From contig CP014761.1 of NCBI GenBank assembly GCA_001647635.1, forward strand, positions 3,532,762 through 3,596,761: a stretch of 64,000 nucleotides of DNA, in the 5' to 3' direction. Shown here in pieces: positions 1 to 64,000 of this stretch (positions are counted from its first letter, which is position 1; every line of letters begins with the position of its first letter). The position numbers were made by a program, and so were the translations under genes. The notes beneath the pieces were generated by a model. The model did not search any database. It had not been told where the DNA came from and worked only from the letters and a program-made list of their open reading frames with translations. The stretch comes from Leifsonia xyli (GTDB lineage: Bacteria > Actinomycetota > Actinomycetes > Actinomycetales > Microbacteriaceae).

Positions 1-1154
1 CGCGTGAAGGAGGCGTGACCGCCGGGCGCGGCGAGGTCGATGGGCTCTCCGAGCGCGTCCGTCAGCCGAGTCAGCGACGTGCGCGCCGCCGCGACCGACA
101 CCTGCTGCCCGATCAGAGCGCGGAAGACGATCTCCTCCGGATCCACCGCACCGGGCAGCCGGAGGCCCGGAGTCGCGGCCACGCTCGGCGCGAGCGCCGG
201 GTCGGCGGCGAGGACGGCGTCGATCGCCTCGGCGTCGGCGTCCAGGTCGAGCAGCCGGCGCACGCGGGCGACGAGCGGGGCGAGGTCGGCGACGTCCGCG
301 AGCGCGGCGTCGCACTGGACGGCCGGCGCGTCGGGTGTCCCGGTCGGGATGAGGCGGACGGCGGCGGGGCCGTGCGGGAGGCGCAGCGCGCGGGCGTAGC
401 CGGGTCCGGTCGTGGCCTCCACCCCCGCGATCGCGCGGGCGCCCAGGAACCCGAGCACTGAGTCCGCGTCGAAGGGCGCCCGGGCGGGCAGCCGCAGGCT
501 CAGTGTCACGGCGCCCTCGGCCCGGTGGGCACCGGCGGCGGGGGAGCGGCGGGCGGATGCGCGGAGCGCTCCGGGCGTGAGCCGGTAGACCTCGGCGATC
601 GTCTCGTTGAACTGGCGGACGCTGTTGAACCCGGCGGCGAACGCGACGTCGGTGATCGGGAGGTCGCTGCCGACGAGGAGCAGCCGTGCGGTCTGTGCCC
701 GGTGGGCGCGGGCGAGGGCGAGCGGGCCGGCGCCCAGCTCCGCGGTCAGCACCCGGCCCAGGTGGCGCGGCGTGTAGCCGAGCCGTCGCGCGAGTCCGGG
801 CACGCCCTCCCGCTCGACCGTGCCGTCGGCGATCAGTCGCATGGCGCGGGCCGCGAGGTCGTCTCGCGCGTTCCACTCGGGCGACCCGGGGACGGCGTCC
901 GGCAGGCAGCGCTTGCAGGCCCGCAGCCCGGCCTCGTGGGCGGCGGCGGCGGTCAGGTAGAAGGTGACGTTGCCCGGCTTCGGCGTGACCGCGGGGCAGC
1001 TCGGGCGGCAGTAGATGCCGGTGGTGTGGACGCCGGTGATGAACTGGCCGTCGAACCGCGCGTCGCGGGCGCTCATCGCGCGGTAGCGCTCGGCGAAAAC
1101 CGGGTCGGCGAGCTTCGCGTCGCCTGCGGATGCCGTGCGCTCGATCGTGCTCAT
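1..1154 (-). CDS. Ada N-terminal / AraC HTH / AlkA DNA-3-methyladenine glycosylase fusion (partial)
   Basis: Reverse-strand gene opening with ATG at 1154 and running off the left edge, so only about 384 N-terminal residues are visible. Residues about 34-85 form an Ada-type zinc/methyl-acceptor domain with four cysteines (C49, C53, C80, C83; motifs YCRPSC and CKRC). An AraC-type helix-turn-helix follows (about 95-195, with [18 protein letters not shown]), then an AlkA N-terminal domain (about 200-315) and the beginning of the HhH-GPD glycosylase fold ([17 protein letters not shown]). By family knowledge, this architecture senses methylphosphotriesters in DNA, activates the alkylation response and excises 3-methyladenine. 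An AGGATGG ribosome-binding site lies just upstream of the start. The catalytic Asp of the glycosylase lies beyond the window, so activity cannot be judged. Confidence 0.9.
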
Positions 1155-1218
1155 ACGTCCATCCTGACGCCCGCCGCCGACATCCGATAGCGGAAATCGG
1201 ACATGAGCGCAGGACGGC

Positions 1219-1224
1219 TAGCCT
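1219..1224 (+). promoter_or_regulatory. Leaderless -10 box of the GlcD-like gene
   Basis: TAGCCT ends six bases before the ATG at 1231, and no usable Shine-Dalgarno sequence fits between them. This is the arrangement expected of a leaderless actinobacterial transcript. No clear -35 is seen. Confidence 0.5.
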
Positions 1225-1230
1225 GAGGAC

Positions 1231-2625
1231 ATGGACGTTCTGGACTGGCTCTCGGCGGCGCTCGGCGAGGAGGCCCTCGCCGCCGGCGTGCTCACGACCG
1301 ACCCGGCGCTTCTCGACGCCGCCCGCACCGATCGCTCCGGGTGGGTCGCGCCGGGGGCGCCGCGGGCCATCGTGACCGCGCGCTCCGTCGAGCACGTGCA
1401 GGCCACGCTGCGGGCGGCGAGCGAGTTCCGCGTCCCCGTCGTCCCCCGTGGCGCCGGCACCGGGCTCGCCGGCGGCGCCAACGGCACCGAGGGGTCGCTG
1501 GTGCTCGACGTCTCCGGCATGAACCGCATCCTCGAGATCTCCGCCGAGGATCAGCTCGCGGTGGTGCAGCCGGGCGTCATCAACAGCGACCTCAACGCCG
1601 CGCTGGAGCCGTTCGGGCTGTTCTTCGCGCCCGACCCGGCCAGCAAGGCGATCTCGACCGTCGGTGGCAACATCGCGACCAACGCCGGCGGCCTGCTGTG
1701 CGCCAAGTACGGCGTGACCCGGGAGGCGGTGCTCGGCCTCACCGTGGTGCTCGCCGACGGCCGCGTCGTCCGCACCGGGCACCGCACCGTCAAGGGCGTC
1801 ACCGGCTACGACCTGACCGCCCTCTTCGTCGGCTCGGAGGGCACGCTCGGCGTGATCGTCGAGGCGACGGTGCGCGTGCAGCCGATCCCGCCGGGCGAGC
1901 CGGTGACCCTCGGCGCCCTGTTCCCGGATGTCCGGACGGCCGCGCAGGCGTCCGCGCGGATCACCGCCGCGCAGCTGCGCCCGGCCGTCATGGAGCTGCT
2001 CGACGCCCCGTCGCTGGAGCGCATCGCGGCCTACCTCGGCGAGGAGCGCATCCAGGAGGCGTTCGGCGCGAGCAGCGGGGCCGCCTACCTCATGGTGCAG
2101 TTCGACGGCGCCACCGCGGCGTTGGATGCGACGGCCGCGGGCGAGCTGCTGGCGGAGACCGGCGGGACGGTCCGCGTCGCCGCCGACGCCGAGGAGGGGG
2201 AGCGCCTGCTCGCCCTGCGTCGCGCGTTCCACCCGGCGCTCGCGACGAGCGGCGAGGTCCTGATCGAGGACGTCGCGGTGCCGCGCTCGCGCATGCCCGA
2301 GATGTTCGCGGCGATCGAGCGCATCTCGGAGAAGTACGGCATCCCGATCCCGACCGTCGCGCACGCCGGCGACGGCAACCTCCACCCCAACTTCGTCTAC
2401 AGCGGCGACGAGGTGCCGCCGGCGGTGTGGGATGCGGCGAACGACCTGTTCCGGACCGCGATCGAGCTCGGCGGCACGCTCACCGGCGAGCACGGCGTCG
2501 GCGTGCTGAAGCGCCGCTGGCTGGCGGACGAGGTCGGACCCGACTCGTACGAGCTTCAGGTCAAGCTCAAGTCGGTCTTCGATCCGCTGGGCATCCTCAA
2601 CCCGGGCAAGGTCTTCGGGCACTAG
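1231..2625 (+). CDS. FAD-linked oxidase, GlcD/D-lactate dehydrogenase-like
   Basis: Flavoprotein of 464 residues of the GlcD/LDH-D (VAO/PCMH) family, which oxidises 2-hydroxy acids such as glycolate or D-lactate. The FAD-binding domain has PRGAGTGLAGG at about residues 73-83 and the Gly-rich STVGGNIATNAGG segment. The C-terminal FAD-oxidase domain has GDGNLHPN (about 381) and GEHGVGVLKRRW (about 419), and the protein ends with GILNPGKVF. Length and motif order are normal for the family. It is monocistronic and divergent from the alkylation-repair gene, with a leaderless-type promoter. The substrate cannot be assigned from sequence; no glcE/glcF partners are adjacent. Confidence 0.9.
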   Translation: MDVLDWLSAALGEEALAAGVLTTDPALLDAARTDRSGWVAPGAPRAIVTARSVEHVQATLRAASEFRVPVVPRGAGTGLAGGANGTEGSLVLDVSGMNRILEISAEDQLAVVQPGVINSDLNAALEPFGLFFAPDPASKAISTVGGNIATNAGGLLCAKYGVTREAVLGLTVVLADGRVVRTGHRTVKGVTGYDLTALFVGSEGTLGVIVEATVRVQPIPPGEPVTLGALFPDVRTAAQASARITAAQLRPAVMELLDAPSLERIAAYLGEERIQEAFGASSGAAYLMVQFDGATAALDATAAGELLAETGGTVRVAADAEEGERLLALRRAFHPALATSGEVLIEDVAVPRSRMPEMFAAIERISEKYGIPIPTVAHAGDGNLHPNFVYSGDEVPPAVWDAANDLFRTAIELGGTLTGEHGVGVLKRRWLADEVGPDSYELQVKLKSVFDPLGILNPGKVFGH

Positions 2626-2827
2626 AACCGCGCGGGAGGAGTCCGCTGAACAGTCCCCTTAACGGACTCGACCCCCGGTGGTGCGGCGATGCCTGCAGCT
2701 CTCCCGGGGGAACGAGTTATGGCTTAAAGGATGCCCCCGGCCCGCCACGAGCGCAACCCCGAATCCGCGGTGCGCGGTCAGCGAACGGGGTTTCCCGAAT
2801 CGCCTCGCTCGCGGTTGGATGGTGGAC

Positions 2828-3202
2828 ATGGCAGAGAACACCAACCAGAAGCCCGAGGTCGACGCCCCCGAGGGCCCGGCCCCCGAGACGCTCGAGATCG
2901 TCGACATCGTCGAGGGCACCGGCCCGGAGGCGACCCCCGGCTCCAAGGTCGACGTGCACTACCTCGGCGTCGAGTACGAGACCGGCGAGGAGTTCGACTC
3001 CTCGTGGAGCCGCGGGCAGTCGATCAACTTCCCCCTGAACAACCTCATCAAGGGCTGGCAGGACGGCATCCCGGGCATGAAGGTCGGCGGGCGCCGCAAG
3101 CTCACCGTCCCGCCCGCGCAGGCGTACGGTCCGGCCGGTGGCGGTCACCCGCTGTCGGGCAAGACCCTGATCTTCGTGATCGACCTGCTCGGCGTCAGCT
3201 GA
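2828..3202 (+). CDS. FKBP-type peptidyl-prolyl cis-trans isomerase
   Basis: A small (124-residue) single-domain FKBP that catalyses cis-trans isomerisation of X-Pro bonds. The first 25 or so residues are an acidic, Pro/Glu-rich tail. The FKBP core then follows with VDVHYLGV, FDSSWSRG, LIKGWQDGIPGMKVGGRR and the final FVIDLL strand, containing the usual aromatic active-site positions. There is no signal peptide, so it is probably cytoplasmic. ATG 2828 is preferred; an in-frame ATG at 2819 would add three residues. A long perfect hairpin follows the stop codon. Confidence 0.92.
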   Translation: MAENTNQKPEVDAPEGPAPETLEIVDIVEGTGPEATPGSKVDVHYLGVEYETGEEFDSSWSRGQSINFPLNNLIKGWQDGIPGMKVGGRRKLTVPPAQAYGPAGGGHPLSGKTLIFVIDLLGVS

Positions 3203-3220
3203 GCCGACACCTCGCGAACA

Positions 3221-3256
3221 GAAGCGCTCCCCCGGATTGATCCGGGGGAGCGCTTC
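3221..3256. terminator. Bidirectional intrinsic terminator
   Basis: A perfect 17-bp inverted repeat (3221-3237 and 3240-3256) with a two-base loop lies between the convergent FKBP and AhpD-like genes. There is no long T tract on either side, as is common in high-GC actinobacteria. Confidence 0.8.
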
Positions 3257-3269
3257 GCCGTTCGGCCGG

Positions 3270-3710
3270 TCAGAGCGCCGCCGGCTCCATCCGGGTCGGG
3301 ATGGCGATCCGGTTCCACACGTTGATGGTGGCGATGGCGAGGAGCAGGTTGGCGAGGCCGTCCTCGCCGAACTCGGCCAGCGCACGCGCGTAGAGATCGT
3401 CGGAGACGCCGCCCTCGTGGATCAGCGTGACCGTCTCCGTCAGCTCGAGCGCCACCCGCTCGCGGTCGGTGAACCACGGCGACTCGCGCCACGTCGTCAC
3501 GGCGAACACCTTGCGCAGCGGCACCCCGCGGCCCTGGAGGTCGACCGAGTGCATGTCGACGCAGTAGGTGCAGCCGTTGATCTGGGAGGCGCGGAGCTTG
3601 ATGAGGTCGCCGAGCGGCTCCTCGACGGCGCCGCCGACATAGCCGTCGAGGTTGACGACCTTGCGGTAGCCCTCCGGGGCCAGGGATGAGATCTGGATTC
3701 GTTCTGTCAT
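3270..3710 (-). CDS. AhpD-like carboxymuconolactone decarboxylase family protein
   Basis: A 146-residue alkylhydroperoxidase-like protein. It carries the CxxC redox motif in INGCTYCVDMHS followed by the conserved His, as in AhpD/CMD family members that reduce peroxides using the cysteine pair. Single-domain length is normal. The start MTERIQ at 3710 is chosen because a TAGCGT hexamer sits seven bases upstream (leaderless type). It is divergent from a MocR-type regulator, which may control it; that link is inferred from position only. Confidence 0.88.
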   Translation of the reverse strand: MTERIQISSLAPEGYRKVVNLDGYVGGAVEEPLGDLIKLRASQINGCTYCVDMHSVDLQGRGVPLRKVFAVTTWRESPWFTDRERVALELTETVTLIHEGGVSDDLYARALAEFGEDGLANLLLAIATINVWNRIAIPTRMEPAAL

Positions 3711-5244
3711 GACCTCTACGCTAAGAAGCGGATCGGCTCGGTGTAAGCGCCAATCCGACGTAATCCGATCAGACCATTTCGGGAGCATCCTGGACCTTCA
3801 CGTCGCCATCGGCGGTCGCGGCGACCGCGCCGACCGCATCTACCGGCAGCTGCGGGATGCGGTGCTCGACGGCCGCCTGCGCCGCGGCGAGCGGCTGCCC
3901 GCGACCCGCGAGCTCGCGGAGCGGCTGCAGGTGTCGCGCTCGACGGTCTCGACCGCCTACGAACGGCTCACCGCCGAGGGCTACCTGGAGGGTCGGGTCG
4001 GCGCCGGGACGTTCGTCGCGTACACCGCCGCCCCCGTCGCCGACGGCCGGCCCAAGCGCCGCAGCGCCGCGCGCCCCGCTCCCGGCTGGCGCGACCTCGA
4101 CGATCCGCTCTGGACCGAGCCGCGGCCGATCGCATACGACTTCAGCGTCGGCTCGCCCGATCCCGCCCTCTTCCCGCTCGACACGTGGCGCGGCTACGTA
4201 GCCGCCGAACTGCGCGGCGGCTTCCCGCGCTCGTCGGGGTACGGCGATCCGGCGGGAGTGGAGCGGCTGCGCGCCGGCATCGCGCGTCACCTCGGCGTCG
4301 CGCGGTCGGTGGAGGCCGGCCCCGCGGATGTGGTGGTCACCAGCGGCGCCCAGCAGGCGTTCGACCTCCTCGCCCGCGTGCTGCTGCGCCCGGGCGACGC
4401 CGTCGCGATGGAGGACCCCGGCTACCCGCCGGTCCGCCAGTTGTTCGAATTGGCCGGCGCGCGCGTGGTGCCGGTGCCGGTGGACGAGCACGGCCTCCGC
4501 GTCGACCTGCTGCCGCCCGCGCGGCTCGTGTACGTGACGCCGTCGCACCAGTTCCCGCTCGGCGGTGTGCTGCCCCTGGAGCGCCGGGTGGCGCTGCTGG
4601 ACTGGGCTGCTCGCCACGACGCGGTCGTGGTGGAGGACGACTACGACAGCGAGTTCCGCTTCGGTGCGCGTCCGCTCGACCCGCTCCAGCGGCTGGATGC
4701 GGAGGGCCGCGTCGTCTACGTGGGCACCTTCTCGAAGACCATGGCCCCCGCCCTCCGCCTCGGGTTCGTCGTCGCGCCGCCCGCCCTGCTCGCCGCGATC
4801 CGCCACGCGAAGCGGCTGACGGACTGGCACAACGACACCGTGACGCAGCGGGCGATGGCGCGCCTGCTCGACTCCGGGGGCTTCGCCCGCCACGTGCGCA
4901 CCGCGACCCGCGTCTACGCCGAAAGGCACGCGGTGCTCGAGGAGGCCGTCGGCGCGCTCGCGCCCGACCTGCGGCTGGTCCCGTCGGCGGCCGGGCTGCA
5001 CCTGGCGGTCCTCCAGGCCGAGACGGGTTCGTTCGACGCGCGTCGTGTCGCCGAGCGGGCGGCGGTCGCGGGTGTCGCGGTGCAGCCGGTGTCGCGGTTC
5101 CGCGTCGCGGCGCAGGGCGCCCCGGACGGTCTCCTGCTCGGGTTCGGCGGCATCCCGGCGGCGCAGATCCCGGACGGGCTCCGCATCCTCGTGGAGGCGA
5201 TCGCCCGCGAGCGCGTCGGGCGCGGCGATCATCTCCGGATCTGA
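3709..5244 (+). CDS. MocR/PdxR-type GntR-aminotransferase transcriptional regulator
   Basis: A winged-helix GntR domain (helix-turn-helix around GERLPATRELAERLQVSRST, residues about 61-80) fused to a fold-type-I aminotransferase domain. PLP lysine K343 lies in GTFSKTMAP, and NDT..TQRAMARLL near 370 is also typical. MocR proteins are PLP-sensing transcription factors, with PdxR (vitamin B6) as the best-known case; no pdxST genes are visible here. The start is doubtful. ATG 3709 overlaps the divergent gene and gives 27 non-conserved residues. Conserved sequence (DLHVAIGGRGD) begins at 3793 and is preceded by CTG 3790 with GGGAG four bases upstream, and no ATG or GTG lies between. The outer coordinate is given. 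Confidence 0.85.
   Translation: MTSTLRSGSARCKRQSDVIRSDHFGSILDLHVAIGGRGDRADRIYRQLRDAVLDGRLRRGERLPATRELAERLQVSRSTVSTAYERLTAEGYLEGRVGAGTFVAYTAAPVADGRPKRRSAARPAPGWRDLDDPLWTEPRPIAYDFSVGSPDPALFPLDTWRGYVAAELRGGFPRSSGYGDPAGVERLRAGIARHLGVARSVEAGPADVVVTSGAQQAFDLLARVLLRPGDAVAMEDPGYPPVRQLFELAGARVVPVPVDEHGLRVDLLPPARLVYVTPSHQFPLGGVLPLERRVALLDWAARHDAVVVEDDYDSEFRFGARPLDPLQRLDAEGRVVYVGTFSKTMAPALRLGFVVAPPALLAAIRHAKRLTDWHNDTVTQRAMARLLDSGGFARHVRTATRVYAERHAVLEEAVGALAPDLRLVPSAAGLHLAVLQAETGSFDARRVAERAAVAGVAVQPVSRFRVAAQGAPDGLLLGFGGIPAAQIPDGLRILVEAIARERVGRGDHLRI
3718..3723 (-). promoter_or_regulatory. Leaderless -10 box of the AhpD-like gene
   Basis: On the minus strand TAGCGT ends seven bases before the ATG at 3710. 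An AGAGG lies between them but is too close to the start to be a convincing ribosome-binding site. Confidence 0.45.
3752..3768. promoter_or_regulatory. Candidate MocR operator (direct repeat)
   Basis: Two copies of AATCCGA (3752-3758 and 3762-3768) are spaced exactly 10 bp, one helical turn, between the ahpD-like start and the conserved part of the MocR gene. MocR regulators are known to bind direct repeats, so this is a plausible autoregulatory and divergent operator. The assignment is inference. Confidence 0.4.
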
Positions 5245-5284
5245 CCGCGCCGATCCGAGCCTCGCCGACAACGTGCCCGGCGAG

Positions 5285-5290
5285 TAGCGT
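5285..5290 (+). promoter_or_regulatory. Leaderless -10 box of the VOC gene
   Basis: TAGCGT ends six bases before ATG 5297 with no Shine-Dalgarno sequence between. Confidence 0.45.
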
Positions 5291-5296
5291 GGGCCC

Positions 5297-6064
5297 ATGC
5301 CGATCGAAGACGTGTTCCTGCACGGCACTCCCATCTGGGTGGACCTGCAGAGCCCCGACCAGCCCGCCGCCGCCACCTACTACCGCGAGCTGTTCGGCTG
5401 GGACGTCGGGCCTGCGCTCGCCGAGACCGGCCACTTCTCGCTGGCCCGCGCGCGTGGCGTCGCTGTCGCCGCGCTCGGGCCGCTCCCGTCGGAGGACGTG
5501 CCCACCATGTGGACCGTGTACTTCGCCGTCGACGACCTGCCGGCGGCCGCGAGCGCTGCGGTCGACGCCGGCGGGACCGTGCTGCTGGAGCCGTCGGAGA
5601 CGGTCCCGGGCATCCACCTGTCGATCGTCCAGGATCCGGCCGGTGCGGTGTTCGGCCTGTGGCAGCTGAAGGAGTCGAACGAGCCGTGGCTGCGCGACGA
5701 GCCGGGCGCCGTCGACTGGCTGGAGCTGGTCGCACCCGATCCCGCGTCGACGTTCGCGTTCTATGAGAGCGTGCTGGGCGTCGGAGTGAGCGAGATGCGC
5801 GTGGGGGAGGAGCCGTACGGGCTGTTCGACGTCGGGGACACCAGCGTCGCGGGCGCCTACCGGTCCGATGGCGCCGACGCCGCCGCCTGGCTGGTGTACT
5901 TCAACGTCGCCGACCTCGACGCGGCCGTGGTGCGCGCGACCGAGCTCGGCGGCACCCTGCGCACCGAGCCGAATGCGGCGCCGGGCGTCGGCCGCTGGGC
6001 CGAGGTCGTCGACCCGCAGGGCGCCGTCTTCTCCCTTCTGGAGCCGGAGCCCGAGCCCGTCTGA
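5297..6064 (+). CDS. Two-domain VOC (glyoxalase/bleomycin-resistance fold) protein
   Basis: A 255-residue protein made of two tandem VOC modules (about 8-120 and 130-250). Each begins with a FGW/FY-type segment (PAAATYYRELFGWDVG; DPASTFAFYESVLGVG) and ends with a DPQGAVFSLL or DPAGAVFGLW strand. Family members bind a metal and act as dioxygenases, lyases or binding proteins, so the substrate is unknown. Similar two-domain proteins are often annotated as 27 kDa antigen CFP30B-like hydroxylases; I cannot go further. Confidence 0.85.
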   Translation: MPIEDVFLHGTPIWVDLQSPDQPAAATYYRELFGWDVGPALAETGHFSLARARGVAVAALGPLPSEDVPTMWTVYFAVDDLPAAASAAVDAGGTVLLEPSETVPGIHLSIVQDPAGAVFGLWQLKESNEPWLRDEPGAVDWLELVAPDPASTFAFYESVLGVGVSEMRVGEEPYGLFDVGDTSVAGAYRSDGADAAAWLVYFNVADLDAAVVRATELGGTLRTEPNAAPGVGRWAEVVDPQGAVFSLLEPEPEPV

Positions 6065-6091
6065 ACGCCCTCCGGCACCCGACGGCTCTGG

Positions 6092-6097
6092 TAGACT
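6092..6097 (+). promoter_or_regulatory. Extended -10 promoter of rpsO
   Basis: TAGACT preceded by TGG forms an extended -10, about 90 bases upstream of the rpsO start. It leaves a leader that could carry S15 autoregulation, as known in other bacteria. The -35 is weak. Confidence 0.5.
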
Positions 6098-6186
6098 CTT
6101 CCAGTTGCCGTCGAACGGCCGCGGATCAAGAGAGCCCAGGCATACGGCCCCGGGCACCGCGCAACGAGTAGGAAGGGGATCCCTCT

Positions 6187-6456
6187 ATGGCACTGGATGC
6201 AGACGTCAAGAAGGCGATCATCGAAGAGTACGCTACCCACCCCGGTGACACCGGATCCCCCGAGGTCCAGGTCGCGATCCTGACCAAGCGGATCAAGGAT
6301 CTCACCGAGCACCTCAAGGAGCACAAGCACGACCACCACTCGCGTCGTGGCCTGCTTCTGCTGGTCGGTCAGCGTCGCCGTCTGCTGGGTTACCTGGCGG
6401 ACATCGACATCAGCCGTTACCGCTCGCTCATCGAGCGTCTCGGACTGCGTCGATAA
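6187..6456 (+). CDS. rpsO: 30S ribosomal protein S15
   Basis: An 89-residue S15, full length for the family, which binds the central domain of 16S rRNA. The signature [17 protein letters not shown] and the Lxx[13 protein letters not shown] helix-loop are intact, followed by RRLLGYL. A strong ribosome-binding site (AGGAAGGGG) precedes ATG 6187. It is transcribed from its own extended -10 promoter and followed by an intrinsic terminator. In many actinobacteria rpsO and pnp are neighbours; here they are separated by about 5 kb of accessory genes. Confidence 0.97.
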
Positions 6457-6478
6457 TTCGACCGCGAACTTCTTCACG

Positions 6479-6516
6479 ACGGGCCGTCACCTCCGGGTGG
6501 CGGCCCGTTCTGTTTG
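6479..6516 (+). terminator. Intrinsic terminator after rpsO
   Basis: A 13-bp stem (6479-6491 with 6496-6508, one G-U pair) and a TCCG tetraloop, followed by a short T-rich tract TCTGTTTG. Confidence 0.85.
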
Positions 6517-6539
6517 CGCGCACTCGTTCGCGCGGACTC

Positions 6540-6568
6540 TTGGCAGCGGCTTTACAGCGCTGTATGGT
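6540..6568 (+). promoter_or_regulatory. Sigma-A-type promoter of the GH43 gene
   Basis: TTGGCA (6540-6545) and TATGGT (6563-6568) are separated by 17 bp, about 36 bases before the start codon. This is the clearest consensus-like promoter in the window. Confidence 0.7.
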
Positions 6569-6604
6569 GTGACGCACGCCACGACTCGAAGGGGAGTTCT
6601 CGTC

Positions 6605-8467
6605 ATGCGTCATACGTCACGACCGATCCTCGCCGCGCTTACAGCGCTGGCGCTGGCTGTCGGCATCCCAGCGCTCGCGGCGCCGGCCTCGGCCGCACCA
6701 GCGGCTGCCCGGCCCGCACCTGCCGCCAGCGCGACCTACAGCAACCCACTCGACCTCGAACTCGGGAACGGCAAGCGTGCCGAGCAGTGCGCCGACCCCG
6801 ACGTGATCCGGTCGCAGAGCCCGACGGATCCGGCCTGGTACCTCTACTGCACCCGCGACGTCATCGACTCGTCGCTGCGCAACCCGGACGGCTCCCTCGT
6901 CTTCTCGAGCATCCCGACCTACCGTTCCACCGACCTGGTGCACTGGACCTTCGTGCGGGAGGCGCTGCCCACCCGTCCCGCGTGGATCGGGAACGGCGAC
7001 ATGTGGGCGCCGGACGTCGCGTACGTGGGCGGCCGCTACCTGCTGTACTACACGGCGACCAACACGGTGACGCCGGGCGGCGGCTCCGCGATCGGCGTCG
7101 CGACGAGCGACAGCCCCGCGGGACCGTGGACGGACTCCGGCGGCCCGGTCGTCGAGCCGATGCCGTCCCCGGGCAACACCGACCCGAACGACCGCCGCTG
7201 GGTCTACGACCCTGAGTTCCTCTCCGTCGGCGGCACCAACTACCTGTACTTCGGCAGCTACTACGGCGGCCTCTCGGTACGCACGGTGAGCGCCGACGGC
7301 CTGCACTCCGACCCGGCCAGCCAGGTGCAGGTCGCCATCCCGAACCGATACGAGGGGACGCATGTCGTCCAGCACGGCGGCTACTTCTACCTGCTCGGCT
7401 CGGCGACGAACTGCTGCAACGGCCCGCTGACCGGCTACGGCGTCTTCGCCGGCCGTTCGACGTCGCCGACCGGACCCTTCGTCGACCGCACGGGGGCGTC
7501 CTTCCTCGACTCGCGCGTCGGGGGTACGCCCGTCCTGCACCAGAACGGCAACCGCTGGGTCGGGCCGGGTCACGTGACCAGCACCGTCGACGCCGCCGGC
7601 CAGGAGTGGATGCTCTACCACGCGGTCGATCGCACCGACCCGTACGTCGCGGGCGGCGGCACCTACACCAAGCGTCCGGTGCTCATGGATCCGCTCGACT
7701 GGAAGGACGGCTGGCCCGTCGTCCGTGGGGGAGCGGGGCCGTCCGACAGCCCGCAGCCCGCGCCGGTCGTCACCGCCGGGCAGCCGGCCGCCTACCATCC
7801 TGCGTTCGTCGGTCCGCCCGCGCGCGGGCCGAAGCTCCCCGCCTTCTCCGACGAGTTCGGCGGCCACGCGATGGATCCGGCCTGGACCTGGATCCGCGAC
7901 CCCGGCCCGGCGACCCGATCCGTCTCGGGCGGCGTGCTGAACTGGCAGATGCAGGCGGCCGACCTCGGTCCCGATGCGGGCGCCGCCGGTCTGCCGGTGC
8001 GCGCCCTCCCGGCCGGCGACTACACCGTCGAGACCCGCGTGAAGACGACGGTCCCACGCGACGGCTGCTGCCAGAACTACGCGCAGGGCGGCCTCGTGAT
8101 CTACCAGGACGACGCGAACTTCGTGAAGCTCGCCGTCACCTCCATCTGGGAGACCCGGCAGACCGAGTTCGGCAAGCGCGAGACGCCCGAGGGCCCCGGT
8201 TACCCGGGCTACGGCAACTCGGTCGGGGGACCCGTCGGCGAGTGGACAACGCTGCGGCTCACCCGCACGCACACGGCCACCGAGAACGTCTACACCGCGA
8301 CCACGAGCAGGGACGACGGAGCGACCTGGGACACCGCCGGCACCTGGACGACGCCGCTGGCCGCGACCCCGCCGCGGCTCGGACTCGTGTCGATGGCGGC
8401 CGCCGGCTTCACGACGACGTTCGACTACGTCCGCGTCTACGGGGCGCCGCGCGGCCACGGCGGCTAG
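6605..8467 (+). CDS. Secreted glycoside hydrolase family 43 protein with C-terminal jelly-roll domain
   Basis: A 620-residue exported protein. The Sec signal peptide (MRHTSRP, hydrophobic core, Ala-rich end near residue 35-40) is followed by a GH43 five-bladed propeller to about residue 370. The propeller shows CADPDVIRS (catalytic base Asp), APDVAYVGGRYLLYYTA, a second Asp in VYDPEFL, NRYEGTHV (probable general-acid Glu) and a blade with GHVTSTVD. The C-terminal 200 residues (SDEFGGHAMDPAWTWIRDPG onward) resemble a DUF1349/concanavalin-like carbohydrate-binding module. The likely role is extracellular cleavage of arabinan or xylan side chains; linkage specificity is not readable. A GAAGGGGAG ribosome-binding site precedes ATG 6605. 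Confidence 0.88.
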   Translation: MRHTSRPILAALTALALAVGIPALAAPASAAPAAARPAPAASATYSNPLDLELGNGKRAEQCADPDVIRSQSPTDPAWYLYCTRDVIDSSLRNPDGSLVFSSIPTYRSTDLVHWTFVREALPTRPAWIGNGDMWAPDVAYVGGRYLLYYTATNTVTPGGGSAIGVATSDSPAGPWTDSGGPVVEPMPSPGNTDPNDRRWVYDPEFLSVGGTNYLYFGSYYGGLSVRTVSADGLHSDPASQVQVAIPNRYEGTHVVQHGGYFYLLGSATNCCNGPLTGYGVFAGRSTSPTGPFVDRTGASFLDSRVGGTPVLHQNGNRWVGPGHVTSTVDAAGQEWMLYHAVDRTDPYVAGGGTYTKRPVLMDPLDWKDGWPVVRGGAGPSDSPQPAPVVTAGQPAAYHPAFVGPPARGPKLPAFSDEFGGHAMDPAWTWIRDPGPATRSVSGGVLNWQMQAADLGPDAGAAGLPVRALPAGDYTVETRVKTTVPRDGCCQNYAQGGLVIYQDDANFVKLAVTSIWETRQTEFGKRETPEGPGYPGYGNSVGGPVGEWTTLRLTRTHTATENVYTATTSRDDGATWDTAGTWTTPLAATPPRLGLVSMAAAGFTTTFDYVRVYGAPRGHGG

Positions 8468-8479
8468 CGCGAGGTGCCG

Positions 8480-8524
8480 GTGCGCCCGGGCTCAGCGGTC
8501 CTTCGGATCGGAGCCCGGGCGCAC
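8480..8524. terminator. Inverted repeat, probable terminator after GH43
   Basis: Perfect 14-bp arms (8480-8493, 8511-8524) with a 17-base loop directly follow the GH43 stop codon. The right arm falls inside the 3' end of a small reverse ORF. Confidence 0.65.
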
Positions 8525-8659
8525 CGTCGCGTCGTCCCGGATGTCGATGCGGCGGCGGCCGTCCTCGCCCTCGGACACGTCGATCCGGGGGTCGGCATCG
8601 CTCTCGTCGGCGGCAGGCGCGGTGGTCAGCTGATCGGCGCGGTCGTCACGTTCGGTCAT
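8492..8659 (-). CDS. Hypothetical small acidic protein (55 aa)
   Basis: A 55-residue reverse ORF from ATG 8659, downstream of the LtrA-like gene and on the same strand, 26 bases after its stop. It is strongly charged (rich in Asp, Arg and Glu) with no membrane segment or recognisable domain. Codons end mostly in G/C as expected, but the ribosome-binding site is weak, and the last residues are encoded in the arm of an inverted repeat. It may be a real small protein co-transcribed with the membrane gene, or a chance ORF. No function is proposed. Confidence 0.4.
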   Translation of the reverse strand: MTERDDRADQLTTAPAADESDADPRIDVSEGEDGRRRIDIRDDATVRPGSDPKDR

Positions 8660-8685
8660 GCCCCGAGCCAACCGCGCCGCGTTCG

Positions 8686-9896
8686 TCAGGGCAAGGGCCT
8701 GGACGCGGTCGGCTCCTTCTCGCGCGACCGCCCCGCGAGCGCCCGGTCGATCAGCGTGGTGGCGACCAGGGCCGACGCCACCAGCGCGATCCCGATCGTG
8801 ACGCCCACCAGCCCCAGGAACGGGGACGCAAGCGGCAGCAGCAGGACCAGGCCGATCGCGACGCCGGTCTTGAGCGGCCGGATGACGACCTCGTCCACCA
8901 GCGGCGCGTGCAGGATGTACAGCATCAGCAGGAAGACGGCCACGGGCACGGCGATCGCGTACTCGACCGCCGTCTCCGACGTGTGCGCGTCCGCCGCGCC
9001 CGCCTGCACCGCGACCTCGAGCCCCGCCCGAGCGCCGCGAGGGACGCGAAGACGAAGTAGTGCCCGTACCCCCAGTAGAACGACCTCCCACGCTTGCTGC
9101 TCAGCCCCTCGGCCGCCGGCTCCAGGAAGTACAGCCACCACAGCGCGAACAGCAACACCAGCCCGGCGGAGGCGATCCAGACCAGGGAGGCCGAGAATCC
9201 GCTCGTCGCCAGCGCCTGCTGGACGCCGACCGCCGACGCCGACACCGATTCTCCGAGCACGATGATCGTGAACAGCCCGTACCGCTCGGCGATGTGATGC
9301 GGGTGCCACGACGTCATCCCGGTCCGCTCCGCCCACAACGGCACCGCCAGCTCCAGCGCCACGCCGACGGGGAAGAGCCAGACCGCGCTGTGCGGGGGGA
9401 GGAACCCCCACGCCACCCACAGCACCTGCACCACCGCGATGCCGCCCGCATAGCGGAACGCCGTGCGCCGCCCGGCCGGGTCCTCGATGCCCGCGCGGAG
9501 CCACTGCCCGACCAGCGCCAGCCGCATGATCAGGTAGCCGACGATGATCGCCGTGAAGTTCTCCTCGTCGAACGCCGCGGGCACGCCCGCGGCCAGCACC
9601 AGCACGCCGCCCATCTGCACGAGCGTCATCAGCCGGTACGGCACGTCATCGGTGTCGTAGGCCGAGGCGAACCAGGTGAAGTTCATCCACGCCCACCAGA
9701 TCGCGAAGAACACCATGAGGTAGAAGGGCAGTCGTTCGAGCACCTGGCCCGCCTCGCTCGCATGTGCCAGCTGTCCGGCGACCTGGGCGATGGCCACGAC
9801 GAACGTCAGGTCGAAGAGCAGCTCCAGGGGACTGGAGACGCGGTGCCGCTCGTCGGTGGAACGCCCGGTCATCGGGATGCGGAACGCACTGGTCAT
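8686..9896 (-). CDS. LtrA-like low-temperature-requirement membrane protein (frameshifted as written)
   Basis: A multi-spanning membrane protein of the LtrA family, about 403 residues when one base is restored. The N-terminal part has SSPLELLFDLTFVVAIAQVA, the family hallmark, then FFAIWWAWMNFTWFASAYDTDD and the HHIAERYGLFTIIVLGES loop. The frame breaks around 9022-9032 after YGHYFVFASLAALG and continues one frame over with AGLEVAVQAG and the last hydrophobic helices. Restoring one base in the G/C run repairs it. The start at 9896 is preferred because TATGCT lies seven bases upstream. LtrA was named from a cold-growth phenotype; its molecular function is unknown. Confidence 0.82.
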
Positions 9897-9914
9897 GTGC
9901 GCCAGCATAGGAGG

Positions 9915-10331
9915 ATGCGCCGTCGTGCCGTGCTGCCCATCCTGACCGCCGTGTATCTGCTCGCGGTCGCGGTGATCACACTGGATCCGCGGCCACCGGC
10001 TCCGGCAGGAAACCCGCTGCTGCGCGCCCTGCTGCGGGCGGTGTCGTCGCTGCCCGGGTTCGGCTGGGTGGACTACGACGTGGCGGAGTTCACGGTGAAC
10101 ATCCTGCTGTTCGTCCCGATGGGGGTGCTGTTCACCCTGCTGCTCGGCGCCTGGCGGTGGTGGCTTGTCGTCGGCATCGGCGTCGTCGCGACCCTGGTCA
10201 TCGAGTTCGTGCAGCTCTTCCTCCCCGCGCGGGTGAGCGATCCGCGCGACCTGGCGGCCAACACGCTCGGGACGCTGCTCGGCGTCGCGGTCGTCGTCCT
10301 CGGTCGTAGGGTGGCCGCGTGGAGACGGTGA
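9915..10331 (+). CDS. VanZ-like membrane protein
   Basis: A 138-residue protein with about four membrane helices and the VanZ fold signature. This includes a first helix ending in TLDPRPP, DVAEFTVNILLFVPMGVL in the middle, and ATLVIEFVQLFLPARVSDPRDLAANTLGTLLG, which carries the conserved Glu/Gln and the D-x-x-D-x-x-x-N motif. VanZ of enterococci raises teicoplanin resistance, but most chromosomal homologues have no known role and no van genes are present here. The start ATG 9915 is abutted directly by AGGAGG. Its last 13 bases overlap the next gene. Confidence 0.85.
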   Translation: MRRRAVLPILTAVYLLAVAVITLDPRPPAPAGNPLLRALLRAVSSLPGFGWVDYDVAEFTVNILLFVPMGVLFTLLLGAWRWWLVVGIGVVATLVIEFVQLFLPARVSDPRDLAANTLGTLLGVAVVVLGRRVAAWRR

Positions 10332-11086
10332 CCAAGGAGCGGGAGGACGCGCCCGCGCGCTTCTTCGAGGCGGAGGCCGCGGGGCTCGAATGGCTCGCCG
10401 CGGCGGAGCCCGAAGGCGGTGCCCGCGTCGTGCGCGTCGCCTCGGTGGGGCCCGGCTGGATCGAGCTGGAGCGCATCCACGCGGCGCGGCCGACCCGGGA
10501 GGCGGCGCGGTCGTTCGGGGCGGCGCTCGCCGCGACGCACGCGGCAGGCGCGTCGGCCTTCGGCGCCCCGCCCGAGGGATGGGACGGCCCGCTGTTCATC
10601 GGCCGGCGCCCGCTGCCGGTCGCCCACGAGACGAGCTGGGGACGCTTCTACGCGCGCGACCGCGTCCTCCCGTACCTCGACATCGCGGTGGAGGCGGGCA
10701 CCGTCACCTCGGCGCAGCTGCCGGTGATCCGCCAGGCGGTCGACCGCGTGGACGCGGGGGAGTTCGACGACGACGAGCCGCCCGCGCGCCTCCACGGCGA
10801 CCTCTGGAACGGCAACCTGCTGTGGGATGCGCGGGGCGCCGTGCTCATCGACCCCGCGGCGCACGGCGGCCACCGGGAGACCGACCTCGCGATGCTGGCG
10901 CTGTTCGGCGCGCCGTTCCTGGACGACATCGCCGCCGGATACGAGGGCGCCCGGCCGCTTCGCACGGGCTGGCGCGACCGCATCCCGCTGCACCAGCTCC
11001 ACCCGCTGGCGGTGCACGCGGCCGGCCATGGACCGTCGTACGGGCACGCGCTCGCCGACGCCGCGCGGGCGACCCTCGCCCTCTGA
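10319..11086 (+). CDS. Fructosamine kinase / aminoglycoside phosphotransferase-like kinase
   Basis: A 255-residue kinase of the fructosamine-3-kinase branch of the APH fold. It has the catalytic loop ARLHGDLWNGNLLW (HGD-x4-N intact), the metal-binding IDPAAHGGHRETDLAML and the C-terminal YAR/HQLHPLAVH segment. Family members phosphorylate ketosamines to release sugars from glycated amines. GTG 10319 overlaps the end of the VanZ gene by 13 bases, suggesting translational coupling. All catalytic residues are present, unlike the degenerate kinase-like gene at 42761-43834. Confidence 0.87.
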   Translation: METVTKEREDAPARFFEAEAAGLEWLAAAEPEGGARVVRVASVGPGWIELERIHAARPTREAARSFGAALAATHAAGASAFGAPPEGWDGPLFIGRRPLPVAHETSWGRFYARDRVLPYLDIAVEAGTVTSAQLPVIRQAVDRVDAGEFDDDEPPARLHGDLWNGNLLWDARGAVLIDPAAHGGHRETDLAMLALFGAPFLDDIAAGYEGARPLRTGWRDRIPLHQLHPLAVHAAGHGPSYGHALADAARATLAL

Positions 11087-11381
11087 CGGCCGCCGACTGG
11101 TAGGATTGACGAGGTCGGCCGTGCGCCGACATTCCAACTCAATACCGAGAAGGAACCCGGAGCAGGCTGGCAGGAGCTGGTCCTCGGTGGTGGTATCCGG
11201 ATGCGAGACAGTGCTGAAGAGGCGTCGCAACCGTGTATTTCTACTGATGGCCAGACGGGCTCAGCCCACGCACCCGCATGGGATGCCGCGTACACAGAAC
11301 GTGTCGAACTGCCTGTTCCTGCTCCTTGGATGAAGTCGCGTCCACACGGGACCGCGACGTTAAACAAAGGAGACAGACCTC
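11087..11381 (+). promoter_or_regulatory. pnp promoter and long 5' leader
   Basis: An extended -10 (TGG then TAGGAT, 11101-11106) is followed by about 270 bases of untranslated leader. The leader begins with a small hairpin (11114-11119 paired with 11125-11130) and ends with an AAAGGAGAC ribosome-binding site. pnp leaders elsewhere are targets of PNPase/RNase autoregulation; such a role is inferred from position and length. Confidence 0.5.
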
Positions 11382-13670
<2,289 letters not shown>

Positions 13671-13685
13671 CGCTCTCGCACCACG

Positions 13686-13719
13686 AAGGCCGCGTCGACT
13701 CCCGGGTCGGCGCGGCTTT
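13686..13719. terminator. Bidirectional terminator between pnp and the Lrp gene
   Basis: An imperfect GC-rich inverted repeat (AAGGCCGCG... with ...CGCGGCTT) lies in the 55-base gap between convergent genes and ends in a short T run on the plus strand. Confidence 0.75.
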
Positions 13720-13725
13720 CGCGTC

Positions 13726-14190
13726 TTAAGCGTCGCGCGTGAGGAGCGGTCGCAGGCGGTAGGGGATGAGCTCGCCCATGTCGAGCGAGGTCTCGGCCCG
13801 GTCGACGCCCTCCGTGGACTGGATGATTCCGGTGATCCGGAACAGGTCCTCCGCATCCACGCACACCACCCGCAGCAGTAGGTCGGACGGGCCGGAGAGC
13901 CCGTGCGCCTGCACGATCTCGGGGATCGCGGCCAGGCTCTCCACGACCTCCGCCAGCCGCTGCTGCTGCACGTGCACGTTGACGAAGGCCGCCAGCGGGT
14001 ACCCCGCCAGCCGTGCCGAGATCCGGCGTTCGAACGACAGGAAGGCGCCGCTCCGCTCCAGCTCGGCGACGCGCGCCTGCACGGTGTTCCGGCTGAGTCC
14101 GAGGCGGTCGGCGAGCGACACGTTGGTCGATCGCGGGTCGTCCGCGAGCGCCAGGAGGATGCGTCGGTCGGTCTTGTCGAAGCTGCGCAT
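13726..14190 (-). CDS. Lrp/AsnC-family transcriptional regulator
   Basis: A 154-residue Lrp-type regulator. The N-terminal winged helix-turn-helix (FDKTDRRILLALADDPRSTN..LADRLGLSRNTVQARV) is followed by the RAM/AsnC ligand-binding domain (VNVHVQQQRLAEVVESLA...YDLLLRV-like strand, TSLDMGELIPYRLRPLL). Start MRSFDK at 14190 has TACTTT seven bases upstream, a leaderless-type promoter. It is divergent from a three-gene 2-oxoacid dehydrogenase operon. Lrp/BkdR proteins elsewhere activate branched-chain ketoacid dehydrogenase operons in response to branched-chain amino acids, so that role is the obvious inference. Confidence 0.92.
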   Translation of the reverse strand: MRSFDKTDRRILLALADDPRSTNVSLADRLGLSRNTVQARVAELERSGAFLSFERRISARLAGYPLAAFVNVHVQQQRLAEVVESLAAIPEIVQAHGLSGPSDLLLRVVCVDAEDLFRITGIIQSTEGVDRAETSLDMGELIPYRLRPLLTRDA

Positions 14191-14197
14191 AGTGTGA

Positions 14198-14203
14198 AAA
14201 GTA
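14198..14203 (-). promoter_or_regulatory. Leaderless -10 box of the Lrp-type gene
   Basis: TACTTT on the minus strand ends seven bases before ATG 14190, with no ribosome-binding site between. Confidence 0.45.
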
Positions 14204-14219
14204 GCAGGTGTTGATGTCG

Positions 14220-14239
14220 GTGCATAGTGCATCCTGCAC
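14220..14239. promoter_or_regulatory. Candidate Lrp-type operator
   Basis: GTGCA (14220-14224) and TGCAC (14235-14239) form an inverted repeat enclosing the shorter palindrome TGCA-TAG-TGCA (14221-14231). It lies in the 182-bp region between the Lrp-type regulator and the dehydrogenase operon. Binding is inferred. Confidence 0.35.
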
Positions 14240-14372
14240 GGCCGACACGCCGATGGTTGTGCGCGCTGATCCGGGAGCGTAGCCTTCCCTCAATTCCGGC
14301 AAGGAGGCCGGAAGCCGGTCGCGCGCGCCACAAGCTCGCCGTCCGGGCGCGAGAGTGAAGGTTGCGTGAACC

Positions 14373-15524
14373 GTGACGATCGACAATCAGCCCGCCACCC
14401 GTCGGAGTGGCTCCCACACGGATCTCGGGGGACTCGGCCTCGGCGTCATCGACGTCGTGAGTCTGCTGGACTCGGACGGCGTCCGCCACGAGGACGACCG
14501 CTACGACGCGTGGGTCTCGGACATCGGCACCGACCAGCTGCTCGCGCTCTACGAGGACATGCGCGTCATCCGGCGCATCGACGCCGAGGCGACCGCCCTG
14601 CAGCGTCAGGGCGAGCTGGGCCTCTGGCCCCCGCTGCTCGGCCAGGAGGCCGCCCAGATCGGCTCCGGACGTGCGCTGCGCTCCGACGACTTCGTCTTCT
14701 CCAGCTACCGCGAGCACGGCGTCGCCTACTGCCGCGGCGCCGGCCTCGTCGACCTGCTGCGCGTCTGGCGCGGCACGACGCAGAGCGGCTGGAACCCGTA
14801 CGACATCAACATGGCGACCCCTCAGGTCATCATCGGCGCGCAGACGCTGCACGCGACCGGGTACGCGCTGGGCATCCAGGCCGACGGCACGGACGCGGTC
14901 GCCGTGGCGTACTTCGGCGACGGAGCGACCAGCGAAGGGGACGTCAACGAGGCGCTGATCTTCGCGGCGACCTACGCCGCGCCGGTCGTCTTCTTCTGCC
15001 AGAACAACCAGTACGCGATCTCCGAGCCCGTCTCGCTGCAGGCGCAGCGTCCCATCGCCGACCGCGCGCCGGGCTTCGGGGTGCCGAGCGTCCGCGTCGA
15101 CGGCAACGACGTCCTCGCCGTGCTCGCCGTGACCCGTGCAGCGCTCGACCGCGCCCGCACCGGAGGCGGCCCGACCTTCATCGAGGCCGTCACCTACCGG
15201 ATGGGCCCGCACACGACCGCCGACGACCCCACCCGCTACCGCGACGCGTCCGAGCTCGACCAGTGGCGCGGCAAGGACCCGGTGACGCGCGTCGAGGCGT
15301 ACCTGAACGCCCAGGGCGCCCTCACCGACGAGCGGATGACCGCGATCCTCGCGAAGGCGGATGCCGTGGCCGCCGAGATGCGCGCGGGCATCACCTCGCT
15401 CGCCGACCCGGAGCCGCTGTCCGTCTTCGACAACGTCTACGCCGAGCCGCACACCGGCCTCGCACGCCAGCGGGACCACTACTCGCGGTACCTCCGCACG
15501 TTCGTGGGGAGCGACGGACGATGA
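14373..15524 (+). CDS. 2-oxoacid dehydrogenase E1 component, alpha subunit
   Basis: A 383-residue thiamin-diphosphate-dependent decarboxylase subunit (pyruvate or branched-chain 2-oxoacid dehydrogenase E1 alpha). The TPP-binding motif starts GDGATSEGDVNEAL at about residue 183 and ends in CQNNQYAIS. Upstream, LLGQEAAQIGSGRAL and SSYREHGVAYCRG are typical of E1 alpha. The phosphorylation-loop region YRMGPHTTADDPTRYR favours the branched-chain (BkdA) type. GTG 14373 is the start used. It is the first gene of an operon with E1 beta (4-bp overlap) and E2. Expected complex function is oxidative decarboxylation of 2-oxoacids to acyl-CoA; no E3 is present here. Confidence 0.92.
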   Translation: MTIDNQPATRRSGSHTDLGGLGLGVIDVVSLLDSDGVRHEDDRYDAWVSDIGTDQLLALYEDMRVIRRIDAEATALQRQGELGLWPPLLGQEAAQIGSGRALRSDDFVFSSYREHGVAYCRGAGLVDLLRVWRGTTQSGWNPYDINMATPQVIIGAQTLHATGYALGIQADGTDAVAVAYFGDGATSEGDVNEALIFAATYAAPVVFFCQNNQYAISEPVSLQAQRPIADRAPGFGVPSVRVDGNDVLAVLAVTRAALDRARTGGGPTFIEAVTYRMGPHTTADDPTRYRDASELDQWRGKDPVTRVEAYLNAQGALTDERMTAILAKADAVAAEMRAGITSLADPEPLSVFDNVYAEPHTGLARQRDHYSRYLRTFVGSDGR

Positions 15525-16531
15525 CCTCTCTCAGCATGGCCAAGGCGATCAACGCCGGCCTCCGCCGCTCGCTCGCCGCCGACGACCACGTCGTCCTGAT
15601 GGGCGAGGACATCGGAACCCTCGGCGGCGTGTTCCGCGTCACCGACGGCCTGCAGACCGAGTTCGGCCCGCGCCGGGTGATGGACTCGCCGCTCGCCGAG
15701 TCCGGCATCCTCGGCACGGCGGTCGGGATGGCGTACCGCGGCTACCGGCCGGTGGTCGAGATCCAGTTCGACGGCTTCATCTACCCGGCCTTCGACCAGA
15801 TCGTGAACCAGGTCGCGCGCATGCACTACCGGACCGGCGGCAACGTCCGGATGCCGATCGTCATCCGCGTCCCCTTCGCCGGCGGCATCGGCTCGGCCGA
15901 GCATCACTCCGACTCGCCCGAAGCGTACTTCGCCCACACGGCCGGCCTGCGCGTCGTCAGCCCGTCGGACCCGCAGGACGCCTTCACGCTCATCCAGCAG
16001 GCCATCGCCTCCGACGACCCGGTGCTGTTCTTCGAGCCGAAGCGCCGCTACCACGCCAAAGGCGAGGTGGATGAGGACGCCCCGCTCGCGGACGCCCGCC
16101 CGATGGGCACCGCACGCGTCGTGACGCAGGGCACCGATGTGACCCTGGTGACCTACGGCGGCCTGGTGCAGTTGGCGCGAGATGCCGCGGTCGCGGCGTC
16201 CGACGAGGGCGTCTCGGTCGAGGTCATCGACCTGCGCTCGCTGTCGCCGCTCGACCTGGACACGGTGGTCGCGTCGGTGAAGCGCACCGGCCGCCTCGTC
16301 GTCACCCACGAGGCCGCGCTGTCCGGCGGACTGGCGGCGGAGATCTCGGCGTCGATCACCGAGCGCTGCTTCTACCACCTGGAGCACGCGCCGGTCCGGA
16401 TCACCGGCCACGACATCCCGTACCCGCCCGCACGCCTGGAGTCGGCTCACCTGCCCGACCTGGACCGCATCCTCGACGGCATCGACCGCGCGATGGACCG
16501 GCCGAACTCGCTGAGCGGGGTGGAGGACTGA
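15521..16531 (+). CDS. 2-oxoacid dehydrogenase E1 component, beta subunit
   Basis: A 336-residue E1 beta subunit with an N-terminal transketolase-like pyrimidine-binding domain (MGEDIGTLGGVFRVTDGLQTEFGPRRV..SPLAESGILGTAVGMAYRGYRPV) and a C-terminal transketolase domain (VTLVTYGGLVQLARDAA, EVIDLRSLSPLDLDTVVASVKRTGRLVVTHEA). It starts with ATG overlapping the E1 alpha stop (ATGA) and ends one base into the E2 start codon, a fully coupled arrangement. It pairs with E1 alpha in an alpha2beta2 heterotetramer. SPLDLDTV and the ITG/DIPYPPARLE tail fit branched-chain type enzymes as well as PDH. Confidence 0.93.
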   Translation: MTSLSMAKAINAGLRRSLAADDHVVLMGEDIGTLGGVFRVTDGLQTEFGPRRVMDSPLAESGILGTAVGMAYRGYRPVVEIQFDGFIYPAFDQIVNQVARMHYRTGGNVRMPIVIRVPFAGGIGSAEHHSDSPEAYFAHTAGLRVVSPSDPQDAFTLIQQAIASDDPVLFFEPKRRYHAKGEVDEDAPLADARPMGTARVVTQGTDVTLVTYGGLVQLARDAAVAASDEGVSVEVIDLRSLSPLDLDTVVASVKRTGRLVVTHEAALSGGLAAEISASITERCFYHLEHAPVRITGHDIPYPPARLESAHLPDLDRILDGIDRAMDRPNSLSGVED

Positions 16532-17851
16532 TGGCGGTCAAGGAGTTCGCGCTGCCCGACCTCGGTGAGGGACTGACCGAGTCGGAGCTGGTCGCGTGGA
16601 AGGTGGCGGTCGGCGACACCGTGCAGCTCAACCAGATCATCGCGGAGGTCGAGACGGCCAAGGCGCTCGTCGAGCTGCCGGCACCGTACGACGGTAAGGT
16701 GTCGCGGCTGTTCGTCGAGCCGGGCGTGACGGTGGCGGTAGGGGAGCCGCTGGTCGCGTTCGAGGTGGAGGGGCGGACCCCGGGACGGCGACCGAGTCGC
16801 CTGCGCCGGAGGCCGCGGAGGACCGGGTGGCGGACAGCCGTCCGGCGGACGCCCCGGAGCCGACGCTGGTCGGGTACGGCGCGCGGCCGGATGCGGCGAG
16901 CCGCCCGGCGCGGCGTGCGCGGCCGGGGCTGGTGGCATCGGGAGTGGGCGGTGGGGCCGCGTCGTCCGTCGCGTCTGCCACCGCGCTGGCCGAGCGGCCG
17001 CGGGCGACGCCGCCCGTGCGGAAGCTAGCGCGCGAGCTGGGCGTGGATCTCGCATCCATCGCCGGCTCGGGCGACCGCGGACTGATCACCCGCGCCGATG
17101 TGCAGTCGTCCGCCCAGGGCGGCTCCGCACCGACCACGCCGTCCGCCGGGGTGCGCGAGACGCGCATCCCGATCCGCGGCGTGCGCAAGGCGACCGCGGA
17201 GGCGATGGTCCGCAGCGCGTTCGGCGCGCCGCAGGCGACCGTCTTCCTCACGGTGGATGTGACGCCGACGACCGAGCTGACCGCCCGCTTGCGCGCGCGT
17301 CCCGAGTTCGCCGAGGTGCGTCCCGGGCTGCTCGCGGTGGTCGCGAAGGCGCTTACTCTCGCCGTCCGCCGGACGCCCGAGGTCAACTCCCGCTGGGACG
17401 ACGCGGCGAACGAGATCGTGCAGGCGGAATACGTCCACCTCGGAATCGCCGCCGCCACCCGCGCGGCCTGATGGTGCCGGTCATCCGGGACGCCGACGCC
17501 CTGTCGCTCGCCGACCTCGCCGGCGCGATCCGGCTGCTCGCCGAGACCGCCCGGGCCGGCCGCACCGCGCCGGCCGACCTCAGCGGCGGAACCATCACGA
17601 TCACCAACGTCGGCGTGTTCGGCGTGGACATCGGGACGCCCATCCTCACCCCCGGCGAGGCGGCGATCCTCGCGGTCGGAGCCGTGCGCAGGCAGCCGTG
17701 GGAGCACCAGGGCGGCATCGCCCTCCGCGACGTGCTCACCCTGGCGCTCACCTTCGACCACCGGATCGTCGACGGCGAGCAGGCCTCCCGCTTCCTCGCC
17801 GACGTCGGCCGCATCCTCTCCGACCCCGCCTCCGTCCTCACCATGGTCTGA
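16531..17851 (+). CDS. Dihydrolipoamide acyltransferase (E2) of 2-oxoacid dehydrogenase, two frameshifts as written
   Basis: The N-terminal lipoyl domain is clear (DLGEGLTESELVAWKVAVGDTV..EVETAKALVELPAPYDG, lipoyl Lys at about 45). It is followed by a linker, the E3/E1-binding PSBD (TPPVRKLARELGVDLASIAGSG) and the catalytic acyltransferase domain ending in LTFDHRIVDGEQASRFL, which carries the catalytic His and Asp. The frame breaks near 16771-16780, just after the lipoyl domain, and again near 17456-17460, where a CCC run precedes GCGCGGCCTG. Adding one base at each site gives a continuous 440-residue E2. It is the third gene of the E1 alpha/E1 beta operon, starting at ATG 16531. Confidence 0.88.
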
Positions 17852-17863
17852 CCCGCTCTGCGT

Positions 17864-18033
17864 GACGCAACACGCCGCGCTCGCCCCGCGCCGCACGGCG
17901 CGTCGCGTCAACCACACGCATCCATGGGTCGCAACGCGCCGTCACGGCGCCCGCGTAACGGCGCGTTGCGTCCCACAGACGAAGGACTGGTCCCGACTCG
18001 CCGTTATGCGCGCCAGCGTAACGGCGTGTTGGA
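17864..18033. repeat. Cluster of 5-6 short alternating-orientation repeats
   Basis: The 199-bp gap between the convergent E2 and dapD genes is filled with variants of an 18-bp unit around CGCAACGCGCCGTTACG. Copies lie near 17864-17877 (+), 17895-17911 (-), 17928-17946 (+), 17955-17972 (-), 17999-18012 (+, partial) and 18016-18033 (-). The two central copies pair into a near-perfect stem. No ORF is supported here. Confidence 0.7.
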
Positions 18034-18050
18034 ACCGGTAGGCGCCGCAG

Positions 18051-19031
18051 CTACGCGTGCAGCGCGGCGTTCAGCTCCACGCCGACGCCCGCGCGGCGCA
18101 GCACCTCGACGGCGCCGGTCAGCGAGTTGCGGCGGAACAGCAGCCCCGGCTGACCAGAGAGCTCGGCCGCCTTGACCGTCTGCGGGCGCCCGTCGGCGGT
18201 CGGCGCCTCGCCGACGAGCACGACCTTGGTCCCTGCGGTCACATACAGGCCGGCCTCGACGACCGAGTCGTCGCCGATCGAGATGCCGATGCCCGAGTTC
18301 GCGCCGAGCAGCGCGCGCTCGCCGATCGAGACGCGGTGCGTCCCGCCGCCCGACAGGGTCCCCATGATGGATGCGCCGCCGCCGATGTCCGACCCGTCGC
18401 CCACGACGACGCCCTGCGAGATGCGGCCCTCGACCATCGACGAGCCCAGCGTCCCGGCGTTGAAGTTCACGAAGCCCTCGTGCATGACCGTCGTGCCCGG
18501 CGCGAGGTGCGCGCCCAGGCGGACGCGGGAGGCGTCGGCGATGCGGACGCGGTCCGGCGTGACGTAGTCGAGCAGCCGCGGGAACTTGTCCACGCCCGAG
18601 ACCTGGATGCCCGCCCGCTGCAGCCGCGGACGCAGCCGGTCGAGGTCGGCGGGATTGACCGGGCCCGCGTTGGTCCACGCCACGTTCGGCAGGTGGGCGA
18701 AGATGCCATCCAGTGACAGCCCGTTGGGCTGCACGAGCAGGTGCGAGAGCAGGTGAAGGCGCAGGTAGGCGTCCGGCGTCGAGGCAGGAGGCGCATCCAG
18801 GTCGATCTCGACCGTGACGATGTCGATGCGGACGGCGCGGCGCGGGTCCTCGCCCGCGAGCTCCTCGAACTCGGCCGGGGCGATCCAGCGGTCGCGGCCG
18901 GCGGGCAGCGTCCCGAGCCGGGGCGACGGGTACCAGGTGTCGAGCACCGTGCCGTCGGCCGCGACGGTGGCGAGGCCGTAGCCCCAGGCGGAGCGGGGCG
19001 CGGCGGAACTGTCAGGCACGTCTGAAGGCAT
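18051..19031 (-). CDS. dapD: 2,3,4,5-tetrahydropyridine-2,6-dicarboxylate N-succinyltransferase
   Basis: A 326-residue DapD of the actinobacterial type, catalysing the succinyl-CoA-dependent step of lysine/meso-diaminopimelate synthesis. The N-terminal domain ([22 protein letters not shown]) is followed by a left-handed beta-helix with hexapeptide repeats ([52 protein letters not shown]). An [19 protein letters not shown] tail closes the protein. It is divergent from dapE, the next-but-one step of the same pathway, with start codons only 17 bp apart and overlapping -10 boxes. Confidence 0.96.
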
Positions 19032-19048
19032 GCCCCTAGGTTAGTAGG
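19032..19048. promoter_or_regulatory. Shared divergent leaderless promoter of dapD and dapE
   Basis: TAGGTT on the plus strand (19037-19042) ends six bases before dapE GTG 19049. TAACCT on the minus strand (19043-19038) ends six bases before dapD ATG 19031. The two -10 boxes overlap by five bases and the geometry is symmetric. -35 regions would lie inside the opposite coding sequences. Confidence 0.6.
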
Positions 19049-20146
19049 GTGCAGAACGACAGCCTCACCCTCGACCTCAGCGCCACGTCCATCGATCTGA
19101 CCCGCCAGCTGTGCGACATCGAGTCCGTCTCGGGCAACGAGGGCTCCCTCGCCGACGCCATCGAGGCGTCGCTGGCGGGTCTGCCGCACCTCGAGGTGAT
19201 CCGCGACGGCGATGCGATCGTCGCCCGCACGAACCTCGGCCGGGAGCGCCGCGCGCTGATCGCCGGGCACATCGACACGGTGCCGCTCAACGGCAACCTG
19301 CCGACGCGCTTCGAGACGCAGGACGGCATCCGCTACCTCTGGGGCCGCGGCACGGTGGACATGAAGGCCGGCGTCGCGGTCCAGCTGAAGCTCGCCGCCG
19401 AGCTCACCGACCCCGCCGTCGACGTGACGTGGATGTGGTACGACCACGAGGAGGTCAACGCCGAGCTGAACGGCCTCGGCCGCCTCGCCCGCAACCGGCC
19501 CGACCTGTTCGTCGGCGACTTCGGCATCCTGGGCGAGCCGAGCAACGGCGTCGTGGAGGGCGGCTGCAACGGCAACCTGCGCGTCGAGGTCCGCACCTAC
19601 GGCCTGCGCGCGCACTCGGCCCGCGGCTGGGTCGGCGACAACGCCATCCACAAGGCCGCGCCGATCCTGGACATCCTGGCGGGCTACGAGGCGCGCGAGG
19701 TGGAGGTCGACGGCCTCGTCTACAAGGAGGGTCTGAACGCGGTCGGCATCTCCGGCGGTGTCGCGGGCAACATCATCCCCGACGAGTGCATGGTGCACAT
19801 CAACTACCGGTTCGCGCCGTCGCGCAGCTCGCAGGAGGCGATCGAGCACATGCACGAGCTGTTCGGCGACTACGAGATCACGGTGGTCGACCGCGCCGAC
19901 GGCGCCCGTCCGGGGCTGGATGCGCCGCTCGCGCAGGAGTTCGTCGCCGCGGTCGGCGGCGTGGCCAAGCCGAAGTACGGATGGACCGACGTGGCCCGCT
20001 TCAGCGCTCTGGGCATCCCGGCGGTCAACTACGGCCCCGGCGACCCGCTGAAGGCGCACGCCGACGACGAGCGTGTGGACGTGGAGCAGATCGTGGCGGT
20101 CGAGGAGGGGCTGCGTGCCTGGCTCACGGGTGCAGGCGCCCGCTGA
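19049..20146 (+). CDS. dapE: Succinyl-diaminopimelate desuccinylase
   Basis: A 365-residue M20-family metallohydrolase that removes succinate from N-succinyl-LL-diaminopimelate. The active-site motifs are AGHIDTVPLNGN (metal His at about 74), WGRGTVDMKAGVAV (bridging Asp at about 104), MWYDHEEVNAELNGLG (catalytic and metal Glu pair) and GILGEPSNGVVEGGCNGNLR. The dimerisation lid follows, and a final His lies in GPGDPLKAHADDE. GTG 19049 is the start, supported by the leaderless-type -10. Its 3' end overlaps the next membrane gene by 32 bases. Confidence 0.95.
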   Translation: MQNDSLTLDLSATSIDLTRQLCDIESVSGNEGSLADAIEASLAGLPHLEVIRDGDAIVARTNLGRERRALIAGHIDTVPLNGNLPTRFETQDGIRYLWGRGTVDMKAGVAVQLKLAAELTDPAVDVTWMWYDHEEVNAELNGLGRLARNRPDLFVGDFGILGEPSNGVVEGGCNGNLRVEVRTYGLRAHSARGWVGDNAIHKAAPILDILAGYEAREVEVDGLVYKEGLNAVGISGGVAGNIIPDECMVHINYRFAPSRSSQEAIEHMHELFGDYEITVVDRADGARPGLDAPLAQEFVAAVGGVAKPKYGWTDVARFSALGIPAVNYGPGDPLKAHADDERVDVEQIVAVEEGLRAWLTGAGAR

Positions 20147-21389
20147 TTCCGTCGCGCAGAGCGACGCCGACGACGCGCCCCGCGAGGGCGCGGGCCTCCG
20201 CCGCGCCTGGTGGACGCTGTGGTGGGTGCGCGTGCTGGCCGTCTACCTGGCCGCGCGAGTCGTCACCACGGTGATCCTGCTCGCGTTCGCCGCCGCGGAG
20301 GCGAAGAACGCGTGGACGTCGGCCGCACCCGACTACTTCACCTTCGCCAACATCTGGGATGGCCGCTGGTACGAGATCGTCGCGGGCTTCGGCTACCCGG
20401 CGAGCTTGCCGACGACGGATGGCGTACACGTCAGCGAGAACGCCTGGGCGTTCATGCCCGGCTTCCCGGGCGTCGTCGACGCGGTCATGTTCATCACTCG
20501 GCTGCCGTGGCCGTACGCCGCGGTGCTGGTGTCGTTCCTGGCGGGAGCCGGCGCCGCCCTGGTGTTCCACCAGCTGATGCGGCGGGTCGGGCTCTCGCGG
20601 TCGCAGAGCCTCTTCGCGGTGGTGCTGTTCTGCGTCGCGCCAGTATCGCCGCTGTTCCAGGTCGCGTACGCCGAGTCGCTGTACATCCTGCTGCTGGTCA
20701 CCGCGCTGCTGCTGCTCGTCGAGCGGAGGTACGGCTGGCTCTTCCCGGTCGTGCTGGCGATGGCGTTCACGCGTCCGAGCGGGCTGGCGTTCGCTCTGGC
20801 GCTGGCCATGCACGTCGTCTACCGCTGGGTGCGCCGGCGCGACGATCCCTTCCCGGTGCGCGACCGCGTCCTGAGCGTGTCGCTGACCGTGTTCAGCGGA
20901 CTCGCCGGGCTGGCGTGGCCGGCGATCGCAGCCGTCGCGACGGGGTCGCTCACCGCCTACACCGACACCGAGCTGGCGTGGCGCTCCCCGTACATCGGCT
21001 ACGTGCACCTGGTGCCGTTCGCGCCGTGGTTCCAGGGGGCCGACTGGTGGGCGAGCGCGATGCTCGGGCTGCCGGGATGGATCGGCGTGGTCGCCCTGGT
21101 GGTCATTCTGGCGGCGTTCGCGGTGCTGCTGTTCTCGCCCGCGGTCAGGCGGCTGGGCGTCGACCTGCGCTTCTGGGTGGCCGCCTACTCCCTCTATCTG
21201 CTCGCCGTGTTCTTCCCGCAGTCGAGCACCTTCCGCCTGCTGATGCCCCTGTTCCCGCTGCTCGGCGCTCTCGCTCTGCCGCGCAGCCGCGTCTACCGGG
21301 TGGCGCTGGTGGCGCTGTTCATCGCGCTCCAGGTGGGATGGGTCGCGATCTGCTGGACGATCGACGGATACGACTGGTCACCGCCGTGA
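20115..21389 (+). CDS. PIG-V-like mannosyltransferase family membrane protein
   Basis: A 424-residue polytopic membrane protein with roughly 9-10 hydrophobic helices. After the first helix the extracytoplasmic loop reads FTFANIWDGRWYEIVAGFGYP, with a W-D-G-x-W/H-type acidic motif, then VSENAWAFMPGFPGVV. These resemble actinobacterial PIG-V/Rv1459-like glycosyltransferases (GT-C fold) that use polyprenyl-phosphate sugars. GTG 20115 is chosen because GAGGAGGGG lies four bases upstream; it overlaps dapE by 32 bases, so translation is probably coupled. Donor and acceptor are unknown. Confidence 0.75.
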   Translation: MPGSRVQAPADSVAQSDADDAPREGAGLRRAWWTLWWVRVLAVYLAARVVTTVILLAFAAAEAKNAWTSAAPDYFTFANIWDGRWYEIVAGFGYPASLPTTDGVHVSENAWAFMPGFPGVVDAVMFITRLPWPYAAVLVSFLAGAGAALVFHQLMRRVGLSRSQSLFAVVLFCVAPVSPLFQVAYAESLYILLLVTALLLLVERRYGWLFPVVLAMAFTRPSGLAFALALAMHVVYRWVRRRDDPFPVRDRVLSVSLTVFSGLAGLAWPAIAAVATGSLTAYTDTELAWRSPYIGYVHLVPFAPWFQGADWWASAMLGLPGWIGVVALVVILAAFAVLLFSPAVRRLGVDLRFWVAAYSLYLLAVFFPQSSTFRLLMPLFPLLGALALPRSRVYRVALVALFIALQVGWVAICWTIDGYDWSPP

Positions 21390-21423
21390 TACCCACGATT
21401 TCCGCAGGCCCACCAGGATGTCG

Positions 21424-21429
21424 GATAAT
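21424..21429 (+). promoter_or_regulatory. -10 box of the DUF3117 gene
   Basis: GATAAT about 28 bases before the start codon, with a GAAAGGGGAG ribosome-binding site between. The -35 is weak. Confidence 0.45.
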
Positions 21430-21457
21430 AGGAGGACATCCACGAAAGGGGAGCTGC

Positions 21458-21631
21458 ATGGCGGCCATGAAGCCGAGGACCGGGGACGGGCCTATGGAGG
21501 CTGTGAAGGAGGGACGGCTCATCATCGTGCGTGTGCCGCTCGAGGGTGGGGGACGACTCGTGGTCTCCGTCAACGACGCGGAAGCCAAAGAGCTCCACGA
21601 TGCGCTTGCGAGTGTCGTGACCTCCGCCTGA
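21458..21631 (+). CDS. DUF3117 small conserved actinobacterial protein
   Basis: A 57-residue protein matching DUF3117: MAAMKPRTGDGPMEAVKEGR at the start, then a beta-rich segment and a short Ala/His helix. The family is nearly universal in actinobacteria, and its function is unknown. A GAAAGGGGAG ribosome-binding site precedes ATG 21458, and MAAMK is the usual N-terminus. It stands alone between its own -10 box and an exceptionally strong terminator, which suggests a highly expressed monocistronic gene. Confidence 0.93.
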   Translation: MAAMKPRTGDGPMEAVKEGRLIIVRVPLEGGGRLVVSVNDAEAKELHDALASVVTSA

Positions 21632-21637
21632 AACAAC

Positions 21638-21692
21638 GTTCTACCGAGAAGGGCCCCGGATCGCACCGATCCGGGGCCCTTCTCGGTAGAAC
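21638..21692. terminator. Very strong bidirectional terminator (26-bp perfect stem)
   Basis: The arms 21638-21663 and 21667-21692 are perfectly complementary over 26 bp with a three-base loop. It lies seven bases after the DUF3117 stop and seven before the stop of the convergent methyltransferase gene. Confidence 0.9.
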
Positions 21693-21698
21693 CAGGCC

Positions 21699-22331
21699 TT
21701 ACGGCGCGAGCTTGGTGATCTGCAGCAGCCCTTCTCCCGCGGGAGAGAGGGCGGCGATGACCGCGCCGGAGGCGGACGTCTCGGTGATGAGCGTCCGGAA
21801 GCCGGTTGCGACCTCATCCCGTGCCGCCGGGTCGGCGACGCGCCCGCGCCACAGCGCCCGGGCGACCAGCACGGTGCCGCCGGGGCGCACCAGACGAAGG
21901 CCGTGCTCGACGTACTCGATGACCGACTGCGGGTCGGCGTCGATGAAGACGATGTCGTAGGAGTTCTCGTTCATCCGCGGCAGCACCTCGAGGGCGCGAC
22001 CGGGGATGAGGCGCACGCGGTTCGCGGGGACGCCCGCCTCGGTGAAGAACGCCCGCGCGTGCTGCTGGTTCTCGACCTCCACGTCGATGGACGTCAGCTG
22101 CGCCTCCGTCCCGCCGGTGAGCAGCCACAGGCCGGAGACCCCGACGCCGGTGCCGATCTCGACCACGTTCTCCGCGCGTGTTGCCGCGACGACGACGGCC
22201 GCCTGAGCGCCCGTCGCGGGGGAGATCGGCTCGATGCCCAGCTCCAGCGACTGCTGCCGGGCGCGGGCGATCACCTCGCTCTCGACGACGACGTCGTCGG
22301 CGAACCTCCAGTTCGAGTCCTTCTCTGACAC
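21699..22331 (-). CDS. Class I SAM-dependent O-methyltransferase
   Basis: A 210-residue methyltransferase_3 (catechol/caffeoyl-CoA O-methyltransferase-like) protein. The SAM-binding motif I is VVEIGTGVGVSGLWLL, the acidic motif II is LTSIDVEVENQQHAR, and the metal/substrate motif is YDIVFIDADPQSVIEYVEHGLRLVRPGGTV. GTG 22331 is chosen because GGGAG lies four bases upstream; a longer open frame to 22487 would run into the tatB promoter. Its position near tatB matches the M. tuberculosis Rv1220c-tatB region as I recall it. The substrate is unknown. Confidence 0.9.
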   Translation of the reverse strand: MSEKDSNWRFADDVVVESEVIARARQQSLELGIEPISPATGAQAAVVVAATRAENVVEIGTGVGVSGLWLLTGGTEAQLTSIDVEVENQQHARAFFTEAGVPANRVRLIPGRALEVLPRMNENSYDIVFIDADPQSVIEYVEHGLRLVRPGGTVLVARALWRGRVADPAARDEVATGFRTLITETSASGAVIAALSPAGEGLLQITKLAP

Positions 22332-22416
22332 AGCGCTCCCGTCGATCAGCTGCTTCTCGCGGCTTCTTCCGAGGATACGGTCGGCTGGCACGGCATCCGT
22401 GGAGGCACCGCCGCGA

Positions 22417-22422
22417 TACCCT
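22417..22422 (+). promoter_or_regulatory. Leaderless -10 box of tatB
   Basis: TACCCT ends six bases before GTG 22429. This favours the GTG over the adjacent ATG 22426. Confidence 0.45.
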
Positions 22423-22428
22423 GGAATG

Positions 22429-22806
22429 GTGTTCGGGCTGACCTTCGACAAGCTGCTGATCGTGGCGGTGATTGCGGCGTTCGTCATCGGCCCGGAGCGC
22501 CTCCCGACCTACGCGGCCAAGCTCGGCCAGCTGGTGCGGTCTCTCCGCGACTTCGCGAACGGTGCGAAAGACCGCATGCGCGACGAGATGGGCCCCGAGT
22601 TCGACGAGGTCGACTGGAAGAAGCTCGACCCTCGGCAGTACGACCCGCGCCGGATCATTCGCGAGGCGCTGCTGGAGGATCCGGCGGCCGGGGCGGGCGC
22701 TGCGGCCGGCGGTGCGATCAAGCCGGTGACGCAGTCCGCGTACGCGCAGCGCAAGATGCCGCTGACGGCGGGCGCGGTGCCGCCGTACGACACCGAGTCC
22801 ACCTGA
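22429..22806 (+). CDS. tatB: Sec-independent protein translocase subunit TatB
   Basis: A 125-residue TatB. It has a single N-terminal transmembrane helix (FGLTFDKLLIVAVIAAFVIG), the conserved Pro-Glu hinge (GPERLPTYAAKLGQLVR), an amphipathic helix, and a charged then Pro/Ala-rich tail. It works with TatC as receptor for twin-arginine signal peptides; tatA and tatC are not in the window. GTG 22429 gives the family-typical start MFGLTFDK and fits the -10 spacing; ATG 22426 would add one residue. Confidence 0.93.
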   Translation: MFGLTFDKLLIVAVIAAFVIGPERLPTYAAKLGQLVRSLRDFANGAKDRMRDEMGPEFDEVDWKKLDPRQYDPRRIIREALLEDPAAGAGAAAGGAIKPVTQSAYAQRKMPLTAGAVPPYDTEST

Positions 22807-22837
22807 GCCGCTGCGGGGCGCGCGGTCGCGCATCCAC

Positions 22838-22843
22838 TACGCT
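22838..22843 (+). promoter_or_regulatory. Leaderless -10 box of the MFS gene
   Basis: TACGCT ends six bases before ATG 22850 with no ribosome-binding site between. Confidence 0.45.
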
Positions 22844-22849
22844 GCGGAC

Positions 22850-24217
22850 ATGATCGCAACGGAGCTGTCGCTGACCCGGGCGACCGTCGCGCGGTACGCC
22901 GTCGGATCGCTGGGGACCGGCGGTTTCGCCACCCTCCCGGGCCTCGTCCTCGTCTACTACCTGACCGACTCGCTCGGCGTCGCCGCGATCGTCGCCGGCG
23001 TCGTGGTCACGGTCGCGAAGGTGTGGGACGTCATCATCGACCCGGTGATCGGCGCCCGGAGCGACCGGATGCTGGCGGTGCGCGGCTCGCGCCGGCCGAT
23101 GATGCTGCTCGGGGCGATCGCCCTTCCGGTGTTCTTCCTGCTCACGTTCGCGGTGACGCCGGGGACGCCGGCCGGGGTCGCCGCGGTGTGGGTGCTGGTC
23201 GCCTTCGTGCTGACGGCGACGGCGTTCAGCCTGTTCCAGGTGCCGTACATCGCGCTGCCGGCCGAGCTCGCGTCCGGCTACGACCAACGGACGCGGCTGC
23301 TGACCTGGCGCGTCGTCGTGCTGACGTTCGCCATCCTGCTGTTCGGGGCTGGGGGACCGGCACTGCGGTCGCTCGGCGGCGGCAACGCGTTCAGCGGCTA
23401 CCTGCTCATGGCCCTCGTCGCCGGTGTCGTGATCGGCGCCGGGATGCTCGTCTCCGCCTTCGTCGCGCCGCGCGGCCTGCCCGGTGCCGACGCGCCGCCG
23501 CGGGAGAGCATCCTCGTCACGCTGCGCTCGAACTACGCCGCCGGGGTGCGCGTCCTGCGCGACAGCCAGCCCTTCCGCGCCCTGCTGCTCGCCTTCCTGC
23601 TGCAGGGGCTCGCGACCGGGCTGATGCTGGCGGGCGCGAACTACGTTGCGACGTGGGTGCTGCACTCGGAGGACGCGGTGACGCTCCTGTTCATCGCCCT
23701 GATCGGCCCGGCGCTGATCGTCACACCGGTCTGGGGTGTGGTCGCCCGGCGCATCGGCAAGGAGCGCGGGTTCGCGATCGCGAGCATCCTGTTCGGCGTC
23801 GCCGCGCTGTCCATGGTCGCGCTGCTGTGGGCGCCGGGCGCCTGGGTGTACGCGCCCGTCGCGCTGGCGGGCGCCGCGTACGCGGGGATGCAGTCGCTGC
23901 CGATGGCCATGCTCCCCGACGTCATCTCGCACGACGCGCGCCGCAACGGCGAGGGCCGGGCCGGGACCTTCGGCGGGATGTGGACGGCAGGCGAGACCAC
24001 CGGGATGGCGCTCGGCGCGACCGTGCTCAGCATCGTGCTCGCCGTGAGCGGCTACGTCTCGCGCAGCGCCGCCGCGGCCGATGCCGTTCAGCCGGGGAGC
24101 GCGGTCGCGGGCATCGCGCTGAGCTTCAGTCTTATCCCGGCCCTGATCATCGCGGTCAGCCTGGTGCCGCTCGCGCGGTACCGGCTGCGGAAGGGAGACA
24201 TCGATGGCGTCGTTTGA
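22850..24217 (+). CDS. MFS transporter of the GPH (melibiose-type) family
   Basis: A 455-residue protein with about 12 membrane helices. The motif KVWDVIIDPVIGARSDRML after the second helix is the glycoside-pentoside-hexuronide:cation symporter signature, and GMQSLPMAMLPDVISHDARRNGEGRAGTFGGMW in the second half is the matching repeat. These carriers couple uptake of sugars or related solutes to H+ or Na+. Its 3' end overlaps the start of a PLP-dependent decarboxylase gene by 14 bases, so the two probably share a pathway; substrate unknown. Confidence 0.88.
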   Translation: MIATELSLTRATVARYAVGSLGTGGFATLPGLVLVYYLTDSLGVAAIVAGVVVTVAKVWDVIIDPVIGARSDRMLAVRGSRRPMMLLGAIALPVFFLLTFAVTPGTPAGVAAVWVLVAFVLTATAFSLFQVPYIALPAELASGYDQRTRLLTWRVVVLTFAILLFGAGGPALRSLGGGNAFSGYLLMALVAGVVIGAGMLVSAFVAPRGLPGADAPPRESILVTLRSNYAAGVRVLRDSQPFRALLLAFLLQGLATGLMLAGANYVATWVLHSEDAVTLLFIALIGPALIVTPVWGVVARRIGKERGFAIASILFGVAALSMVALLWAPGAWVYAPVALAGAAYAGMQSLPMAMLPDVISHDARRNGEGRAGTFGGMWTAGETTGMALGATVLSIVLAVSGYVSRSAAAADAVQPGSAVAGIALSFSLIPALIIAVSLVPLARYRLRKGDIDGVV

Positions 24218-25688
24218 ACAGGCCGCGATCCTCGGGCGGCTCTCCACGCTGCGGGCGGCGGACGCGCCGACGCACGGCGGTCGCGTGCTCAGCTACGTGT
24301 ACGACTCCGGGATGCCCGAGCTCGACGAGCTGGCCGCGGAGGCCATGCGCCTGGTGCAGCCGGTGAACGGCCTCGACCCGACCACGTTCACGTCGGTCGC
24401 GGTGATGGAGCGGGAGGTCGTGGCGTTCGCGCGCGAGCTGCTGCACGGCGGCGACGACGTGGTGGGATCGGTGACCTCCGGCGGGACCGAGTCGTGCCTC
24501 CTCGCCGTGAAGACGGCCCGGGATGCGTGGCGCGCGGAGGGCGGCAGCGGCACCCCGCGGCTGGTCGCGCCGGTGACCGTGCACGCGGCGTTCCAGAAGG
24601 CGGCGGCCCTCTTCGACCTCGCGCTCGACCTGGTGCCGGTGGACGCGGGCACCGGCCGGGTCTCCGCCGACTCCCTCATCGAGCGCATCGGCGCGGACGT
24701 CGCGCTCGTCGTCGTGTCCGCTCCGTCGTACCCGTACGCGACCCTCGACCCGGTGGAGGAGGTCGCGGCCGCGTGCGACGCCGCGGGCGTGGCGTGCCAC
24801 GTCGACGCCTGCATCGGCGGCTGGGTGCTGCCCTTCTGGCGGTCCGCCGACGGGTCGGCGCTGCCGGCGTGGGACTTCCGCGTGCCCGGGGTCACCAGCG
24901 TCTCCGCCGACCTGCACAAGTACGGCTACGCACCGAAGGGCGCCAGCGTGCTGCTGCAGCGCGACCGTGACCGGCAGCGCCGGCAGTACTTCGCCACGAC
25001 GGGATGGCCGGGCTACCCGGTCGTGAACGCCACGCTGCTCGGCTCGAAGTCGGCGGCGGCGCTGGCTGCATCCTGGGCCATCGTGCAGGCGCTCGGCGCG
25101 CGCGGCTTCGCCCGGCTTGCGGAGTCGTGCGGGAGGGCGACGCGTGCTCTGGTGGATGTGGTCGGCGACATCGAGGGCCTGCGGGTCGTGGGCGCGCCGA
25201 CCGGTCCGTTGTTCGCGGTGGCGACCGACGAGTCCGTGCCGGTGGAGCGGCGCGTGGACCCGCACCACTGGGCCGACCGCGTCCGGCGCCGGGGATGGAT
25301 CCTGCAGCTGCAGCCCGGCCTCGCGCAGTCCGACGGGACGCGGCTGCCGCACACCACTCACCTTACGATCACGCCCGTGACGGCGGGGCGGCTGGACGAG
25401 CTGGAGGCGGCGCTGCGGGGCGCGGCCGACGAGGCGCGCGGCGTCCCGCCGGTCGACCGCGCGGCGGTGCTGGGCGCCCTGCCGCCGGGGCTCGCGGACG
25501 CGGGCCCGCTCGACTCCGCGACGGCGGCCCGCATCCTGGGCGCGCTCGGCCTCACCGGAGGCGCGACCCCCGGCCTCCCCGACGACCAGGCCCCGCTGCT
25601 CGCCCTCGTGGAGGCGCTGCCGCGCCCCACCGCCGAGCGCCTCCTCGTCGAGCTGCTGGCCCGCGCGGTGGAGCCTCCCGACGCCTGA
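24204..25688 (+). CDS. PLP-dependent group II decarboxylase / sphingosine-1-phosphate-lyase-like enzyme
   Basis: A 494-residue fold-type-I PLP enzyme. Phosphate-binding VTSGGTESCLLAVKTARDAWR lies near residue 92, the PLP-ring Asp in ACHVDACIGGWVLPFWR near 196, and the Schiff-base Lys in VSADLHKYGYAPKGASVLLQR near 239. The order and spacing resemble S1P lyase-like and glutamate/tyrosine decarboxylase-like proteins, which cleave a C-C bond next to an amino group. About 90 C-terminal residues (RGVPPVDRAAVLGALPPG onward) form an extra helical tail. It is cotranscribed and overlapping with a GPH-type transporter. The substrate cannot be read from sequence. Confidence 0.85.
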   Translation: MASFEQAAILGRLSTLRAADAPTHGGRVLSYVYDSGMPELDELAAEAMRLVQPVNGLDPTTFTSVAVMEREVVAFARELLHGGDDVVGSVTSGGTESCLLAVKTARDAWRAEGGSGTPRLVAPVTVHAAFQKAAALFDLALDLVPVDAGTGRVSADSLIERIGADVALVVVSAPSYPYATLDPVEEVAAACDAAGVACHVDACIGGWVLPFWRSADGSALPAWDFRVPGVTSVSADLHKYGYAPKGASVLLQRDRDRQRRQYFATTGWPGYPVVNATLLGSKSAAALAASWAIVQALGARGFARLAESCGRATRALVDVVGDIEGLRVVGAPTGPLFAVATDESVPVERRVDPHHWADRVRRRGWILQLQPGLAQSDGTRLPHTTHLTITPVTAGRLDELEAALRGAADEARGVPPVDRAAVLGALPPGLADAGPLDSATAARILGALGLTGGATPGLPDDQAPLLALVEALPRPTAERLLVELLARAVEPPDA

Positions 25689-25696
25689 CCCGGCCG

Positions 25697-25743
25697 CGAG
25701 TGGTGAGTAGATGCGCTCATCCGCACCGAGTGGCGACCAGATG
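25697..25743. repeat. 30-bp-spaced intergenic direct repeat
   Basis: CGAGTGGTGAGTAGATG (25697-25713) recurs at 25727-25743 with three differences, and GTGGTGA/TCACCAC at the outer ends (25701-25707, 25744-25750) are inverted. It lies directly beside the palindromic element at 25765. Confidence 0.55.
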
Positions 25744-25764
25744 TCACCACCCGGCGCCTCAGGG

Positions 25765-25810
25765 GCAGGTAGTTGCGGTCGACACGCCGTGCAGGTGCGC
25801 AACTACCTGC
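25765..25810. repeat. REP-like palindromic element, copy 1
   Basis: Perfect 13-bp arms GCAGGTAGTTGCG (25765-25777) and CGCAACTACCTGC (25798-25810). The left 26 bases are identical to 29539-29564, and the right part matches 29574-29594 at 20 of 21 positions. It lies between convergent genes and no ORF is supported. Confidence 0.75.
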
Positions 25811-25848
25811 ACTTCACGGACGGGGTAGAGCGGGCGCGCGGGGGCGCG

Positions 25849-27000
25849 TCAGCGGACGGAGAGGCCGAGCTTGCGGCCGGCGAGGCCGCGGGCGCGCATT
25901 GCGAGCCGGTCGGCGACCGCGCGGATCGCGGCGGCGGCCGGGTCGGCGGGGTCGGTCACCACGATCGGCGCGCCCGCGTCGCCCCCGGCACGCAGCGGGA
26001 TGCTGAGCGGCACGCTGGCGAGCAGCGGCACCTCCTCGTCCTGCCCGGCCGACAGCCGTCGCGCGACCTCCGCGCCGCCCCCCGACCCGAACAGCTCGAG
26101 CACCGACCCGTCCGGCTGCACCAGCCCGGCCATGTTCTCGATGACGCCGATGACCTTCTGCCCGGTCTGCCGGGCCACGACCCCGCTCCGCTCGGCCACG
26201 TCCGCCGCCGCCGGCTGCGGGGTCGTCACGACGAGCACCTCCGCGGTCGGCAGCAGCTGCCCGACCGAGATCGCCACGTCGCCGGTCCCGGGCGGCAGGT
26301 CGAGGAGCAGCGCATCCAGGTCGCCGAAGTAGACGTCCGTCAGGAACTGCTGGATGGTGCGGTGCAGCATCGGTCCGCGCCACGCGACCGCCGCCGAGGC
26401 GGAGTCGACGAACATCCCGATCGAGACGACCTTCACGCCGTACGCGACCGGCGGAAGGATCATGTCGTCCACGCGCGTCGGACGCGGCGCGACGCCGTTC
26501 TCGTCGGTGAGGCCCAGGATGCCGGGGATCGAGAAGCCGTGGACGTCCGCATCCACGATCCCGACGCGCAGCCCGCGCTCCGCCAGGGCGACCGCGAGGT
26601 TCGCGGTGACGGTCGACTTGCCGACACCGCCCTTACCGCTGGTCACCGCGTACACCCGGGTCAGCGACTCCGGCCCGAACTGCTGCCCGCGTGCGGGGCG
26701 CCCGGCGCTCAGCTTCTCCGTCAGCGCGCGGCGCTCGGCCGGCGTCATCACCGAGACGTCCACCGCGACCGACGTCACGCCCGGCACCGCCGCCGTCGCC
26801 GCGCGCACATCCCGCTCGATCGCGTCGGCGGCCGGACACCCCACGATGGTCAGCTTGATGCCGACCGACGCGCGGCCGTCCGCATCCACCGCCACCGCGT
26901 CCACCATGTCGAGCTCGGTGATCGGCTTGCGGATCTCCGGGTCGAGCACCGCGGACAACGCGCCGCGGACCGCGCCGGACAGGTCGGACACGTCAGGCAC
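25849..27000 (-). CDS. mrp: Mrp/ApbC-family iron-sulfur cluster carrier ATPase
   Basis: A 383-residue P-loop ATPase. An N-terminal MIP18-like domain (LDPEIRKPITELDMVDAV..IVGCPAADAIERDV) precedes a deviant Walker A (VTSGKGGVGKSTVTANLAVALA, about 120), IVDADVHGFSIPGILGL and the LDLPPGTGDVAISVGQLLP switch. Mrp proteins bind and transfer [Fe-S] clusters. The C-terminal CxxC pair of E. coli-type Mrp is not visible: the segment after IENMAG reads LVQPDGSVLELFGSGGG. GTG 27000 overlaps the upstream DUF1003 gene by eight bases, and the gene appears to be last in a three-gene operon. Confidence 0.93.
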   Translation of the reverse strand: MPDVSDLSGAVRGALSAVLDPEIRKPITELDMVDAVAVDADGRASVGIKLTIVGCPAADAIERDVRAATAAVPGVTSVAVDVSVMTPAERRALTEKLSAGRPARGQQFGPESLTRVYAVTSGKGGVGKSTVTANLAVALAERGLRVGIVDADVHGFSIPGILGLTDENGVAPRPTRVDDMILPPVAYGVKVVSIGMFVDSASAAVAWRGPMLHRTIQQFLTDVYFGDLDALLLDLPPGTGDVAISVGQLLPTAEVLVVTTPQPAAADVAERSGVVARQTGQKVIGVIENMAGLVQPDGSVLELFGSGGGAEVARRLSAGQDEEVPLLASVPLSIPLRAGGDAGAPIVVTDPADPAAAAIRAVADRLAMRARGLAGRKLGLSVR

Positions 27001-27517
27001 GGGCCGCCTGTTCGCCCTCGCCCGACTCGGACTTCTCCAGGTCTTCGAGCAGCGACCTCAGCTCGGCGCGGATGAAGTCCTTCGTCGCCATGTCGCGCAC
27101 GGCCAGCCGCAGCGCGACGACCTCGCGGGCCAGGTACTCGGTGTCGGCGAGGTTGCGCTCGGCGCGCTGCCGATCCTGCTCGATCTGGACGCGGTCGCGG
27201 TCGTCCTGCCGGTTCTGCGCGAGCAGGATGAGCGGGGCCGCGTACGACGCCTGAAGGGACAGCACCAGCGTCAGTGCAATGAACCCGAGTGCGGAGGAGT
27301 CGAAACGCCACGCGTTGGGTGCGAGCGTGTTCCAGCCCATCCAGGCGACGACGAAGATCGTGAGACCGAGCACGAACCACGGCGTGCCCATGGCGCGCGC
27401 GATCCACTCGGTGAACCGCCCGAAGCGGTCTCTGGACTCCACCGGCGTGCGCCGGAGCACCGGTGTCCGGAGGCCCTTGGGGGCGTCCAGCGCCGTATCC
27501 TGCCTACCTCGTGCCAC
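26993..27517 (-). CDS. DUF1003 membrane protein
   Basis: A 174-residue protein with two membrane helices (WFVLGLTIFVVAWMGWNTL and FIALTLVLSLQASYAAPLILLAQNRQ) followed by a charged coiled-coil tail (DDRDRVQIEQDRQRAERN onward). DRFGRFTEWIARAMGTPWF at the front and the QASYAAPLILLAQNRQ loop are the DUF1003 hallmarks; function unknown. GTG 27517 has AGGAGGGG six bases upstream. It overlaps both neighbours (CBS gene and mrp), so the three are probably translationally coupled. Confidence 0.9.
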   Translation of the reverse strand: MARGRQDTALDAPKGLRTPVLRRTPVESRDRFGRFTEWIARAMGTPWFVLGLTIFVVAWMGWNTLAPNAWRFDSSALGFIALTLVLSLQASYAAPLILLAQNRQDDRDRVQIEQDRQRAERNLADTEYLAREVVALRLAVRDMATKDFIRAELRSLLEDLEKSESGEGEQAARA

Positions 27518-28825
27518 TTCCGCCCCTCCTTCCGTTCACAACGCGGATGCTGCCGGTCTGGTCGGACGGCTCCGTGCGTTTCACGGGGTCGTCCTCGTCT
27601 TGACTTCGCCAGTCGTCGGGGAGCAGGTAGTCGAGGATGTCGTCGATGGTCACCACCCCGACGAGCCGGTGCTTGTCGTCCACGACTGGGACGGAGACGA
27701 GGTTGTACGAGGCCAGGATGCGCGACACCTCGGCCGCCGAGGTGTCGGCGGTCACGGGCTCCAGGCCCGGGTCGAGCAGGGTGCCGAGGCGGACGTGCGG
27801 GGGATAGCGCAGCATCCGCTGGAAGTGCACGACGCCGAGGAAGCGGCCGGTCGGCGCCTCGTACGGCGGCAGGGTCACGCAGACGGCGGCGCCGAGCGCC
27901 GGCGCGAGCTCGTGGCGGCGGATGAGGGCGAGGCCTTCCGCGACGGTGGCGTCGGCCGACACGATGATCGGCTCGGTCGTCATCAGACCGCCGGCGGTGT
28001 CCGGGTTGTAGCTGAGGAGCATGCGGACGTCCTCCGCCTCCTCCGGCTCCATCAGCTCCAGGAGGTGCTCGCCGCGCTCGTCGGAGAGCTGCGCGATGAG
28101 GTCGGCCGCGTCGTCCGGCTGCATCTGGTCGAGCACGTCGGCCGCGCGGTCGTCGTCGAGCTGGGCGAGGATCTGCACCTGCTCGCTCTCGGGCATCTCC
28201 TCCAGCACGTCGGCGAGCCGGTCGTCCGGCAGCTCCTCGGCGACCTCCAGCATGCGCTGCTGCGGAGGTCGAGGAGCGTGTTCGCCAGGTCGGCGGGTTT
28301 GAGCTCGGAGTAGGTCGCGATCAGCTGCTCGGCAGATTGCGCCTCGCCGCGGTTCTGCTTCTCGCGCACCTCGTTCCAGCTGACGAAGGTGGTCGGGCCC
28401 TTCCCGAACGGGGACGGACCGGTCTTCGGCTTCCGCACGAAGAGCTGGCTGATCGCCCAGTCGCCGGTGTCGCTGTCCTCGATCGCGACGTCCTCGATCG
28501 TCGCCTCGCCGCTGCCGTCGGCGAACACCACGCGCCGGCCGAGCATCTCGGCGATGACGCGCACCTCTCCGCCGCGCTGCTCGAAGCGGCGCAGGTTGAT
28601 GAGGCCGTTGGTGATGATCTGCCCGCTCGAGATGCTGGTGACGCGCCCGATCGAGAGGAAGACGCGGCGCTTTCCCGGGATCTCGACGATGAGGCCGACC
28701 ACCCGCGGCGGGTCGTTCTTGCGGTACACCACGAGGACGTCGCGGACCTTGCCGACCCGGTCACCGACAGGGTCGAACACGGTCGTCCCGGCGAGGCGGG
28801 CGACGAACACTCTCGTGGCACTCAC
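27504..28825 (-). CDS. MgtE N-terminal/CBS-domain protein with PRC-like N-terminus (frameshifted as written)
   Basis: Restoring one base gives a 440-residue protein. An N-terminal PRC-barrel-like region (FDPVGDRVGKVRDVLVV..RVVGLIVEI) is followed by an MgtE intracellular N domain of helical repeats (LPDDRLADVLEEMPESEQVQILAQLDDDRAADVLDQM) and two CBS domains (TTEPIIVSADATVAEGL..; SVPVVDDKHRLVGVVTIDDIL). No membrane channel follows, unlike full MgtE. The break lies at about 28262-28270, where GACCTCCGCAGCAG lacks one base. It resembles M. tuberculosis Rv1232c, also near mrp. A magnesium- or nucleotide-sensing role is plausible but unproven. Confidence 0.85.
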
Positions 28826-28831
28826 CCTATA

Positions 28832-28837
28832 AACCTA
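28832..28837 (-). promoter_or_regulatory. Leaderless -10 box of the CBS-protein operon
   Basis: TAGGTT on the minus strand ends six bases before GTG 28825, the same hexamer and spacing as at dapE. Confidence 0.45.
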
Positions 28838-28903
28838 AGCCCTCGCGGGTGAACGACAGCTGTTTCCTGTGCCGGGCACGGGCGGGGATGGAACAATGGC
28901 CCC

Positions 28904-29527
28904 ATGAGCACACCCGGTCCGATGAACGCGCGCAACCGCATCCTCTTCCCGACCCTGCCGCGGGGCGAGGTGGTCTCCACCTTCGAGAGCTACCCGCAGG
29001 CACAGGAGGCGGTGGATGTGCTGGCCCGCGCGGACTTCCCGGTCGACAAGGTCTCGATCGTCGGCAGCGACCTGAAGAGCGTCGAGCGGGTCACCGGCAA
29101 GCTGACTTGGGGACGCGCTGCACTCGCGGGCGCTGCGTCCGGAGCCTGGCTCGGCCTGTTCTTCGGCCTGCTGCTCATCATCTTCTCGCCGACGGTCAGC
29201 CTGGCCTTCGTGCTCGCCGCGCTGCTGATCGGCGCCGGGTTCGGGATGCTGTGGGGCCTGGTCACGTACGGCGTGAACCGGCGTCGTCGCGACTTCACGT
29301 CGATCCAGCAGGTCATCGCCACCAGCTACTCGGTCGTCGTGGACAGCGAGCTCGGCAACCGCGCCCGCAACCTGCTCCAGGGCGGGGGAGCGGAGCAGCC
29401 GGCCGCCCCCACCGCCACCGCACCCGGATGGACGCCGCCGCCGCAGCCGCAGCACCCGTCCGACCCGCCGCCCGCACCGCCTGTTCCGTCCGCGGCGGAC
29501 GACCGTCCCCCCGCGCCGCCGGCTTGA
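28904..29527 (+). CDS. General stress protein 17M-like membrane protein
   Basis: A 207-residue protein. It opens with a general-stress-protein-17M domain (VVSTFESYPQAQEAVDVLARADFPVDKVSIVGSDLKSVERVTG), then two glycine-rich hydrophobic segments (LAGAASGAWLGLFFGLLLIIF and FVLAALLIGAGFGMLWGLV), a short cytoplasmic domain and a Pro/Ala-rich disordered tail. It is probably an inner-membrane protein with a glycine zipper. The biochemical role is unknown. It is divergent from the CBS-domain operon. Confidence 0.82.
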   Translation: MSTPGPMNARNRILFPTLPRGEVVSTFESYPQAQEAVDVLARADFPVDKVSIVGSDLKSVERVTGKLTWGRAALAGAASGAWLGLFFGLLLIIFSPTVSLAFVLAALLIGAGFGMLWGLVTYGVNRRRRDFTSIQQVIATSYSVVVDSELGNRARNLLQGGGAEQPAAPTATAPGWTPPPQPQHPSDPPPAPPVPSAADDRPPAPPA

Positions 29528-29534
29528 GCCGCCG

Positions 29535-29588
29535 AAGTGCAGGTAGTTGCGGTCGACACGCCGTAGGGCACCGCAACTAGCTGCACTT
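29535..29588. repeat. REP-like palindromic element, copy 2
   Basis: The 18-bp arms (29535-29552 and 29571-29588) pair at 17 positions around an 18-base loop. The left part is identical over 26 bases to copy 1 at 25765-25790. It again lies between convergent genes. Confidence 0.75.
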
Positions 29589-29603
29589 CACGGATGAAAA
29601 AGG

Positions 29604-31127
29604 TCAGCGGGAGAGGCGGCGCACCCAGGCCTCGACGTCGTCCGCCGTGCGCGGGATGCCGATCGACAGGTTCTCCGCGCCGTCGGCCGTGACCAGGATG
29701 TTGTCCTCGATCCGCACGCCGATCCCACGGAACCGCTCGGGCACCGTCAGATCGTCCGGCTGGAAGTACAGTCCCGGCTCGATGGTGAACACCATGCCGG
29801 GCTCCAGCACGCCGTCGAGATAGAGGTCGCGCCGCGCCTGCGCACAGTCGTGCACGTCGAGGCCGAGGTGGTGGCTCGTCCCGTGCACCATGTAGCGGCG
29901 GTGCTGCTGGTTCTCTTGCTGCAGCGCCTCCTCCGCGCTGACCGGGAGCAGCCCCCACTCGGCGGTGCGGCGGGCGATCACGCCCATCGCGGTGGCGTGG
30001 ATCTCGCGGAAGCGGATCCCCGGCTTCACGATCGCGAACGCCGCGTCAGCCGCCTCGAGCACCGCCTCGTAGATCATCCGCTGCGTCTCGGTGAACGTCC
30101 CGTCGATCGGGAACGTGCGGGTGATGTCGGCGGTGTAGTAGCTGTCGAGCTCGACGCCCGCATCCATCAGGATGAGGTCGCCCGGCACGACCGGACCGTC
30201 GTTGCGCGTCCAGTGCAGGATGCAGGCGTGCGGTCCGCTCGCCGCGATCGTGTCGTAGCCGACCGTGTTGCCGTCGGCGCGGGCGCGTCCGTTGAACACG
30301 CCCTCGACCAGCCGCTCGCCGCGCGGGTGGGCGGTGATGCGCGGCAGGTCGGCGATCACGTCCTCGAAGCCGCGCGCGGTCGCCTCCACCGCCGCGCGCA
30401 GCTCGGCGATCTCGAAGTCGTCCTTGACCAGGCGCAGCTCGGAGAGGTCGCGGGCGAGCCGGTCGTCGTCCGCGTGGTCCTCGGCGTCCGCCGCGCCGGC
30501 GTCGTCGGCGTCGCCGAGCAGCAGACGGGCGGCATCCACTTCGTCGGTGAGCGCCGGGTCGGCCTCGCGGAGCACGATCGTGTCCGCATCCACCGCGTCG
30601 AGCACCGCCTGCACCTCGGCGATGCCGCGCGTGGGCAGCCCGAGGTCGCTCGCGACCTGCGCGAGGGACGGGCGCGGCCCGATCCAGAACTCGCCGATCT
30701 CCGGGTTGGCGTAGAACTCGTCGGAGTCGCGACCGGCGCGCTCCCGGAAGTAGAGGGTCGCGTCGTGGCCGGATGCTGTCGGCTCCAGCACGAGCACGCT
30801 GCCCGGCTCGGAGTCGGAGCCCCAGCCGGTCAGGTGTGCGAACGCCGAGTGAGCGCGGAACGCGTAGTCGGTGTCGTTGCTGCGCTGCTTCAGCCGCCCG
30901 GCCGGGATGATCAGCCGCTTGCCGGGGAAGAGTTCGGACACCCGTGCGCGTCGGGCGGCCGCGTACGCGGCCTGCGGCCGAGCACCGGGAAGCGCCTCCG
31001 GCCTGTCGGCCCACCCGCTGCCGATGTACTCCCGGAACGCGTCCGACCCCGGCGTGGTCGAGCGGTTCTGCGTGGCGCGCGGCGCCTGGTCGGTCGTGCT
31101 CTGCGTGGACTGCGACATGCCGACCAT
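29604..31127 (-). CDS. Xaa-Pro aminopeptidase (M24B)
   Basis: A 507-residue aminopeptidase P-like enzyme that removes N-terminal residues preceding proline. The N-terminal creatinase-like domain (LIIPAGRLKQRSNDTDYAFRAHSAFAHLTGW) is followed by the pita-bread catalytic domain with all five metal ligands: DAGVELDSYYTADITR (two Asp), MVHGTSHHLGLDVHD (His), TIEPGLYF (Glu) and GVRIEDNILV (Glu). A 25-residue Asp/Ala-rich insert (GDADDAGAADAEDHADDD) follows the N-domain. Start ATG 31127 has AGGAG eight bases upstream; ATG 31118 is an alternative. Confidence 0.92.
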   Translation of the reverse strand: MVGMSQSTQSTTDQAPRATQNRSTTPGSDAFREYIGSGWADRPEALPGARPQAAYAAARRARVSELFPGKRLIIPAGRLKQRSNDTDYAFRAHSAFAHLTGWGSDSEPGSVLVLEPTASGHDATLYFRERAGRDSDEFYANPEIGEFWIGPRPSLAQVASDLGLPTRGIAEVQAVLDAVDADTIVLREADPALTDEVDAARLLLGDADDAGAADAEDHADDDRLARDLSELRLVKDDFEIAELRAAVEATARGFEDVIADLPRITAHPRGERLVEGVFNGRARADGNTVGYDTIAASGPHACILHWTRNDGPVVPGDLILMDAGVELDSYYTADITRTFPIDGTFTETQRMIYEAVLEAADAAFAIVKPGIRFREIHATAMGVIARRTAEWGLLPVSAEEALQQENQQHRRYMVHGTSHHLGLDVHDCAQARRDLYLDGVLEPGMVFTIEPGLYFQPDDLTVPERFRGIGVRIEDNILVTADGAENLSIGIPRTADDVEAWVRRLSR

Positions 31128-31138
31128 TCTTCCACTCC

Positions 31139-31144
31139 TAGGAT
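31139..31144 (+). promoter_or_regulatory. Leaderless -10 box of the PHP gene
   Basis: TAGGAT ends seven bases before ATG 31152, within the 24-bp gap to the divergent pepP-like gene. Confidence 0.4.
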
Positions 31145-31151
31145 GTTGACC

Positions 31152-32024
31152 ATGGCTGAAGCGCGACGGTTCCGTGGTCCCGTCGACCTGCACACGCACT
31201 CCAGCGTCTCCGACGGCACCGAGACGCCGGCGGAGCTGGTGCGGTCGGCCGCCGCCGCGGGACTCGGCACCGTCGCCCTGACCGACCACGACTCGACCAC
31301 CGGATGGGCGGAGGCGGCCGACGAGGGCGCGCGCTCGGGCATCACGGTCATCCCGGGTATGGAGCTCTCCACCCGCATCGAGTTCGCCAGCGTCCACATG
31401 CTCGGCTACCTGTTCGACCCGGCGAACGAGGCGCTCGTCGCCGAGACGAAGCGCATCCGCGACGGCCGCATGCGGCGCGCAGAGGACATGGTGCGCCGGA
31501 TCTCCGCCGACTACGACATCACGTGGGACGACGTGCTCGCGCAGGCGACCGAGGGCGCGACCGTCGGCCGCCCGCACATCGCCGACGCCCTCGTCGCCCG
31601 GGGGCTGGCGTCCGACCGCAGCGCCGCGTTCGCGGGCATCCTTCACTGGCGCAGCGGCTACTTCCAGCCGCACTACGCGCCGGAGCCGCTGACCGGCGTG
31701 CGGCTCATCCGCGGTGCGGGCGGCCTTCCCGTGCTCGCGCATCCCGCGACCGGCGGTCGCAGCCGCGTCATCCCCGAGGATCGGCTCCGGCGCCTGGTGG
31801 ATGCGGGACTCTTCGGCCTCGAGCTCGACCACCGCGAGAACACGCCCGACGGGGTGGCCCGGCTGCGGGAGCTGGCGGCGCGGTACGGGCTGCGGATCAC
31901 CGGCTCCAGCGACTACCACGGCGCAGGCAAACCCAACCGTCTGGGCGAGAACACGACAGACCCGGCCGTCGTGGACGCGATGATCGAAGAAGCGACAGGC
32001 GCGGCGCCTTTCTACGCTCCGTGA
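31152..32024 (+). CDS. PHP-domain metal-dependent phosphoesterase (YciV/RNase AM-like)
   Basis: A 290-residue PHP protein. Metal-binding motifs are VDLHTHSSVSDGTETP, ALTDHDSTTGW, PGMELST, HMLGYLFD, GRPHIADALV, VLAHPATGG and GSSDYHGAGKPNRLGE, the complete set for the trinuclear site. The order and length match the YciV/TrpH family, known in E. coli as a 5'-nucleotidase/RNase AM acting on short RNAs and pAp. It is distinct from the shorter PHP protein in the operon at 59695-60483. A leaderless-type -10 supports the start. Confidence 0.9.
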   Translation: MAEARRFRGPVDLHTHSSVSDGTETPAELVRSAAAAGLGTVALTDHDSTTGWAEAADEGARSGITVIPGMELSTRIEFASVHMLGYLFDPANEALVAETKRIRDGRMRRAEDMVRRISADYDITWDDVLAQATEGATVGRPHIADALVARGLASDRSAAFAGILHWRSGYFQPHYAPEPLTGVRLIRGAGGLPVLAHPATGGRSRVIPEDRLRRLVDAGLFGLELDHRENTPDGVARLRELAARYGLRITGSSDYHGAGKPNRLGENTTDPAVVDAMIEEATGAAPFYAP

Positions 32025-32076
32025 CCTCCACCCCGTAGCCTGGACCCCGGTCGGGGTTGAGAGACGAGGTGTGCGG

Positions 32077-33204
32077 GTGAGACGGTTCTGGCGAGGATCG
32101 GCGGTCGCGGCCGCACTGACGGCCGCCCTGGTGATCGCGGGCGGCGCCGCCCCGGCCAGCGCGGACACGTATCCCTCGTGGGACGACGTGCAGGCCGCCA
32201 AGGCCAACGCCGCCGCCGCCCAAGCCGAGGTGGACCGGATCAACGGGCTCCTGCAGAGCCTGCAGTCCGCGGCCAACGCCGCCGGCGACCTGGCCGTGAA
32301 GCGGCTCGGCGAGTACGGCGCGGCCGAGGACGCTCTGCAGAAGGCGACCGCCAAGGCCGACGACCTCGCCGCCAAGGCGCAGGATGCGACGGCGAAGGCC
32401 GACCAGCTCAGGGCGCAGAGCGGCAAACTGGCCGAGCAGCTGAGCCGCGCCGGCACCTCATCGGTGTCGCTGCGCCTCTTCCTCAGCCCGAATGCGTCGA
32501 AGTCCGACACCCTGCTCTACCAGCTCGGGGCCGTGTCCCAGCTCGCCGACCGCAGCAGCGCGCTGTTCGCCCAGGCCAACGCGCAGAAGAACGTGGCGTC
32601 GTCGCTGAGCACCCAGGCGGCGGGCGCCAAGACCATCCGCGACCAGCTGGCGACTGCGGCGAAGAAGGCGCTGGAGGCGGCGACCGCGGCGAAGCAGGCG
32701 GCGGATGCGCAGCTCGCCGACCAGAAGCAGCACGCGAACACGCTCTACGCGCAGCTCGCCGCCCTCAAGAACACGCAGGCGTCGGTCGAGCAGCAGTACG
32801 CGGCCGGACAGGCGGCGGCCGCCGCTGCCGCCGCTGCGGCGAACACCGGCGGCGGGGCCGACGGCTTCGCCCCGCCGCCCGGCATGGTGGTCGACCCGGC
32901 CGGCGCACAGGCGTACGCCGCGAGCCGTCTGGGGGCGTTCGGCTGGGGGAGCGATCAGATGCCGTGCCTGATCAAGCTGTGGAACCACGAGTCCGGTTGG
33001 CGCGCGGACGCCTACAACACGTCGAGCGGCGCCTACGGCATCCCGCAGTCGCTGCCGGCCAGCAAGATGGCGACCGCGGGCGCGGACTGGATGACGAACC
33101 AGAACACGCAGGTCAACTGGGGCCTGGACTACATCAACCGCGCTTACGGGTCACCGTGCGCCGCGTGGTCGTTCGAGATGAGCCACGACCCCAACTGGTA
33201 CTGA
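32077..33204 (+). CDS. Secreted coiled-coil protein with lytic-transglycosylase-like domain
   Basis: A 375-residue exported protein. The signal peptide (RRFWRGSAVAAALTAALVIAGG, cleavage after PASA near residue 29) is followed by about 210 residues of Ala/Lys/Gln-rich coiled coil, as in peptidoglycan hydrolases of the RipC/NlpC class. An Ala-Gly linker leads to a C-terminal lysozyme-like domain with CLIKLWNHESGWRADAYNTSSGAYGIPQSLPASKM, whose Glu in HESGW is the probable catalytic acid. The likely role is cell-wall cleavage or remodelling. GTG 32077 has GAGG seven bases upstream; GTG 32071 is too close to it. Confidence 0.85.
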   Translation: MRRFWRGSAVAAALTAALVIAGGAAPASADTYPSWDDVQAAKANAAAAQAEVDRINGLLQSLQSAANAAGDLAVKRLGEYGAAEDALQKATAKADDLAAKAQDATAKADQLRAQSGKLAEQLSRAGTSSVSLRLFLSPNASKSDTLLYQLGAVSQLADRSSALFAQANAQKNVASSLSTQAAGAKTIRDQLATAAKKALEAATAAKQAADAQLADQKQHANTLYAQLAALKNTQASVEQQYAAGQAAAAAAAAAANTGGGADGFAPPPGMVVDPAGAQAYAASRLGAFGWGSDQMPCLIKLWNHESGWRADAYNTSSGAYGIPQSLPASKMATAGADWMTNQNTQVNWGLDYINRAYGSPCAAWSFEMSHDPNWY

Positions 33205-33212
33205 CACGCAGA

Positions 33213-33267
33213 CGATCCCCGGATCCTTCCGGCTTCCTCAGCGGAAGCGGCCGAAGAATCCGGGGAC
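33213..33267. terminator. Bidirectional terminator
   Basis: A long imperfect inverted repeat (GATCCCCGGAT... pairing with ...ATCCGGGGA) lies between the transglycosylase-like gene and the convergent DEAD-box helicase. Confidence 0.75.
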
Positions 33268-33284
33268 CGTCGGATGCGCTTGGC

Positions 33285-34781
33285 TCAGCTCGCGGGTGTC
33301 GCGGGGGAGCCGCCGCGGGAGCGGCGACGACGGCGGCGCGGGGCGCTGTTGCCGTCGCGGTGCTGCTGTCCGCCTCCGTCGTGCGTGCCTGTTGCGGCCT
33401 TCGGCTCGCCGCCTTCAGCCGGGGCCGCCGAGGACTCGCCCTGCGCCGCGTTCCCCTGGGCCGATCCCGAACCCGAACCGCCGCGCGTGCGGCGACGGCT
33501 GCGGCCGGAACGCTCGCCGCCGTCGGGGCCGGTCGAGTCGGAACGGCCGCCGCGCGACGGCTGTGCGCCCTCAGCCTGCGGCGCCTTGACGGCGGGAGTC
33601 GCCTTCAGACGGCCTCGCACCCCGGCCGGGATGTCGAGGTCGCTGTAGAGGTGCGGCGACGACGAGTAGGTCTCCGTCGGCTCCGGCTGCCCGAACTCCA
33701 GCGCCCGGTTGATGAGGGCCCACTTGTGCAGATCCTCCCAGTCGACGAAGGTCACGGCGATGCCGGTCTTGCCCGCGCGACCCGTGCGGCCGGCGCGGTG
33801 CAGGTACGTCTTCTCGTCGTCAGGGATGGTGTGGTTGATCACATGTGTCACGTCGTCGACGTCGATGCCACGGGCGGCGACGTCGGTCGCGATCAGGATG
33901 TCCTTCTTGCCCGCCTTGAACGCGGCCATGGCGCGCTCGCGCTGCTCCTGGTTGAGGTCGCCGTGCACGGCGGCGGCGTTGAAGCCGCGGTCGTTCAGCT
34001 CCTCGACCAGCTTGGCGGCAGCGCGCTTGGTGCGCGTGAAGATGACGGTCTTGCCGCGGCCCTCGGCCTGCAGGATGCGTGAGATGACCTCGTCCTTGTC
34101 GAGCGAGTGAGCGCGGTAGATCAGGTGCTTGATGTTCGCCTGGATCTGGCCCTCGTCGGGGTCGGAGGCGCGGATGTGCACCGGGCGCGTCATGAAGCGG
34201 CGCGCGAGCGCGACGATCGGGCCAGGCATGGTCGCCGAGAAGAGCATGGTGTGGCGGGTGGCCGGTGTCTGCGCGAACAGCTTCTCGATGTCGGCGAGGA
34301 AGCCGAGGTCGAGCATCTTGTCGGCCTCGTCGAGCACCATCTCCTGCACGCCGGCGAGGCTGAGCATGCGCTGGCCGGCGAGGTCGAGCAGACGGCCGGG
34401 CGTGCCGACGACGATCTGGGCGCCCGCCTTGAGCTGGGCGACCTGACCCTCGTACGCCTTACCGCCGTAGATCGCGGCGATGGTGGTCGGGCGCCCGGCG
34501 GCGGCCAGCTCGAGGTCTTCGTAGACCTGGATGGCCAGCTCGCGGGTCGGCACGACGACGAGGGCCTTCACGCCGGGCTCCGGGTCGAGCCCGAGGCGCT
34601 GGATGAGGGGAAGGCCGAAGCCGAGGGTCTTACCCGTTCCCGTCTTGGCCTGGCCGATGATGTCCTGGCCGGTGAGGGCGAGCGGGATGGTCTGCGACTG
34701 GATGGGGAACGGCTCCACGATGCCCTTGGCCGCGAGCGCGTCCACCATGTCCTGGTCGATGTTCAGTTCTGAGAAAGTCAC
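33285..34781 (-). CDS. DEAD-box RNA helicase, RhlE-like
   Basis: A 498-residue ATP-dependent RNA helicase. All motifs are present: Q-motif (FPIQSQTIPLAL), I (AKTGTGKT, about 44), Ia (VPTRELAIQV), Ib (GTPGRLLD), II (VLDEADKMLDLGF), III (FSATM), V (TDVAARGIDVDDVTHVINH) and VI (HRAGRTGRAGKTG). The last 110 residues are a low-complexity Arg/Gly/Ser tail ending in RRRRRRSRGG, likely an RNA-binding or ribosome-association region. By gene order it corresponds to mycobacterial rhlE (Rv3211). It is implicated in cold adaptation or RNA turnover in relatives. Confidence 0.93.
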   Translation of the reverse strand: MTFSELNIDQDMVDALAAKGIVEPFPIQSQTIPLALTGQDIIGQAKTGTGKTLGFGLPLIQRLGLDPEPGVKALVVVPTRELAIQVYEDLELAAAGRPTTIAAIYGGKAYEGQVAQLKAGAQIVVGTPGRLLDLAGQRMLSLAGVQEMVLDEADKMLDLGFLADIEKLFAQTPATRHTMLFSATMPGPIVALARRFMTRPVHIRASDPDEGQIQANIKHLIYRAHSLDKDEVISRILQAEGRGKTVIFTRTKRAAAKLVEELNDRGFNAAAVHGDLNQEQRERAMAAFKAGKKDILIATDVAARGIDVDDVTHVINHTIPDDEKTYLHRAGRTGRAGKTGIAVTFVDWEDLHKWALINRALEFGQPEPTETYSSSPHLYSDLDIPAGVRGRLKATPAVKAPQAEGAQPSRGGRSDSTGPDGGERSGRSRRRTRGGSGSGSAQGNAAQGESSAAPAEGGEPKAATGTHDGGGQQHRDGNSAPRRRRRRSRGGSPATPAS

Positions 34782-34814
34782 TGTGAGGTTTGCCTGTCGA
34801 TTCGATCGGAAGGT

Positions 34815-34843
34815 CTACGCCTTGTTCTCTGTCGCAGGCGTAG
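34815..34843 (-). other. Hairpin in the 5' leader of the DEAD-box gene
   Basis: Perfect 8-bp inverted repeat CTACGCCT/AGGCGTAG (34815-34822, 34836-34843) with a 13-base loop, 34 to 62 bases before the helicase start GTG. It may be a regulatory leader structure; no terminator-like T tract follows. Confidence 0.35.
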
Positions 34844-34893
34844 GGCCGTCGATCCTGCGCCGACGGCGTTCCAAGCCTACTGGACCCGCCCGA

Positions 34894-34899
34894 TACACT
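34894..34899 (+). promoter_or_regulatory. Leaderless -10 box of the ferritin-like gene
   Basis: TACACT ends seven bases before ATG 34907. Confidence 0.45.
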
Positions 34900-34906
34900 G
34901 CTGAGC

Positions 34907-35620
34907 ATGTCCACGTGGTTCACCCGGCGCCGGCCCAACGTCGAGCTCCCGCGCCTGACGCCGCGTCGGCCTGTCACCACCGTCCGCGTCGACCTGCACG
35001 AGGTCATGCCCGACCTCGTGCCCTACCTCGGTCAGGCCGCGTACCTGCAGTTGGAGCAGTTCGAGACGCTCTCGCGCGTCGCCGCTGAGACCGAAGACCT
35101 GCACGCGAAGCAGCTCGTGTCGGCCGCGGCCGGGCATGCGCTCTCCAAGCACCAGGGCATCGTCGCCGAGCTGCGCCGCCGCGGCGACGACCCGGCGGCC
35201 GCGATGGAGCCGTTCGCGGTCGAGATCGAGGGCTTCAGCGCCCTCATCGTCGGCGCCGACTGGCGCGAGACGCTGCTGTCCGCGCTGGTGACCGGCGGCC
35301 TGCTCGACGACTTCTTCATCCGCCTCGCTGCCGGCCTCCCGGGCGACGTCGGTCCGCGCCTGGCGCACCTGCTCGGCTCGGAGTCGGGTCAGGAGGGCGT
35401 GCTGGAGGTTCTGCGAACCGAGATCGGCAAAGACCCCCGGCTGGCGTCACGCCTCGCGATGTGGGGCCGCCGCCTGGTGGGCGACACGCTGCTGGTGGCG
35501 CGTTCGGCGCTGCACCTCTCGGGCAACCGCGCCACCGACGAGGAGCGGATCGAGCCGATCTTCACCGAGCTGATCGCGGCCCACACCCGGCGGATGGATG
35601 CGCTGGGGCTGACGGCGTAG
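34907..35620 (+). CDS. Ferritin-like fold-containing protein
   Basis: A 237-residue, mostly helical protein of the actinobacterial ferritin-like/MiaE-related family. Candidate metal ligands appear in YLQLEQFETLSRVAAET, AAAGHALSKHQGIVAELRRRG (H-x-x-x-K-H), VTGGLLDDFFIRLAAGL and RIEPIFTELIAAHTRRMDALGL. Relatives include tRNA hydroxylases, but the substrate of this clade is unknown. It is divergent from the DEAD-box helicase and adjacent to DUF3107, as in the mycobacterial Rv3208A-Rv3211 region. Confidence 0.75.
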   Translation: MSTWFTRRRPNVELPRLTPRRPVTTVRVDLHEVMPDLVPYLGQAAYLQLEQFETLSRVAAETEDLHAKQLVSAAAGHALSKHQGIVAELRRRGDDPAAAMEPFAVEIEGFSALIVGADWRETLLSALVTGGLLDDFFIRLAAGLPGDVGPRLAHLLGSESGQEGVLEVLRTEIGKDPRLASRLAMWGRRLVGDTLLVARSALHLSGNRATDEERIEPIFTELIAAHTRRMDALGLTA

Positions 35621-35635
35621 CGGCTCCCGGCGGCC

Positions 35636-35938
35636 TCAGCGCGCGACCGCGCCCCGGGTGAGCGTGTGCAGCATCCGGTCGTCGCCGGCCGTACGCGCTC
35701 GCCCGACCGCGAGGTCGACGACCGCGACGACGAGCGCCGTGCCGAGCAGGGTGATCCACCAGATCCAGCCGCCGTCCCATTTGAGGCCGGCCCAGGTCAG
35801 GCCGACCCAGAGGACGGAGGCGGTGATGACGCCGACCGCCGGGATCAGCACGGACCCGTGCGCGTGGCGGTACGGCAGAAGGTAGCGCCCGGCGAGCCCG
35901 ATGATGGCTCCGCCGAGGACGACGAAGAGCAGTTCCAC
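35636..35938 (-). CDS. Small three-helix membrane protein
   Basis: A 100-residue hydrophobic protein with about three transmembrane segments (LFVVLGGAIIGLAGRYLL; VLIPAVGVITASVLWVGLTW; WIWWITLLGTALVVAVVDLAVG). I do not recognise a named family. GTG 35938 has TAGCCT six bases upstream. It lies nine bases downstream of the DUF3107 gene on the same strand, so transcription may also continue from there. Confidence 0.75.
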   Translation of the reverse strand: MELLFVVLGGAIIGLAGRYLLPYRHAHGSVLIPAVGVITASVLWVGLTWAGLKWDGGWIWWITLLGTALVVAVVDLAVGRARTAGDDRMLHTLTRGAVAR

Positions 35939-35944
35939 GAGTGG

Positions 35945-35950
35945 AGGCTA
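35945..35950 (-). promoter_or_regulatory. Leaderless -10 box of the small membrane gene
   Basis: TAGCCT on the minus strand ends six bases before GTG 35938 and overlaps the DUF3107 stop codon. Confidence 0.4.
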
Positions 35951-36172
35951 GCCGACGAAGCCGATCCGGCGCGATTCCTCGGTGCCGAACTCGACGTACG
36001 CGATGCCCGCCGTGGGGACGACGTAGAGGCGGCCCTTGTCGTCGTGGAGCTCGAGCACGCCGCCGCCGTTCGTCAGGGCGGTCTTCACCTGCCCGGTGAG
36101 CTCCTCGGCCGACTGCGACGTCTCGAAGCTGAGCTCGCGGGGGGCGTTGACGATTCCGATGCGGATCTCCAC
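35948..36172 (-). CDS. DUF3107 protein (TB9.4-like)
   Basis: A 74-residue protein matching DUF3107: MEIRIGIVNAPRELSFETSQ, then SAEELTGQVKTAL, ending in AYVEFGTEESRRIGFVG. This family is conserved throughout actinobacteria (Rv3208A in M. tuberculosis) and its function is unknown. GTG 36172 has AAAGG seven bases upstream. It is divergent from adnA. Confidence 0.93.
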   Translation of the reverse strand: MEIRIGIVNAPRELSFETSQSAEELTGQVKTALTNGGGVLELHDDKGRLYVVPTAGIAYVEFGTEESRRIGFVG

Positions 36173-36284
36173 GACGGTACCTTTCAGGAGTTCTGGGCGT
36201 TCCGAGCCTGACCGGCCGGTGTGAGTTCAGACTACGGCACACGGCTCGCGGCCCCCGCTCGCGTTCTCTGTCGGCGGACGCCGA

Positions 36285-36290
36285 TACCGT
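36285..36290 (+). promoter_or_regulatory. Leaderless -10 box of adnAB
   Basis: TACCGT ends seven bases before ATG 36298. Confidence 0.4.
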
Positions 36291-36297
36291 GAGAGGC

Positions 36298-39200
36298 ATG
36301 AGCACCACAGGCTTCCGGATGCGCGCCGAGCGCACCCCCGCATCCGCCGGCCTGGCGCTCGATCCGGCCCAGGCGGAGGTGCTCGGACTGCCCGACGGGG
36401 CGTCCGCCGCGGTGCTCGGCGCGCCGGGCACCGGCAAGACGACGACGCTGGTGGAGGCGCTGGCCGAGCGCGTGCACGGGCGCGGCTACGGCACGGACGA
36501 GGTGCTCGCTCTGAGCGCCTCCCGCACCGCCGCGACGGCCCTGCGCGACCGCATCGCGTTGCGCCTGGAGGTGCCGACCCAGGGGCCGCTCGCCCGCACC
36601 GCCACCTCCCTCGCCTTCCAGCTGGTGGGGGAGCGCGCGCGGAGGCTCCAGCTCGACCCGCCCCGCCTGCTGACCGGTGGCGAGCAGGATCAGATCATCG
36701 CCGAGCTGCTCAGCGGCCACCTGGAGGACAACTCCGGTCCGGTCTGGCCGGAGCCGCTCGTCGAGGAGGTCCGCGTGCTGCGGGGGTTCCGCACCGAGCT
36801 GCGCGAGCTGATGGCGCGGTGCGCCGAGCGCGGAGTGACGCCGTCGCGGCTCTCCGAGCTCGGCGCGATCACCGGGCATGACGAGTGGCGTGCCGCGGCG
36901 CGCTTCATGGCGGAGTACCAGCTCGTGGTCGACAGCTACCGCGGCGGGTTCGTCGACTCCGCCGAGCTGATCGCCTCGGCGGTGACCGCGGTCCGCGAGG
37001 GCAGCTCGCTCGACCGGCTGCGCGCGGTGTTCGTCGACGACCTGCATGAGGCCACGGTCGCGACCCTGGCGCTGCTGCGGGCTCTCGCGGAGCGCGGCGT
37101 CGCGGTGGTCGCATTCGGCGACCCGGATGTCGCGTCCACCACGTTCCGCGGCGCGGAGGCGACCGCTCTCGGCCAGCTCGAGTCGCGACTCGGCGTGCCG
37201 GCGACCCGGTTCGTCCTGACCACCGCGCACCGGCAGACCCCGGCCCTCCGCGAGCTCACGGCGCGCGTGACGGAGCGCATCGGCGCGGCAGCCGCGGGGG
37301 TGCAGCGGATGGCATCGGCCGGGCGTCCCGAGCCGGTGGGAGGCTCCGCCGACACCGACGACCCGCGCCCGGAGATCGTCCGCTTGGTCGCCACCTCCGC
37401 ACCGTCCGAGGCGGCGCGCCTCGCCCGCAAGCTGCGCGAGCGCCACCTGCTCGACGGCGTCCCGTGGAGCGAGATGGCCGTGATCGTGCGGTCCGGCGCC
37501 CACGTTCCCGCGCTGTCCCGCGCCCTGGCCGTCGCCGAGGTGCCGACGACGACGAGCATCGCGGGCCGTCCCCTCCGCGACGACTTCGCGGCTCGGCAGC
37601 TCATCACGGTGGCCGGCGTGCTGCTCGGCGCGGTCGAGCTGACGCCGATCGTGGCGAACGAACTGCTGCTCGGACCGTTCGGCGGCCTCGACAGCATCAG
37701 CCTCCGCCGTCTACGGCTGGCGCTCCGGCAGGAGGAGCTCGCGGGCGACGGCAACCGCCCCGGCGACGACCTGCTCGTCGAGGCGCTCCAGCATCCCGCG
37801 CACCTGGCGACCATCGACGCGTCGCCCGCGCGCCGCGCGGGCCGGCTCGCCGAGACGCTGCGCTCGGGCCGCGAGAAGGCCGAGCAGGGCGCCTCGATCG
37901 AGGAGCTGCTGTGGCACGCATGGGAGCGCAGCGGTCTGGCCGGGCGCTGGCTGGAGCACTCGCAGCGCAGCGGCATCGTCGCCGACGAGGCCAACCGCCA
38001 CCTCGACGGCATCGTCGCCCTCTTCACGGCCGCCCGGCGGTTCGTCGAGCGGTACCCCGAGCGGCCCGCGTCCGACTTCGTGGTCGAGCTGCTGGGAGCG
38101 GAGGTCCCCGAGGACACCCTGGCCGCGCAGACGGCGGCCGACGCCGTGCTCGTCTGCACGCCGAGCGCCGCGATCGGCCGCGAGTTCGAGGTGGTCGCGG
38201 TCTCCGGGCTGCAGGAGAGCGTGTGGCCCAACCTGCGCCTCCGCGGTTCGCTGCTGCACCCGCAGGAGCTCGCCGACGCGGTGGAGGGACGCAGCACCGA
38301 GACCGAGGACCAGCGCGCCGAGGTGCTCGGCGACGAACTCCGGATGTTCGCCCTCGCCGTCTCCCGCGCCCGCTGTCAGGTGCTGCTCACGGCCACCGCG
38401 AACGACGACGAGCAGCCGTCCCCGTTCCTGCGGCTGGCGGGGGAGCTGGCCGTCGACGACGTCGACGAGGGCGCGCATCCACTGTCCCTGCGCGGCATGG
38501 TAGGACGTCTGCGCCGCCGGCTCGCGACCACCGGCTCCGCCGACGCCGCCGCGGCCCTCGCCCGGCTCGCCGACGCCGGGGTGGAGGGCGCCGATCCTTC
38601 GTCGTGGTACGGCCTGCTCGAGCCGTCCACGAGCGAGCCGCTGGTCGACCTCGACGACCCCGAGGCGGTCGTCCGGGTCTCGCCGTCGCGGCTCGAGACG
38701 TTCGAGAAGTCTCCGCTCGCCTGGTTCGTGGACACGATGGCTGCGTCGCCGAGCGGGCTCGCCGCCGGCATCGGCACGGTCGTGCACGCTGTGATGGAGG
38801 AGGCGAGCACCAGCGACGATCGCGACCTCAGTGTCGAGCGGCTCTGGCAGGGCGTCGAGAAGCGCTGGGGCGAGCTCGCCTTCGAGTCGCCGTGGCTGGA
38901 AGAGAAGGAGCGGCGGCGTACGCGCACGCTCACCGCCGGGGTCTCGGAGTACCTCCGGGACTTCGAGCGGGCGGGAGGCGCACTCCTCGGCTCGGAGGGC
39001 TCCTTCGAGCTGCGCGTCGGGCGGGCCCTCGTCCGCGGCACGATCGACCGCGTCGAGCGCACCCCCGACGGCACTGTCGTCATCGTCGACCTCAAGACCG
39101 GCAACCGCACGCCCTCCGCCGCCGAGGCGGCCGAGCACGCGCAGCTCGGCGCGTACCAGCTCGCCATGGAGCACGGCGCGATCGAGCAGGCGGGAGGGCT

Positions 39201-39465
39201 GCCGTCCGGGGGAGCGAAGCTGCTGTTCGTGGCCAAGGGCGTGCGCGGCAAGGGCTACCGCGAGGTGGCGCAGGACCGTGTCGACGAGGAGAGGCTGGAG
39301 CGCCTCCGCGAGCGCGTCACCGCTGCCGCCGCCGGCATGGCCGCCGCGACCTTCACCGGGGTGGTCGACCTCGGAGAACGCGACCCGCACGGGCGCTACG
39401 AGTACCGCATCCATCTGGTCCCCGCCGTCAGTGCGGGCGCGGGCAGTGCGGGAGGTGGCGCATGA
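36298..39465 (+). CDS. adnA: AdnA subunit of the AdnAB helicase-nuclease
   Basis: A 1055-residue UvrD-like protein with a C-terminal RecB-type nuclease domain. By order and architecture it is the ortholog of mycobacterial AdnA (Rv3202c), which pairs with AdnB to resect double-strand breaks. The Walker A is LGAPGTGKTTTL (K47). The DExx position reads VFVDDLHEA (about 245-253) instead of DEYQD, so its motor is likely weakened. Nuclease residues are visible in GTIDRVERTPDG..VIVDLKTGN (about 920-935) and QLGAYQLA (about 950). The stop codon overlaps the adnB start (ATGA). A leaderless -10 supports ATG 36298. Confidence 0.92.
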   Translation: MSTTGFRMRAERTPASAGLALDPAQAEVLGLPDGASAAVLGAPGTGKTTTLVEALAERVHGRGYGTDEVLALSASRTAATALRDRIALRLEVPTQGPLARTATSLAFQLVGERARRLQLDPPRLLTGGEQDQIIAELLSGHLEDNSGPVWPEPLVEEVRVLRGFRTELRELMARCAERGVTPSRLSELGAITGHDEWRAAARFMAEYQLVVDSYRGGFVDSAELIASAVTAVREGSSLDRLRAVFVDDLHEATVATLALLRALAERGVAVVAFGDPDVASTTFRGAEATALGQLESRLGVPATRFVLTTAHRQTPALRELTARVTERIGAAAAGVQRMASAGRPEPVGGSADTDDPRPEIVRLVATSAPSEAARLARKLRERHLLDGVPWSEMAVIVRSGAHVPALSRALAVAEVPTTTSIAGRPLRDDFAARQLITVAGVLLGAVELTPIVANELLLGPFGGLDSISLRRLRLALRQEELAGDGNRPGDDLLVEALQHPAHLATIDASPARRAGRLAETLRSGREKAEQGASIEELLWHAWERSGLAGRWLEHSQRSGIVADEANRHLDGIVALFTAARRFVERYPERPASDFVVELLGAEVPEDTLAAQTAADAVLVCTPSAAIGREFEVVAVSGLQESVWPNLRLRGSLLHPQELADAVEGRSTETEDQRAEVLGDELRMFALAVSRARCQVLLTATANDDEQPSPFLRLAGELAVDDVDEGAHPLSLRGMVGRLRRRLATTGSADAAAALARLADAGVEGADPSSWYGLLEPSTSEPLVDLDDPEAVVRVSPSRLETFEKSPLAWFVDTMAASPSGLAAGIGTVVHAVMEEASTSDDRDLSVERLWQGVEKRWGELAFESPWLEEKERRRTRTLTAGVSEYLRDFERAGGALLGSEGSFELRVGRALVRGTIDRVERTPDGTVVIVDLKTGNRTPSAAEAAEHAQLGAYQLAMEHGAIEQAGGLPSGGAKLLFVAKGVRGKGYREVAQDRVDEERLERLRERVTAAAAGMAAATFTGVVDLGERDPHGRYEYRIHLVPAVSAGAGSAGGGA

Positions 39466-42400
39466 CCGACGAGGCGACGCACGTCGACGACGAGAGCCTG
39501 CTGGAGTGGGCGACCGAGCAGGCCGGGCTCGACCTGGTCGAGCAGGCGTTCTCCCTGGCTGAGGAGGAGTCCGCCGCGCCCGAGCGGCCCCGGCCGGCTC
39601 GCTCCCTCAGCGCCGCCGAGATCGCCGAGACGCTCGGACTGCCCATCCCGACCCCGCAGCAGCAGGCCGTCATCGAGGCGCCGCTCCGCCCCGCGATCGT
39701 CGTGGCCGGCGCGGGCAGCGGCAAGACCGAGACGATGGCGAACCGCGTCGTCTGGCTGCTGGCGAACGGGCATGTGCGCGTGCCCGAGATCCTGGGCCTG
39801 ACCTTCACGCGCAAGGCGGCGGGCGAGCTCGCCGGGCGCATCCGCACCCGCATCGAGCAGCTGGTCGCCTCGGGCGTGACGGATGTCGAGTTCGATCCGT
39901 TCGAGGCGCCCGAGGTGGCGACCTACAACGCGTTCGCGAACGCGATCTTCCGCGAGAACGCGCTGCTGATCGGGCGCGAGCCGGAGTCCGCGGTGCTGAG
40001 CGAGGCGTCCGCCTGGCAGCTTGCGCGCCGGCTCGTGGTGACGAGCACCGACGACCGCCTGGTCGAGCTCGACAAGGGGGTGGAGGCGGTCACCAGCGCC
40101 GTCGTCGGCCTCAGCCGCGCGCTCAGCGAGAACGTCGCCGACGCCGACGAGGTCGAGCGGATGGTCGAGCGCTTCGGCCGCATCGCCGAGCTCCCGACCG
40201 GCAACGGGCGGGTCAAGGAGCTGTACGCCTCGGTGCGATCCGCGGTGGAGGCGGTCGGCTCGCTCCCGCCGCTGCTCGATCTCGCACGCGCCTTCGCCGA
40301 CGAGAAGCGGCGCCGCGGCTTCGTAGAGTACTCCGACCAGGTCGCCCTCGCGCTCGCGGTGTCCGAGCGCCTTCCGGAGGTCGTGGCCGACTACCGCCGC
40401 CGGTACCGCGTCGTCCTTCTCGACGAGTACCAGGACACCTCCGTCGTGCAGACACGGCTGCTCTCGCGCCTCTTCGCCGGCCGGCCGGTCATGGCGGTCG
40501 GCGACCCGCATCAGTCCATCTACGGCTGGCGCGGCGCGAGCGCGGCCAACCTCGGCCGGTTCTCCGCCGACTTCACGGGCGAGCGTCCCGGAACGGAAGG
40601 CGCGGCCGACGAGTACGCGCTGAGCACGAGCTGGCGCAACCCGACCCGCGTGCTCGACGCCGCCAACGCCCTCGTCGCGCCGCTGACCGCCGCATCGCCG
40701 GTGCACGTCGAGCAGTTGCAGCCGCGCCCGGGGGCCGTCGCGGGCGAACTGACCGCCGCGTTCGAGCAGACCGTCGCCGACGAGGCCGAGACCGTCGCCG
40801 CCTGGCTGGGCGAACGGATGCGAGAGCGCGACGCCGACGGCGCGCCGCCGAGCGCAGCGCTGCTGTGCCGGTCGATCAAGAAGATCGATGTGTTCACCAC
40901 CGCGCTCGCGCGCCACGGCATCCCGTACCACGTGCTCGGCCTCGGAGGGCTCCTGGAGCAGCCGGTGATCGCCGATCTGGTCAGCGCGCTCCGCGTCATG
41001 CACGACCCGACGGCGGGGTCCGAGCTCATCCGCCTGCTCACCGGCGCGAAGTGGCGCGTCGGCCCGAAGGACATCGCCGCCCTGCGCGACGTCGCCTCCT
41101 GGCTCGCCGAGCGCGACCACCGGCACCAGCGGCTTGACCCGGAGCTGCGGGACCGCCTGCGCCGCTCGGTCGCCGGCGAGGAGGGCGCCTCGCTGGTCGA
41201 CGCGCTCGACTTCGTGCTCGAGGCGCCCGACGGCCACGGCCGCCTGGAGGGCTTCAGCCCCGTCGGACTCGAGCGGATGCGCGACGCCGGCCGCCGCCTC
41301 GACCACCTGCGGTCGCGGGTCGGGCTCGACCTGCTCGACCTGGTCACGCTCGTGCAGCAGGAGCTGCTGCTCGACATCGAGGTCGCCGCGAACGAGACCG
41401 CCCAGCTCGGTCAGGCCAGCCTCGACGCCTTCGCCGAGCAGGTCGCCTCCTATCTCGCCGCCGACGACCAGGCGACGCTCGGCTCGTTCCTCTCCTGGCT
41501 CGCCGAGGCCGAGCAGCGCGACAACCTGGCGCCGCGCAGCGAGGAGGCGGAGCCCGGCACGGTCCAGATCCTGACGATCCACGGTGCCAAGGGCCTGGAG
41601 TGGGACGTCGTCGCCGTGCCGCGGCTGGTCGACGGCGAGTTGCCCGGGCCGCCGCAGAGCCGCAAGGGCTGGCTGGCGTTCGGCCAGCTGCCGAACGAGT
41701 TCCGCGGAGATTCCGCCGAGCTCCCGGTGGTCGCCTGGCGCACCGCCGAGACGCAGAAGGACGTGCACGAGTCCATCGCCGCCTACGAGGAGGAGAACGT
41801 CGCCCGCCACCTCGACGAACAGCGTCGCCTCATCTACGTCGCGGTCACCCGTGCCCGGCGTCGGCTGCTGCTGACCGGCTCGTACTGGTCGACCCAGACG
41901 AAGCCGCGAGGACCCGGCGCCTACCTGCTCGAACTGCAGCAGGCCGGCCTGCTTCCGGAAGATGCCTTCCCGGACTGCGACGAACCCGACGAGAACCCGC
42001 TGGCGCTGACCTCCTCGAGGGTCAGTTGGCCGCTGGAGCCGCTGGGTGCGCGCCGCGGCCGTGTGGAGGCGGCGGCGGACGCGGTGCGCCGCGCCCGCGA
42101 CCTCGGGCCGGGCGACGGCGGCGTGTACGCCCGCGACCTCGATCTGCTGCTCGCCGAGCGGGCGCGGCGCGACGAGGAGGCCGGACTGGTCGAGCTCCCG
42201 GCGCGCATCCCCGCCTCGCGCTTCAAGGACTACGTCAGCGACCCCGCGTCCGTCGCGGCAGCCCTCCGGCGCCCGATGCCGGAGCGTCCCTACCGGCAGA
42301 CCCGGCTCGGCACACTGTTCCACACCTGGGTGGAGGAGCGGTTCGGCACGGTCGCGGGCTCCGCCGACGAACTGGATGCGTACAGCGCCGAGCTGGACCT

Positions 42401-42830
42401 CGCCGGCGACCTCCTGGAGGCCGAGCGCTTCGCCGAGCTGAAGGCGACGTTCGAGCGCAGCGAGTGGGCCGGCCGTGCACCGGAAAAGGTCGAGCTCGAG
42501 ATCCACATCACGCTCGCCGGGCAGGTCGTCGTCTGCAAGCTGGATGCGGTCTACCGTGCAGAGGACGGCGTCCACGACTACCAGATCGTCGACTGGAAGA
42601 CCGGCAAGGCGCCGCGGGACGCCGACGACCTCGAACGCAAGCAGCTGCAGCTCGCGCTCTATCGGCTCGCCTTCGCCCGCTACGCCGGCGTCGACCCGGA
42701 GCGGATCGACGCGGTGTTCTACTTCGTCGCCGACGACCGCGTGGTGCGGCCCGAGCGGCTCTACGCGGAGGAGGAGCTGACGTCGCTCTGGTCGTCGGCC
42801 ACCGGCTTCATCCCACCCGAGCGGCGGTAG
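39462..42830 (+). CDS. adnB: AdnB subunit of the AdnAB helicase-nuclease
   Basis: A 1122-residue SF1A helicase plus nuclease. A variable acidic N-terminus precedes Walker A (VVAGAGSGKTETM, about 82-94), LTFTRKAAGELA, Walker B (LLDEYQDTS, about 319-327), GDPHQSIYGWRGA, the TIHGAKGLEWDVV motif V and YVAVTRARRRLLLTG motif VI. The C-terminal nuclease carries CKLDAVYR, IVDWKTGKAP (about 1041-1050) and QLQLALYRLA. All motor and nuclease motifs are canonical, consistent with AdnB being the active lead motor. A GGAGGTGG ribosome-binding site and 4-bp overlap couple it to adnA. Its last 70 bases overlap the convergent kinase-like gene. Confidence 0.94.
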   Translation: MTDEATHVDDESLLEWATEQAGLDLVEQAFSLAEEESAAPERPRPARSLSAAEIAETLGLPIPTPQQQAVIEAPLRPAIVVAGAGSGKTETMANRVVWLLANGHVRVPEILGLTFTRKAAGELAGRIRTRIEQLVASGVTDVEFDPFEAPEVATYNAFANAIFRENALLIGREPESAVLSEASAWQLARRLVVTSTDDRLVELDKGVEAVTSAVVGLSRALSENVADADEVERMVERFGRIAELPTGNGRVKELYASVRSAVEAVGSLPPLLDLARAFADEKRRRGFVEYSDQVALALAVSERLPEVVADYRRRYRVVLLDEYQDTSVVQTRLLSRLFAGRPVMAVGDPHQSIYGWRGASAANLGRFSADFTGERPGTEGAADEYALSTSWRNPTRVLDAANALVAPLTAASPVHVEQLQPRPGAVAGELTAAFEQTVADEAETVAAWLGERMRERDADGAPPSAALLCRSIKKIDVFTTALARHGIPYHVLGLGGLLEQPVIADLVSALRVMHDPTAGSELIRLLTGAKWRVGPKDIAALRDVASWLAERDHRHQRLDPELRDRLRRSVAGEEGASLVDALDFVLEAPDGHGRLEGFSPVGLERMRDAGRRLDHLRSRVGLDLLDLVTLVQQELLLDIEVAANETAQLGQASLDAFAEQVASYLAADDQATLGSFLSWLAEAEQRDNLAPRSEEAEPGTVQILTIHGAKGLEWDVVAVPRLVDGELPGPPQSRKGWLAFGQLPNEFRGDSAELPVVAWRTAETQKDVHESIAAYEEENVARHLDEQRRLIYVAVTRARRRLLLTGSYWSTQTKPRGPGAYLLELQQAGLLPEDAFPDCDEPDENPLALTSSRVSWPLEPLGARRGRVEAAADAVRRARDLGPGDGGVYARDLDLLLAERARRDEEAGLVELPARIPASRFKDYVSDPASVAAALRRPMPERPYRQTRLGTLFHTWVEERFGTVAGSADELDAYSAELDLAGDLLEAERFAELKATFERSEWAGRAPEKVELEIHITLAGQVVVCKLDAVYRAEDGVHDYQIVDWKTGKAPRDADDLERKQLQLALYRLAFARYAGVDPERIDAVFYFVADDRVVRPERLYAEEELTSLWSSATGFIPPERR

Positions 42831-43834
42831 CCCTCGGCGCGGTCGCCGGGCGTGCGGTCGAGCATCGCCTCGACGTCGGTCACGGCCATGATCGGCCCGG
42901 TCGCGGTCGACAGGGGGTTCATCGAGTTGCTGTGCACCCGATCCACCAGCCCGTCGAGCATCTCGACGGCGTCGTCCACGATCGACTGGTCGCGCACCTC
43001 GCGGCCGTGCAGCAGCCAGCGGGCCACCTCCAGCTCCGCGTACAGCATGGCGCGCTGGGTGAACTGCCGGTCGGTCGCCACCTGCCGGGTGGAGGCGTAG
43101 GCGCCGAGTGCGCCGTCCGTCGCCTCCGGGTTCATCGCGAGCAGCCAGTGCAGGTCGCGCGCGGGGTCGCCGACGCGGAGTGCGGACCAGCCGAGCACGG
43201 CGGAGACCGAGTCGTCCTCGACGAGGAACGACTCGGCGGTGAGCGACCCGTTGATGACGGTCGGCTGGAACTGCCAGATGGAGTGGTCGGCCGCGGCGTC
43301 GCGCCAGCGGTCGCGCAGCGCGGTCGGCAGCAGGCCGGTGGAGGCGGCGGACTCGATCACCGAGTTGGCGGCGGTCAGGCACTCCGCGGCGGACATCACG
43401 GGCAGTCCGGCCTCGCCGACGAAGGCGGTGGGGAGGGCGTGGATGGCCGCGATCGCGTGCCCGATGGAGCCCGCGAGACCATCGCCCGGGGGCACGTCCT
43501 CGACCGAGATGTGGCGGCCGGGCAGGTACTCGTAGACGACGGCGCGTGTGCCGCCGACCGGCGCCTGGCCGAGGTAGTGGGGCACGTCGAAGGGCAGCCG
43601 GCTGCGGATGCCCGTCGTGAGCGCGCGCAGAGCCACGAGATCGGCGCTCTGCTCCGTCTCGGCGACCTGGGTGGTGGGGACGCGGACGATGACGGTCCGG
43701 CCGTCCCTCGTGCTCAGCAGCGCGGAGTCGAAGTCGCCGGACCCGCCGGCGCTGTGACTGCGGGCGCCGGAGACGTCGAGGTCGGGGACGGCCGAGGTGG
43801 CCAGCGCGGCTAGAGTGAAGTGGGATCTGGCCAT
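42761..43834 (-). CDS. APH-fold phosphotransferase-like protein with degenerate active site
   Basis: A 357-residue protein with the aminoglycoside/macrolide phosphotransferase fold (RTVIVRVPTTQVAETEQSADLVALRAL; AVVYEYLPGRHISVEDVPPG; GHAIAAIHALP). The catalytic loop expected as HGD-x4-N reads INGSLTAESF. The metal-binding D-W/F-G position reads VLGWSALRVGDPARDLHWLL. Thus the catalytic Asp and the metal Asp both appear replaced, and it may be a pseudokinase or binding protein. ATG 43834 has TAGCCT six bases upstream. It overlaps adnB tail-to-tail by 70 bases and is divergent from nudC. Confidence 0.85.
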   Translation of the reverse strand: MARSHFTLAALATSAVPDLDVSGARSHSAGGSGDFDSALLSTRDGRTVIVRVPTTQVAETEQSADLVALRALTTGIRSRLPFDVPHYLGQAPVGGTRAVVYEYLPGRHISVEDVPPGDGLAGSIGHAIAAIHALPTAFVGEAGLPVMSAAECLTAANSVIESAASTGLLPTALRDRWRDAAADHSIWQFQPTVINGSLTAESFLVEDDSVSAVLGWSALRVGDPARDLHWLLAMNPEATDGALGAYASTRQVATDRQFTQRAMLYAELEVARWLLHGREVRDQSIVDDAVEMLDGLVDRVHSNSMNPLSTATGPIMAVTDVEAMLDRTPGDRAEGYRRSGGMKPVADDQSDVSSSSA

Positions 43835-43840
43835 GCACCT

Positions 43841-43846
43841 AGGCTA
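43841..43846 (-). promoter_or_regulatory. Leaderless -10 box of the APH-like gene
   Basis: TAGCCT on the minus strand ends six bases before ATG 43834. Confidence 0.4.
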
Positions 43847-43895
43847 AACGGGCCTCACCTGCGTTCGGCCTCCGCCACGCCCCGAAAGGACCTCG

Positions 43896-44915
43896 ATGTC
43901 GTCCGCCCCCACCTCCTTCCTTCCGCTCGCGGCGCTGCCGCTGTCGCGTCACGCGACCGACCGCGACCACGCGGCGCGCTCGCGCCCCGCCCTGTTCGAC
44001 GAGCTGTGGCGTGAGCCGGCCACGCGGGTGCTGCCGCTGTGGAAGGGGCGCGCGCTGCTGACCGCGGAGAGCGTGGAGGCCGCCACCCCCGCCGCGGACG
44101 GCTGGTCGGCCCCGGATGCGGGACCGGCCGTGCTCGATCTGCTCCCGGTCGAACGCGTGACGTCGGCCCTCATCCGCGTCTACCTCGGCCGTACCACGGT
44201 CGCGACCGAGACCGAGCCCGTCGGAACAGCGGTCGTCCTGGAGGTGCTGACCGACGCCGCCGCTCAGGAGCTGGAGCCCGACGAGGCGCGTTGGGGCAAC
44301 CTCCGCACCGTCGCGACGGCCTTGAGCGACCGCGACGCGGGCCTGTTCACCGAGGCGCTGGCCATGGCGAACTGGCACGCCTCGCACACGCACTGCCCGC
44401 GCTGCGGGTCGCCGACGGTGGTCGAGCAGGCGGGATGGGTGCGCCGCTGCCTCGAGGACCAGTCCGAGGTGTTCCCGCGCACCGACCCCGCGGTGATCGT
44501 CACGGTGCTGGACGCCGACGACCGCCTCCTGCTCGGCTCCAACGCCATGTGGGAGCAGTCCCGCTATTCGCTCCTCGCGGGCTTCGTCGAGCCGGGGGAG
44601 TCGTTCGAGGCCGCGGTCGAGCGCGAGATCTTCGAGGAGGCGGGCGTCCGGGTCGTGGATGCGCGCTACAAGGGGTCGCAGCCCTGGCCGTTTCCCGCCT
44701 CCGTCATGGTCGGGATGACCGCCCGGCTCGCCGACGACCAGTCCGCCTCCGCGCTCGACCCGGACGGCGAGGAGATCCTCGACGTGCGCTGGTTCAGCCG
44801 CGACGAGCTCTGGGCGGCGCGCGAGCAGATCATCCTTCCCGGGCGATCGTCGATCGCGCGCGCCCTCATCGAGGACTGGTACGGCGGCCCGCTCGACGAG
44901 CCGCCGGCCGCGTGA
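43896..44915 (+). CDS. nudC: NADH/NAD+ pyrophosphatase, Nudix family
   Basis: A 339-residue NudC that hydrolyses NAD(H) to NMN(H) and AMP and, in studied bacteria, removes NAD caps from RNA. The zinc-ribbon region is HCPRCGSPTVVEQAGWVRRC (about 166-186). The Nudix box is GFVEPGESFEAAVEREIFEEAG, and the family signature SQPWPFPASVM follows. A fourth zinc-ribbon cysteine is not seen: after the third Cys the sequence reads LEDQSEVFPRTDPAV. AAAGGA six bases before ATG 43896 is the ribosome-binding site. It overlaps uvrD2 by four bases. Confidence 0.93.
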   Translation: MSSAPTSFLPLAALPLSRHATDRDHAARSRPALFDELWREPATRVLPLWKGRALLTAESVEAATPAADGWSAPDAGPAVLDLLPVERVTSALIRVYLGRTTVATETEPVGTAVVLEVLTDAAAQELEPDEARWGNLRTVATALSDRDAGLFTEALAMANWHASHTHCPRCGSPTVVEQAGWVRRCLEDQSEVFPRTDPAVIVTVLDADDRLLLGSNAMWEQSRYSLLAGFVEPGESFEAAVEREIFEEAGVRVVDARYKGSQPWPFPASVMVGMTARLADDQSASALDPDGEEILDVRWFSRDELWAAREQIILPGRSSIARALIEDWYGGPLDEPPAA

Positions 44916-46714
44916 GCGCCGTGGAGTCCGCTGCGACGCCGGATGCGCTGCTCGCCGGGCTGGACGCGCAGCAGCGGGTGGCGGCGGAGGCGCTGGTCGG
45001 TCCGGTGTGCATCCTCGCCGGAGCGGGCACGGGCAAGACGCGCGCGATCACGCACCGGATCGCGTACGGCGTCGCCTCGGGCGCCTACGCGCCGAACCGC
45101 GTCATGGCGCTGACTTTCACGAACCGGGCCGCGGCCGAACTGCGCGGGCGGCTGCGCCAGCTCGGGGCGGCCGGCGTCTCGGCGCGGACGTTCCACTCCG
45201 CGGCGCTCGCCCAGCTCAATTACTTCTGGCCGCAGGTCGTCGGCGGCCAGCTGCCGTCCGTGCTCGACGGCAAGGGGCGCATCCTGGGCCACGCCGCGGA
45301 GACGCTCAAGCTGAAGGTGGACACCGCCACGCTGCGCGACGTCGCCGCCGAGATCGAGTGGCGCAAGGTGTCCGGCCTCGGCATCGACCAGTACACCGCG
45401 GCCGGGCGACCGACCCCGGGCACGCTGTCCGCGGAGCAGGTGGCCGACCTGCTGCAGCGCTACGAGGACCTCAAGGACGAGCGCAAGCAGATCGACTTCG
45501 AGGATGTGCTGCTCGCCTGCGCCGGGATGATCGAGAGCGAGCCCGCGGTCGCGATGCAGGTGCGCGAGCAGTACCGGTTCTTCGTCGTCGACGAGTACCA
45601 GGACGTCTCGCCGCTCCAGCACGACCTGCTCTCTCTGTGGCTGGGCACGCGGAACGACCTGTGCGTGGTCGGCGACGCCAGCCAGACCATCTACTCGTTC
45701 GCGGGCGCGCGCAGCGACTACCTCCTCGGGTTCGAGCACGAGCATCCCAACGCCACGGTCGTCCGGCTGGAGCAGAACTACCGTTCGACGCCGCCGGTCA
45801 TCGACACGGCCAACCGGCTGATGCGCGGGCGGTCGGGCGCGCTCACCCTGCGCCCGGCGGAGCTCGCCGAGGGCCGCGACCGCGAGGCCGAGCCGGTCCC
45901 CGCTCCCGTCGGCTTCGAGGACGACCGTGCCGAGGCGCGCGCCGTCGCCGGCCAGATCGCCGCCGAGCTCGCCGCGGGCGCCCGCCCGGAGCACATCGCG
46001 GTGCTGTACCGCGTGAACGTGCAGGCCGCGGCGCTCGAGCAGGCACTCGGCGACCTCGGCATCAGCTACCAGATCCGCGGCGCGAAGCGCTTCTTCGACC
46101 TCCCCGAGGTGCGGCAGGCGGTCATGTCGCTGCGCGCCGCGAGCCTCGTGGCCACCCCGGACCCGCTGTTCAAGTCGGTGAGCGACGTTCTGCGCTCGCT
46201 CGGCTGGTCGGTCGAGCCGCCAGAGGCGCGCGGTGCCGTCCGCGAGCGCTGGGAGTCGCTGAACGCGATCATGGGCCTCGTCGACGAGCAGCCGCCCGGG
46301 CAGACGCTCCGCGGTTTCACCGATGAGCTGCAGGCGCGCCAGGCGGGCCAGCACGAGCCGACGATGTCGGCCGTCACGCTGGCCACCCTGCACGCCGCGA
46401 AGGGCCTGGAGTGGCCCTCCGTCTACCTCGTCGGCCTGAGCGAGGGCCTAGTCCCGATCAGCTACGCGACGACGTTCGAGCAGATCGACGAGGAACGCCG
46501 CCTCCTCTACGTCGGCATCACCCGAGCCCGCCGCCGCCTCCGCCTCAGCTGGTCGGAACGCAGCAACCAGCCCGGCCGCCCGAGCCTCCGTCAGCCCTCG
46601 CGCTTCCTCGCCGAACTGCGACCGCCCGCCGTCCGCGACTCCACGGCGCCCGCCGGGGTCACGGCGGAAGCCCCAGGCACCCGCACTCGGGATGGGGCTC
46701 CCACGCGCGGCTGA
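44912..46714 (+). CDS. uvrD2: UvrD2-type ATP-dependent DNA helicase (short form)
   Basis: A 600-residue SF1A 3'-5' DNA helicase. It carries Walker A ILAGAGTGKTRAITHRIAYG (about 33), LTFTNRAAAELRGRL, Walker B FFVVDEYQDVSPLQ (about 225), GDASQTIYSFAGA, LEQNYRSTPPVIDTANRL, TLHAAKGLEWPSVYLVGL and YVGITRARRRLRLSWSE. Position next to nudC in a Rv3198c-Rv3202c-like block supports UvrD2. No HRDC or tetracysteine domain is visible after motif VI, both of which mycobacterial UvrD2 has; only a 50-residue Pro/Ala-rich tail follows. GTG 44912 overlaps the nudC stop. The 3' end overlaps the next gene antisense by 56 bases. Confidence 0.9.
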   Translation: MSAVESAATPDALLAGLDAQQRVAAEALVGPVCILAGAGTGKTRAITHRIAYGVASGAYAPNRVMALTFTNRAAAELRGRLRQLGAAGVSARTFHSAALAQLNYFWPQVVGGQLPSVLDGKGRILGHAAETLKLKVDTATLRDVAAEIEWRKVSGLGIDQYTAAGRPTPGTLSAEQVADLLQRYEDLKDERKQIDFEDVLLACAGMIESEPAVAMQVREQYRFFVVDEYQDVSPLQHDLLSLWLGTRNDLCVVGDASQTIYSFAGARSDYLLGFEHEHPNATVVRLEQNYRSTPPVIDTANRLMRGRSGALTLRPAELAEGRDREAEPVPAPVGFEDDRAEARAVAGQIAAELAAGARPEHIAVLYRVNVQAAALEQALGDLGISYQIRGAKRFFDLPEVRQAVMSLRAASLVATPDPLFKSVSDVLRSLGWSVEPPEARGAVRERWESLNAIMGLVDEQPPGQTLRGFTDELQARQAGQHEPTMSAVTLATLHAAKGLEWPSVYLVGLSEGLVPISYATTFEQIDEERRLLYVGITRARRRLRLSWSERSNQPGRPSLRQPSRFLAELRPPAVRDSTAPAGVTAEAPGTRTRDGAPTRG

Positions 46715-47543
46715 CCCACTCCACCGCCCCGACGGCGAGGCGGGCGCTATGGGCACTGCGGCCGCCGCCAGCATCCGGGCCGTCGAGCTTGGGGGTGTCG
46801 ACCGTGGGGCCGCGCAGCTCCGCCAACAGCACCGCCGCCGCGCGCGCCGCAGCAGCGCCCGCCGCGACTGCGGTCTCGCCGACCGGATCCCGCGTGTGCA
46901 GCTGCGTCGCCATGGCCGGCCACGCCGGGTCGGCGTCGGTCCGGTGGAGGTCCACGCAGCGCAGGCACGGACCGCGACCCGGACGCACAAGGGGCCCCAC
47001 CGTGACCCCGCCGTCCCCGTACACGATCGGCAGGTGCGGCACGTCCCGGCGCAGCCAGCGCGCATGCCGCCGCGGCTCGACCGCGTACGACGCGACGATC
47101 ACCACCGCATCCACCGCGCCGCCCACGCGACCCACCCCATCGGCCGCATCCGCCGCATCCGCAGCCTCGGACCACGGCGGCCACGGCGGACCCGATCCGA
47201 CCTCGACCCCCGCCGCGCCCAGCATCCTCCCGAGCACCTCGGCCGTCTCCCCGCCTCCATCGACTAACACCCGCATCGGCGGCCTGGGCTCGCGTCGCCG
47301 CGGCCTCACCAGCACCGCCCGCACCCGCTCCAGCAGCGCCTCCACGTCGCCCGGCGACGCCCGCGCCTTCGCAGCGACCACGCGCAGCCCCTCGGCGGTC
47401 ACTCCGGACGCCAGCGCGGCGAGCATCCGCTCCTCGGCCGGACTCACCCCCTCCAGCACCAGGACGGGCGACTCCACGCCGAACTGGATGCTGTCAGGGG
47501 TACGCCAGACGCGGGGGAGACGGGGATCGAGTACGTAGACCAT
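46659..47543 (-). CDS. ThiF/TOMM-cyclodehydratase-like protein (orphan)
   Basis: A 294-residue protein resembling the ThiF-like partner domain of thiazole/oxazole-modified microcin cyclodehydratases. N-terminal RVWRTPDSIQFGVES.. is peptide-clamp-like, then a degenerate Rossmann region (MRVLVDGGGETAEVLGRMLGAAGVEV), an IVYGDGGVTVGPLVRPGRGPCLRCVDLHR segment and a final HPECGCLGLPP, forming two CxxC-like pairs suited to zinc. No YcaO protein or precursor peptide is nearby, and M. tuberculosis has a similar orphan (Rv3196, from memory). Its role is unknown. It overlaps uvrD2 tail-to-tail. Confidence 0.75.
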   Translation of the reverse strand: MVYVLDPRLPRVWRTPDSIQFGVESPVLVLEGVSPAEERMLAALASGVTAEGLRVVAAKARASPGDVEALLERVRAVLVRPRRREPRPPMRVLVDGGGETAEVLGRMLGAAGVEVGSGPPWPPWSEAADAADAADGVGRVGGAVDAVVIVASYAVEPRRHARWLRRDVPHLPIVYGDGGVTVGPLVRPGRGPCLRCVDLHRTDADPAWPAMATQLHTRDPVGETAVAAGAAAARAAAVLLAELRGPTVDTPKLDGPDAGGGRSAHSARLAVGAVEWVSRAWEPHPECGCLGLPP

Positions 47544-47633
47544 TCCGCCAGCCTGCCCGAGCGCGCACGCAGATCAGCGGTTGTCCACAGGCTCGATTTC
47601 CGGCCGCGCACCCTCCACAGGGTGGGGACGGTT

Positions 47634-48994
47634 TCAGCCCTCGGTCGGGCGGTCCCGGTCGTCGCGCAGGAGGTCTTCGATCGCCTGGTCGAGGGCGTCC
47701 TGCTCGGGCGCCTGCCCGGTCGCCGCCGCGGTCAGCCGGGCGACCAGCGCCGACGGGTCGTCGAGGTCGGACGACTGGGGAGGAGGTCCGGGTGCGACCA
47801 CAGGTCGTCGCGGGCGTCCATGCCCACGGCGTCGGACACGGCGCGCCACATGGCGGCCGCCTCGCGCAGGCGGCGGGGTCGCAGCTCCAGGCCGACCAGG
47901 GTCGAGAACGCCGACTCGGCCGGTCCGCCCGACGCCCGCCGGCGCCGCACGGTCTCGGCGATCGCGTCCGCCCGCGGCAGCAGCCGGGTGGCGTTGGCGG
48001 TGACCACATCCACCCAGCCCTCGATCAGCGCGAGGACGGTCTCGAGCCGGCCGAGCGCCTCCTGCTGCTCCTCGGTGCGCGGCGGGATGAGCCGCCCGCT
48101 GACCATGGCCTCGCGCAGCTCCTCCGGGTTGGACGGGTCGAAGTTCTCGGCCAGCGACTCGAGCGCGTCGGTGTCGATGGTGATGCCCTTGGCGAAGGCG
48201 GTGATCTGCGTGATCAGCTGCAGGCGCAGCCACTTGGCGTGGCGGAACAGCCGGGCGTGCGCCAGCTCGCGCACCGCCAGGTACAGCTGGATCTGGTCCT
48301 CGGGGATATCGAGCCCCTCGCCGAACTCGGCGACGTTCTGCGGGATGAGCGCGGCCTGGCCCTCGGGCAGCAGCGGGATGCCGATGTCGCCGCCCGATAC
48401 GACCTCCTTGGAGAGCTGCCCGACCACCTGCCCGAGCTGCATCGCGAACAGGGCGCCCCCGATGGAGCGCATGACCTGGCCGGCGTTCTGCAGCAGCGCC
48501 TGCATCTCCTCCGGGGCCTGCTCCGAGAGCACGCGCGTCAGCGCGTCCGAGATGCTCAGGGCGACGGGCTCGGCGAGCTGAGTCCACAGCGGCATGGTCT
48601 GCCGGGCCCACTCGGCGCGGCCGATGAGCTCCGGGGTCGCGCTGAGACCGGCGACGCCGGTCGCCTGGTCGAGCCAGAGCGACGCCACGTGGAAGGCCTG
48701 GTCGAGCGTGGCGCGCTCCGCCGGGGTGACCGCGTGGGCGCCGTCGGACGCGAGCTGCCGCGCCTGCTGCGCGGCGATGTCCCAGTTGACGCCGCCTCCG
48801 GGGTTCATCAGCGCGTTCTGCAGCTGCCCGAGGAGCGCCTGGATGCTGGCCGGGTCGTTCGGCAGGCCCGCGGCGCCGGCCAGCCGGCTCGGGTCGATCG
48901 ACGCGCCGTTCCCCGAGAGGAACTGGCTCAGCATGTCGCGGAACTCGTCGTCGTCGCGATCCGGGTCCCGGTCGTCGTTCCGGTCGTCGGCCAT
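47634..48994 (-). CDS. DUF2342 zinc-metalloprotease-like protein (frameshifted as written)
   Basis: Restoring one base gives 453 residues. The DUF2342 (F420-biosynthesis-associated/metalloprotease-like) core is clear: DMLSQFLSGNG, FHVASLWLDQATGVAGLS, MRSIGGALFAMQLGQVVGQLSKEVVSGGDIGIPLL and LYLAVRELAHARLFRHAKWLRLQ. The putative metal motif reads RELAH rather than HExxH. The frame breaks after LWSHPDLLP at a run of four G on the plus strand (47777-47780) and continues with QSSDLDDPSALVARL to the stop at 47634; a fifth G repairs it. An AGAGGGA ribosome-binding site precedes ATG 48994. Confidence 0.87.
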
Positions 48995-49165
48995 GGTCAG
49001 CGTCCCTCTTCTCGATGCGAGCCGGCCGTCGGGAAGGGCCGTCGGCGCGGCTTCAGGCTCGTTATCTACGCTAGCCGCTGCCGCCGGGGTGGCGGGTGAG
49101 AATTGGCCTAAGCTCGCCTTCGCACCGTGCGCCTGTGGCGAACACCGATCGAGAGGACCCGCCCC

Positions 49166-50305
49166 GTGACCCTGTTCGACGACGAGCGTCAGCCGCAGGC
49201 GGCCGGCGAACCGGTCCGGGTCGCCCCTCCGCGGCGCGTGATCGCCGGGTGGATCGCGATCGGCGTGGCCGTCGTGCTCGCCCTCGTGCTCGCCCTCGTG
49301 CCCGCGCCCTTCGTCATCGAGCAGCCGGGTCCGGTGTTCAACACGCTCGGCACCGATCAGCAGGTCGGCGCCCCGCAGAGCGGCGATGCGAAGCAGCTCA
49401 TCAGTATCCCGGACAAGAAGACCTACCCGACCTCCGGCTCGCTCGACCTGCTGACCGTCTCGGTCGTGGGCAACCCCGACCAGCGCCCGAGCTGGTTCGA
49501 GATCGCGGCGGCCTGGTTCCAGCCGAGCAAGGCGGTGCTGCCGCTCGACGACGTGTTCCCGCCCGGAACCACCACCGAGCAGTCGAACGCCGAGAACGCG
49601 GCCCTGATGGTGGACTCGCAGCAGGATGCGATCGCCGCCGCGCTCAACCAGCTCGGCTACACCTTCCCCGAGAACGTCGCGGTCAAGCAGCTGATCAAGG
49701 GCACCCCGGCCGCGGAGGTGCTGAAAGTTGGCGACGAGATCACCTCGGTCAACGGCGAGAAGATCTCGAGCGTGCAGGAGCTGCGTGATGCGGTCAAGGC
49801 GAACGGCACCGGCAAGGCCGCCGAGCTCGGCATCCTGCGCGACGGCGCCGCCTCGACCGTGTCGATCACCCCGACCGAGTCGCAGGGCCAGGTCGTGCTC
49901 GGGATCGGAGCCGGGATGGACTACACCTTCCCGTTCGACGTGAAGATCCAGCTCGACAACGTGGGCGGTCCGAGCGCCGGCCAGATGTTCGCCCTCGGGA
50001 TCATGGACAAGCTGACCCCGGAGTCGCTGAACGGCGGCAAGCGCATCGCCGGAACCGGCACGATCGACAACACCGGCCAGATCGGGCCGATCGGCGGCAT
50101 CCGCCAGAAGATGTACGCGGCGCGCGACACCGGGAAGGCGGCCTACTTCCTCGCACCGGCGTCGAACTGCGACGAGGTCACCGGCCACATACCGGCCGGG
50201 CTCACGGTCTTCGCGGTGAAGACTCTGTCCGATTCGCTGAAAGTCCTGGAGGCGGTGCGCGACGGATCCAGCACGGCGGGTCTTCCCACCTGTCCTGCAG
50301 GCTGA
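49166..50305 (+). CDS. PDZ-domain, Lon-type (S16) membrane-anchored protease
   Basis: A 379-residue YlbL-like protein. One N-terminal membrane helix (VIAGWIAIGVAVVLALVLALVPAPF) is followed by an extracytoplasmic region, a PDZ domain (GTPAAEVLKVGDEITSVNGEKISSVQELRDAVKANG) and a Lon proteolytic domain with VGGPSAGQMFALGIMDKLTPESLNGGKRIAGTGTI, containing the catalytic Ser and, further on, IGGIRQKMYAARDTG with the Lys. GTG 49166 is chosen because GAGAGGA lies eight bases upstream. It is the counterpart of Rv3194c, next to the UPF0182 gene as in mycobacteria. Confidence 0.92.
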   Translation: MTLFDDERQPQAAGEPVRVAPPRRVIAGWIAIGVAVVLALVLALVPAPFVIEQPGPVFNTLGTDQQVGAPQSGDAKQLISIPDKKTYPTSGSLDLLTVSVVGNPDQRPSWFEIAAAWFQPSKAVLPLDDVFPPGTTTEQSNAENAALMVDSQQDAIAAALNQLGYTFPENVAVKQLIKGTPAAEVLKVGDEITSVNGEKISSVQELRDAVKANGTGKAAELGILRDGAASTVSITPTESQGQVVLGIGAGMDYTFPFDVKIQLDNVGGPSAGQMFALGIMDKLTPESLNGGKRIAGTGTIDNTGQIGPIGGIRQKMYAARDTGKAAYFLAPASNCDEVTGHIPAGLTVFAVKTLSDSLKVLEAVRDGSSTAGLPTCPAG

Positions 50306-50389
50306 TCACCGCCGGGCCGCAGCAATCTCGCAGCGTCCACTGCCTAGGATGGTTCTCGCCCCCGCCACGCGAGACCAAGAAGGCCATAC

Positions 50390-53323
50390 GTGAGTTCAAC
50401 AACCGCAGTTCGACCCGCAGGCCGCCGGCGCGCGGCGATCTGGATCACCCTCGGTGTGATCGTCGCGGTCGTGATCCTGTTCTTCGTCTTCGCGGGGCTG
50501 TACGCCGACGTCCTCTGGTACAACCAGCTCGGCTACCTCAACGTGCTGACCACGCAGTGGTTCGCGGGGATCGCGATGTTCTTCATCGGTTTCTTCGGCA
50601 TGGCGCTGCCGCTGTGGCTGTCGATCCAGCTGGCCTACCGGCTGCGTCCCGTGTACGCCAAGCTCAACTCGCAGCTCGACCGCTACCAGCAGGTCATCGA
50701 GCCGCTGCGCCGCCTGGCGATGTACGGCATCCCGATCGTCTTCGGCATCTTCGCCGGCGTCTCGACGGCCAGCCGCTGGCAGACCGCCGCGATGTGGCTG
50801 AACGGCACGGCGTACGGCAAGACCGACCCGCTGTTCCACCTCGACATCGGGTTCTACCTGTTCGCGCTGCCGTTCTACCGCAGCGCCGTCGGCTTCGCCT
50901 CGGCCGTCGTGCTGATCTCGCTGCTCGCGACGCTCGCCACCAGCTACCTCTACGGGTCGATCCGCGTGAGCGGCCGCGAGGTGCGCATCTCGCGCGCCGC
51001 GCGCGTCCAGATCTCGGTCATCGCCGCGCTCTACCTGCTCCTGCAGGGCATCAGCATCTGGCTCGACCGCTACGCCACCGTGACAGACTCCAACGTCAAC
51101 GACATGATCAACGGCGCCGCCTACACCGACGTGAACGCGACCATCCCGGGCCGCGCGATCCTGGCCGGTGCGGCGATCCTCGTCGCGCTGCTGTTCGTGC
51201 TGACGGCGTTCATCGGGCGCTGGCGGTTCCCGATCGTCGGCACGGCGCTCCTGATCGTCGCGGCGCTGGTCGCCGGCGCGATCGTGCCGTGGGTGATGCA
51301 GCGGTTCCAGGTCGACCCGAGCCAGAAGACGCTCGAGACGCCGTACGTGCAGCGCGGGATCGACTCCACGCGCGAGGCGTACGGCCTCACCGACATCGAG
51401 ACCATCCCGTACAACGCCAAGACGACCGCCGAGCAGGGCGCGCTCCGGCAGGACGCTCAGACCACCGCGCAGATCCGCATCCTCGACCCCGCCGTGGTGT
51501 CCCCGTCCTTCCGGCAGCTCCAGCAGTTCCGGCAGTACTACGCGTTCCCCGAGAAGCTGAACGTCGACCGCTACGAGATGAACGGAACGCAGCAGGACGC
51601 GGTGGTCGCCGTCCGCGAGCTGCAGCAGTCCGGTCTCGGGAGCGCCCGCAACTGGTTCAACGACACCATCGTCTACACGCACGGCTACGGCCTCGTCGCC
51701 GCCTACGGCAACCAGCGCTCGCCCGACGGCCAGCCGGTCTTCATGGAGTCCGGCATCCCGACCACCGGGACGCTGGGGGAGTATCAGCCCCGCATCTACT
51801 TCGGCGAGCAGTCACCGACGTACTCGATCGTCGGCGCTCCGAAGGACAGCAAGGCGGTCGAGCTCGACTACCCGGGCGGCTCGGACGGCGCGCAGCAGAC
51901 GTACACGACGTTCAGCGGCAACGGCGGTCCGAAGCTCGACAACATCTTCAAGCGGCTGGTCTACGCGCTGAAGTTCCAGGACGAGCAGATCGTGCTGTCC
52001 GACGCCGTCAACAACAACTCGCAGATCCTCTACGACCGCGACCCGATCAAGCGCGTGCAGAAGGTCGCGCCGTACCTGACCCTCGACTCGCAGGCGTACC
52101 CCGCGGTCGTCGACGGTCGGGTCAAGTGGATCATCGACGGCTACACGACGAGCGACCAGTTCCCGTACTCGCACGTCGGCAGCCTGAGCGAGGCGACGGC
52201 GGACAAGGACACCCCGAAGCCCGCGTACGCCTTCGACGACATCAACTACATCCGCAACTCGGTGAAGGCCACCGTCGACGCGTACGACGGCTCCGTGACG
52301 CTCTACGCGTGGGACACCACGGACCCGGTGCTGAAGACCTGGGAGAAGGTCTTCCCGACCACGGTCAAGCCCGTCAGCGACATGAGCGCCCAGCTCATGA
52401 GCCACGTGCGCTACCCCTCCGACCTGTTCAAGGTGCAGCGCTCGGTGCTCGGCCAGTACCACGTCGACGACGCGGGCTCGTTCTACTCGCGTGAGGACGC
52501 CTGGACCACGCCGAACGACCCGACCTCGCCGTCGAGCAACCCGGCCCTCCAGCCGCCCTACTACCTGACGATGAAGATGCCCGGCCAGGACAACCCCGCG
52601 TTCTCGCTGTACTCGACCTTCATCCCGGCCGGAACGAGCGAGTCCAGCCGATCGGTGCTCAAGGGCTACCTGGCGGTGGATGCGGACGCCGGCAGCACCA
52701 AGGGCAAGGTGTCGTCGGGCTACGGCAAGCTCAGACTCCTGCAGCTGCCGTCGAGCGACACCATCCCGGGTCCCGGCCAGATGCAGAACCAGTTCGACTC
52801 CGATCCGACCGTCTCGCAACAGCTGAACCTGCTGAGACAGGGTAAATCGGAGGTCATCAACGGCAACCTGCTGACCCTGCCGGTCGGCGGCGGCCTGCTG
52901 TACGTGCAGCCGGTCTACGTCCGATCGTCGGGCGAGACCAGCTACCCACTGCTGCAGAAGGTGCTCGTCGCGTTCGGCGACAAGATCGAGTTCGAGGACA
53001 CGCTCGACCAGGCGCTGGATGCGCTGTTCGGCGGCGACTCGGGCGCGACGGCGGGCGACAACAACGTCCCGACCACGGGTGGGAGCACCGGCGGCCAGTC
53101 CGGCGGCGGCCAGACCAGTGGGGGAGGCTCTAGCGGCGGCAGCAGTTCCGCCGGGTCGAACACGGCCCTGCAGGAGGCTCTGCAGCGCGCCAACCAGGCC
53201 CTGTCCGACAGCCAGGCCGCGCTCAAGGCCGGCGACTGGAACGCCTACGGCGAGGCACAGAAGCGCCTGCAGCAGGCGATCTCCGACGCCGTGGCCGCCG
53301 AGGGGCAGCCCGCCGCCAAGTAG
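50390..53323 (+). CDS. UPF0182 family membrane protein
   Basis: A 977-residue protein. About seven transmembrane helices occupy the first 330 residues (AIWITLGVIVAVVILFFVFAGL is the first), then a large soluble, probably extracytoplasmic, domain (TLETPYVQRGIDSTREAYGL..YSIVGAPKDSKAVELDYPGG). A Gly/Ser-rich linker (about 885-925) leads to a helical Ala/Gln-rich tail. The family is conserved in actinobacteria and has no established function. GTG 50390 has AAGAAGG five bases upstream, and TAGGAT at 50345-50350 is a probable -10. A terminator hairpin follows. Confidence 0.93.
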   Translation: MSSTTAVRPAGRRRAAIWITLGVIVAVVILFFVFAGLYADVLWYNQLGYLNVLTTQWFAGIAMFFIGFFGMALPLWLSIQLAYRLRPVYAKLNSQLDRYQQVIEPLRRLAMYGIPIVFGIFAGVSTASRWQTAAMWLNGTAYGKTDPLFHLDIGFYLFALPFYRSAVGFASAVVLISLLATLATSYLYGSIRVSGREVRISRAARVQISVIAALYLLLQGISIWLDRYATVTDSNVNDMINGAAYTDVNATIPGRAILAGAAILVALLFVLTAFIGRWRFPIVGTALLIVAALVAGAIVPWVMQRFQVDPSQKTLETPYVQRGIDSTREAYGLTDIETIPYNAKTTAEQGALRQDAQTTAQIRILDPAVVSPSFRQLQQFRQYYAFPEKLNVDRYEMNGTQQDAVVAVRELQQSGLGSARNWFNDTIVYTHGYGLVAAYGNQRSPDGQPVFMESGIPTTGTLGEYQPRIYFGEQSPTYSIVGAPKDSKAVELDYPGGSDGAQQTYTTFSGNGGPKLDNIFKRLVYALKFQDEQIVLSDAVNNNSQILYDRDPIKRVQKVAPYLTLDSQAYPAVVDGRVKWIIDGYTTSDQFPYSHVGSLSEATADKDTPKPAYAFDDINYIRNSVKATVDAYDGSVTLYAWDTTDPVLKTWEKVFPTTVKPVSDMSAQLMSHVRYPSDLFKVQRSVLGQYHVDDAGSFYSREDAWTTPNDPTSPSSNPALQPPYYLTMKMPGQDNPAFSLYSTFIPAGTSESSRSVLKGYLAVDADAGSTKGKVSSGYGKLRLLQLPSSDTIPGPGQMQNQFDSDPTVSQQLNLLRQGKSEVINGNLLTLPVGGGLLYVQPVYVRSSGETSYPLLQKVLVAFGDKIEFEDTLDQALDALFGGDSGATAGDNNVPTTGGSTGGQSGGGQTSGGGSSGGSSSAGSNTALQEALQRANQALSDSQAALKAGDWNAYGEAQKRLQQAISDAVAAEGQPAAK

Positions 53324-53337
53324 GCCCGGCTCAGCGA

Positions 53338-53368
53338 AACGGCCCGTGCATCGCGCACGGGCCGTTTT
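53338..53368 (+). terminator. Intrinsic terminator after the UPF0182 gene
   Basis: AACGGCCCGTGC pairs with GCACGGGCCGTT around a five-base loop and ends in TTTT, a classic factor-independent terminator. Confidence 0.9.
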
Positions 53369-53436
53369 GCTATGTTCGGAGCCCATCGGAAGTGAGCCCC
53401 GCCGTCCGGCGCGCGCAGAAAAGTGATGCGAAACAG

Positions 53437-53465
53437 TTGCCAGGACTTTGATTGTCAGCTTTACT
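53437..53465 (+). promoter_or_regulatory. Promoter and candidate operator of the first ROK gene
   Basis: TTGCCA (53437-53442) and TTTACT (53460-53465) are 17 bp apart, and ATG follows seven bases later (leaderless). The -10 lies within the AT-rich imperfect palindrome TTTACTAACAAA (53460-53471), which could be the autoregulatory ROK binding site. Confidence 0.55.
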
Positions 53466-53472
53466 AACAAAC

Positions 53473-54642
53473 ATGGTGATCGACCAGGGCACGCGCCAGC
53501 CCGACCGCGGACTCGTTCCCGGACGCGCGCTGCGACCGCACACGAAGGTGCTGCCGGAGCACGCGCGCGGGCACAACCGCTCCCTGGTGCTGCAATCCCT
53601 CTATCGTTCGGGCCGCGTCTCCCGCGCCGACCTCGCGCGCACGACGGGGCTCACGCGCGTCACCATCTCCGACCTGGTCGGCGAGCTCATCGCCGAGGGC
53701 CTGGTGGTGGAGCTCGGCCAGCGCGATGACGCCCGCCCCGGCAAGCCCGCCGTGCTGCTGGATGTGAACCGCGGCGCGACGCAGATCATCGGGGTGGATC
53801 TCAGCGAGCACGCCGTCTTCCGGGGCGCAGTCCTCGACATGGACGGCCGCATCCTGAGCACCGTGGAGGTGGAGCTGGCCGGAAGCCGCGGCGAGGAGGC
53901 GACCGCGAAGGTCCTCACCCTCGTCGATCGCCTGGTCGCCGCGACGACGGCGCCCGTGCTGGGGATCGGCATCGGCTCGCCCGGCATCGTGGATGCGGAG
54001 GGCACGGTCGGCGCCGCCCCGAATCTCGGGTGGGTGGACGAGCCGCTGCAGCGCCGCGTCGCCGAGCGGACCGGCCTGCCGGTGTTCGTCGCCAACGACG
54101 CGAACGTCGCGGTGCTCGCCGAGCACGGCTTCGCCGACGCGCAGGGGGACATGATGCTCGTCAAGGTCGGCCACGGTGTCGGCTCCGGCCTGCTGGTGGC
54201 CGGCGCGCTCGTCTTCGGCAGCCGCTTCGCCGCCGGTGAGATCGGCCAGGTCATGGTCGGCACCGACGACGGCCCGGAGGCGCCGTACGACCGCGAGCGC
54301 TGCCTGGAGGCCTGGCTGGCCGTCCCGCGCCTCGAGGCGCGTGTGGCCGCGGCCGAGGCTGCGGGCGAGCCCGTCGGCCCCGTGCTGCGGGAGGCCGGTC
54401 AGCGTCTCGGCGTCGCCCTCGCCCCGATCGTCGGCGCGCTGAACCTCTCCGAGGTCGTGCTGAGCGGACCGGAGGAGCTGATCGACGGCGTCCTGCTCGA
54501 CGCGGTCGGCGAGACCCTGCGTAACCGCACGATGGCGGGCTTCCACTCGGGCGTCGCGATCCGGATGACGGGTCTCGGCCGCGACATCGTGCTGCGCGGC
54601 TGCGTGGTGATGGTGCTGTCGGCGCAGCTGGGGGTGTCCTGA
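53473..54642 (+). CDS. ROK-family transcriptional regulator
   Basis: A 389-residue repressor. An N-terminal winged helix-turn-helix (HNRSLVLQSLYRSGRVSRADLARTTGLTRVTISDLV) precedes a ROK sugar-kinase-like domain (IIGVDLSEHAVFRGAVLDMDG; GIGIGSPGIVDAEGTVGAAPNLGW; FVANDANVAVLAEHGFADA). The zinc-binding CxCGxxGC motif is missing; the region reads DRERCLEAWLAVPRL. By family, it binds DNA in the absence of a sugar or sugar phosphate. ATG 53473 is chosen because of the -10 seven bases upstream. It overlaps the next ORF by one base (TGATG). Confidence 0.9.
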   Translation: MVIDQGTRQPDRGLVPGRALRPHTKVLPEHARGHNRSLVLQSLYRSGRVSRADLARTTGLTRVTISDLVGELIAEGLVVELGQRDDARPGKPAVLLDVNRGATQIIGVDLSEHAVFRGAVLDMDGRILSTVEVELAGSRGEEATAKVLTLVDRLVAATTAPVLGIGIGSPGIVDAEGTVGAAPNLGWVDEPLQRRVAERTGLPVFVANDANVAVLAEHGFADAQGDMMLVKVGHGVGSGLLVAGALVFGSRFAAGEIGQVMVGTDDGPEAPYDRERCLEAWLAVPRLEARVAAAEAAGEPVGPVLREAGQRLGVALAPIVGALNLSEVVLSGPEELIDGVLLDAVGETLRNRTMAGFHSGVAIRMTGLGRDIVLRGCVVMVLSAQLGVS

Positions 54643-55115
54643 TGACCATGGTCGTGGAGCCGGAGGCGCGGGCGGAGACGCTCGTGACGTTCGGCTTCGC
54701 GCCGGGTGTGCGGGAGTCCCTCGGGCGCTTCGGCGGTCGCTGCACCGTGGTGCGGCTGGCGACCGTGGACAACGACGTGCTCGGCGTCCCGCGCTGGTAC
54801 ACGCTGGGGGAGGCGTGGGCCGAGCCGGGCAGCGCCGTCGCATCCCGCTGGGGCGGCAACCCGGTCGTCATGGTGGGTCCCGGCGACGACCCCGAGCTCG
54901 TGCTCGCCACGTCCACGCCGGTGGTGGTGCTGGGCGCCGACAACGCCGCGGCGCGCTGGACGCGCCGGGTGGTGGACGCGGTGCGCGCGACCTGCCACAA
55001 CGTCCTGGTCGTCGACATGGGCGCGCACCCGGATGCGTCCTACGCCGATATCGCCACCTTCGGCCACGACCGCGCCCACGGCGCCGCCCTCCTGACGCTC
55101 CTCACCGCCCCCTGA
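54642..55115 (+). CDS. Unknown protein coupled to a ROK regulator
   Basis: A 157-residue ORF beginning in the stop codon of the ROK gene (TGATG), so the two are translationally coupled. The sequence reads as an alpha/beta protein (VTFGFAPGVRESLGRFGGRCTVVRLATVDN; VVMVGPGDDPELVLATSTPVVVLGADN; HNVLVVDMGAHPDASYADIATFG). The last half vaguely recalls the C-terminal alpha/beta sandwich of family 3 beta-N-acetylhexosaminidases, but no catalytic domain is present. It may be a sugar-binding accessory protein. I do not recognise a named family. It converges on the second ROK gene with only six bases between. Confidence 0.7.
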   Translation: MTMVVEPEARAETLVTFGFAPGVRESLGRFGGRCTVVRLATVDNDVLGVPRWYTLGEAWAEPGSAVASRWGGNPVVMVGPGDDPELVLATSTPVVVLGADNAAARWTRRVVDAVRATCHNVLVVDMGAHPDASYADIATFGHDRAHGAALLTLLTAP

Positions 55116-55121
55116 CTGAGG

Positions 55122-56273
55122 CTAGCCGGCCCAGGTGACGCCGAGGGTGGAGCGGAGCGCGTGCTGGGCGGCACCGCGGTAGGGCTGCTCCTGCGCGACC
55201 CGGGCGTAGCGGAAGCCGAGCGGCATGGCCGCCTTCACGGGATGCCGTGCCGCCTCCGCCCGCAGGTGCCCGATGAACTCGGGCCCGAGCTTCGGCGCTG
55301 CGCCACCGAGCACGATGGTCGGCACGTCGAGCGCGGCCCCGACGAGCAGCAGGGCGCGGGCGAGCACGCGGGCGCCGTCGGCGATCCGCTGCCGCGACTC
55401 GGGGGTGGCCGCGAGCGCCGCGAGGTCGAGGGCCTCCAGGTCGGTGCCGTGGGGGAGGCCCAGCAGGCTCGTCACCGACACCACCTCCTCGAGGCAGCCG
55501 CGGTTGCCGCAGGCGCACACGGGCGCCTCCGGGCCGAACAGCACGGGGACGTGCCCGATCTCGCCCGCCCGATGCGACGCCCCGGTGACGACCTCGCCGT
55601 CCAGGATGACGGCCGCGCCGACGCCGGTGCTGAGCGAGACGAACAGCTGGCTGGCCCCGAAGTCGTCGGCGCCGGGTTCGTCGGACGCGGTGGACTCGGC
55701 GATCGCCTCAGCGTCCGCGTCGTTGATGAGGTGGATCGGCGCGTCCACGATGCCGGAGAGCTCGCGCGCGAGGTCCACATCCGTCCAGCCGAGCTGCACC
55801 GACTCCCGGATCAGCGGCCCGTCCGCGATGCCGGGCACCTGGACGCCGACCGCCACGATCCGGGCGGCCGCCGCGCCGACGAGCTTGCGGACGACCGCGC
55901 GGACGTCCTCCAACGAACCGGGCGTCGCCGGACGCTGCGACACCGTCGCGATCTCGCGTCCGAGCAGGTCGAGCACGCCACCGCGGACGAGGCCGGGCTG
56001 CACGATCAGGGCGAGCAGCACATGGTTCTCGGCGGCGACCCGCAGCGTGGTCGCGCGCTTGCCGCCGGTGCTCTCGGCCAGCTGACCCTCGATGACCAGC
56101 CCGTCGGCGATCAGGTCGGCGAGAAGGGACGACACGGTCGCGCTCGTGAGACCGGTACGTCGGGCGATCCCCGCGCGCGTCGCGGTCCCGTTCCCGGAGA
56201 GGACGAGCTGCAGCGCCGTGGTCAGATTGCGCTCGCGGACGGCGGCCTGGGTCGCCTTGCCGTGGTCCTCCAT
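55122..56273 (-). CDS. ROK-family transcriptional regulator (zinc-motif type)
   Basis: A 383-residue ROK repressor with an N-terminal helix-turn-helix (ALQLVLSGNGTATRAGIARRTGLTSATVSSLLADLI) and a kinase-like domain: VGVQVPGIADG, LINDADAEAIAES, LSTGVGAAVILDGEVV, AGEIGHVPV and an intact zinc site CACGNRGCLEEV. The effector is probably a sugar or sugar phosphate; the target is unknown. It is the second ROK gene within 3 kb, facing the first one, from which it differs by carrying the zinc motif. ATG 56273 is used; GTG 56276 is an alternative. Confidence 0.92.
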   Translation of the reverse strand: MEDHGKATQAAVRERNLTTALQLVLSGNGTATRAGIARRTGLTSATVSSLLADLIADGLVIEGQLAESTGGKRATTLRVAAENHVLLALIVQPGLVRGGVLDLLGREIATVSQRPATPGSLEDVRAVVRKLVGAAAARIVAVGVQVPGIADGPLIRESVQLGWTDVDLARELSGIVDAPIHLINDADAEAIAESTASDEPGADDFGASQLFVSLSTGVGAAVILDGEVVTGASHRAGEIGHVPVLFGPEAPVCACGNRGCLEEVVSVTSLLGLPHGTDLEALDLAALAATPESRQRIADGARVLARALLLVGAALDVPTIVLGGAAPKLGPEFIGHLRAEAARHPVKAAMPLGFRYARVAQEQPYRGAAQHALRSTLGVTWAG

Positions 56274-56421
56274 CACCGCCGCTCCTCTGCTGCTCGCGTG
56301 TTGTCAGCACGACCCTAGCGAATGGGTCGCTGCGACCGGATGCGTCCGCAACCGGTGTCCGGACCCCGATTTCCGGTAGCGTGACCGCCGGGGGCGATCG
56401 CTCCCGTTTTCGAGGGGAAGG

Positions 56422-57336
56422 ATGCGGCGCGTGGCTGCTGGCAGGGGAGCGAGTGCGATCGGGGCGTGGGCGCTCAGGGTGCTCATCGGAGTGGTTGTCC
56501 TGGCGGCGCTGCTGTCCATCGGCTTCGTGCTGTTCGGGGTGAGCGGGGAGACGCTCGGCCGCGTGATCAGCACCAACGTCGCGCTGGTGGTGTTCGCCCT
56601 CCTGGTGTGGGTGGACTCGGTCATCGGCCGGTACCGCCCGGACTGGTTCGAGCTGTCGTCCCTGGCGCTGGACGCGTACCTCCTGCTGCTGTGGATCGGC
56701 GTGATCTGGTTCGGCTCGTACTCGGCCGGTGACATGGTCGCGGCGTTCTTCCTGGGCCTGGGAACGCTGCTCTGGGTGCGCGCGATGATCGGGCTGGGCG
56801 ACCTGCTGCGGCTGCTCTGGAACCGCTGGCGCTCGCAGGCGACCGACATCATCGCGATCATCGGTCTGGCGGCGATCGCGCTGGTCGCCGTGCTGGTGAC
56901 GCTGCCCGCCCCGCAGCCGTTCCACGACTTCTGGGACCTCGACTACTACGGCCGCGTCATCGGCGCGATCAGCATCGTGGCCGGGGTGTGCTTCGTGCTG
57001 GTGCCGCTGTGGGGCCTGGTGAGCTCCCGCGGGCAGCGCCCCGCGGCGCCTGCGCCGGCGTTCGCGCCGCCCGCTGCGCCTCCGACGCCCGCCGCCTCTC
57101 CGGCGCCGGCCCAGCCCGCGCCGGTGGTCGCTCCCGCTCCGACCTTCGCGCCGGCTCCGGCCGCAACGCAGCAGCTCGCCTGGCCGCGCCTGCTCGACGG
57201 CCGCCCCGTCCCGGCCGGCCCGGACGGCCGACCCGACTTCACCGCGCTCGCACCGACGGACCGCCTGGCATGGCCGACCTTCGTGGACGGAACCCCCGTC
57301 CCGGCCGCCCCGGACGGCTCCCCGCTCTACCGCTGA
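56422..57336 (+). CDS. Membrane protein with Pro/Ala-rich tail
   Basis: A 304-residue protein with about six hydrophobic helices in its first 205 residues (VLIGVVVLAALLSIGFVLF; VALVVFALLVWVDSVIG; LLLLWIGVIWFG and others). A 45-residue Pro/Ala linker and two short copies of a W-P-x-L/F-x-D-G-x-P-V-P-A motif (WPRLLDGRPVPAGPDG; WPTFVDGTPVPAAPDG) follow. The duplicated tail looks like a small peptide-binding or surface module. No family is recognised. GAGGGG precedes ATG 56422. Confidence 0.8.
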   Translation: MRRVAAGRGASAIGAWALRVLIGVVVLAALLSIGFVLFGVSGETLGRVISTNVALVVFALLVWVDSVIGRYRPDWFELSSLALDAYLLLLWIGVIWFGSYSAGDMVAAFFLGLGTLLWVRAMIGLGDLLRLLWNRWRSQATDIIAIIGLAAIALVAVLVTLPAPQPFHDFWDLDYYGRVIGAISIVAGVCFVLVPLWGLVSSRGQRPAAPAPAFAPPAAPPTPAASPAPAQPAPVVAPAPTFAPAPAATQQLAWPRLLDGRPVPAGPDGRPDFTALAPTDRLAWPTFVDGTPVPAAPDGSPLYR

Positions 57337-57371
57337 GCGCACAGCGCTCGCGGTCGAAGCCAGGCACAAAA

Positions 57372-57410
57372 AAGGCCCTCTGATCAGAGAATCCCTGATC
57401 AGAGGGCCTT
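57372..57410 (-). terminator. Intrinsic terminator of tRNA-fMet
   Basis: The 16-bp arms 57372-57387 and 57395-57410 are perfectly complementary. Reading on the minus strand, the hairpin follows the tRNA 3' end by two bases and runs into six T residues. Confidence 0.9.
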
Positions 57411-57412
57411 CG

Positions 57413-57489
57413 TGGTTGCGGGGACAGGATTTGAACCTGCGACCTCTGGGTTATGAGCCCAGCGAGCTACCGAGCTGCTCCACCCCGCG
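57413..57489 (-). tRNA. Initiator tRNA-fMet (CAT)
   Basis: A 77-nt reverse-strand gene starting CGCGGGG and ending CCCCGC-A-ACCA with an encoded CCA. The unpaired C1 opposite A72 and the three G-C pairs flanking the anticodon loop (GGG-CTCATAA-CCC) are the hallmarks of the initiator tRNA rather than elongator Met. The T loop TTCAAAT is intact. The anticodon complement is at 57453-57455. It has its own promoter and terminator. Confidence 0.97.
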
Positions 57490-57501
57490 GCACAAGATGA
57501 A

Positions 57502-57531
57502 ACACTAGCACGGCTTTCGAGGCGCGTGAAA
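57502..57531 (-). promoter_or_regulatory. Promoter of tRNA-fMet
   Basis: On the minus strand TTTCAC (57531-57526) and TAGTGT (57507-57502) are 18 bp apart, about 12 bases before the tRNA 5' end. Confidence 0.6.
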
Positions 57532-57608
57532 TCGCGAACACCGCCCGGGCGCGTCCTCTCGTGTGGACCGGTCGTCCTACTAGAGTCGTGTCCAGAAAAG
57601 GGGATGCG

Positions 57609-58688
57609 ATGGCGAGTGCCGTGACGAAGTTCCGGGTGGTGGTGGTCGAGGACGACCCGGACGTGGCCTTCTTCATGAAGACCGTGCTGGAGAAGCGCGC
57701 GGACGCGGTGGCGATCGCCGTCACCGATCCGTCCATCGCCCTCGGGACGATCGACGAATTCGAGCCCGACCTCGTCATCACCGACATCGAGATGCCCGGC
57801 ATCTCGGGACTCGACCTCCTCAAGGAGCTGCGCAGCCAGCATCCGGGCCTGCCCGTGGTCGTGATGACCGCCCACGTCTCGGTCGACTACGCCGTCTCCG
57901 CGCTGCGCGCCCAGGCGGACGAGTTCCTGACGAAGCCCGTCGCCTCCGCCGAGCTGGTGTCGATCGTCAACCGCCTCGCCGCCGAAGGACGTGTCAAGCG
58001 CGCCGCGCAGCGTCAGCAGGTCGTGCTGGCCATCGGCGCGCATCCCGACGACGTCGAGATCGGGGTCGGTGGCATCCTCGCGGCCCACCGCGACGCCGGC
58101 AACCAGGTCGTCATCCTCACGATGTCACGCGGAGCCCGTGGCGGGGATGCGGACGACCGCCAGCACGAGTCCCTCGCTTCGGCCGAGCTCCTGGGCGCCC
58201 GGCTGTTTCTCGAGGACCTCGAGGACACTCAGATCTCCGCCGCCGACCCGACCGTCGGCATCATCGAGCGCGTCGTCGCGGAGGTGCAGCCGGACATCGT
58301 CTACACCCACTCGTCGCACGACCGGCACCAGGACCACCGTGCTGTCCACGCCGCCACGAATGTCGCGACCCGCAGCGTTCGCACGGTCTGCTGCTACCAG
58401 AGCCCGTCCGCCACGATCGACTTCCGGCCGACCCGGTTCGTCCCGATCGACGGTTTCACCGAGACGAAGCTGCGGCTCATCGACTGCTTCCGCTCGCAGA
58501 CCGAGCTGCGCGCCTACCTCGAGCCGGACTTCGTGCTCGCCACCGCACGCTACTGGTCGCGCTTCGGCGGCGGCAAGAACTGCGAGCCCCTGGAGGTGAT
58601 GCGCGACACCGCGGACATCTCGGTGCCCGCCTCCTCGCTCGAGAACTCCGCCCGCTACCCGTCCCGACTGAACAGGACAGCCGAATGA
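57609..58688 (+). CDS. Response-regulator receiver fused to PIG-L (LmbE-like) deacetylase
   Basis: A 359-residue fusion. Residues 8-125 form a CheY-like receiver with acidic pair D15/D16, phosphoacceptor D59 (DLVITDIEMPG), T87 (VVMTAH) and K109 (FLTKPV). Residues 137-340 form a PIG-L deacetylase with AIGAHPDDVEIGVGG (zinc ligands H145 and D148), TMSRGARGG and THSSHDRHQDHRAVH (third zinc His and helix). There is no DNA-binding domain, so the enzyme is the output. PIG-L enzymes de-N-acetylate GlcNAc-containing lipids, mycothiol precursors or glycans. Start ATG 57609 has AAGGGG upstream. It is the first gene of a six-gene operon with 4-bp overlap to the ATP-grasp gene. Confidence 0.92.
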   Translation: MASAVTKFRVVVVEDDPDVAFFMKTVLEKRADAVAIAVTDPSIALGTIDEFEPDLVITDIEMPGISGLDLLKELRSQHPGLPVVVMTAHVSVDYAVSALRAQADEFLTKPVASAELVSIVNRLAAEGRVKRAAQRQQVVLAIGAHPDDVEIGVGGILAAHRDAGNQVVILTMSRGARGGDADDRQHESLASAELLGARLFLEDLEDTQISAADPTVGIIERVVAEVQPDIVYTHSSHDRHQDHRAVHAATNVATRSVRTVCCYQSPSATIDFRPTRFVPIDGFTETKLRLIDCFRSQTELRAYLEPDFVLATARYWSRFGGGKNCEPLEVMRDTADISVPASSLENSARYPSRLNRTAE

Positions 58689-59698
58689 CCGACACCGAAC
58701 GAATCCGCGTCCTGGTCACGGGCGCCGGCGGCCCCGCCGGCGTCGCGGTGATCCGCTCCCTGCTGGCGCGGGACGACGTGGATGTGTTCGCCGCCGACAT
58801 GGACGGCTGGGCCAGCGGCCTCTACCTCGTCGCCGCCGACCGCCGACGGATCGTGCCGCCCGGACGCTCCGACGGGTTCGTGGATGCGCTCATCGGCATG
58901 AGCCGCGAGGACGGCATCGACGTGCTGTTCTCCACGGTCGACGTCGAGCTGCCCGGCCTCGCCGCGCGACGCGACGAGCTGGAGGCCGTCGGGACGAAGC
59001 TCGCCGCGCCGACCCTCGACACCCTTGTCACCTGCCTCGACAAGTTCGCGCTGGTCCAGCGGGTCGCGGGCAAGGCGCGCATCCCTGAGACCCGGCTGCT
59101 GAACCCGGAAGGCGTGGCCGCGGACTGGACGTTCCCGGTCATCGTGAAGCCCCGCTCCGGCGCCGGTTCGCGCGGTGTGCGCCTCATTCCGGATCGCGCC
59201 GCCCTCGAGGCGCTCGGCACCGACGAGAGCATCATCATCCAGGAGAACCTGCCGGGTGAGGAGTTCTCGGTGGACGTGCTCGCCGGCCTCGACGGCGAGG
59301 TGATCGCCGCCGTGCCGCGCTCGCGCGAGCGGGTCGACTCCGGCGTCTCGATCGCGGGCCGCACCGTCCGCCGGCCTGAGCTCTCGGACACGGCCGCAGC
59401 CGTCGCGCGGGCGATCGGGCTCACCGGCGTCGCCAACGTGCAGCTGCGCTACAGCACCGAGGGCGTGCCCGCGCTGCTGGAGGTCAACCCGCGCTTTCCC
59501 GGCGCCATGCCGCTGACGATCGCGTCGGGGGTCGACATGCCGTCGCTCCTGCTCGACCTGGTGCTGGGCCGCCCGGTGTCGTCCGCGGTCGACTTCGAGG
59601 AGCTCGCCAACGTGCGCTTCCTGGAGGACGTGTTCCTGCGTCCCGCCGACGTGCTGGTCTCCGAGAACGCCGCGCACACGGAGGGACCCGAGGAGTGA
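58685..59698 (+). CDS. ATP-grasp family ligase
   Basis: A 337-residue ATP-grasp protein with a carbamoyl-phosphate-synthetase-like core. The N-terminal Rossmann-like domain (VLVTGAGGPAGVAVIRSLLARDDVDVFAADMD) precedes the ATP-grasp fold (FPVIVKPRSGAGSRGVRLI, IIIQENLPGEEFSVDVLAG, LEVNPRFPGAMPLTIASG with the metal Glu and Asn). Members join a carboxylate to an amine or thiol through an acyl phosphate. The substrate is unknown. It overlaps both neighbours by four bases. A downstream role on the amine freed by the PIG-L deacetylase is a natural inference. Confidence 0.9.
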   Translation: MTDTERIRVLVTGAGGPAGVAVIRSLLARDDVDVFAADMDGWASGLYLVAADRRRIVPPGRSDGFVDALIGMSREDGIDVLFSTVDVELPGLAARRDELEAVGTKLAAPTLDTLVTCLDKFALVQRVAGKARIPETRLLNPEGVAADWTFPVIVKPRSGAGSRGVRLIPDRAALEALGTDESIIIQENLPGEEFSVDVLAGLDGEVIAAVPRSRERVDSGVSIAGRTVRRPELSDTAAAVARAIGLTGVANVQLRYSTEGVPALLEVNPRFPGAMPLTIASGVDMPSLLLDLVLGRPVSSAVDFEELANVRFLEDVFLRPADVLVSENAAHTEGPEE

Positions 59699-60483
59699 GC
59701 GGGACCGAGGCCGACCGCCTTCCCGCCCTGCTGCTGGGCGACTTCCACGTCCACTCGACGTTCTCGGACGACGCGCAGAGCACACTCGCCGAGAACATCG
59801 CGGCCGCCTCGGCGGCGGGTCTCCGCACGGTGCGGCTCACCGACCACGTGCGCGCCTCGACGACCTACGTTCCCGAGTTCCTCGCCGCCGTCGCCGCCGA
59901 GCGCGTGCCCGACGGGCTGACCGTCCTCACCGGAGTGGAGGCGAAGCTGCTGGACGCGTCCGGCGCCGTCGACACGCCCGCCGACCTGGTCGTCGGCCCG
60001 GGGGGAGTGGACGCGGTCGTCATCGGCGACCACCAGTTCCCCGGCACCGACGGGCCGTGGTCGCCGCGAGCGACCCGCGAGAAGCTCGACGCGGGCCTTT
60101 CGGAGGACGACGTGCTCGACCTCCTCATCGAGGCGAGCATCCGGGCGATGGAGCGGACCCGGAACGCCCAGCTGGCGCACTGGTTCTCGATCCTCCCCAA
60201 GATCGGGCTGGACGAGGCGCAGCTCGGCCCGGAGCGCCTGCTCGCCTGGGCCGAGGCCGCCGCCGCCACCGGCACGATCGTCGAGGTCAACGAGAAGTGG
60301 GCGTGCCCGGGGCCTGCGGCTATCGCAGCACTGCTGGACGCCGGTGCGCGTATCGTTGCCTCCACCGACAGCCACGTGGCGTCCGACGTCGGACGCTACG
60401 AGCGCGTCCCCGCCCTGTTGGAGGCGGCGGCCGCGCAGGTGGGCGCCGAACGGCGTCCCACGCAGCAGGAGGGAGCACGATGA
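59695..60483 (+). CDS. PHP-domain phosphoesterase
   Basis: A 262-residue PHP protein. Metal motifs are LGDFHVHSTFSDDAQ, RLTDHVRAS, TGVEAKLLD, VIGDHQFPG, HWFSILPKIG, EVNEKWACPG and ASTDSHVASDVGRYER. It is shorter and different in spacing from the YciV-like PHP protein at 31152-32024 and closer to histidinol-phosphatase-like PHP enzymes. GTG 59695 overlaps the ATP-grasp stop (GTGA). In the operon it would remove a phosphate from an intermediate or product; this is inference. Confidence 0.88.
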   Translation: MSGTEADRLPALLLGDFHVHSTFSDDAQSTLAENIAAASAAGLRTVRLTDHVRASTTYVPEFLAAVAAERVPDGLTVLTGVEAKLLDASGAVDTPADLVVGPGGVDAVVIGDHQFPGTDGPWSPRATREKLDAGLSEDDVLDLLIEASIRAMERTRNAQLAHWFSILPKIGLDEAQLGPERLLAWAEAAAATGTIVEVNEKWACPGPAAIAALLDAGARIVASTDSHVASDVGRYERVPALLEAAAAQVGAERRPTQQEGAR

Positions 60484-60638
60484 GTCCCGTCGAACCGTCG
60501 TCCGAGCTGCGCGAGCGCATCCAGGACGAGCTGGAGCGCAATCGGCGCTGGGAGTTCCGCCTGCCGCTGTACGCCGGGATCGCGGTGCTGGTGTGCGCGG
60601 CGATCATCGTGGTGCGGGTGGTGTTCCTCCATGTCTGA
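60480..60638 (+). CDS. Small single-pass membrane protein (52 aa)
   Basis: A 52-residue protein. A charged N-terminus (SSELRERIQDELERNRRWEFRLP) is followed by one membrane helix (LYAGIAVLVCAAIIVVRVVFLHV). It overlaps the PHP gene by four bases (ATGA) and the response-regulator gene by eight, so it is embedded in the operon. Size and topology suggest a regulator or partner of the membrane kinase or a membrane anchor for an operon enzyme. No family is recognised. Confidence 0.75.
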   Translation: MSPVEPSSELRERIQDELERNRRWEFRLPLYAGIAVLVCAAIIVVRVVFLHV

Positions 60639-61032
60639 CGCCGACGCCCGCGCCAAGCGCGTCGTGATCGCGGACGACGACGACGACATCCGCGGGCTCA
60701 TGACCATCGCCGCCACGCGCGCCGGCGTCGAGATCGTGGCCGCCGTGGACAACGGCCGCGCGGCGCTCGACGCGGTGCGTGCGGGGGATGTGGACCTCGC
60801 CGTCCTCGACATCTCGATGCCCGGCCTCAACGGGGTGGAGGTGGCGGAGGCCATCCGCTCGGACGAGTTGACGCGGTCCACGCTGATCCTCATGGTGTCC
60901 GCCTCGGTGCAGCTGCTGACCGACCACGGCGTGGTGGCCGACCGCTCCGACAGCTTCATCGTGAAGCCGTTCAGCCCGCGCGTGCTGTCGGCCCGCATCC
61001 GCGAGATGCTCGAGCTGGAGGAGCCCGCATGA
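60631..61032 (+). CDS. Stand-alone response regulator (receiver only)
   Basis: A 133-residue single receiver domain: acidic cluster IADDDDDIRG, phosphoacceptor in LAVLDISMPGLNG, S in LMVSAS, K in FIVKPFSP. There is no output domain, so it is CheY- or Spo0F-like and probably shuttles phosphate or binds a partner. ATG 60631 overlaps the small membrane gene by eight bases, and the stop overlaps the kinase start by four. Together with the receiver on the PIG-L protein this gives one kinase two possible receivers. Confidence 0.92.
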   Translation: MSDADARAKRVVIADDDDDIRGLMTIAATRAGVEIVAAVDNGRAALDAVRAGDVDLAVLDISMPGLNGVEVAEAIRSDELTRSTLILMVSASVQLLTDHGVVADRSDSFIVKPFSPRVLSARIREMLELEEPA

Positions 61033-62807
61033 CCATCGACCGCTGGCTGAGTCGCATCCCCATCGACTCGCCGTCGGCGTTCATGAAGCAGGTGCCGACG
61101 ATCGCCGGCTTCGCGATCGCGGCGATCATCGCCCTGATCCCGAACGGCGTGCCCGTGACGAACGTGCCGCTGTTCTGGGGCGGGATGGGGCTCGTCGCCA
61201 TCGCGTCCGTCCTTGCTGCGGTCGTGCCGTGGCGCCGGTTCCACAGCGAGTGGACCGTCGTGGTGCCGGTGCTGTCGCTGCTCGCGGTCGCCCTGCTGAG
61301 ACTGGGGACGGGCTCGTCCGTCTCCCCGTTCGCGGTGCTCACCCTGCTGCCCTTCGTCTGGATCGCGACCGAGGAGGGGAGGGTCAACATCCTCATCGCG
61401 GCGGTCGGCACGTTCATCGTGCTGTTCGCTCCGCTGGTGATCGATGGCGGTGCGCGCACGCCGGGCGATGTCGTCCGCGCCTTCTTCTCCCCGCTGATCT
61501 ACCTCATCGTCGCGATCGTCATCAACGAGATCGCGCACCGGATGCGGCTCCAGGTGAAGGCCGCGCACGAGTCGGCGGAGCAGCAGCAGGCGCTCCTGGC
61601 GCAGGCGGTCGTAGCGCAGGACGAGTTGGTGCTGAACGAGGCGCGCCTCAAGACCGCGAACCGACTCATCCAGAGCATCTGGAACGCCGTCACCGAGCAG
61701 TCCGTCATCGGCACCGACCTCGACGGCCTCATCGACGTGTGGAACCCGGGCGCCGAGAAGATGCTCGGCCTGACCGAGAAGCAGGTGCTCGACGGCAAGC
61801 ACCACGTCATCGACTTCCACCTGCACGAGGAGCTGGAGCAGCGCCTCCAGGAGATGGACGCGCGGTTCACGACCGTGTCGAGCATCGACGACTTCTCCGC
61901 GCTGGTGGACACGGTGCGTGCCGGATCGGCGGACGTGCGCGACTGGACGTACGTGCGTCCCGACGGCAAGCGCGTCGCCGTGCAGGTCGCCGCGACGCCG
62001 CGCCTGGACGAGAACGGGCACCGCGTCGGCTTCATCTTCGTGGCCACCGACATGACCCAGGCGCGCGAGTTCGCCCGGCTGAAGGACGAGTTCGTCGGGC
62101 TGATCTCGCACGAGCTGCGCACACCGCTCAGCTCGATCCTCGGCTATCTGGAGCTCATGCGCGACGACGACGAGTCGCCGCTCTCGGAGGAGCAGCTTCA
62201 GTACCTCGGCGTCGCGGAACGCAACGCGCACCGTCTGCTGCGCCTGGTCGGAGACCTGCTCTTCACGGCCCAGGTGGAGTCGGGGCGCTTCCCGCTGGAG
62301 ATCAAGGACGTCGACCTCGGCGGCGTCGTGTCGACCTCCGTCGAGTCGTCGGCTCCGGTGGCCGCAAACGCGGGCGTCACCCTGGTGAGCGAGGTCCCGG
62401 ATCGGCCGGTGGAGGTGCGGGGCGACCCGGTGCGACTCGGGCAAGCGGTCGACAACCTCGTCTCCAACGCGCTCAAGTTCACACCACGCGGCGGAACGGT
62501 CACCGTGGCGCTGCGGCCGGACGGCGAGCAGGCCGTGATCGCCGTGACCGACACCGGCATCGGCATCCCGGCGGTGGAGCTCAGCCAGCTCTCGCAGCGC
62601 TTCTTCCGCGCCTCGACGGCCACCCGCAACGCGGTGCCGGGCGTCGGGCTGGGCCTGACCATCACCAAGGCGATCGTCACCGCCCACGGCGGCCGGCTCG
62701 ACATCGCCAGCGAGGAGGGCGTCGGCACCTCGATCAGCATCGTGCTGCCGGTGGAGACGCCGCAGCCGGTGACCGAGGCGATCCCGCGGGCCGAGGTGAC
62801 GAAGTGA
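61029..62807 (+). CDS. Membrane PAS-domain sensor histidine kinase
   Basis: A 592-residue kinase. About five membrane helices lie in residues 20-170 with almost no extracytoplasmic domain, as in intramembrane or MASE-like sensors. A short coiled coil, a PAS domain (NRLIQSIWNAVTEQSVIGTD..LIDVWNPGAEKMLGL, about 205-335), HisKA (FVGLISHELRTPLSSILGYLEL, H361) and HATPase (DNLVSNALKFTPRGG; DTGIGIP; GVGLGLTITKAIVTAHGG) follow. It is the last gene of the operon, overlapping the response regulator by four bases and the nitrilase-like gene downstream by four. It is the presumed donor for both receivers. Confidence 0.93.
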   Translation: MTIDRWLSRIPIDSPSAFMKQVPTIAGFAIAAIIALIPNGVPVTNVPLFWGGMGLVAIASVLAAVVPWRRFHSEWTVVVPVLSLLAVALLRLGTGSSVSPFAVLTLLPFVWIATEEGRVNILIAAVGTFIVLFAPLVIDGGARTPGDVVRAFFSPLIYLIVAIVINEIAHRMRLQVKAAHESAEQQQALLAQAVVAQDELVLNEARLKTANRLIQSIWNAVTEQSVIGTDLDGLIDVWNPGAEKMLGLTEKQVLDGKHHVIDFHLHEELEQRLQEMDARFTTVSSIDDFSALVDTVRAGSADVRDWTYVRPDGKRVAVQVAATPRLDENGHRVGFIFVATDMTQAREFARLKDEFVGLISHELRTPLSSILGYLELMRDDDESPLSEEQLQYLGVAERNAHRLLRLVGDLLFTAQVESGRFPLEIKDVDLGGVVSTSVESSAPVAANAGVTLVSEVPDRPVEVRGDPVRLGQAVDNLVSNALKFTPRGGTVTVALRPDGEQAVIAVTDTGIGIPAVELSQLSQRFFRASTATRNAVPGVGLGLTITKAIVTAHGGRLDIASEEGVGTSISIVLPVETPQPVTEAIPRAEVTK

Positions 62808-63594
62808 GCGACGACCGTCCGGCCGAGCTGACGATCGACGACCGGACGATCGCCGTAGCGGTGGTGCAGTTCGCGCCGGGGGAGGACCGCGTCCACAACC
62901 GGGATGTGGTGTCGGGCTGATCGCGGTCGCGGCGCGGCGGCGCGCGCGTGGCTGGTACTCCTCCACTTCGTCGACCGCTGGGGGCGTCTTCGCCCGCAAC
63001 GCCGAGACACGACGGCGACTTCGTCGGCGCGCTGGCGCGGCGGCGCGCGAGCACGACCTGTGGGGTGGCGGCCGGCGAGAGACCGACGTGCCCCACAAGT
63101 TCTCCAACACCCTGGTCGCGGTCGATCCCGCTGGGGATGTGGTGGCGACCTACCGCAAGCAGCACCTCTACGACGCGTTCGGCGCGCAGGAGTCGGAGTG
63201 GGTCGTCCCGGGACCTGGACGCGCCCCAGACCTTCGCGGTCGACGGGATCGTGGGCTCCAGACCTGCTACGACCTGCGGTTCCCCCAAGCGCGCGCCTGC
63301 GGACGCAGGGGCGGAGCTCGCGGTCCCCGCCGAGTGGGTCCGCGGCGAGGAGCACGGACGACCCTCCTCGCCGCCCGCGCCATCGAGAATACGCTCTACG
63401 TCGCAGCGGCCGACCATCCGCCCGCGATCGGCGTCGGCGCGAGCGCCGTCATCGACCCGATGGGCGTGACGATCGCGGGCTTGGGCGAGACCACAGGCGT
63501 CGCCGTCGCCGAGGTGTCGTCCGCGCGGGTGCGCGAGGTGCGCGAGCGCAACCCCGCCCTGAGGCTCCGCCGGTACGGCGTCACGCCGCTCTGA
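62804..63594 (+). pseudogene. Carbon-nitrogen hydrolase (nitrilase family), many frameshifts as written
   Basis: The frame starts at GTG 62804, overlapping the kinase stop, with TIAVAVVQFAPGEDRVHNRDVV, a nitrilase-family N-terminus. It is then broken repeatedly: DGDFVGALA and AREHDL-like pieces around 63010-63060, FSNTLVAVDPAGDVVATYRKQHLYDAFGAQESEWVVPG (63099-63210, catalytic Lys), DLDAPQTFAVDGIV, LQTCYDLRFP (catalytic Cys), AGAELAVPAEWVRG and AARAIENTLYVAAADHPPAIG to the stop at 63594. The pieces are in the right order but in different frames. Either the gene is decayed or this stretch is poorly sequenced. Confidence 0.8.
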
Positions 63595-64000
63595 TCGCCG
63601 CCAACCGCCGCGCGGCCTCCTCCAGCACCTCCGTGCGCTTGCAGAACGCGAAGCGGACGAGGGATGCGGTGCGCGCCGCGTACTCGTCGCGCGCGAACGC
63701 GCCGAGCGGGACGGCGACCACGCCGGCCAGCTCCGGCAGCGCGCGGCACAGCTCCACCGCGTCCGGGAACCGAGCGGCGCCGCATCCGCCACGACGAAGT
63801 AGGTGCCGTCGGAGGGGAAGACTCCGAATCCGGCGGCGCGCAGCCCGTCGGAGAGCAGGTCTCGCTTGTGCGCGAGCGCGGCCGCGATCCCGGAGAAGTA
63901 GGAGTCCGCAGCCGCAGACCGGCCGCGATCGCCGGCTGGAAAGGGGCGCCGTTCACGAACGTGAGGAACTGCTTGACCGCCAGCACCGCGGTCACGAGCT
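63581..64000 (-). CDS. Aminotransferase class I/II, C-terminal part (partial, two frameshifts as written)
   Basis: The C-terminal 140 residues of a fold-type-I aminotransferase, the rest lying beyond the right edge. The minus strand reads VLAVKQFLTFVNGAPFQPAIAAGL, then after one missing G near 63907 DSYFSGIAAALAHKRDLLSDGLRAAGFGVFPSDGTYFVVADAAPLG, and after another near 63776 FPDAVELCRALPELAGVVAVPLGAF..VRFAFCKRTEVLEEAARRL. This resembles kynurenine or N-succinyl-diaminopimelate aminotransferases (DapC/YbdL-like). It overlaps the nitrilase-like gene tail-to-tail by 14 bases. Confidence 0.8.

What the first reader, a model, noticed from the sequence alone, without database searches (positions are those of the whole stretch)
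57609..62807. Six-gene signalling-to-enzyme operon: receiver-PIG-L, ATP-grasp, PHP, 52-aa TM protein, response regulator, PAS kinase
Seen: six genes on one strand with every junction overlapping by 4-8 bases, from 57609 to 62807, and no DNA-binding domain anywhere. Known: PIG-L deacetylates N-acetyl groups, ATP-grasp ligates a carboxylate to an amine, PHP removes phosphate. Inference: a membrane kinase controls, by phosphorylating receivers, a short pathway that deacetylates, ligates and dephosphorylates a small molecule or glycan. Coupling a phosphorelay directly to an anabolic or remodelling pathway within one operon is unusual, and I know of no described system with this composition.
Basis: partly seen in the sequence, partly recalled or inferred. 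Interest (0 to 1): 0.82.

Follow-up and report, generated by a model that had tools for sequence, protein, structure and literature searches.

The report
Signal-controlled sugar-modifying operon in actinobacteria
A gene set found in many soil actinobacteria wires a membrane signal sensor directly to sugar-modifying enzymes; in this genome its sugar-transferring enzyme sits elsewhere on the chromosome, and relatives that lost the pathway keep the signalling enzyme, often with a broken active site.

Summary
The six genes are real: the five junctions overlap by 4, 4, 4, 8 and 4 bases. A seventh gene, a nitrilase, follows but is not a core member. The six are not the natural unit. In relatives the order is REC-PIG-L, ATP-grasp, PHP, membrane GT2 glycosyltransferase, ~50-aa TM protein, receiver(s), histidine kinase. 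Leifsonia lacks the GT2 here; its own genome carries one about 1.75 Mb away. In 249 family genomes PHP and GT2 occur in the same 23. All 13 named loci with PHP but no in-situ GT2 have it elsewhere in the genome. 'Short' lineages lost ATP-grasp, PHP and GT2 but keep the kinase and REC-PIG-L; their PIG-L catalytic residues are broken in 8 of 15 loci (9 of 17 with two outliers), against 1 of 93 with the cassette, while receiver residues stay intact. So PIG-L catalysis belongs with the other enzymes, and its receiver has a separate signalling role. Best reading: phosphorylation gates the de-N-acetylase step of an amino-sugar glycan or glycolipid pathway. Membership in one pathway is well supported by genomics; phosphotransfer, substrate and product are inferred. 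Ten searches of an open-access library found no description.

The parts
57609..58688 (+). REC-PIG-L: receiver fused to a PIG-L (LmbE-type) de-N-acetylase domain, 359 aa
   Evidence: Pfam REC 101.4 bits, PIG-L 84.9 bits; receiver D59 and K109 in 104 of 104 relatives; own catalytic set intact
58685..59698 (+). ATP-grasp ligase-like enzyme, 337 aa
59695..60483 (+). PHP-family phosphoesterase-like enzyme, 262 aa, GTG start
   Evidence: Pfam PHP 39.1 bits; nearest PDB by sequence YcdX 1m65; H51, E82, H113, H162, D225, H227 in 103 of 103 relatives
60480..60638 (+). 52-aa single-pass TM protein
   Evidence: no Pfam hit; one hydrophobic segment 32-50; similar small TM genes follow GT2 or PHP in 82 of 127 annotated loci
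60631..61032 (+). stand-alone receiver, 133 aa
   Evidence: Pfam REC 74.2 bits; D60 and K112 in 96 of 96 receivers aligned from these loci
61029..62807 (+). membrane PAS histidine kinase, 592 aa, H361
   Evidence: Pfam PAS, HisKA, HATPase; five hydrophobic segments; H-box found in 94 of 96 kinases of these loci
62804..63594 (+). nitrilase (CN-hydrolase), frame broken by indels in the window; translationally coupled neighbour, judged not a core member
   Evidence: intact in L004 5616-6455; CN_hydrolase 165.5 bits; in 12 of 12 family genomes without the cassette that were tested

Best explanation
This is the Leifsonia version of a conserved actinobacterial system that couples a two-component signal to synthesis of an amino-sugar glycan or glycolipid at the cytoplasmic membrane. 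The membrane PAS kinase (H361) phosphorylates the receiver of REC-PIG-L and the stand-alone receiver (inferred). Phosphorylation switches the fused PIG-L de-N-acetylase, which removes an acetyl group from an N-acetylhexosamine unit (reaction inferred from the family). The ATP-grasp enzyme then ligates a carboxylate to the freed amine and PHP removes a phosphate (both inferred). A membrane GT2 of the cellulose/hyaluronan-synthase class, probably helped by the small TM protein, builds or transfers the sugar chain (inferred). In Leifsonia the GT2 is supplied from another locus. Shown here: gene order, co-inheritance of the enzymes, residue conservation, and decay of the PIG-L active site where the other enzymes are lost. 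Not shown: phosphotransfer, its effect, substrate and product.
For: Gene order kept across families: of 79 named loci with a called PHP gene, ATP-grasp directly upstream in 79, PIG-L in 76, fused REC-PIG-L in 73, GT2 in situ in 66, kinase near in 62. PHP and GT2 occur in the same 23 of 249 family genomes, 12 of 85 genera. GT2 elsewhere in 13 of 13 named loci lacking it in situ and in the own genome at 63% identity. PIG-L catalytic set intact in 92 of 93 REC-PIG-L with the cassette against 8 of 17 without; receiver set intact in 17 of 17 without. All breaks lie on the 21.9% of tree length that is short-type; at least six breaks by parsimony. GT2 nearest in fold to PcManGT, then hyaluronan and cellulose synthases; best NCBIfam model PgaC/IcaA, below cut-off. 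PIG-L nearest BshB in the PDB by sequence.
Confidence: 0.55

Rival explanations
1. A small-molecule pathway with mycothiol-like logic: sugar transfer, dephosphorylation (PHP), de-N-acetylation (PIG-L) and ATP-driven ligation of an amino acid to the amine (ATP-grasp) give a soluble or lipid-linked metabolite, not a cell-surface glycan. The phosphorelay sets its supply.
For: The four enzyme classes match the mycothiol steps (pathway recalled). PIG-L is nearest BshB, the bacillithiol deacetylase. ATP-grasp is near PylC and L-amino-acid ligases in fold. The own genome has no MshC above the curated cut-off (241.8 against 485.1 bits).
Against: The co-inherited transferase is a membrane GT2 with DxD, ED and QRLRW motifs, not a soluble GT4 like MshA (recalled). 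The absence of MshC was tested in one genome only.
Confidence: 0.2
2. The enzymes form one pathway, but the two-component part signals to something else: REC-PIG-L is mainly a scaffold or regulator, as in the short lineages, and phosphorylation does not gate de-N-acetylation.
For: Short lineages keep kinase and REC-PIG-L with a broken PIG-L site in 8 of 15 loci (9 of 17 with outliers) while receiver residues stay intact. Cassettes with PIG-L lacking a receiver exist (L021, L150).
Against: PIG-L catalytic residues are intact in 92 of 93 fused proteins with the cassette, and fused receivers are in 73 of 79 named loci.
Confidence: 0.15
3. Co-transcription of unrelated genes: the signalling genes and the enzymes share a promoter by chance of position.
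For: The nitrilase shows that overlap alone can join a gene that is present without the cassette.
Against: Covalent fusion of receiver to PIG-L in 73 of 79 named loci, order kept across families, and identical PHP and GT2 sets in 249 genomes.
Confidence: 0.05

Closest known systems
PNAG synthesis (PgaABCD / IcaADBC)
   Same: A membrane GT2 plus a small membrane protein needed for it (PgaC/PgaD: passages of PMC8461298) plus a de-N-acetylase; PgaC/IcaA is the best NCBIfam model for the GT2
   Different: GT2 far below the PgaC cut-off (128 against 422 bits); the de-N-acetylase is PIG-L and has no TM segment, while PgaB is exported and of another family (recalled); ATP-grasp and PHP have no counterpart; a two-component system instead of c-di-GMP
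Nod factor assembly (NodC, NodB, NodA)
   Same: Order of chemistry: GT2 chain synthesis, de-N-acetylation, N-acylation (recalled); NodC is the second NCBIfam model for the L057 GT2 (88.9 bits)
   Different: Below the NodC cut-off (550); PIG-L and ATP-grasp replace NodB and NodA folds (recalled); PHP and a phosphorelay are added
Mycothiol / bacillithiol synthesis
   Same: PIG-L de-N-acetylase followed by ligation to the amine (recalled); BshB is the nearest PIG-L in the PDB
   Different: Membrane GT2, ATP-grasp ligase; BshB1 and MshC cut-offs not met
Enzymatic response regulators such as CheB
   Same: Receiver fused to an enzyme, with the conserved Asp, Thr/Ser and Lys; CheB's control by phosphorylation is recalled
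   Different: The output is a PIG-L de-N-acetylase; control not tested; degrades to a likely pseudoenzyme in some lineages
Ter-associated ATP-grasp proteins (PF15632)
   Same: The ATP-grasp protein passes that Pfam cut-off (111.9 against 29.1 bits)
   Different: No Ter-family hit among the eight proteins scanned

Membership tests
Two-component system | HisKA + HATPase kinase and receivers with conserved phosphorylation residues | tested here: met
   Pfam; H-box in 94 of 96 kinases, receiver Asp and Lys in 96 of 96; fused receiver Asp and Lys in 104 of 104
Two-component system | Kinase phosphorylates these receivers | not testable with these tools
   needs a phosphotransfer assay
CheB-type enzymatic response regulator | Receiver fused to an enzyme domain | tested here: met
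   73 of 79 named loci
CheB-type enzymatic response regulator | Enzyme activity controlled by receiver phosphorylation | not testable with these tools
   needs an enzyme assay
PIG-L / LmbE superfamily | PIG-L fold with catalytic His/Asp residues | tested here: met
   84.9 bits against cut-off 28.2; residues intact in the window protein (roles of the residues recalled from MshB)
BshB1 (bacillithiol) | TIGR04001 cut-off | tested here: not met
   80.1 against 182.5 bits
PgaC/IcaA PNAG synthase | TIGR03937 cut-off | tested here: not met
   L057 GT2 128.2 and own GT2 115.1 against 422.3 bits
NodC | TIGR04242 cut-off | tested here: not met
   88.9 and 71.4 against 550 bits
Mycothiol pathway | MshC ligase (TIGR03447) in the genome | tested here: not met
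   best 241.8 against 485.1 bits; of 14 control genomes all ring, 1 above cut-off
PylC | TIGR03909 cut-off | tested here: not met
PRK12767 ATP-grasp | NF009402 cut-off | tested here: not met
   153.2 against 218 bits
Processive membrane GT2 | DxD, ED and QxxRW motifs with TM segments | tested here: met
   invariant in 24 of 24 GT2 aligned; own GT2 motifs and six hydrophobic segments
Processive membrane GT2 | Makes a polymer | not testable with these tools

The most novel reading that the evidence does not exclude
A response-regulator class whose output is a de-N-acetylase switches, by phosphorylation and without transcription, the key step of a membrane amino-sugar pathway with Nod-factor-like chemistry (chain synthesis, de-N-acetylation, ATP-driven N-acylation) built from other folds; in lineages that lose the pathway the same protein becomes a pseudoenzyme regulator.
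Probability: 0.25. Interest if true: 0.85.

Novelty: new variant of a known kind. Interest (0 to 1): 0.62.

Why it matters
A receiver fused to a de-N-acetylase would let a membrane sensor change the chemistry of a glycan or glycolipid directly, without new transcription, in common soil and plant-associated actinobacteria. The repeated loss of catalytic residues in short lineages is a natural experiment that separates the signalling role from the enzymatic one. The unlinked GT2 makes a clear prediction: deleting two distant loci in Leifsonia should give one phenotype.

Tried and rejected
Rejected: a second operon copy (overlap of the contig ends). Rejected: the nitrilase as a core member (it is in 12 of 12 tested family genomes that gave no PIG-L hit, and convergent with the aminotransferase in 10 of 12; in the other two no aminotransferase lay within the short stretch fetched). 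Rejected: simple relocation of the operon's own GT2 in Leifsonia (it groups with a second copy of another genus).

Corrections to my own labels: one search listed L105 and L018 as SHORT. L105 has ATP-grasp and PHP on the other strand and GT2 elsewhere; L018 has ATP-grasp and GT2 genes on the other strand nearby. L105, L137, L018 and L020 were dropped before the tree. In one search the operon copy of G320 (L189) was labelled 'alone'. The tree drawing failed on a grouping error after its numbers had been printed.

Led nowhere: no plasmid match for the ATP-grasp protein at E 1e-30; no promoter or terminator match upstream; independent pairs not informative. No PgaC or NodC chain was among the rows shown in the GT2 fold searches.

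Papers: searches found none; 23 (2 papers), 41 (7), 42 (18), 43 (53, 20 listed) and 95 (1) gave listings in which I saw no title or abstract start describing this system. I saw passages only of PMC12419801, PMC3765264 and PMC8461298. Two look-ups were not held. The library lacks most subscription journals.
Full report
WHAT IS THERE. The window is the last 64 kb of a single 3,596,761-base contig. The closest proteins to REC-PIG-L that carry a name are from Leifsonia, up to 93% identical. The six genes lie at the stated coordinates on the + strand, with overlaps of 4, 4, 4, 8 and 4 bases. Pfam gives REC + PIG-L, ATP-grasp, PHP, no hit for the 52-mer, REC, and PAS + HisKA + HATPase. A tRNA-Met lies at 57413-57489 on the other strand. 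The first 6.86 kb of the contig repeat window 57183-64000 at 99.1% identity, so this is an unclosed circle with one operon. In the contig-start copy a nitrilase overlaps the kinase stop by 4 bases and an aminotransferase converges on it.

THE NATURAL UNIT. Other genomes of the family showed a membrane GT2 of about 495-500 aa between PHP and the receivers. A scan of genome contigs with a PHP alignment found 162 relatives, of which the best 80 were kept. A PHP gene was called in 79 of the 80. Of these 79, ATP-grasp is directly upstream in 79, PIG-L before it in 76, fused REC-PIG-L in 73, GT2 in situ in 66, a kinase near on the same strand in 62 and a stand-alone receiver near in 67; ATP-grasp and PHP overlap by 4 bases in 67. 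Named holders include Microbacterium, Leifsonia, Leucobacter, Agromyces, Cellulomonas, Blastococcus, Nakamurella, Janibacter and Desertimonas. These 80 were chosen by PHP, so the counts do not measure how common the set is. In even draws, a PIG-L relative at E <= 1e-20 occurs in 9 of 296 genomes of the class and 43 of 249 of the family; the system is patchy.

GT2 FROM ANOTHER LOCUS. The own genome holds a GT2 with 63% identity at C1:1835470-1836927, about 1.75 Mb away, beside genes that look like flavin oxidoreductases (by eye); four genomes of the same genus have the same arrangement. In 249 family genomes PHP (E <= 1e-25) and GT2 (E <= 1e-60) occur in exactly the same 23 genomes, in 12 of 85 genera; kinship makes a simple p-value too small. 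14 genomes reached through named loci were then searched. The 13 with a called PHP gene and no in-situ GT2 (eight Leifsonia, two Cellulomonas, three MAGs) all have GT2 elsewhere at 49-65% identity; one is split over two contigs (63 and 72%). The 14th, L121, a deltaproteobacterial MAG with a 35% PHP match and no PHP gene called, has only a 27% hit. The Leifsonia GT2 groups with a second GT2 of another genus (SH-aLRT 100) inside operon GT2s of other genera, so it probably replaced the operon copy.

SHORT FORMS AND DECAY OF THE ENZYME. Some family lineages keep only REC-PIG-L, usually receiver(s), and kinase; none of their 15 genomes in the family draw has PHP or GT2 at the thresholds used. On the REC-PIG-L tree the full form spans the tree and the short forms of the family are nested. 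In 110 distinct REC-PIG-L sequences the catalytic set H145, D147, D148, H240, H243 is intact in 92 of 93 with the cassette and in 8 of 17 without. Two of the 17 are outlying (L018, intact, with ATP-grasp and GT2 genes nearby on the other strand; L020, broken); without them 7 of 15 are intact. The receiver set is intact in 17 of 17 short and 92 of 93 others, the one miss being an alignment gap. The one cassette-bearing exception, L104, has two copies: the broken one falls in a short clade, the other is intact. On a 71-row tree short-type branches are 21.9% of the length yet hold all breaks, at least six by parsimony; six of six would have a chance of about 1e-4 if breaks fell evenly over branch length. 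Fisher's test gives 5e-8 without regard to kinship. The independent-pairs test had three pairs and was not significant. That H240 and the others are catalytic is recalled from MshB. I read this as: PIG-L catalysis matters where the other enzymes are present, while the receiver keeps a signalling role without it.

RELATED GENE SETS. PIG-L, ATP-grasp and a GT2 also occur together, with other partners, in L080, L081, L083 and L022; in L022 an epimerase and a HAD hydrolase follow, perhaps in place of PHP. This recurrence supports the view that PIG-L, ATP-grasp and GT2 act in one pathway.

HOW IT LIKELY WORKS. Kinase to receivers; receiver state sets PIG-L activity; the freed amine is capped by ATP-grasp; PHP removes a phosphate; GT2 with the TM protein transfers or polymerises the sugar. 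Co-inheritance and the tie between PIG-L catalysis and the cassette rest on the results above; every reaction, their order and the phosphotransfer are inferred. Whether the product is a polymer, an oligomer or a glycolipid is open.

KNOWN OR NEW. The logic recalls PNAG synthesis, Nod factor assembly and mycothiol synthesis, but the curated models tested for those fail. The fusion resembles CheB-type enzymatic regulators. Ten paper searches gave no description. Database names such as 'LmbE family N-acetylglucosaminyl deacetylase/CheY-like chemotaxis protein' show that the fusion is annotated. I file it as a new variant of a known kind: two-component control, here apparently exerted on an enzyme of a glycan pathway.

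Noticed in passing
window 57183-64000 and contig start G000:C1:1-6863 (L004): The contig ends overlap (unclosed circle); the window's copy is indel-ridden from 62913 on, so genes there, including the nitrilase, look broken.
   Followed up: yes
L004 5616-7641; L194-L205: A convergent nitrilase/aminotransferase pair is found in 10 of 12 tested family genomes without the cassette; the cassette lies beside it in Leifsonia and between the two genes in several relatives, as if this were an insertion site.
   Followed up: partly
L022, L023: A different gene set has PIG-L, a second membrane gene (GT2 in L022), a small TM gene, ATP-grasp, then in L022 a UDP-GlcNAc 2-epimerase and a HAD hydrolase; L023 has the same order by gene lengths.
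   Followed up: no
L080, L081, L083, L018: PIG-L or REC-PIG-L near ATP-grasp and GT2 genes; L018, L081 and L083 also have a 339-390 aa gene without a Pfam hit, whose starts look alike by eye in L081 and L083.
   Followed up: partly
L104 6817-8988: Two tandem REC-PIG-L genes, the first with a changed catalytic residue and short-type in the tree, the second intact: a possible step towards the short form.
   Followed up: partly
L116, L144, L151, L153, L159, L162, L163, L164, L174: The Blastococcus loci have the cassette with a divergent receiver gene upstream and no kinase called nearby on the same strand.
   Followed up: no
window 57413-57489: tRNA-Met on the minus strand just upstream of the operon.
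   Followed up: no
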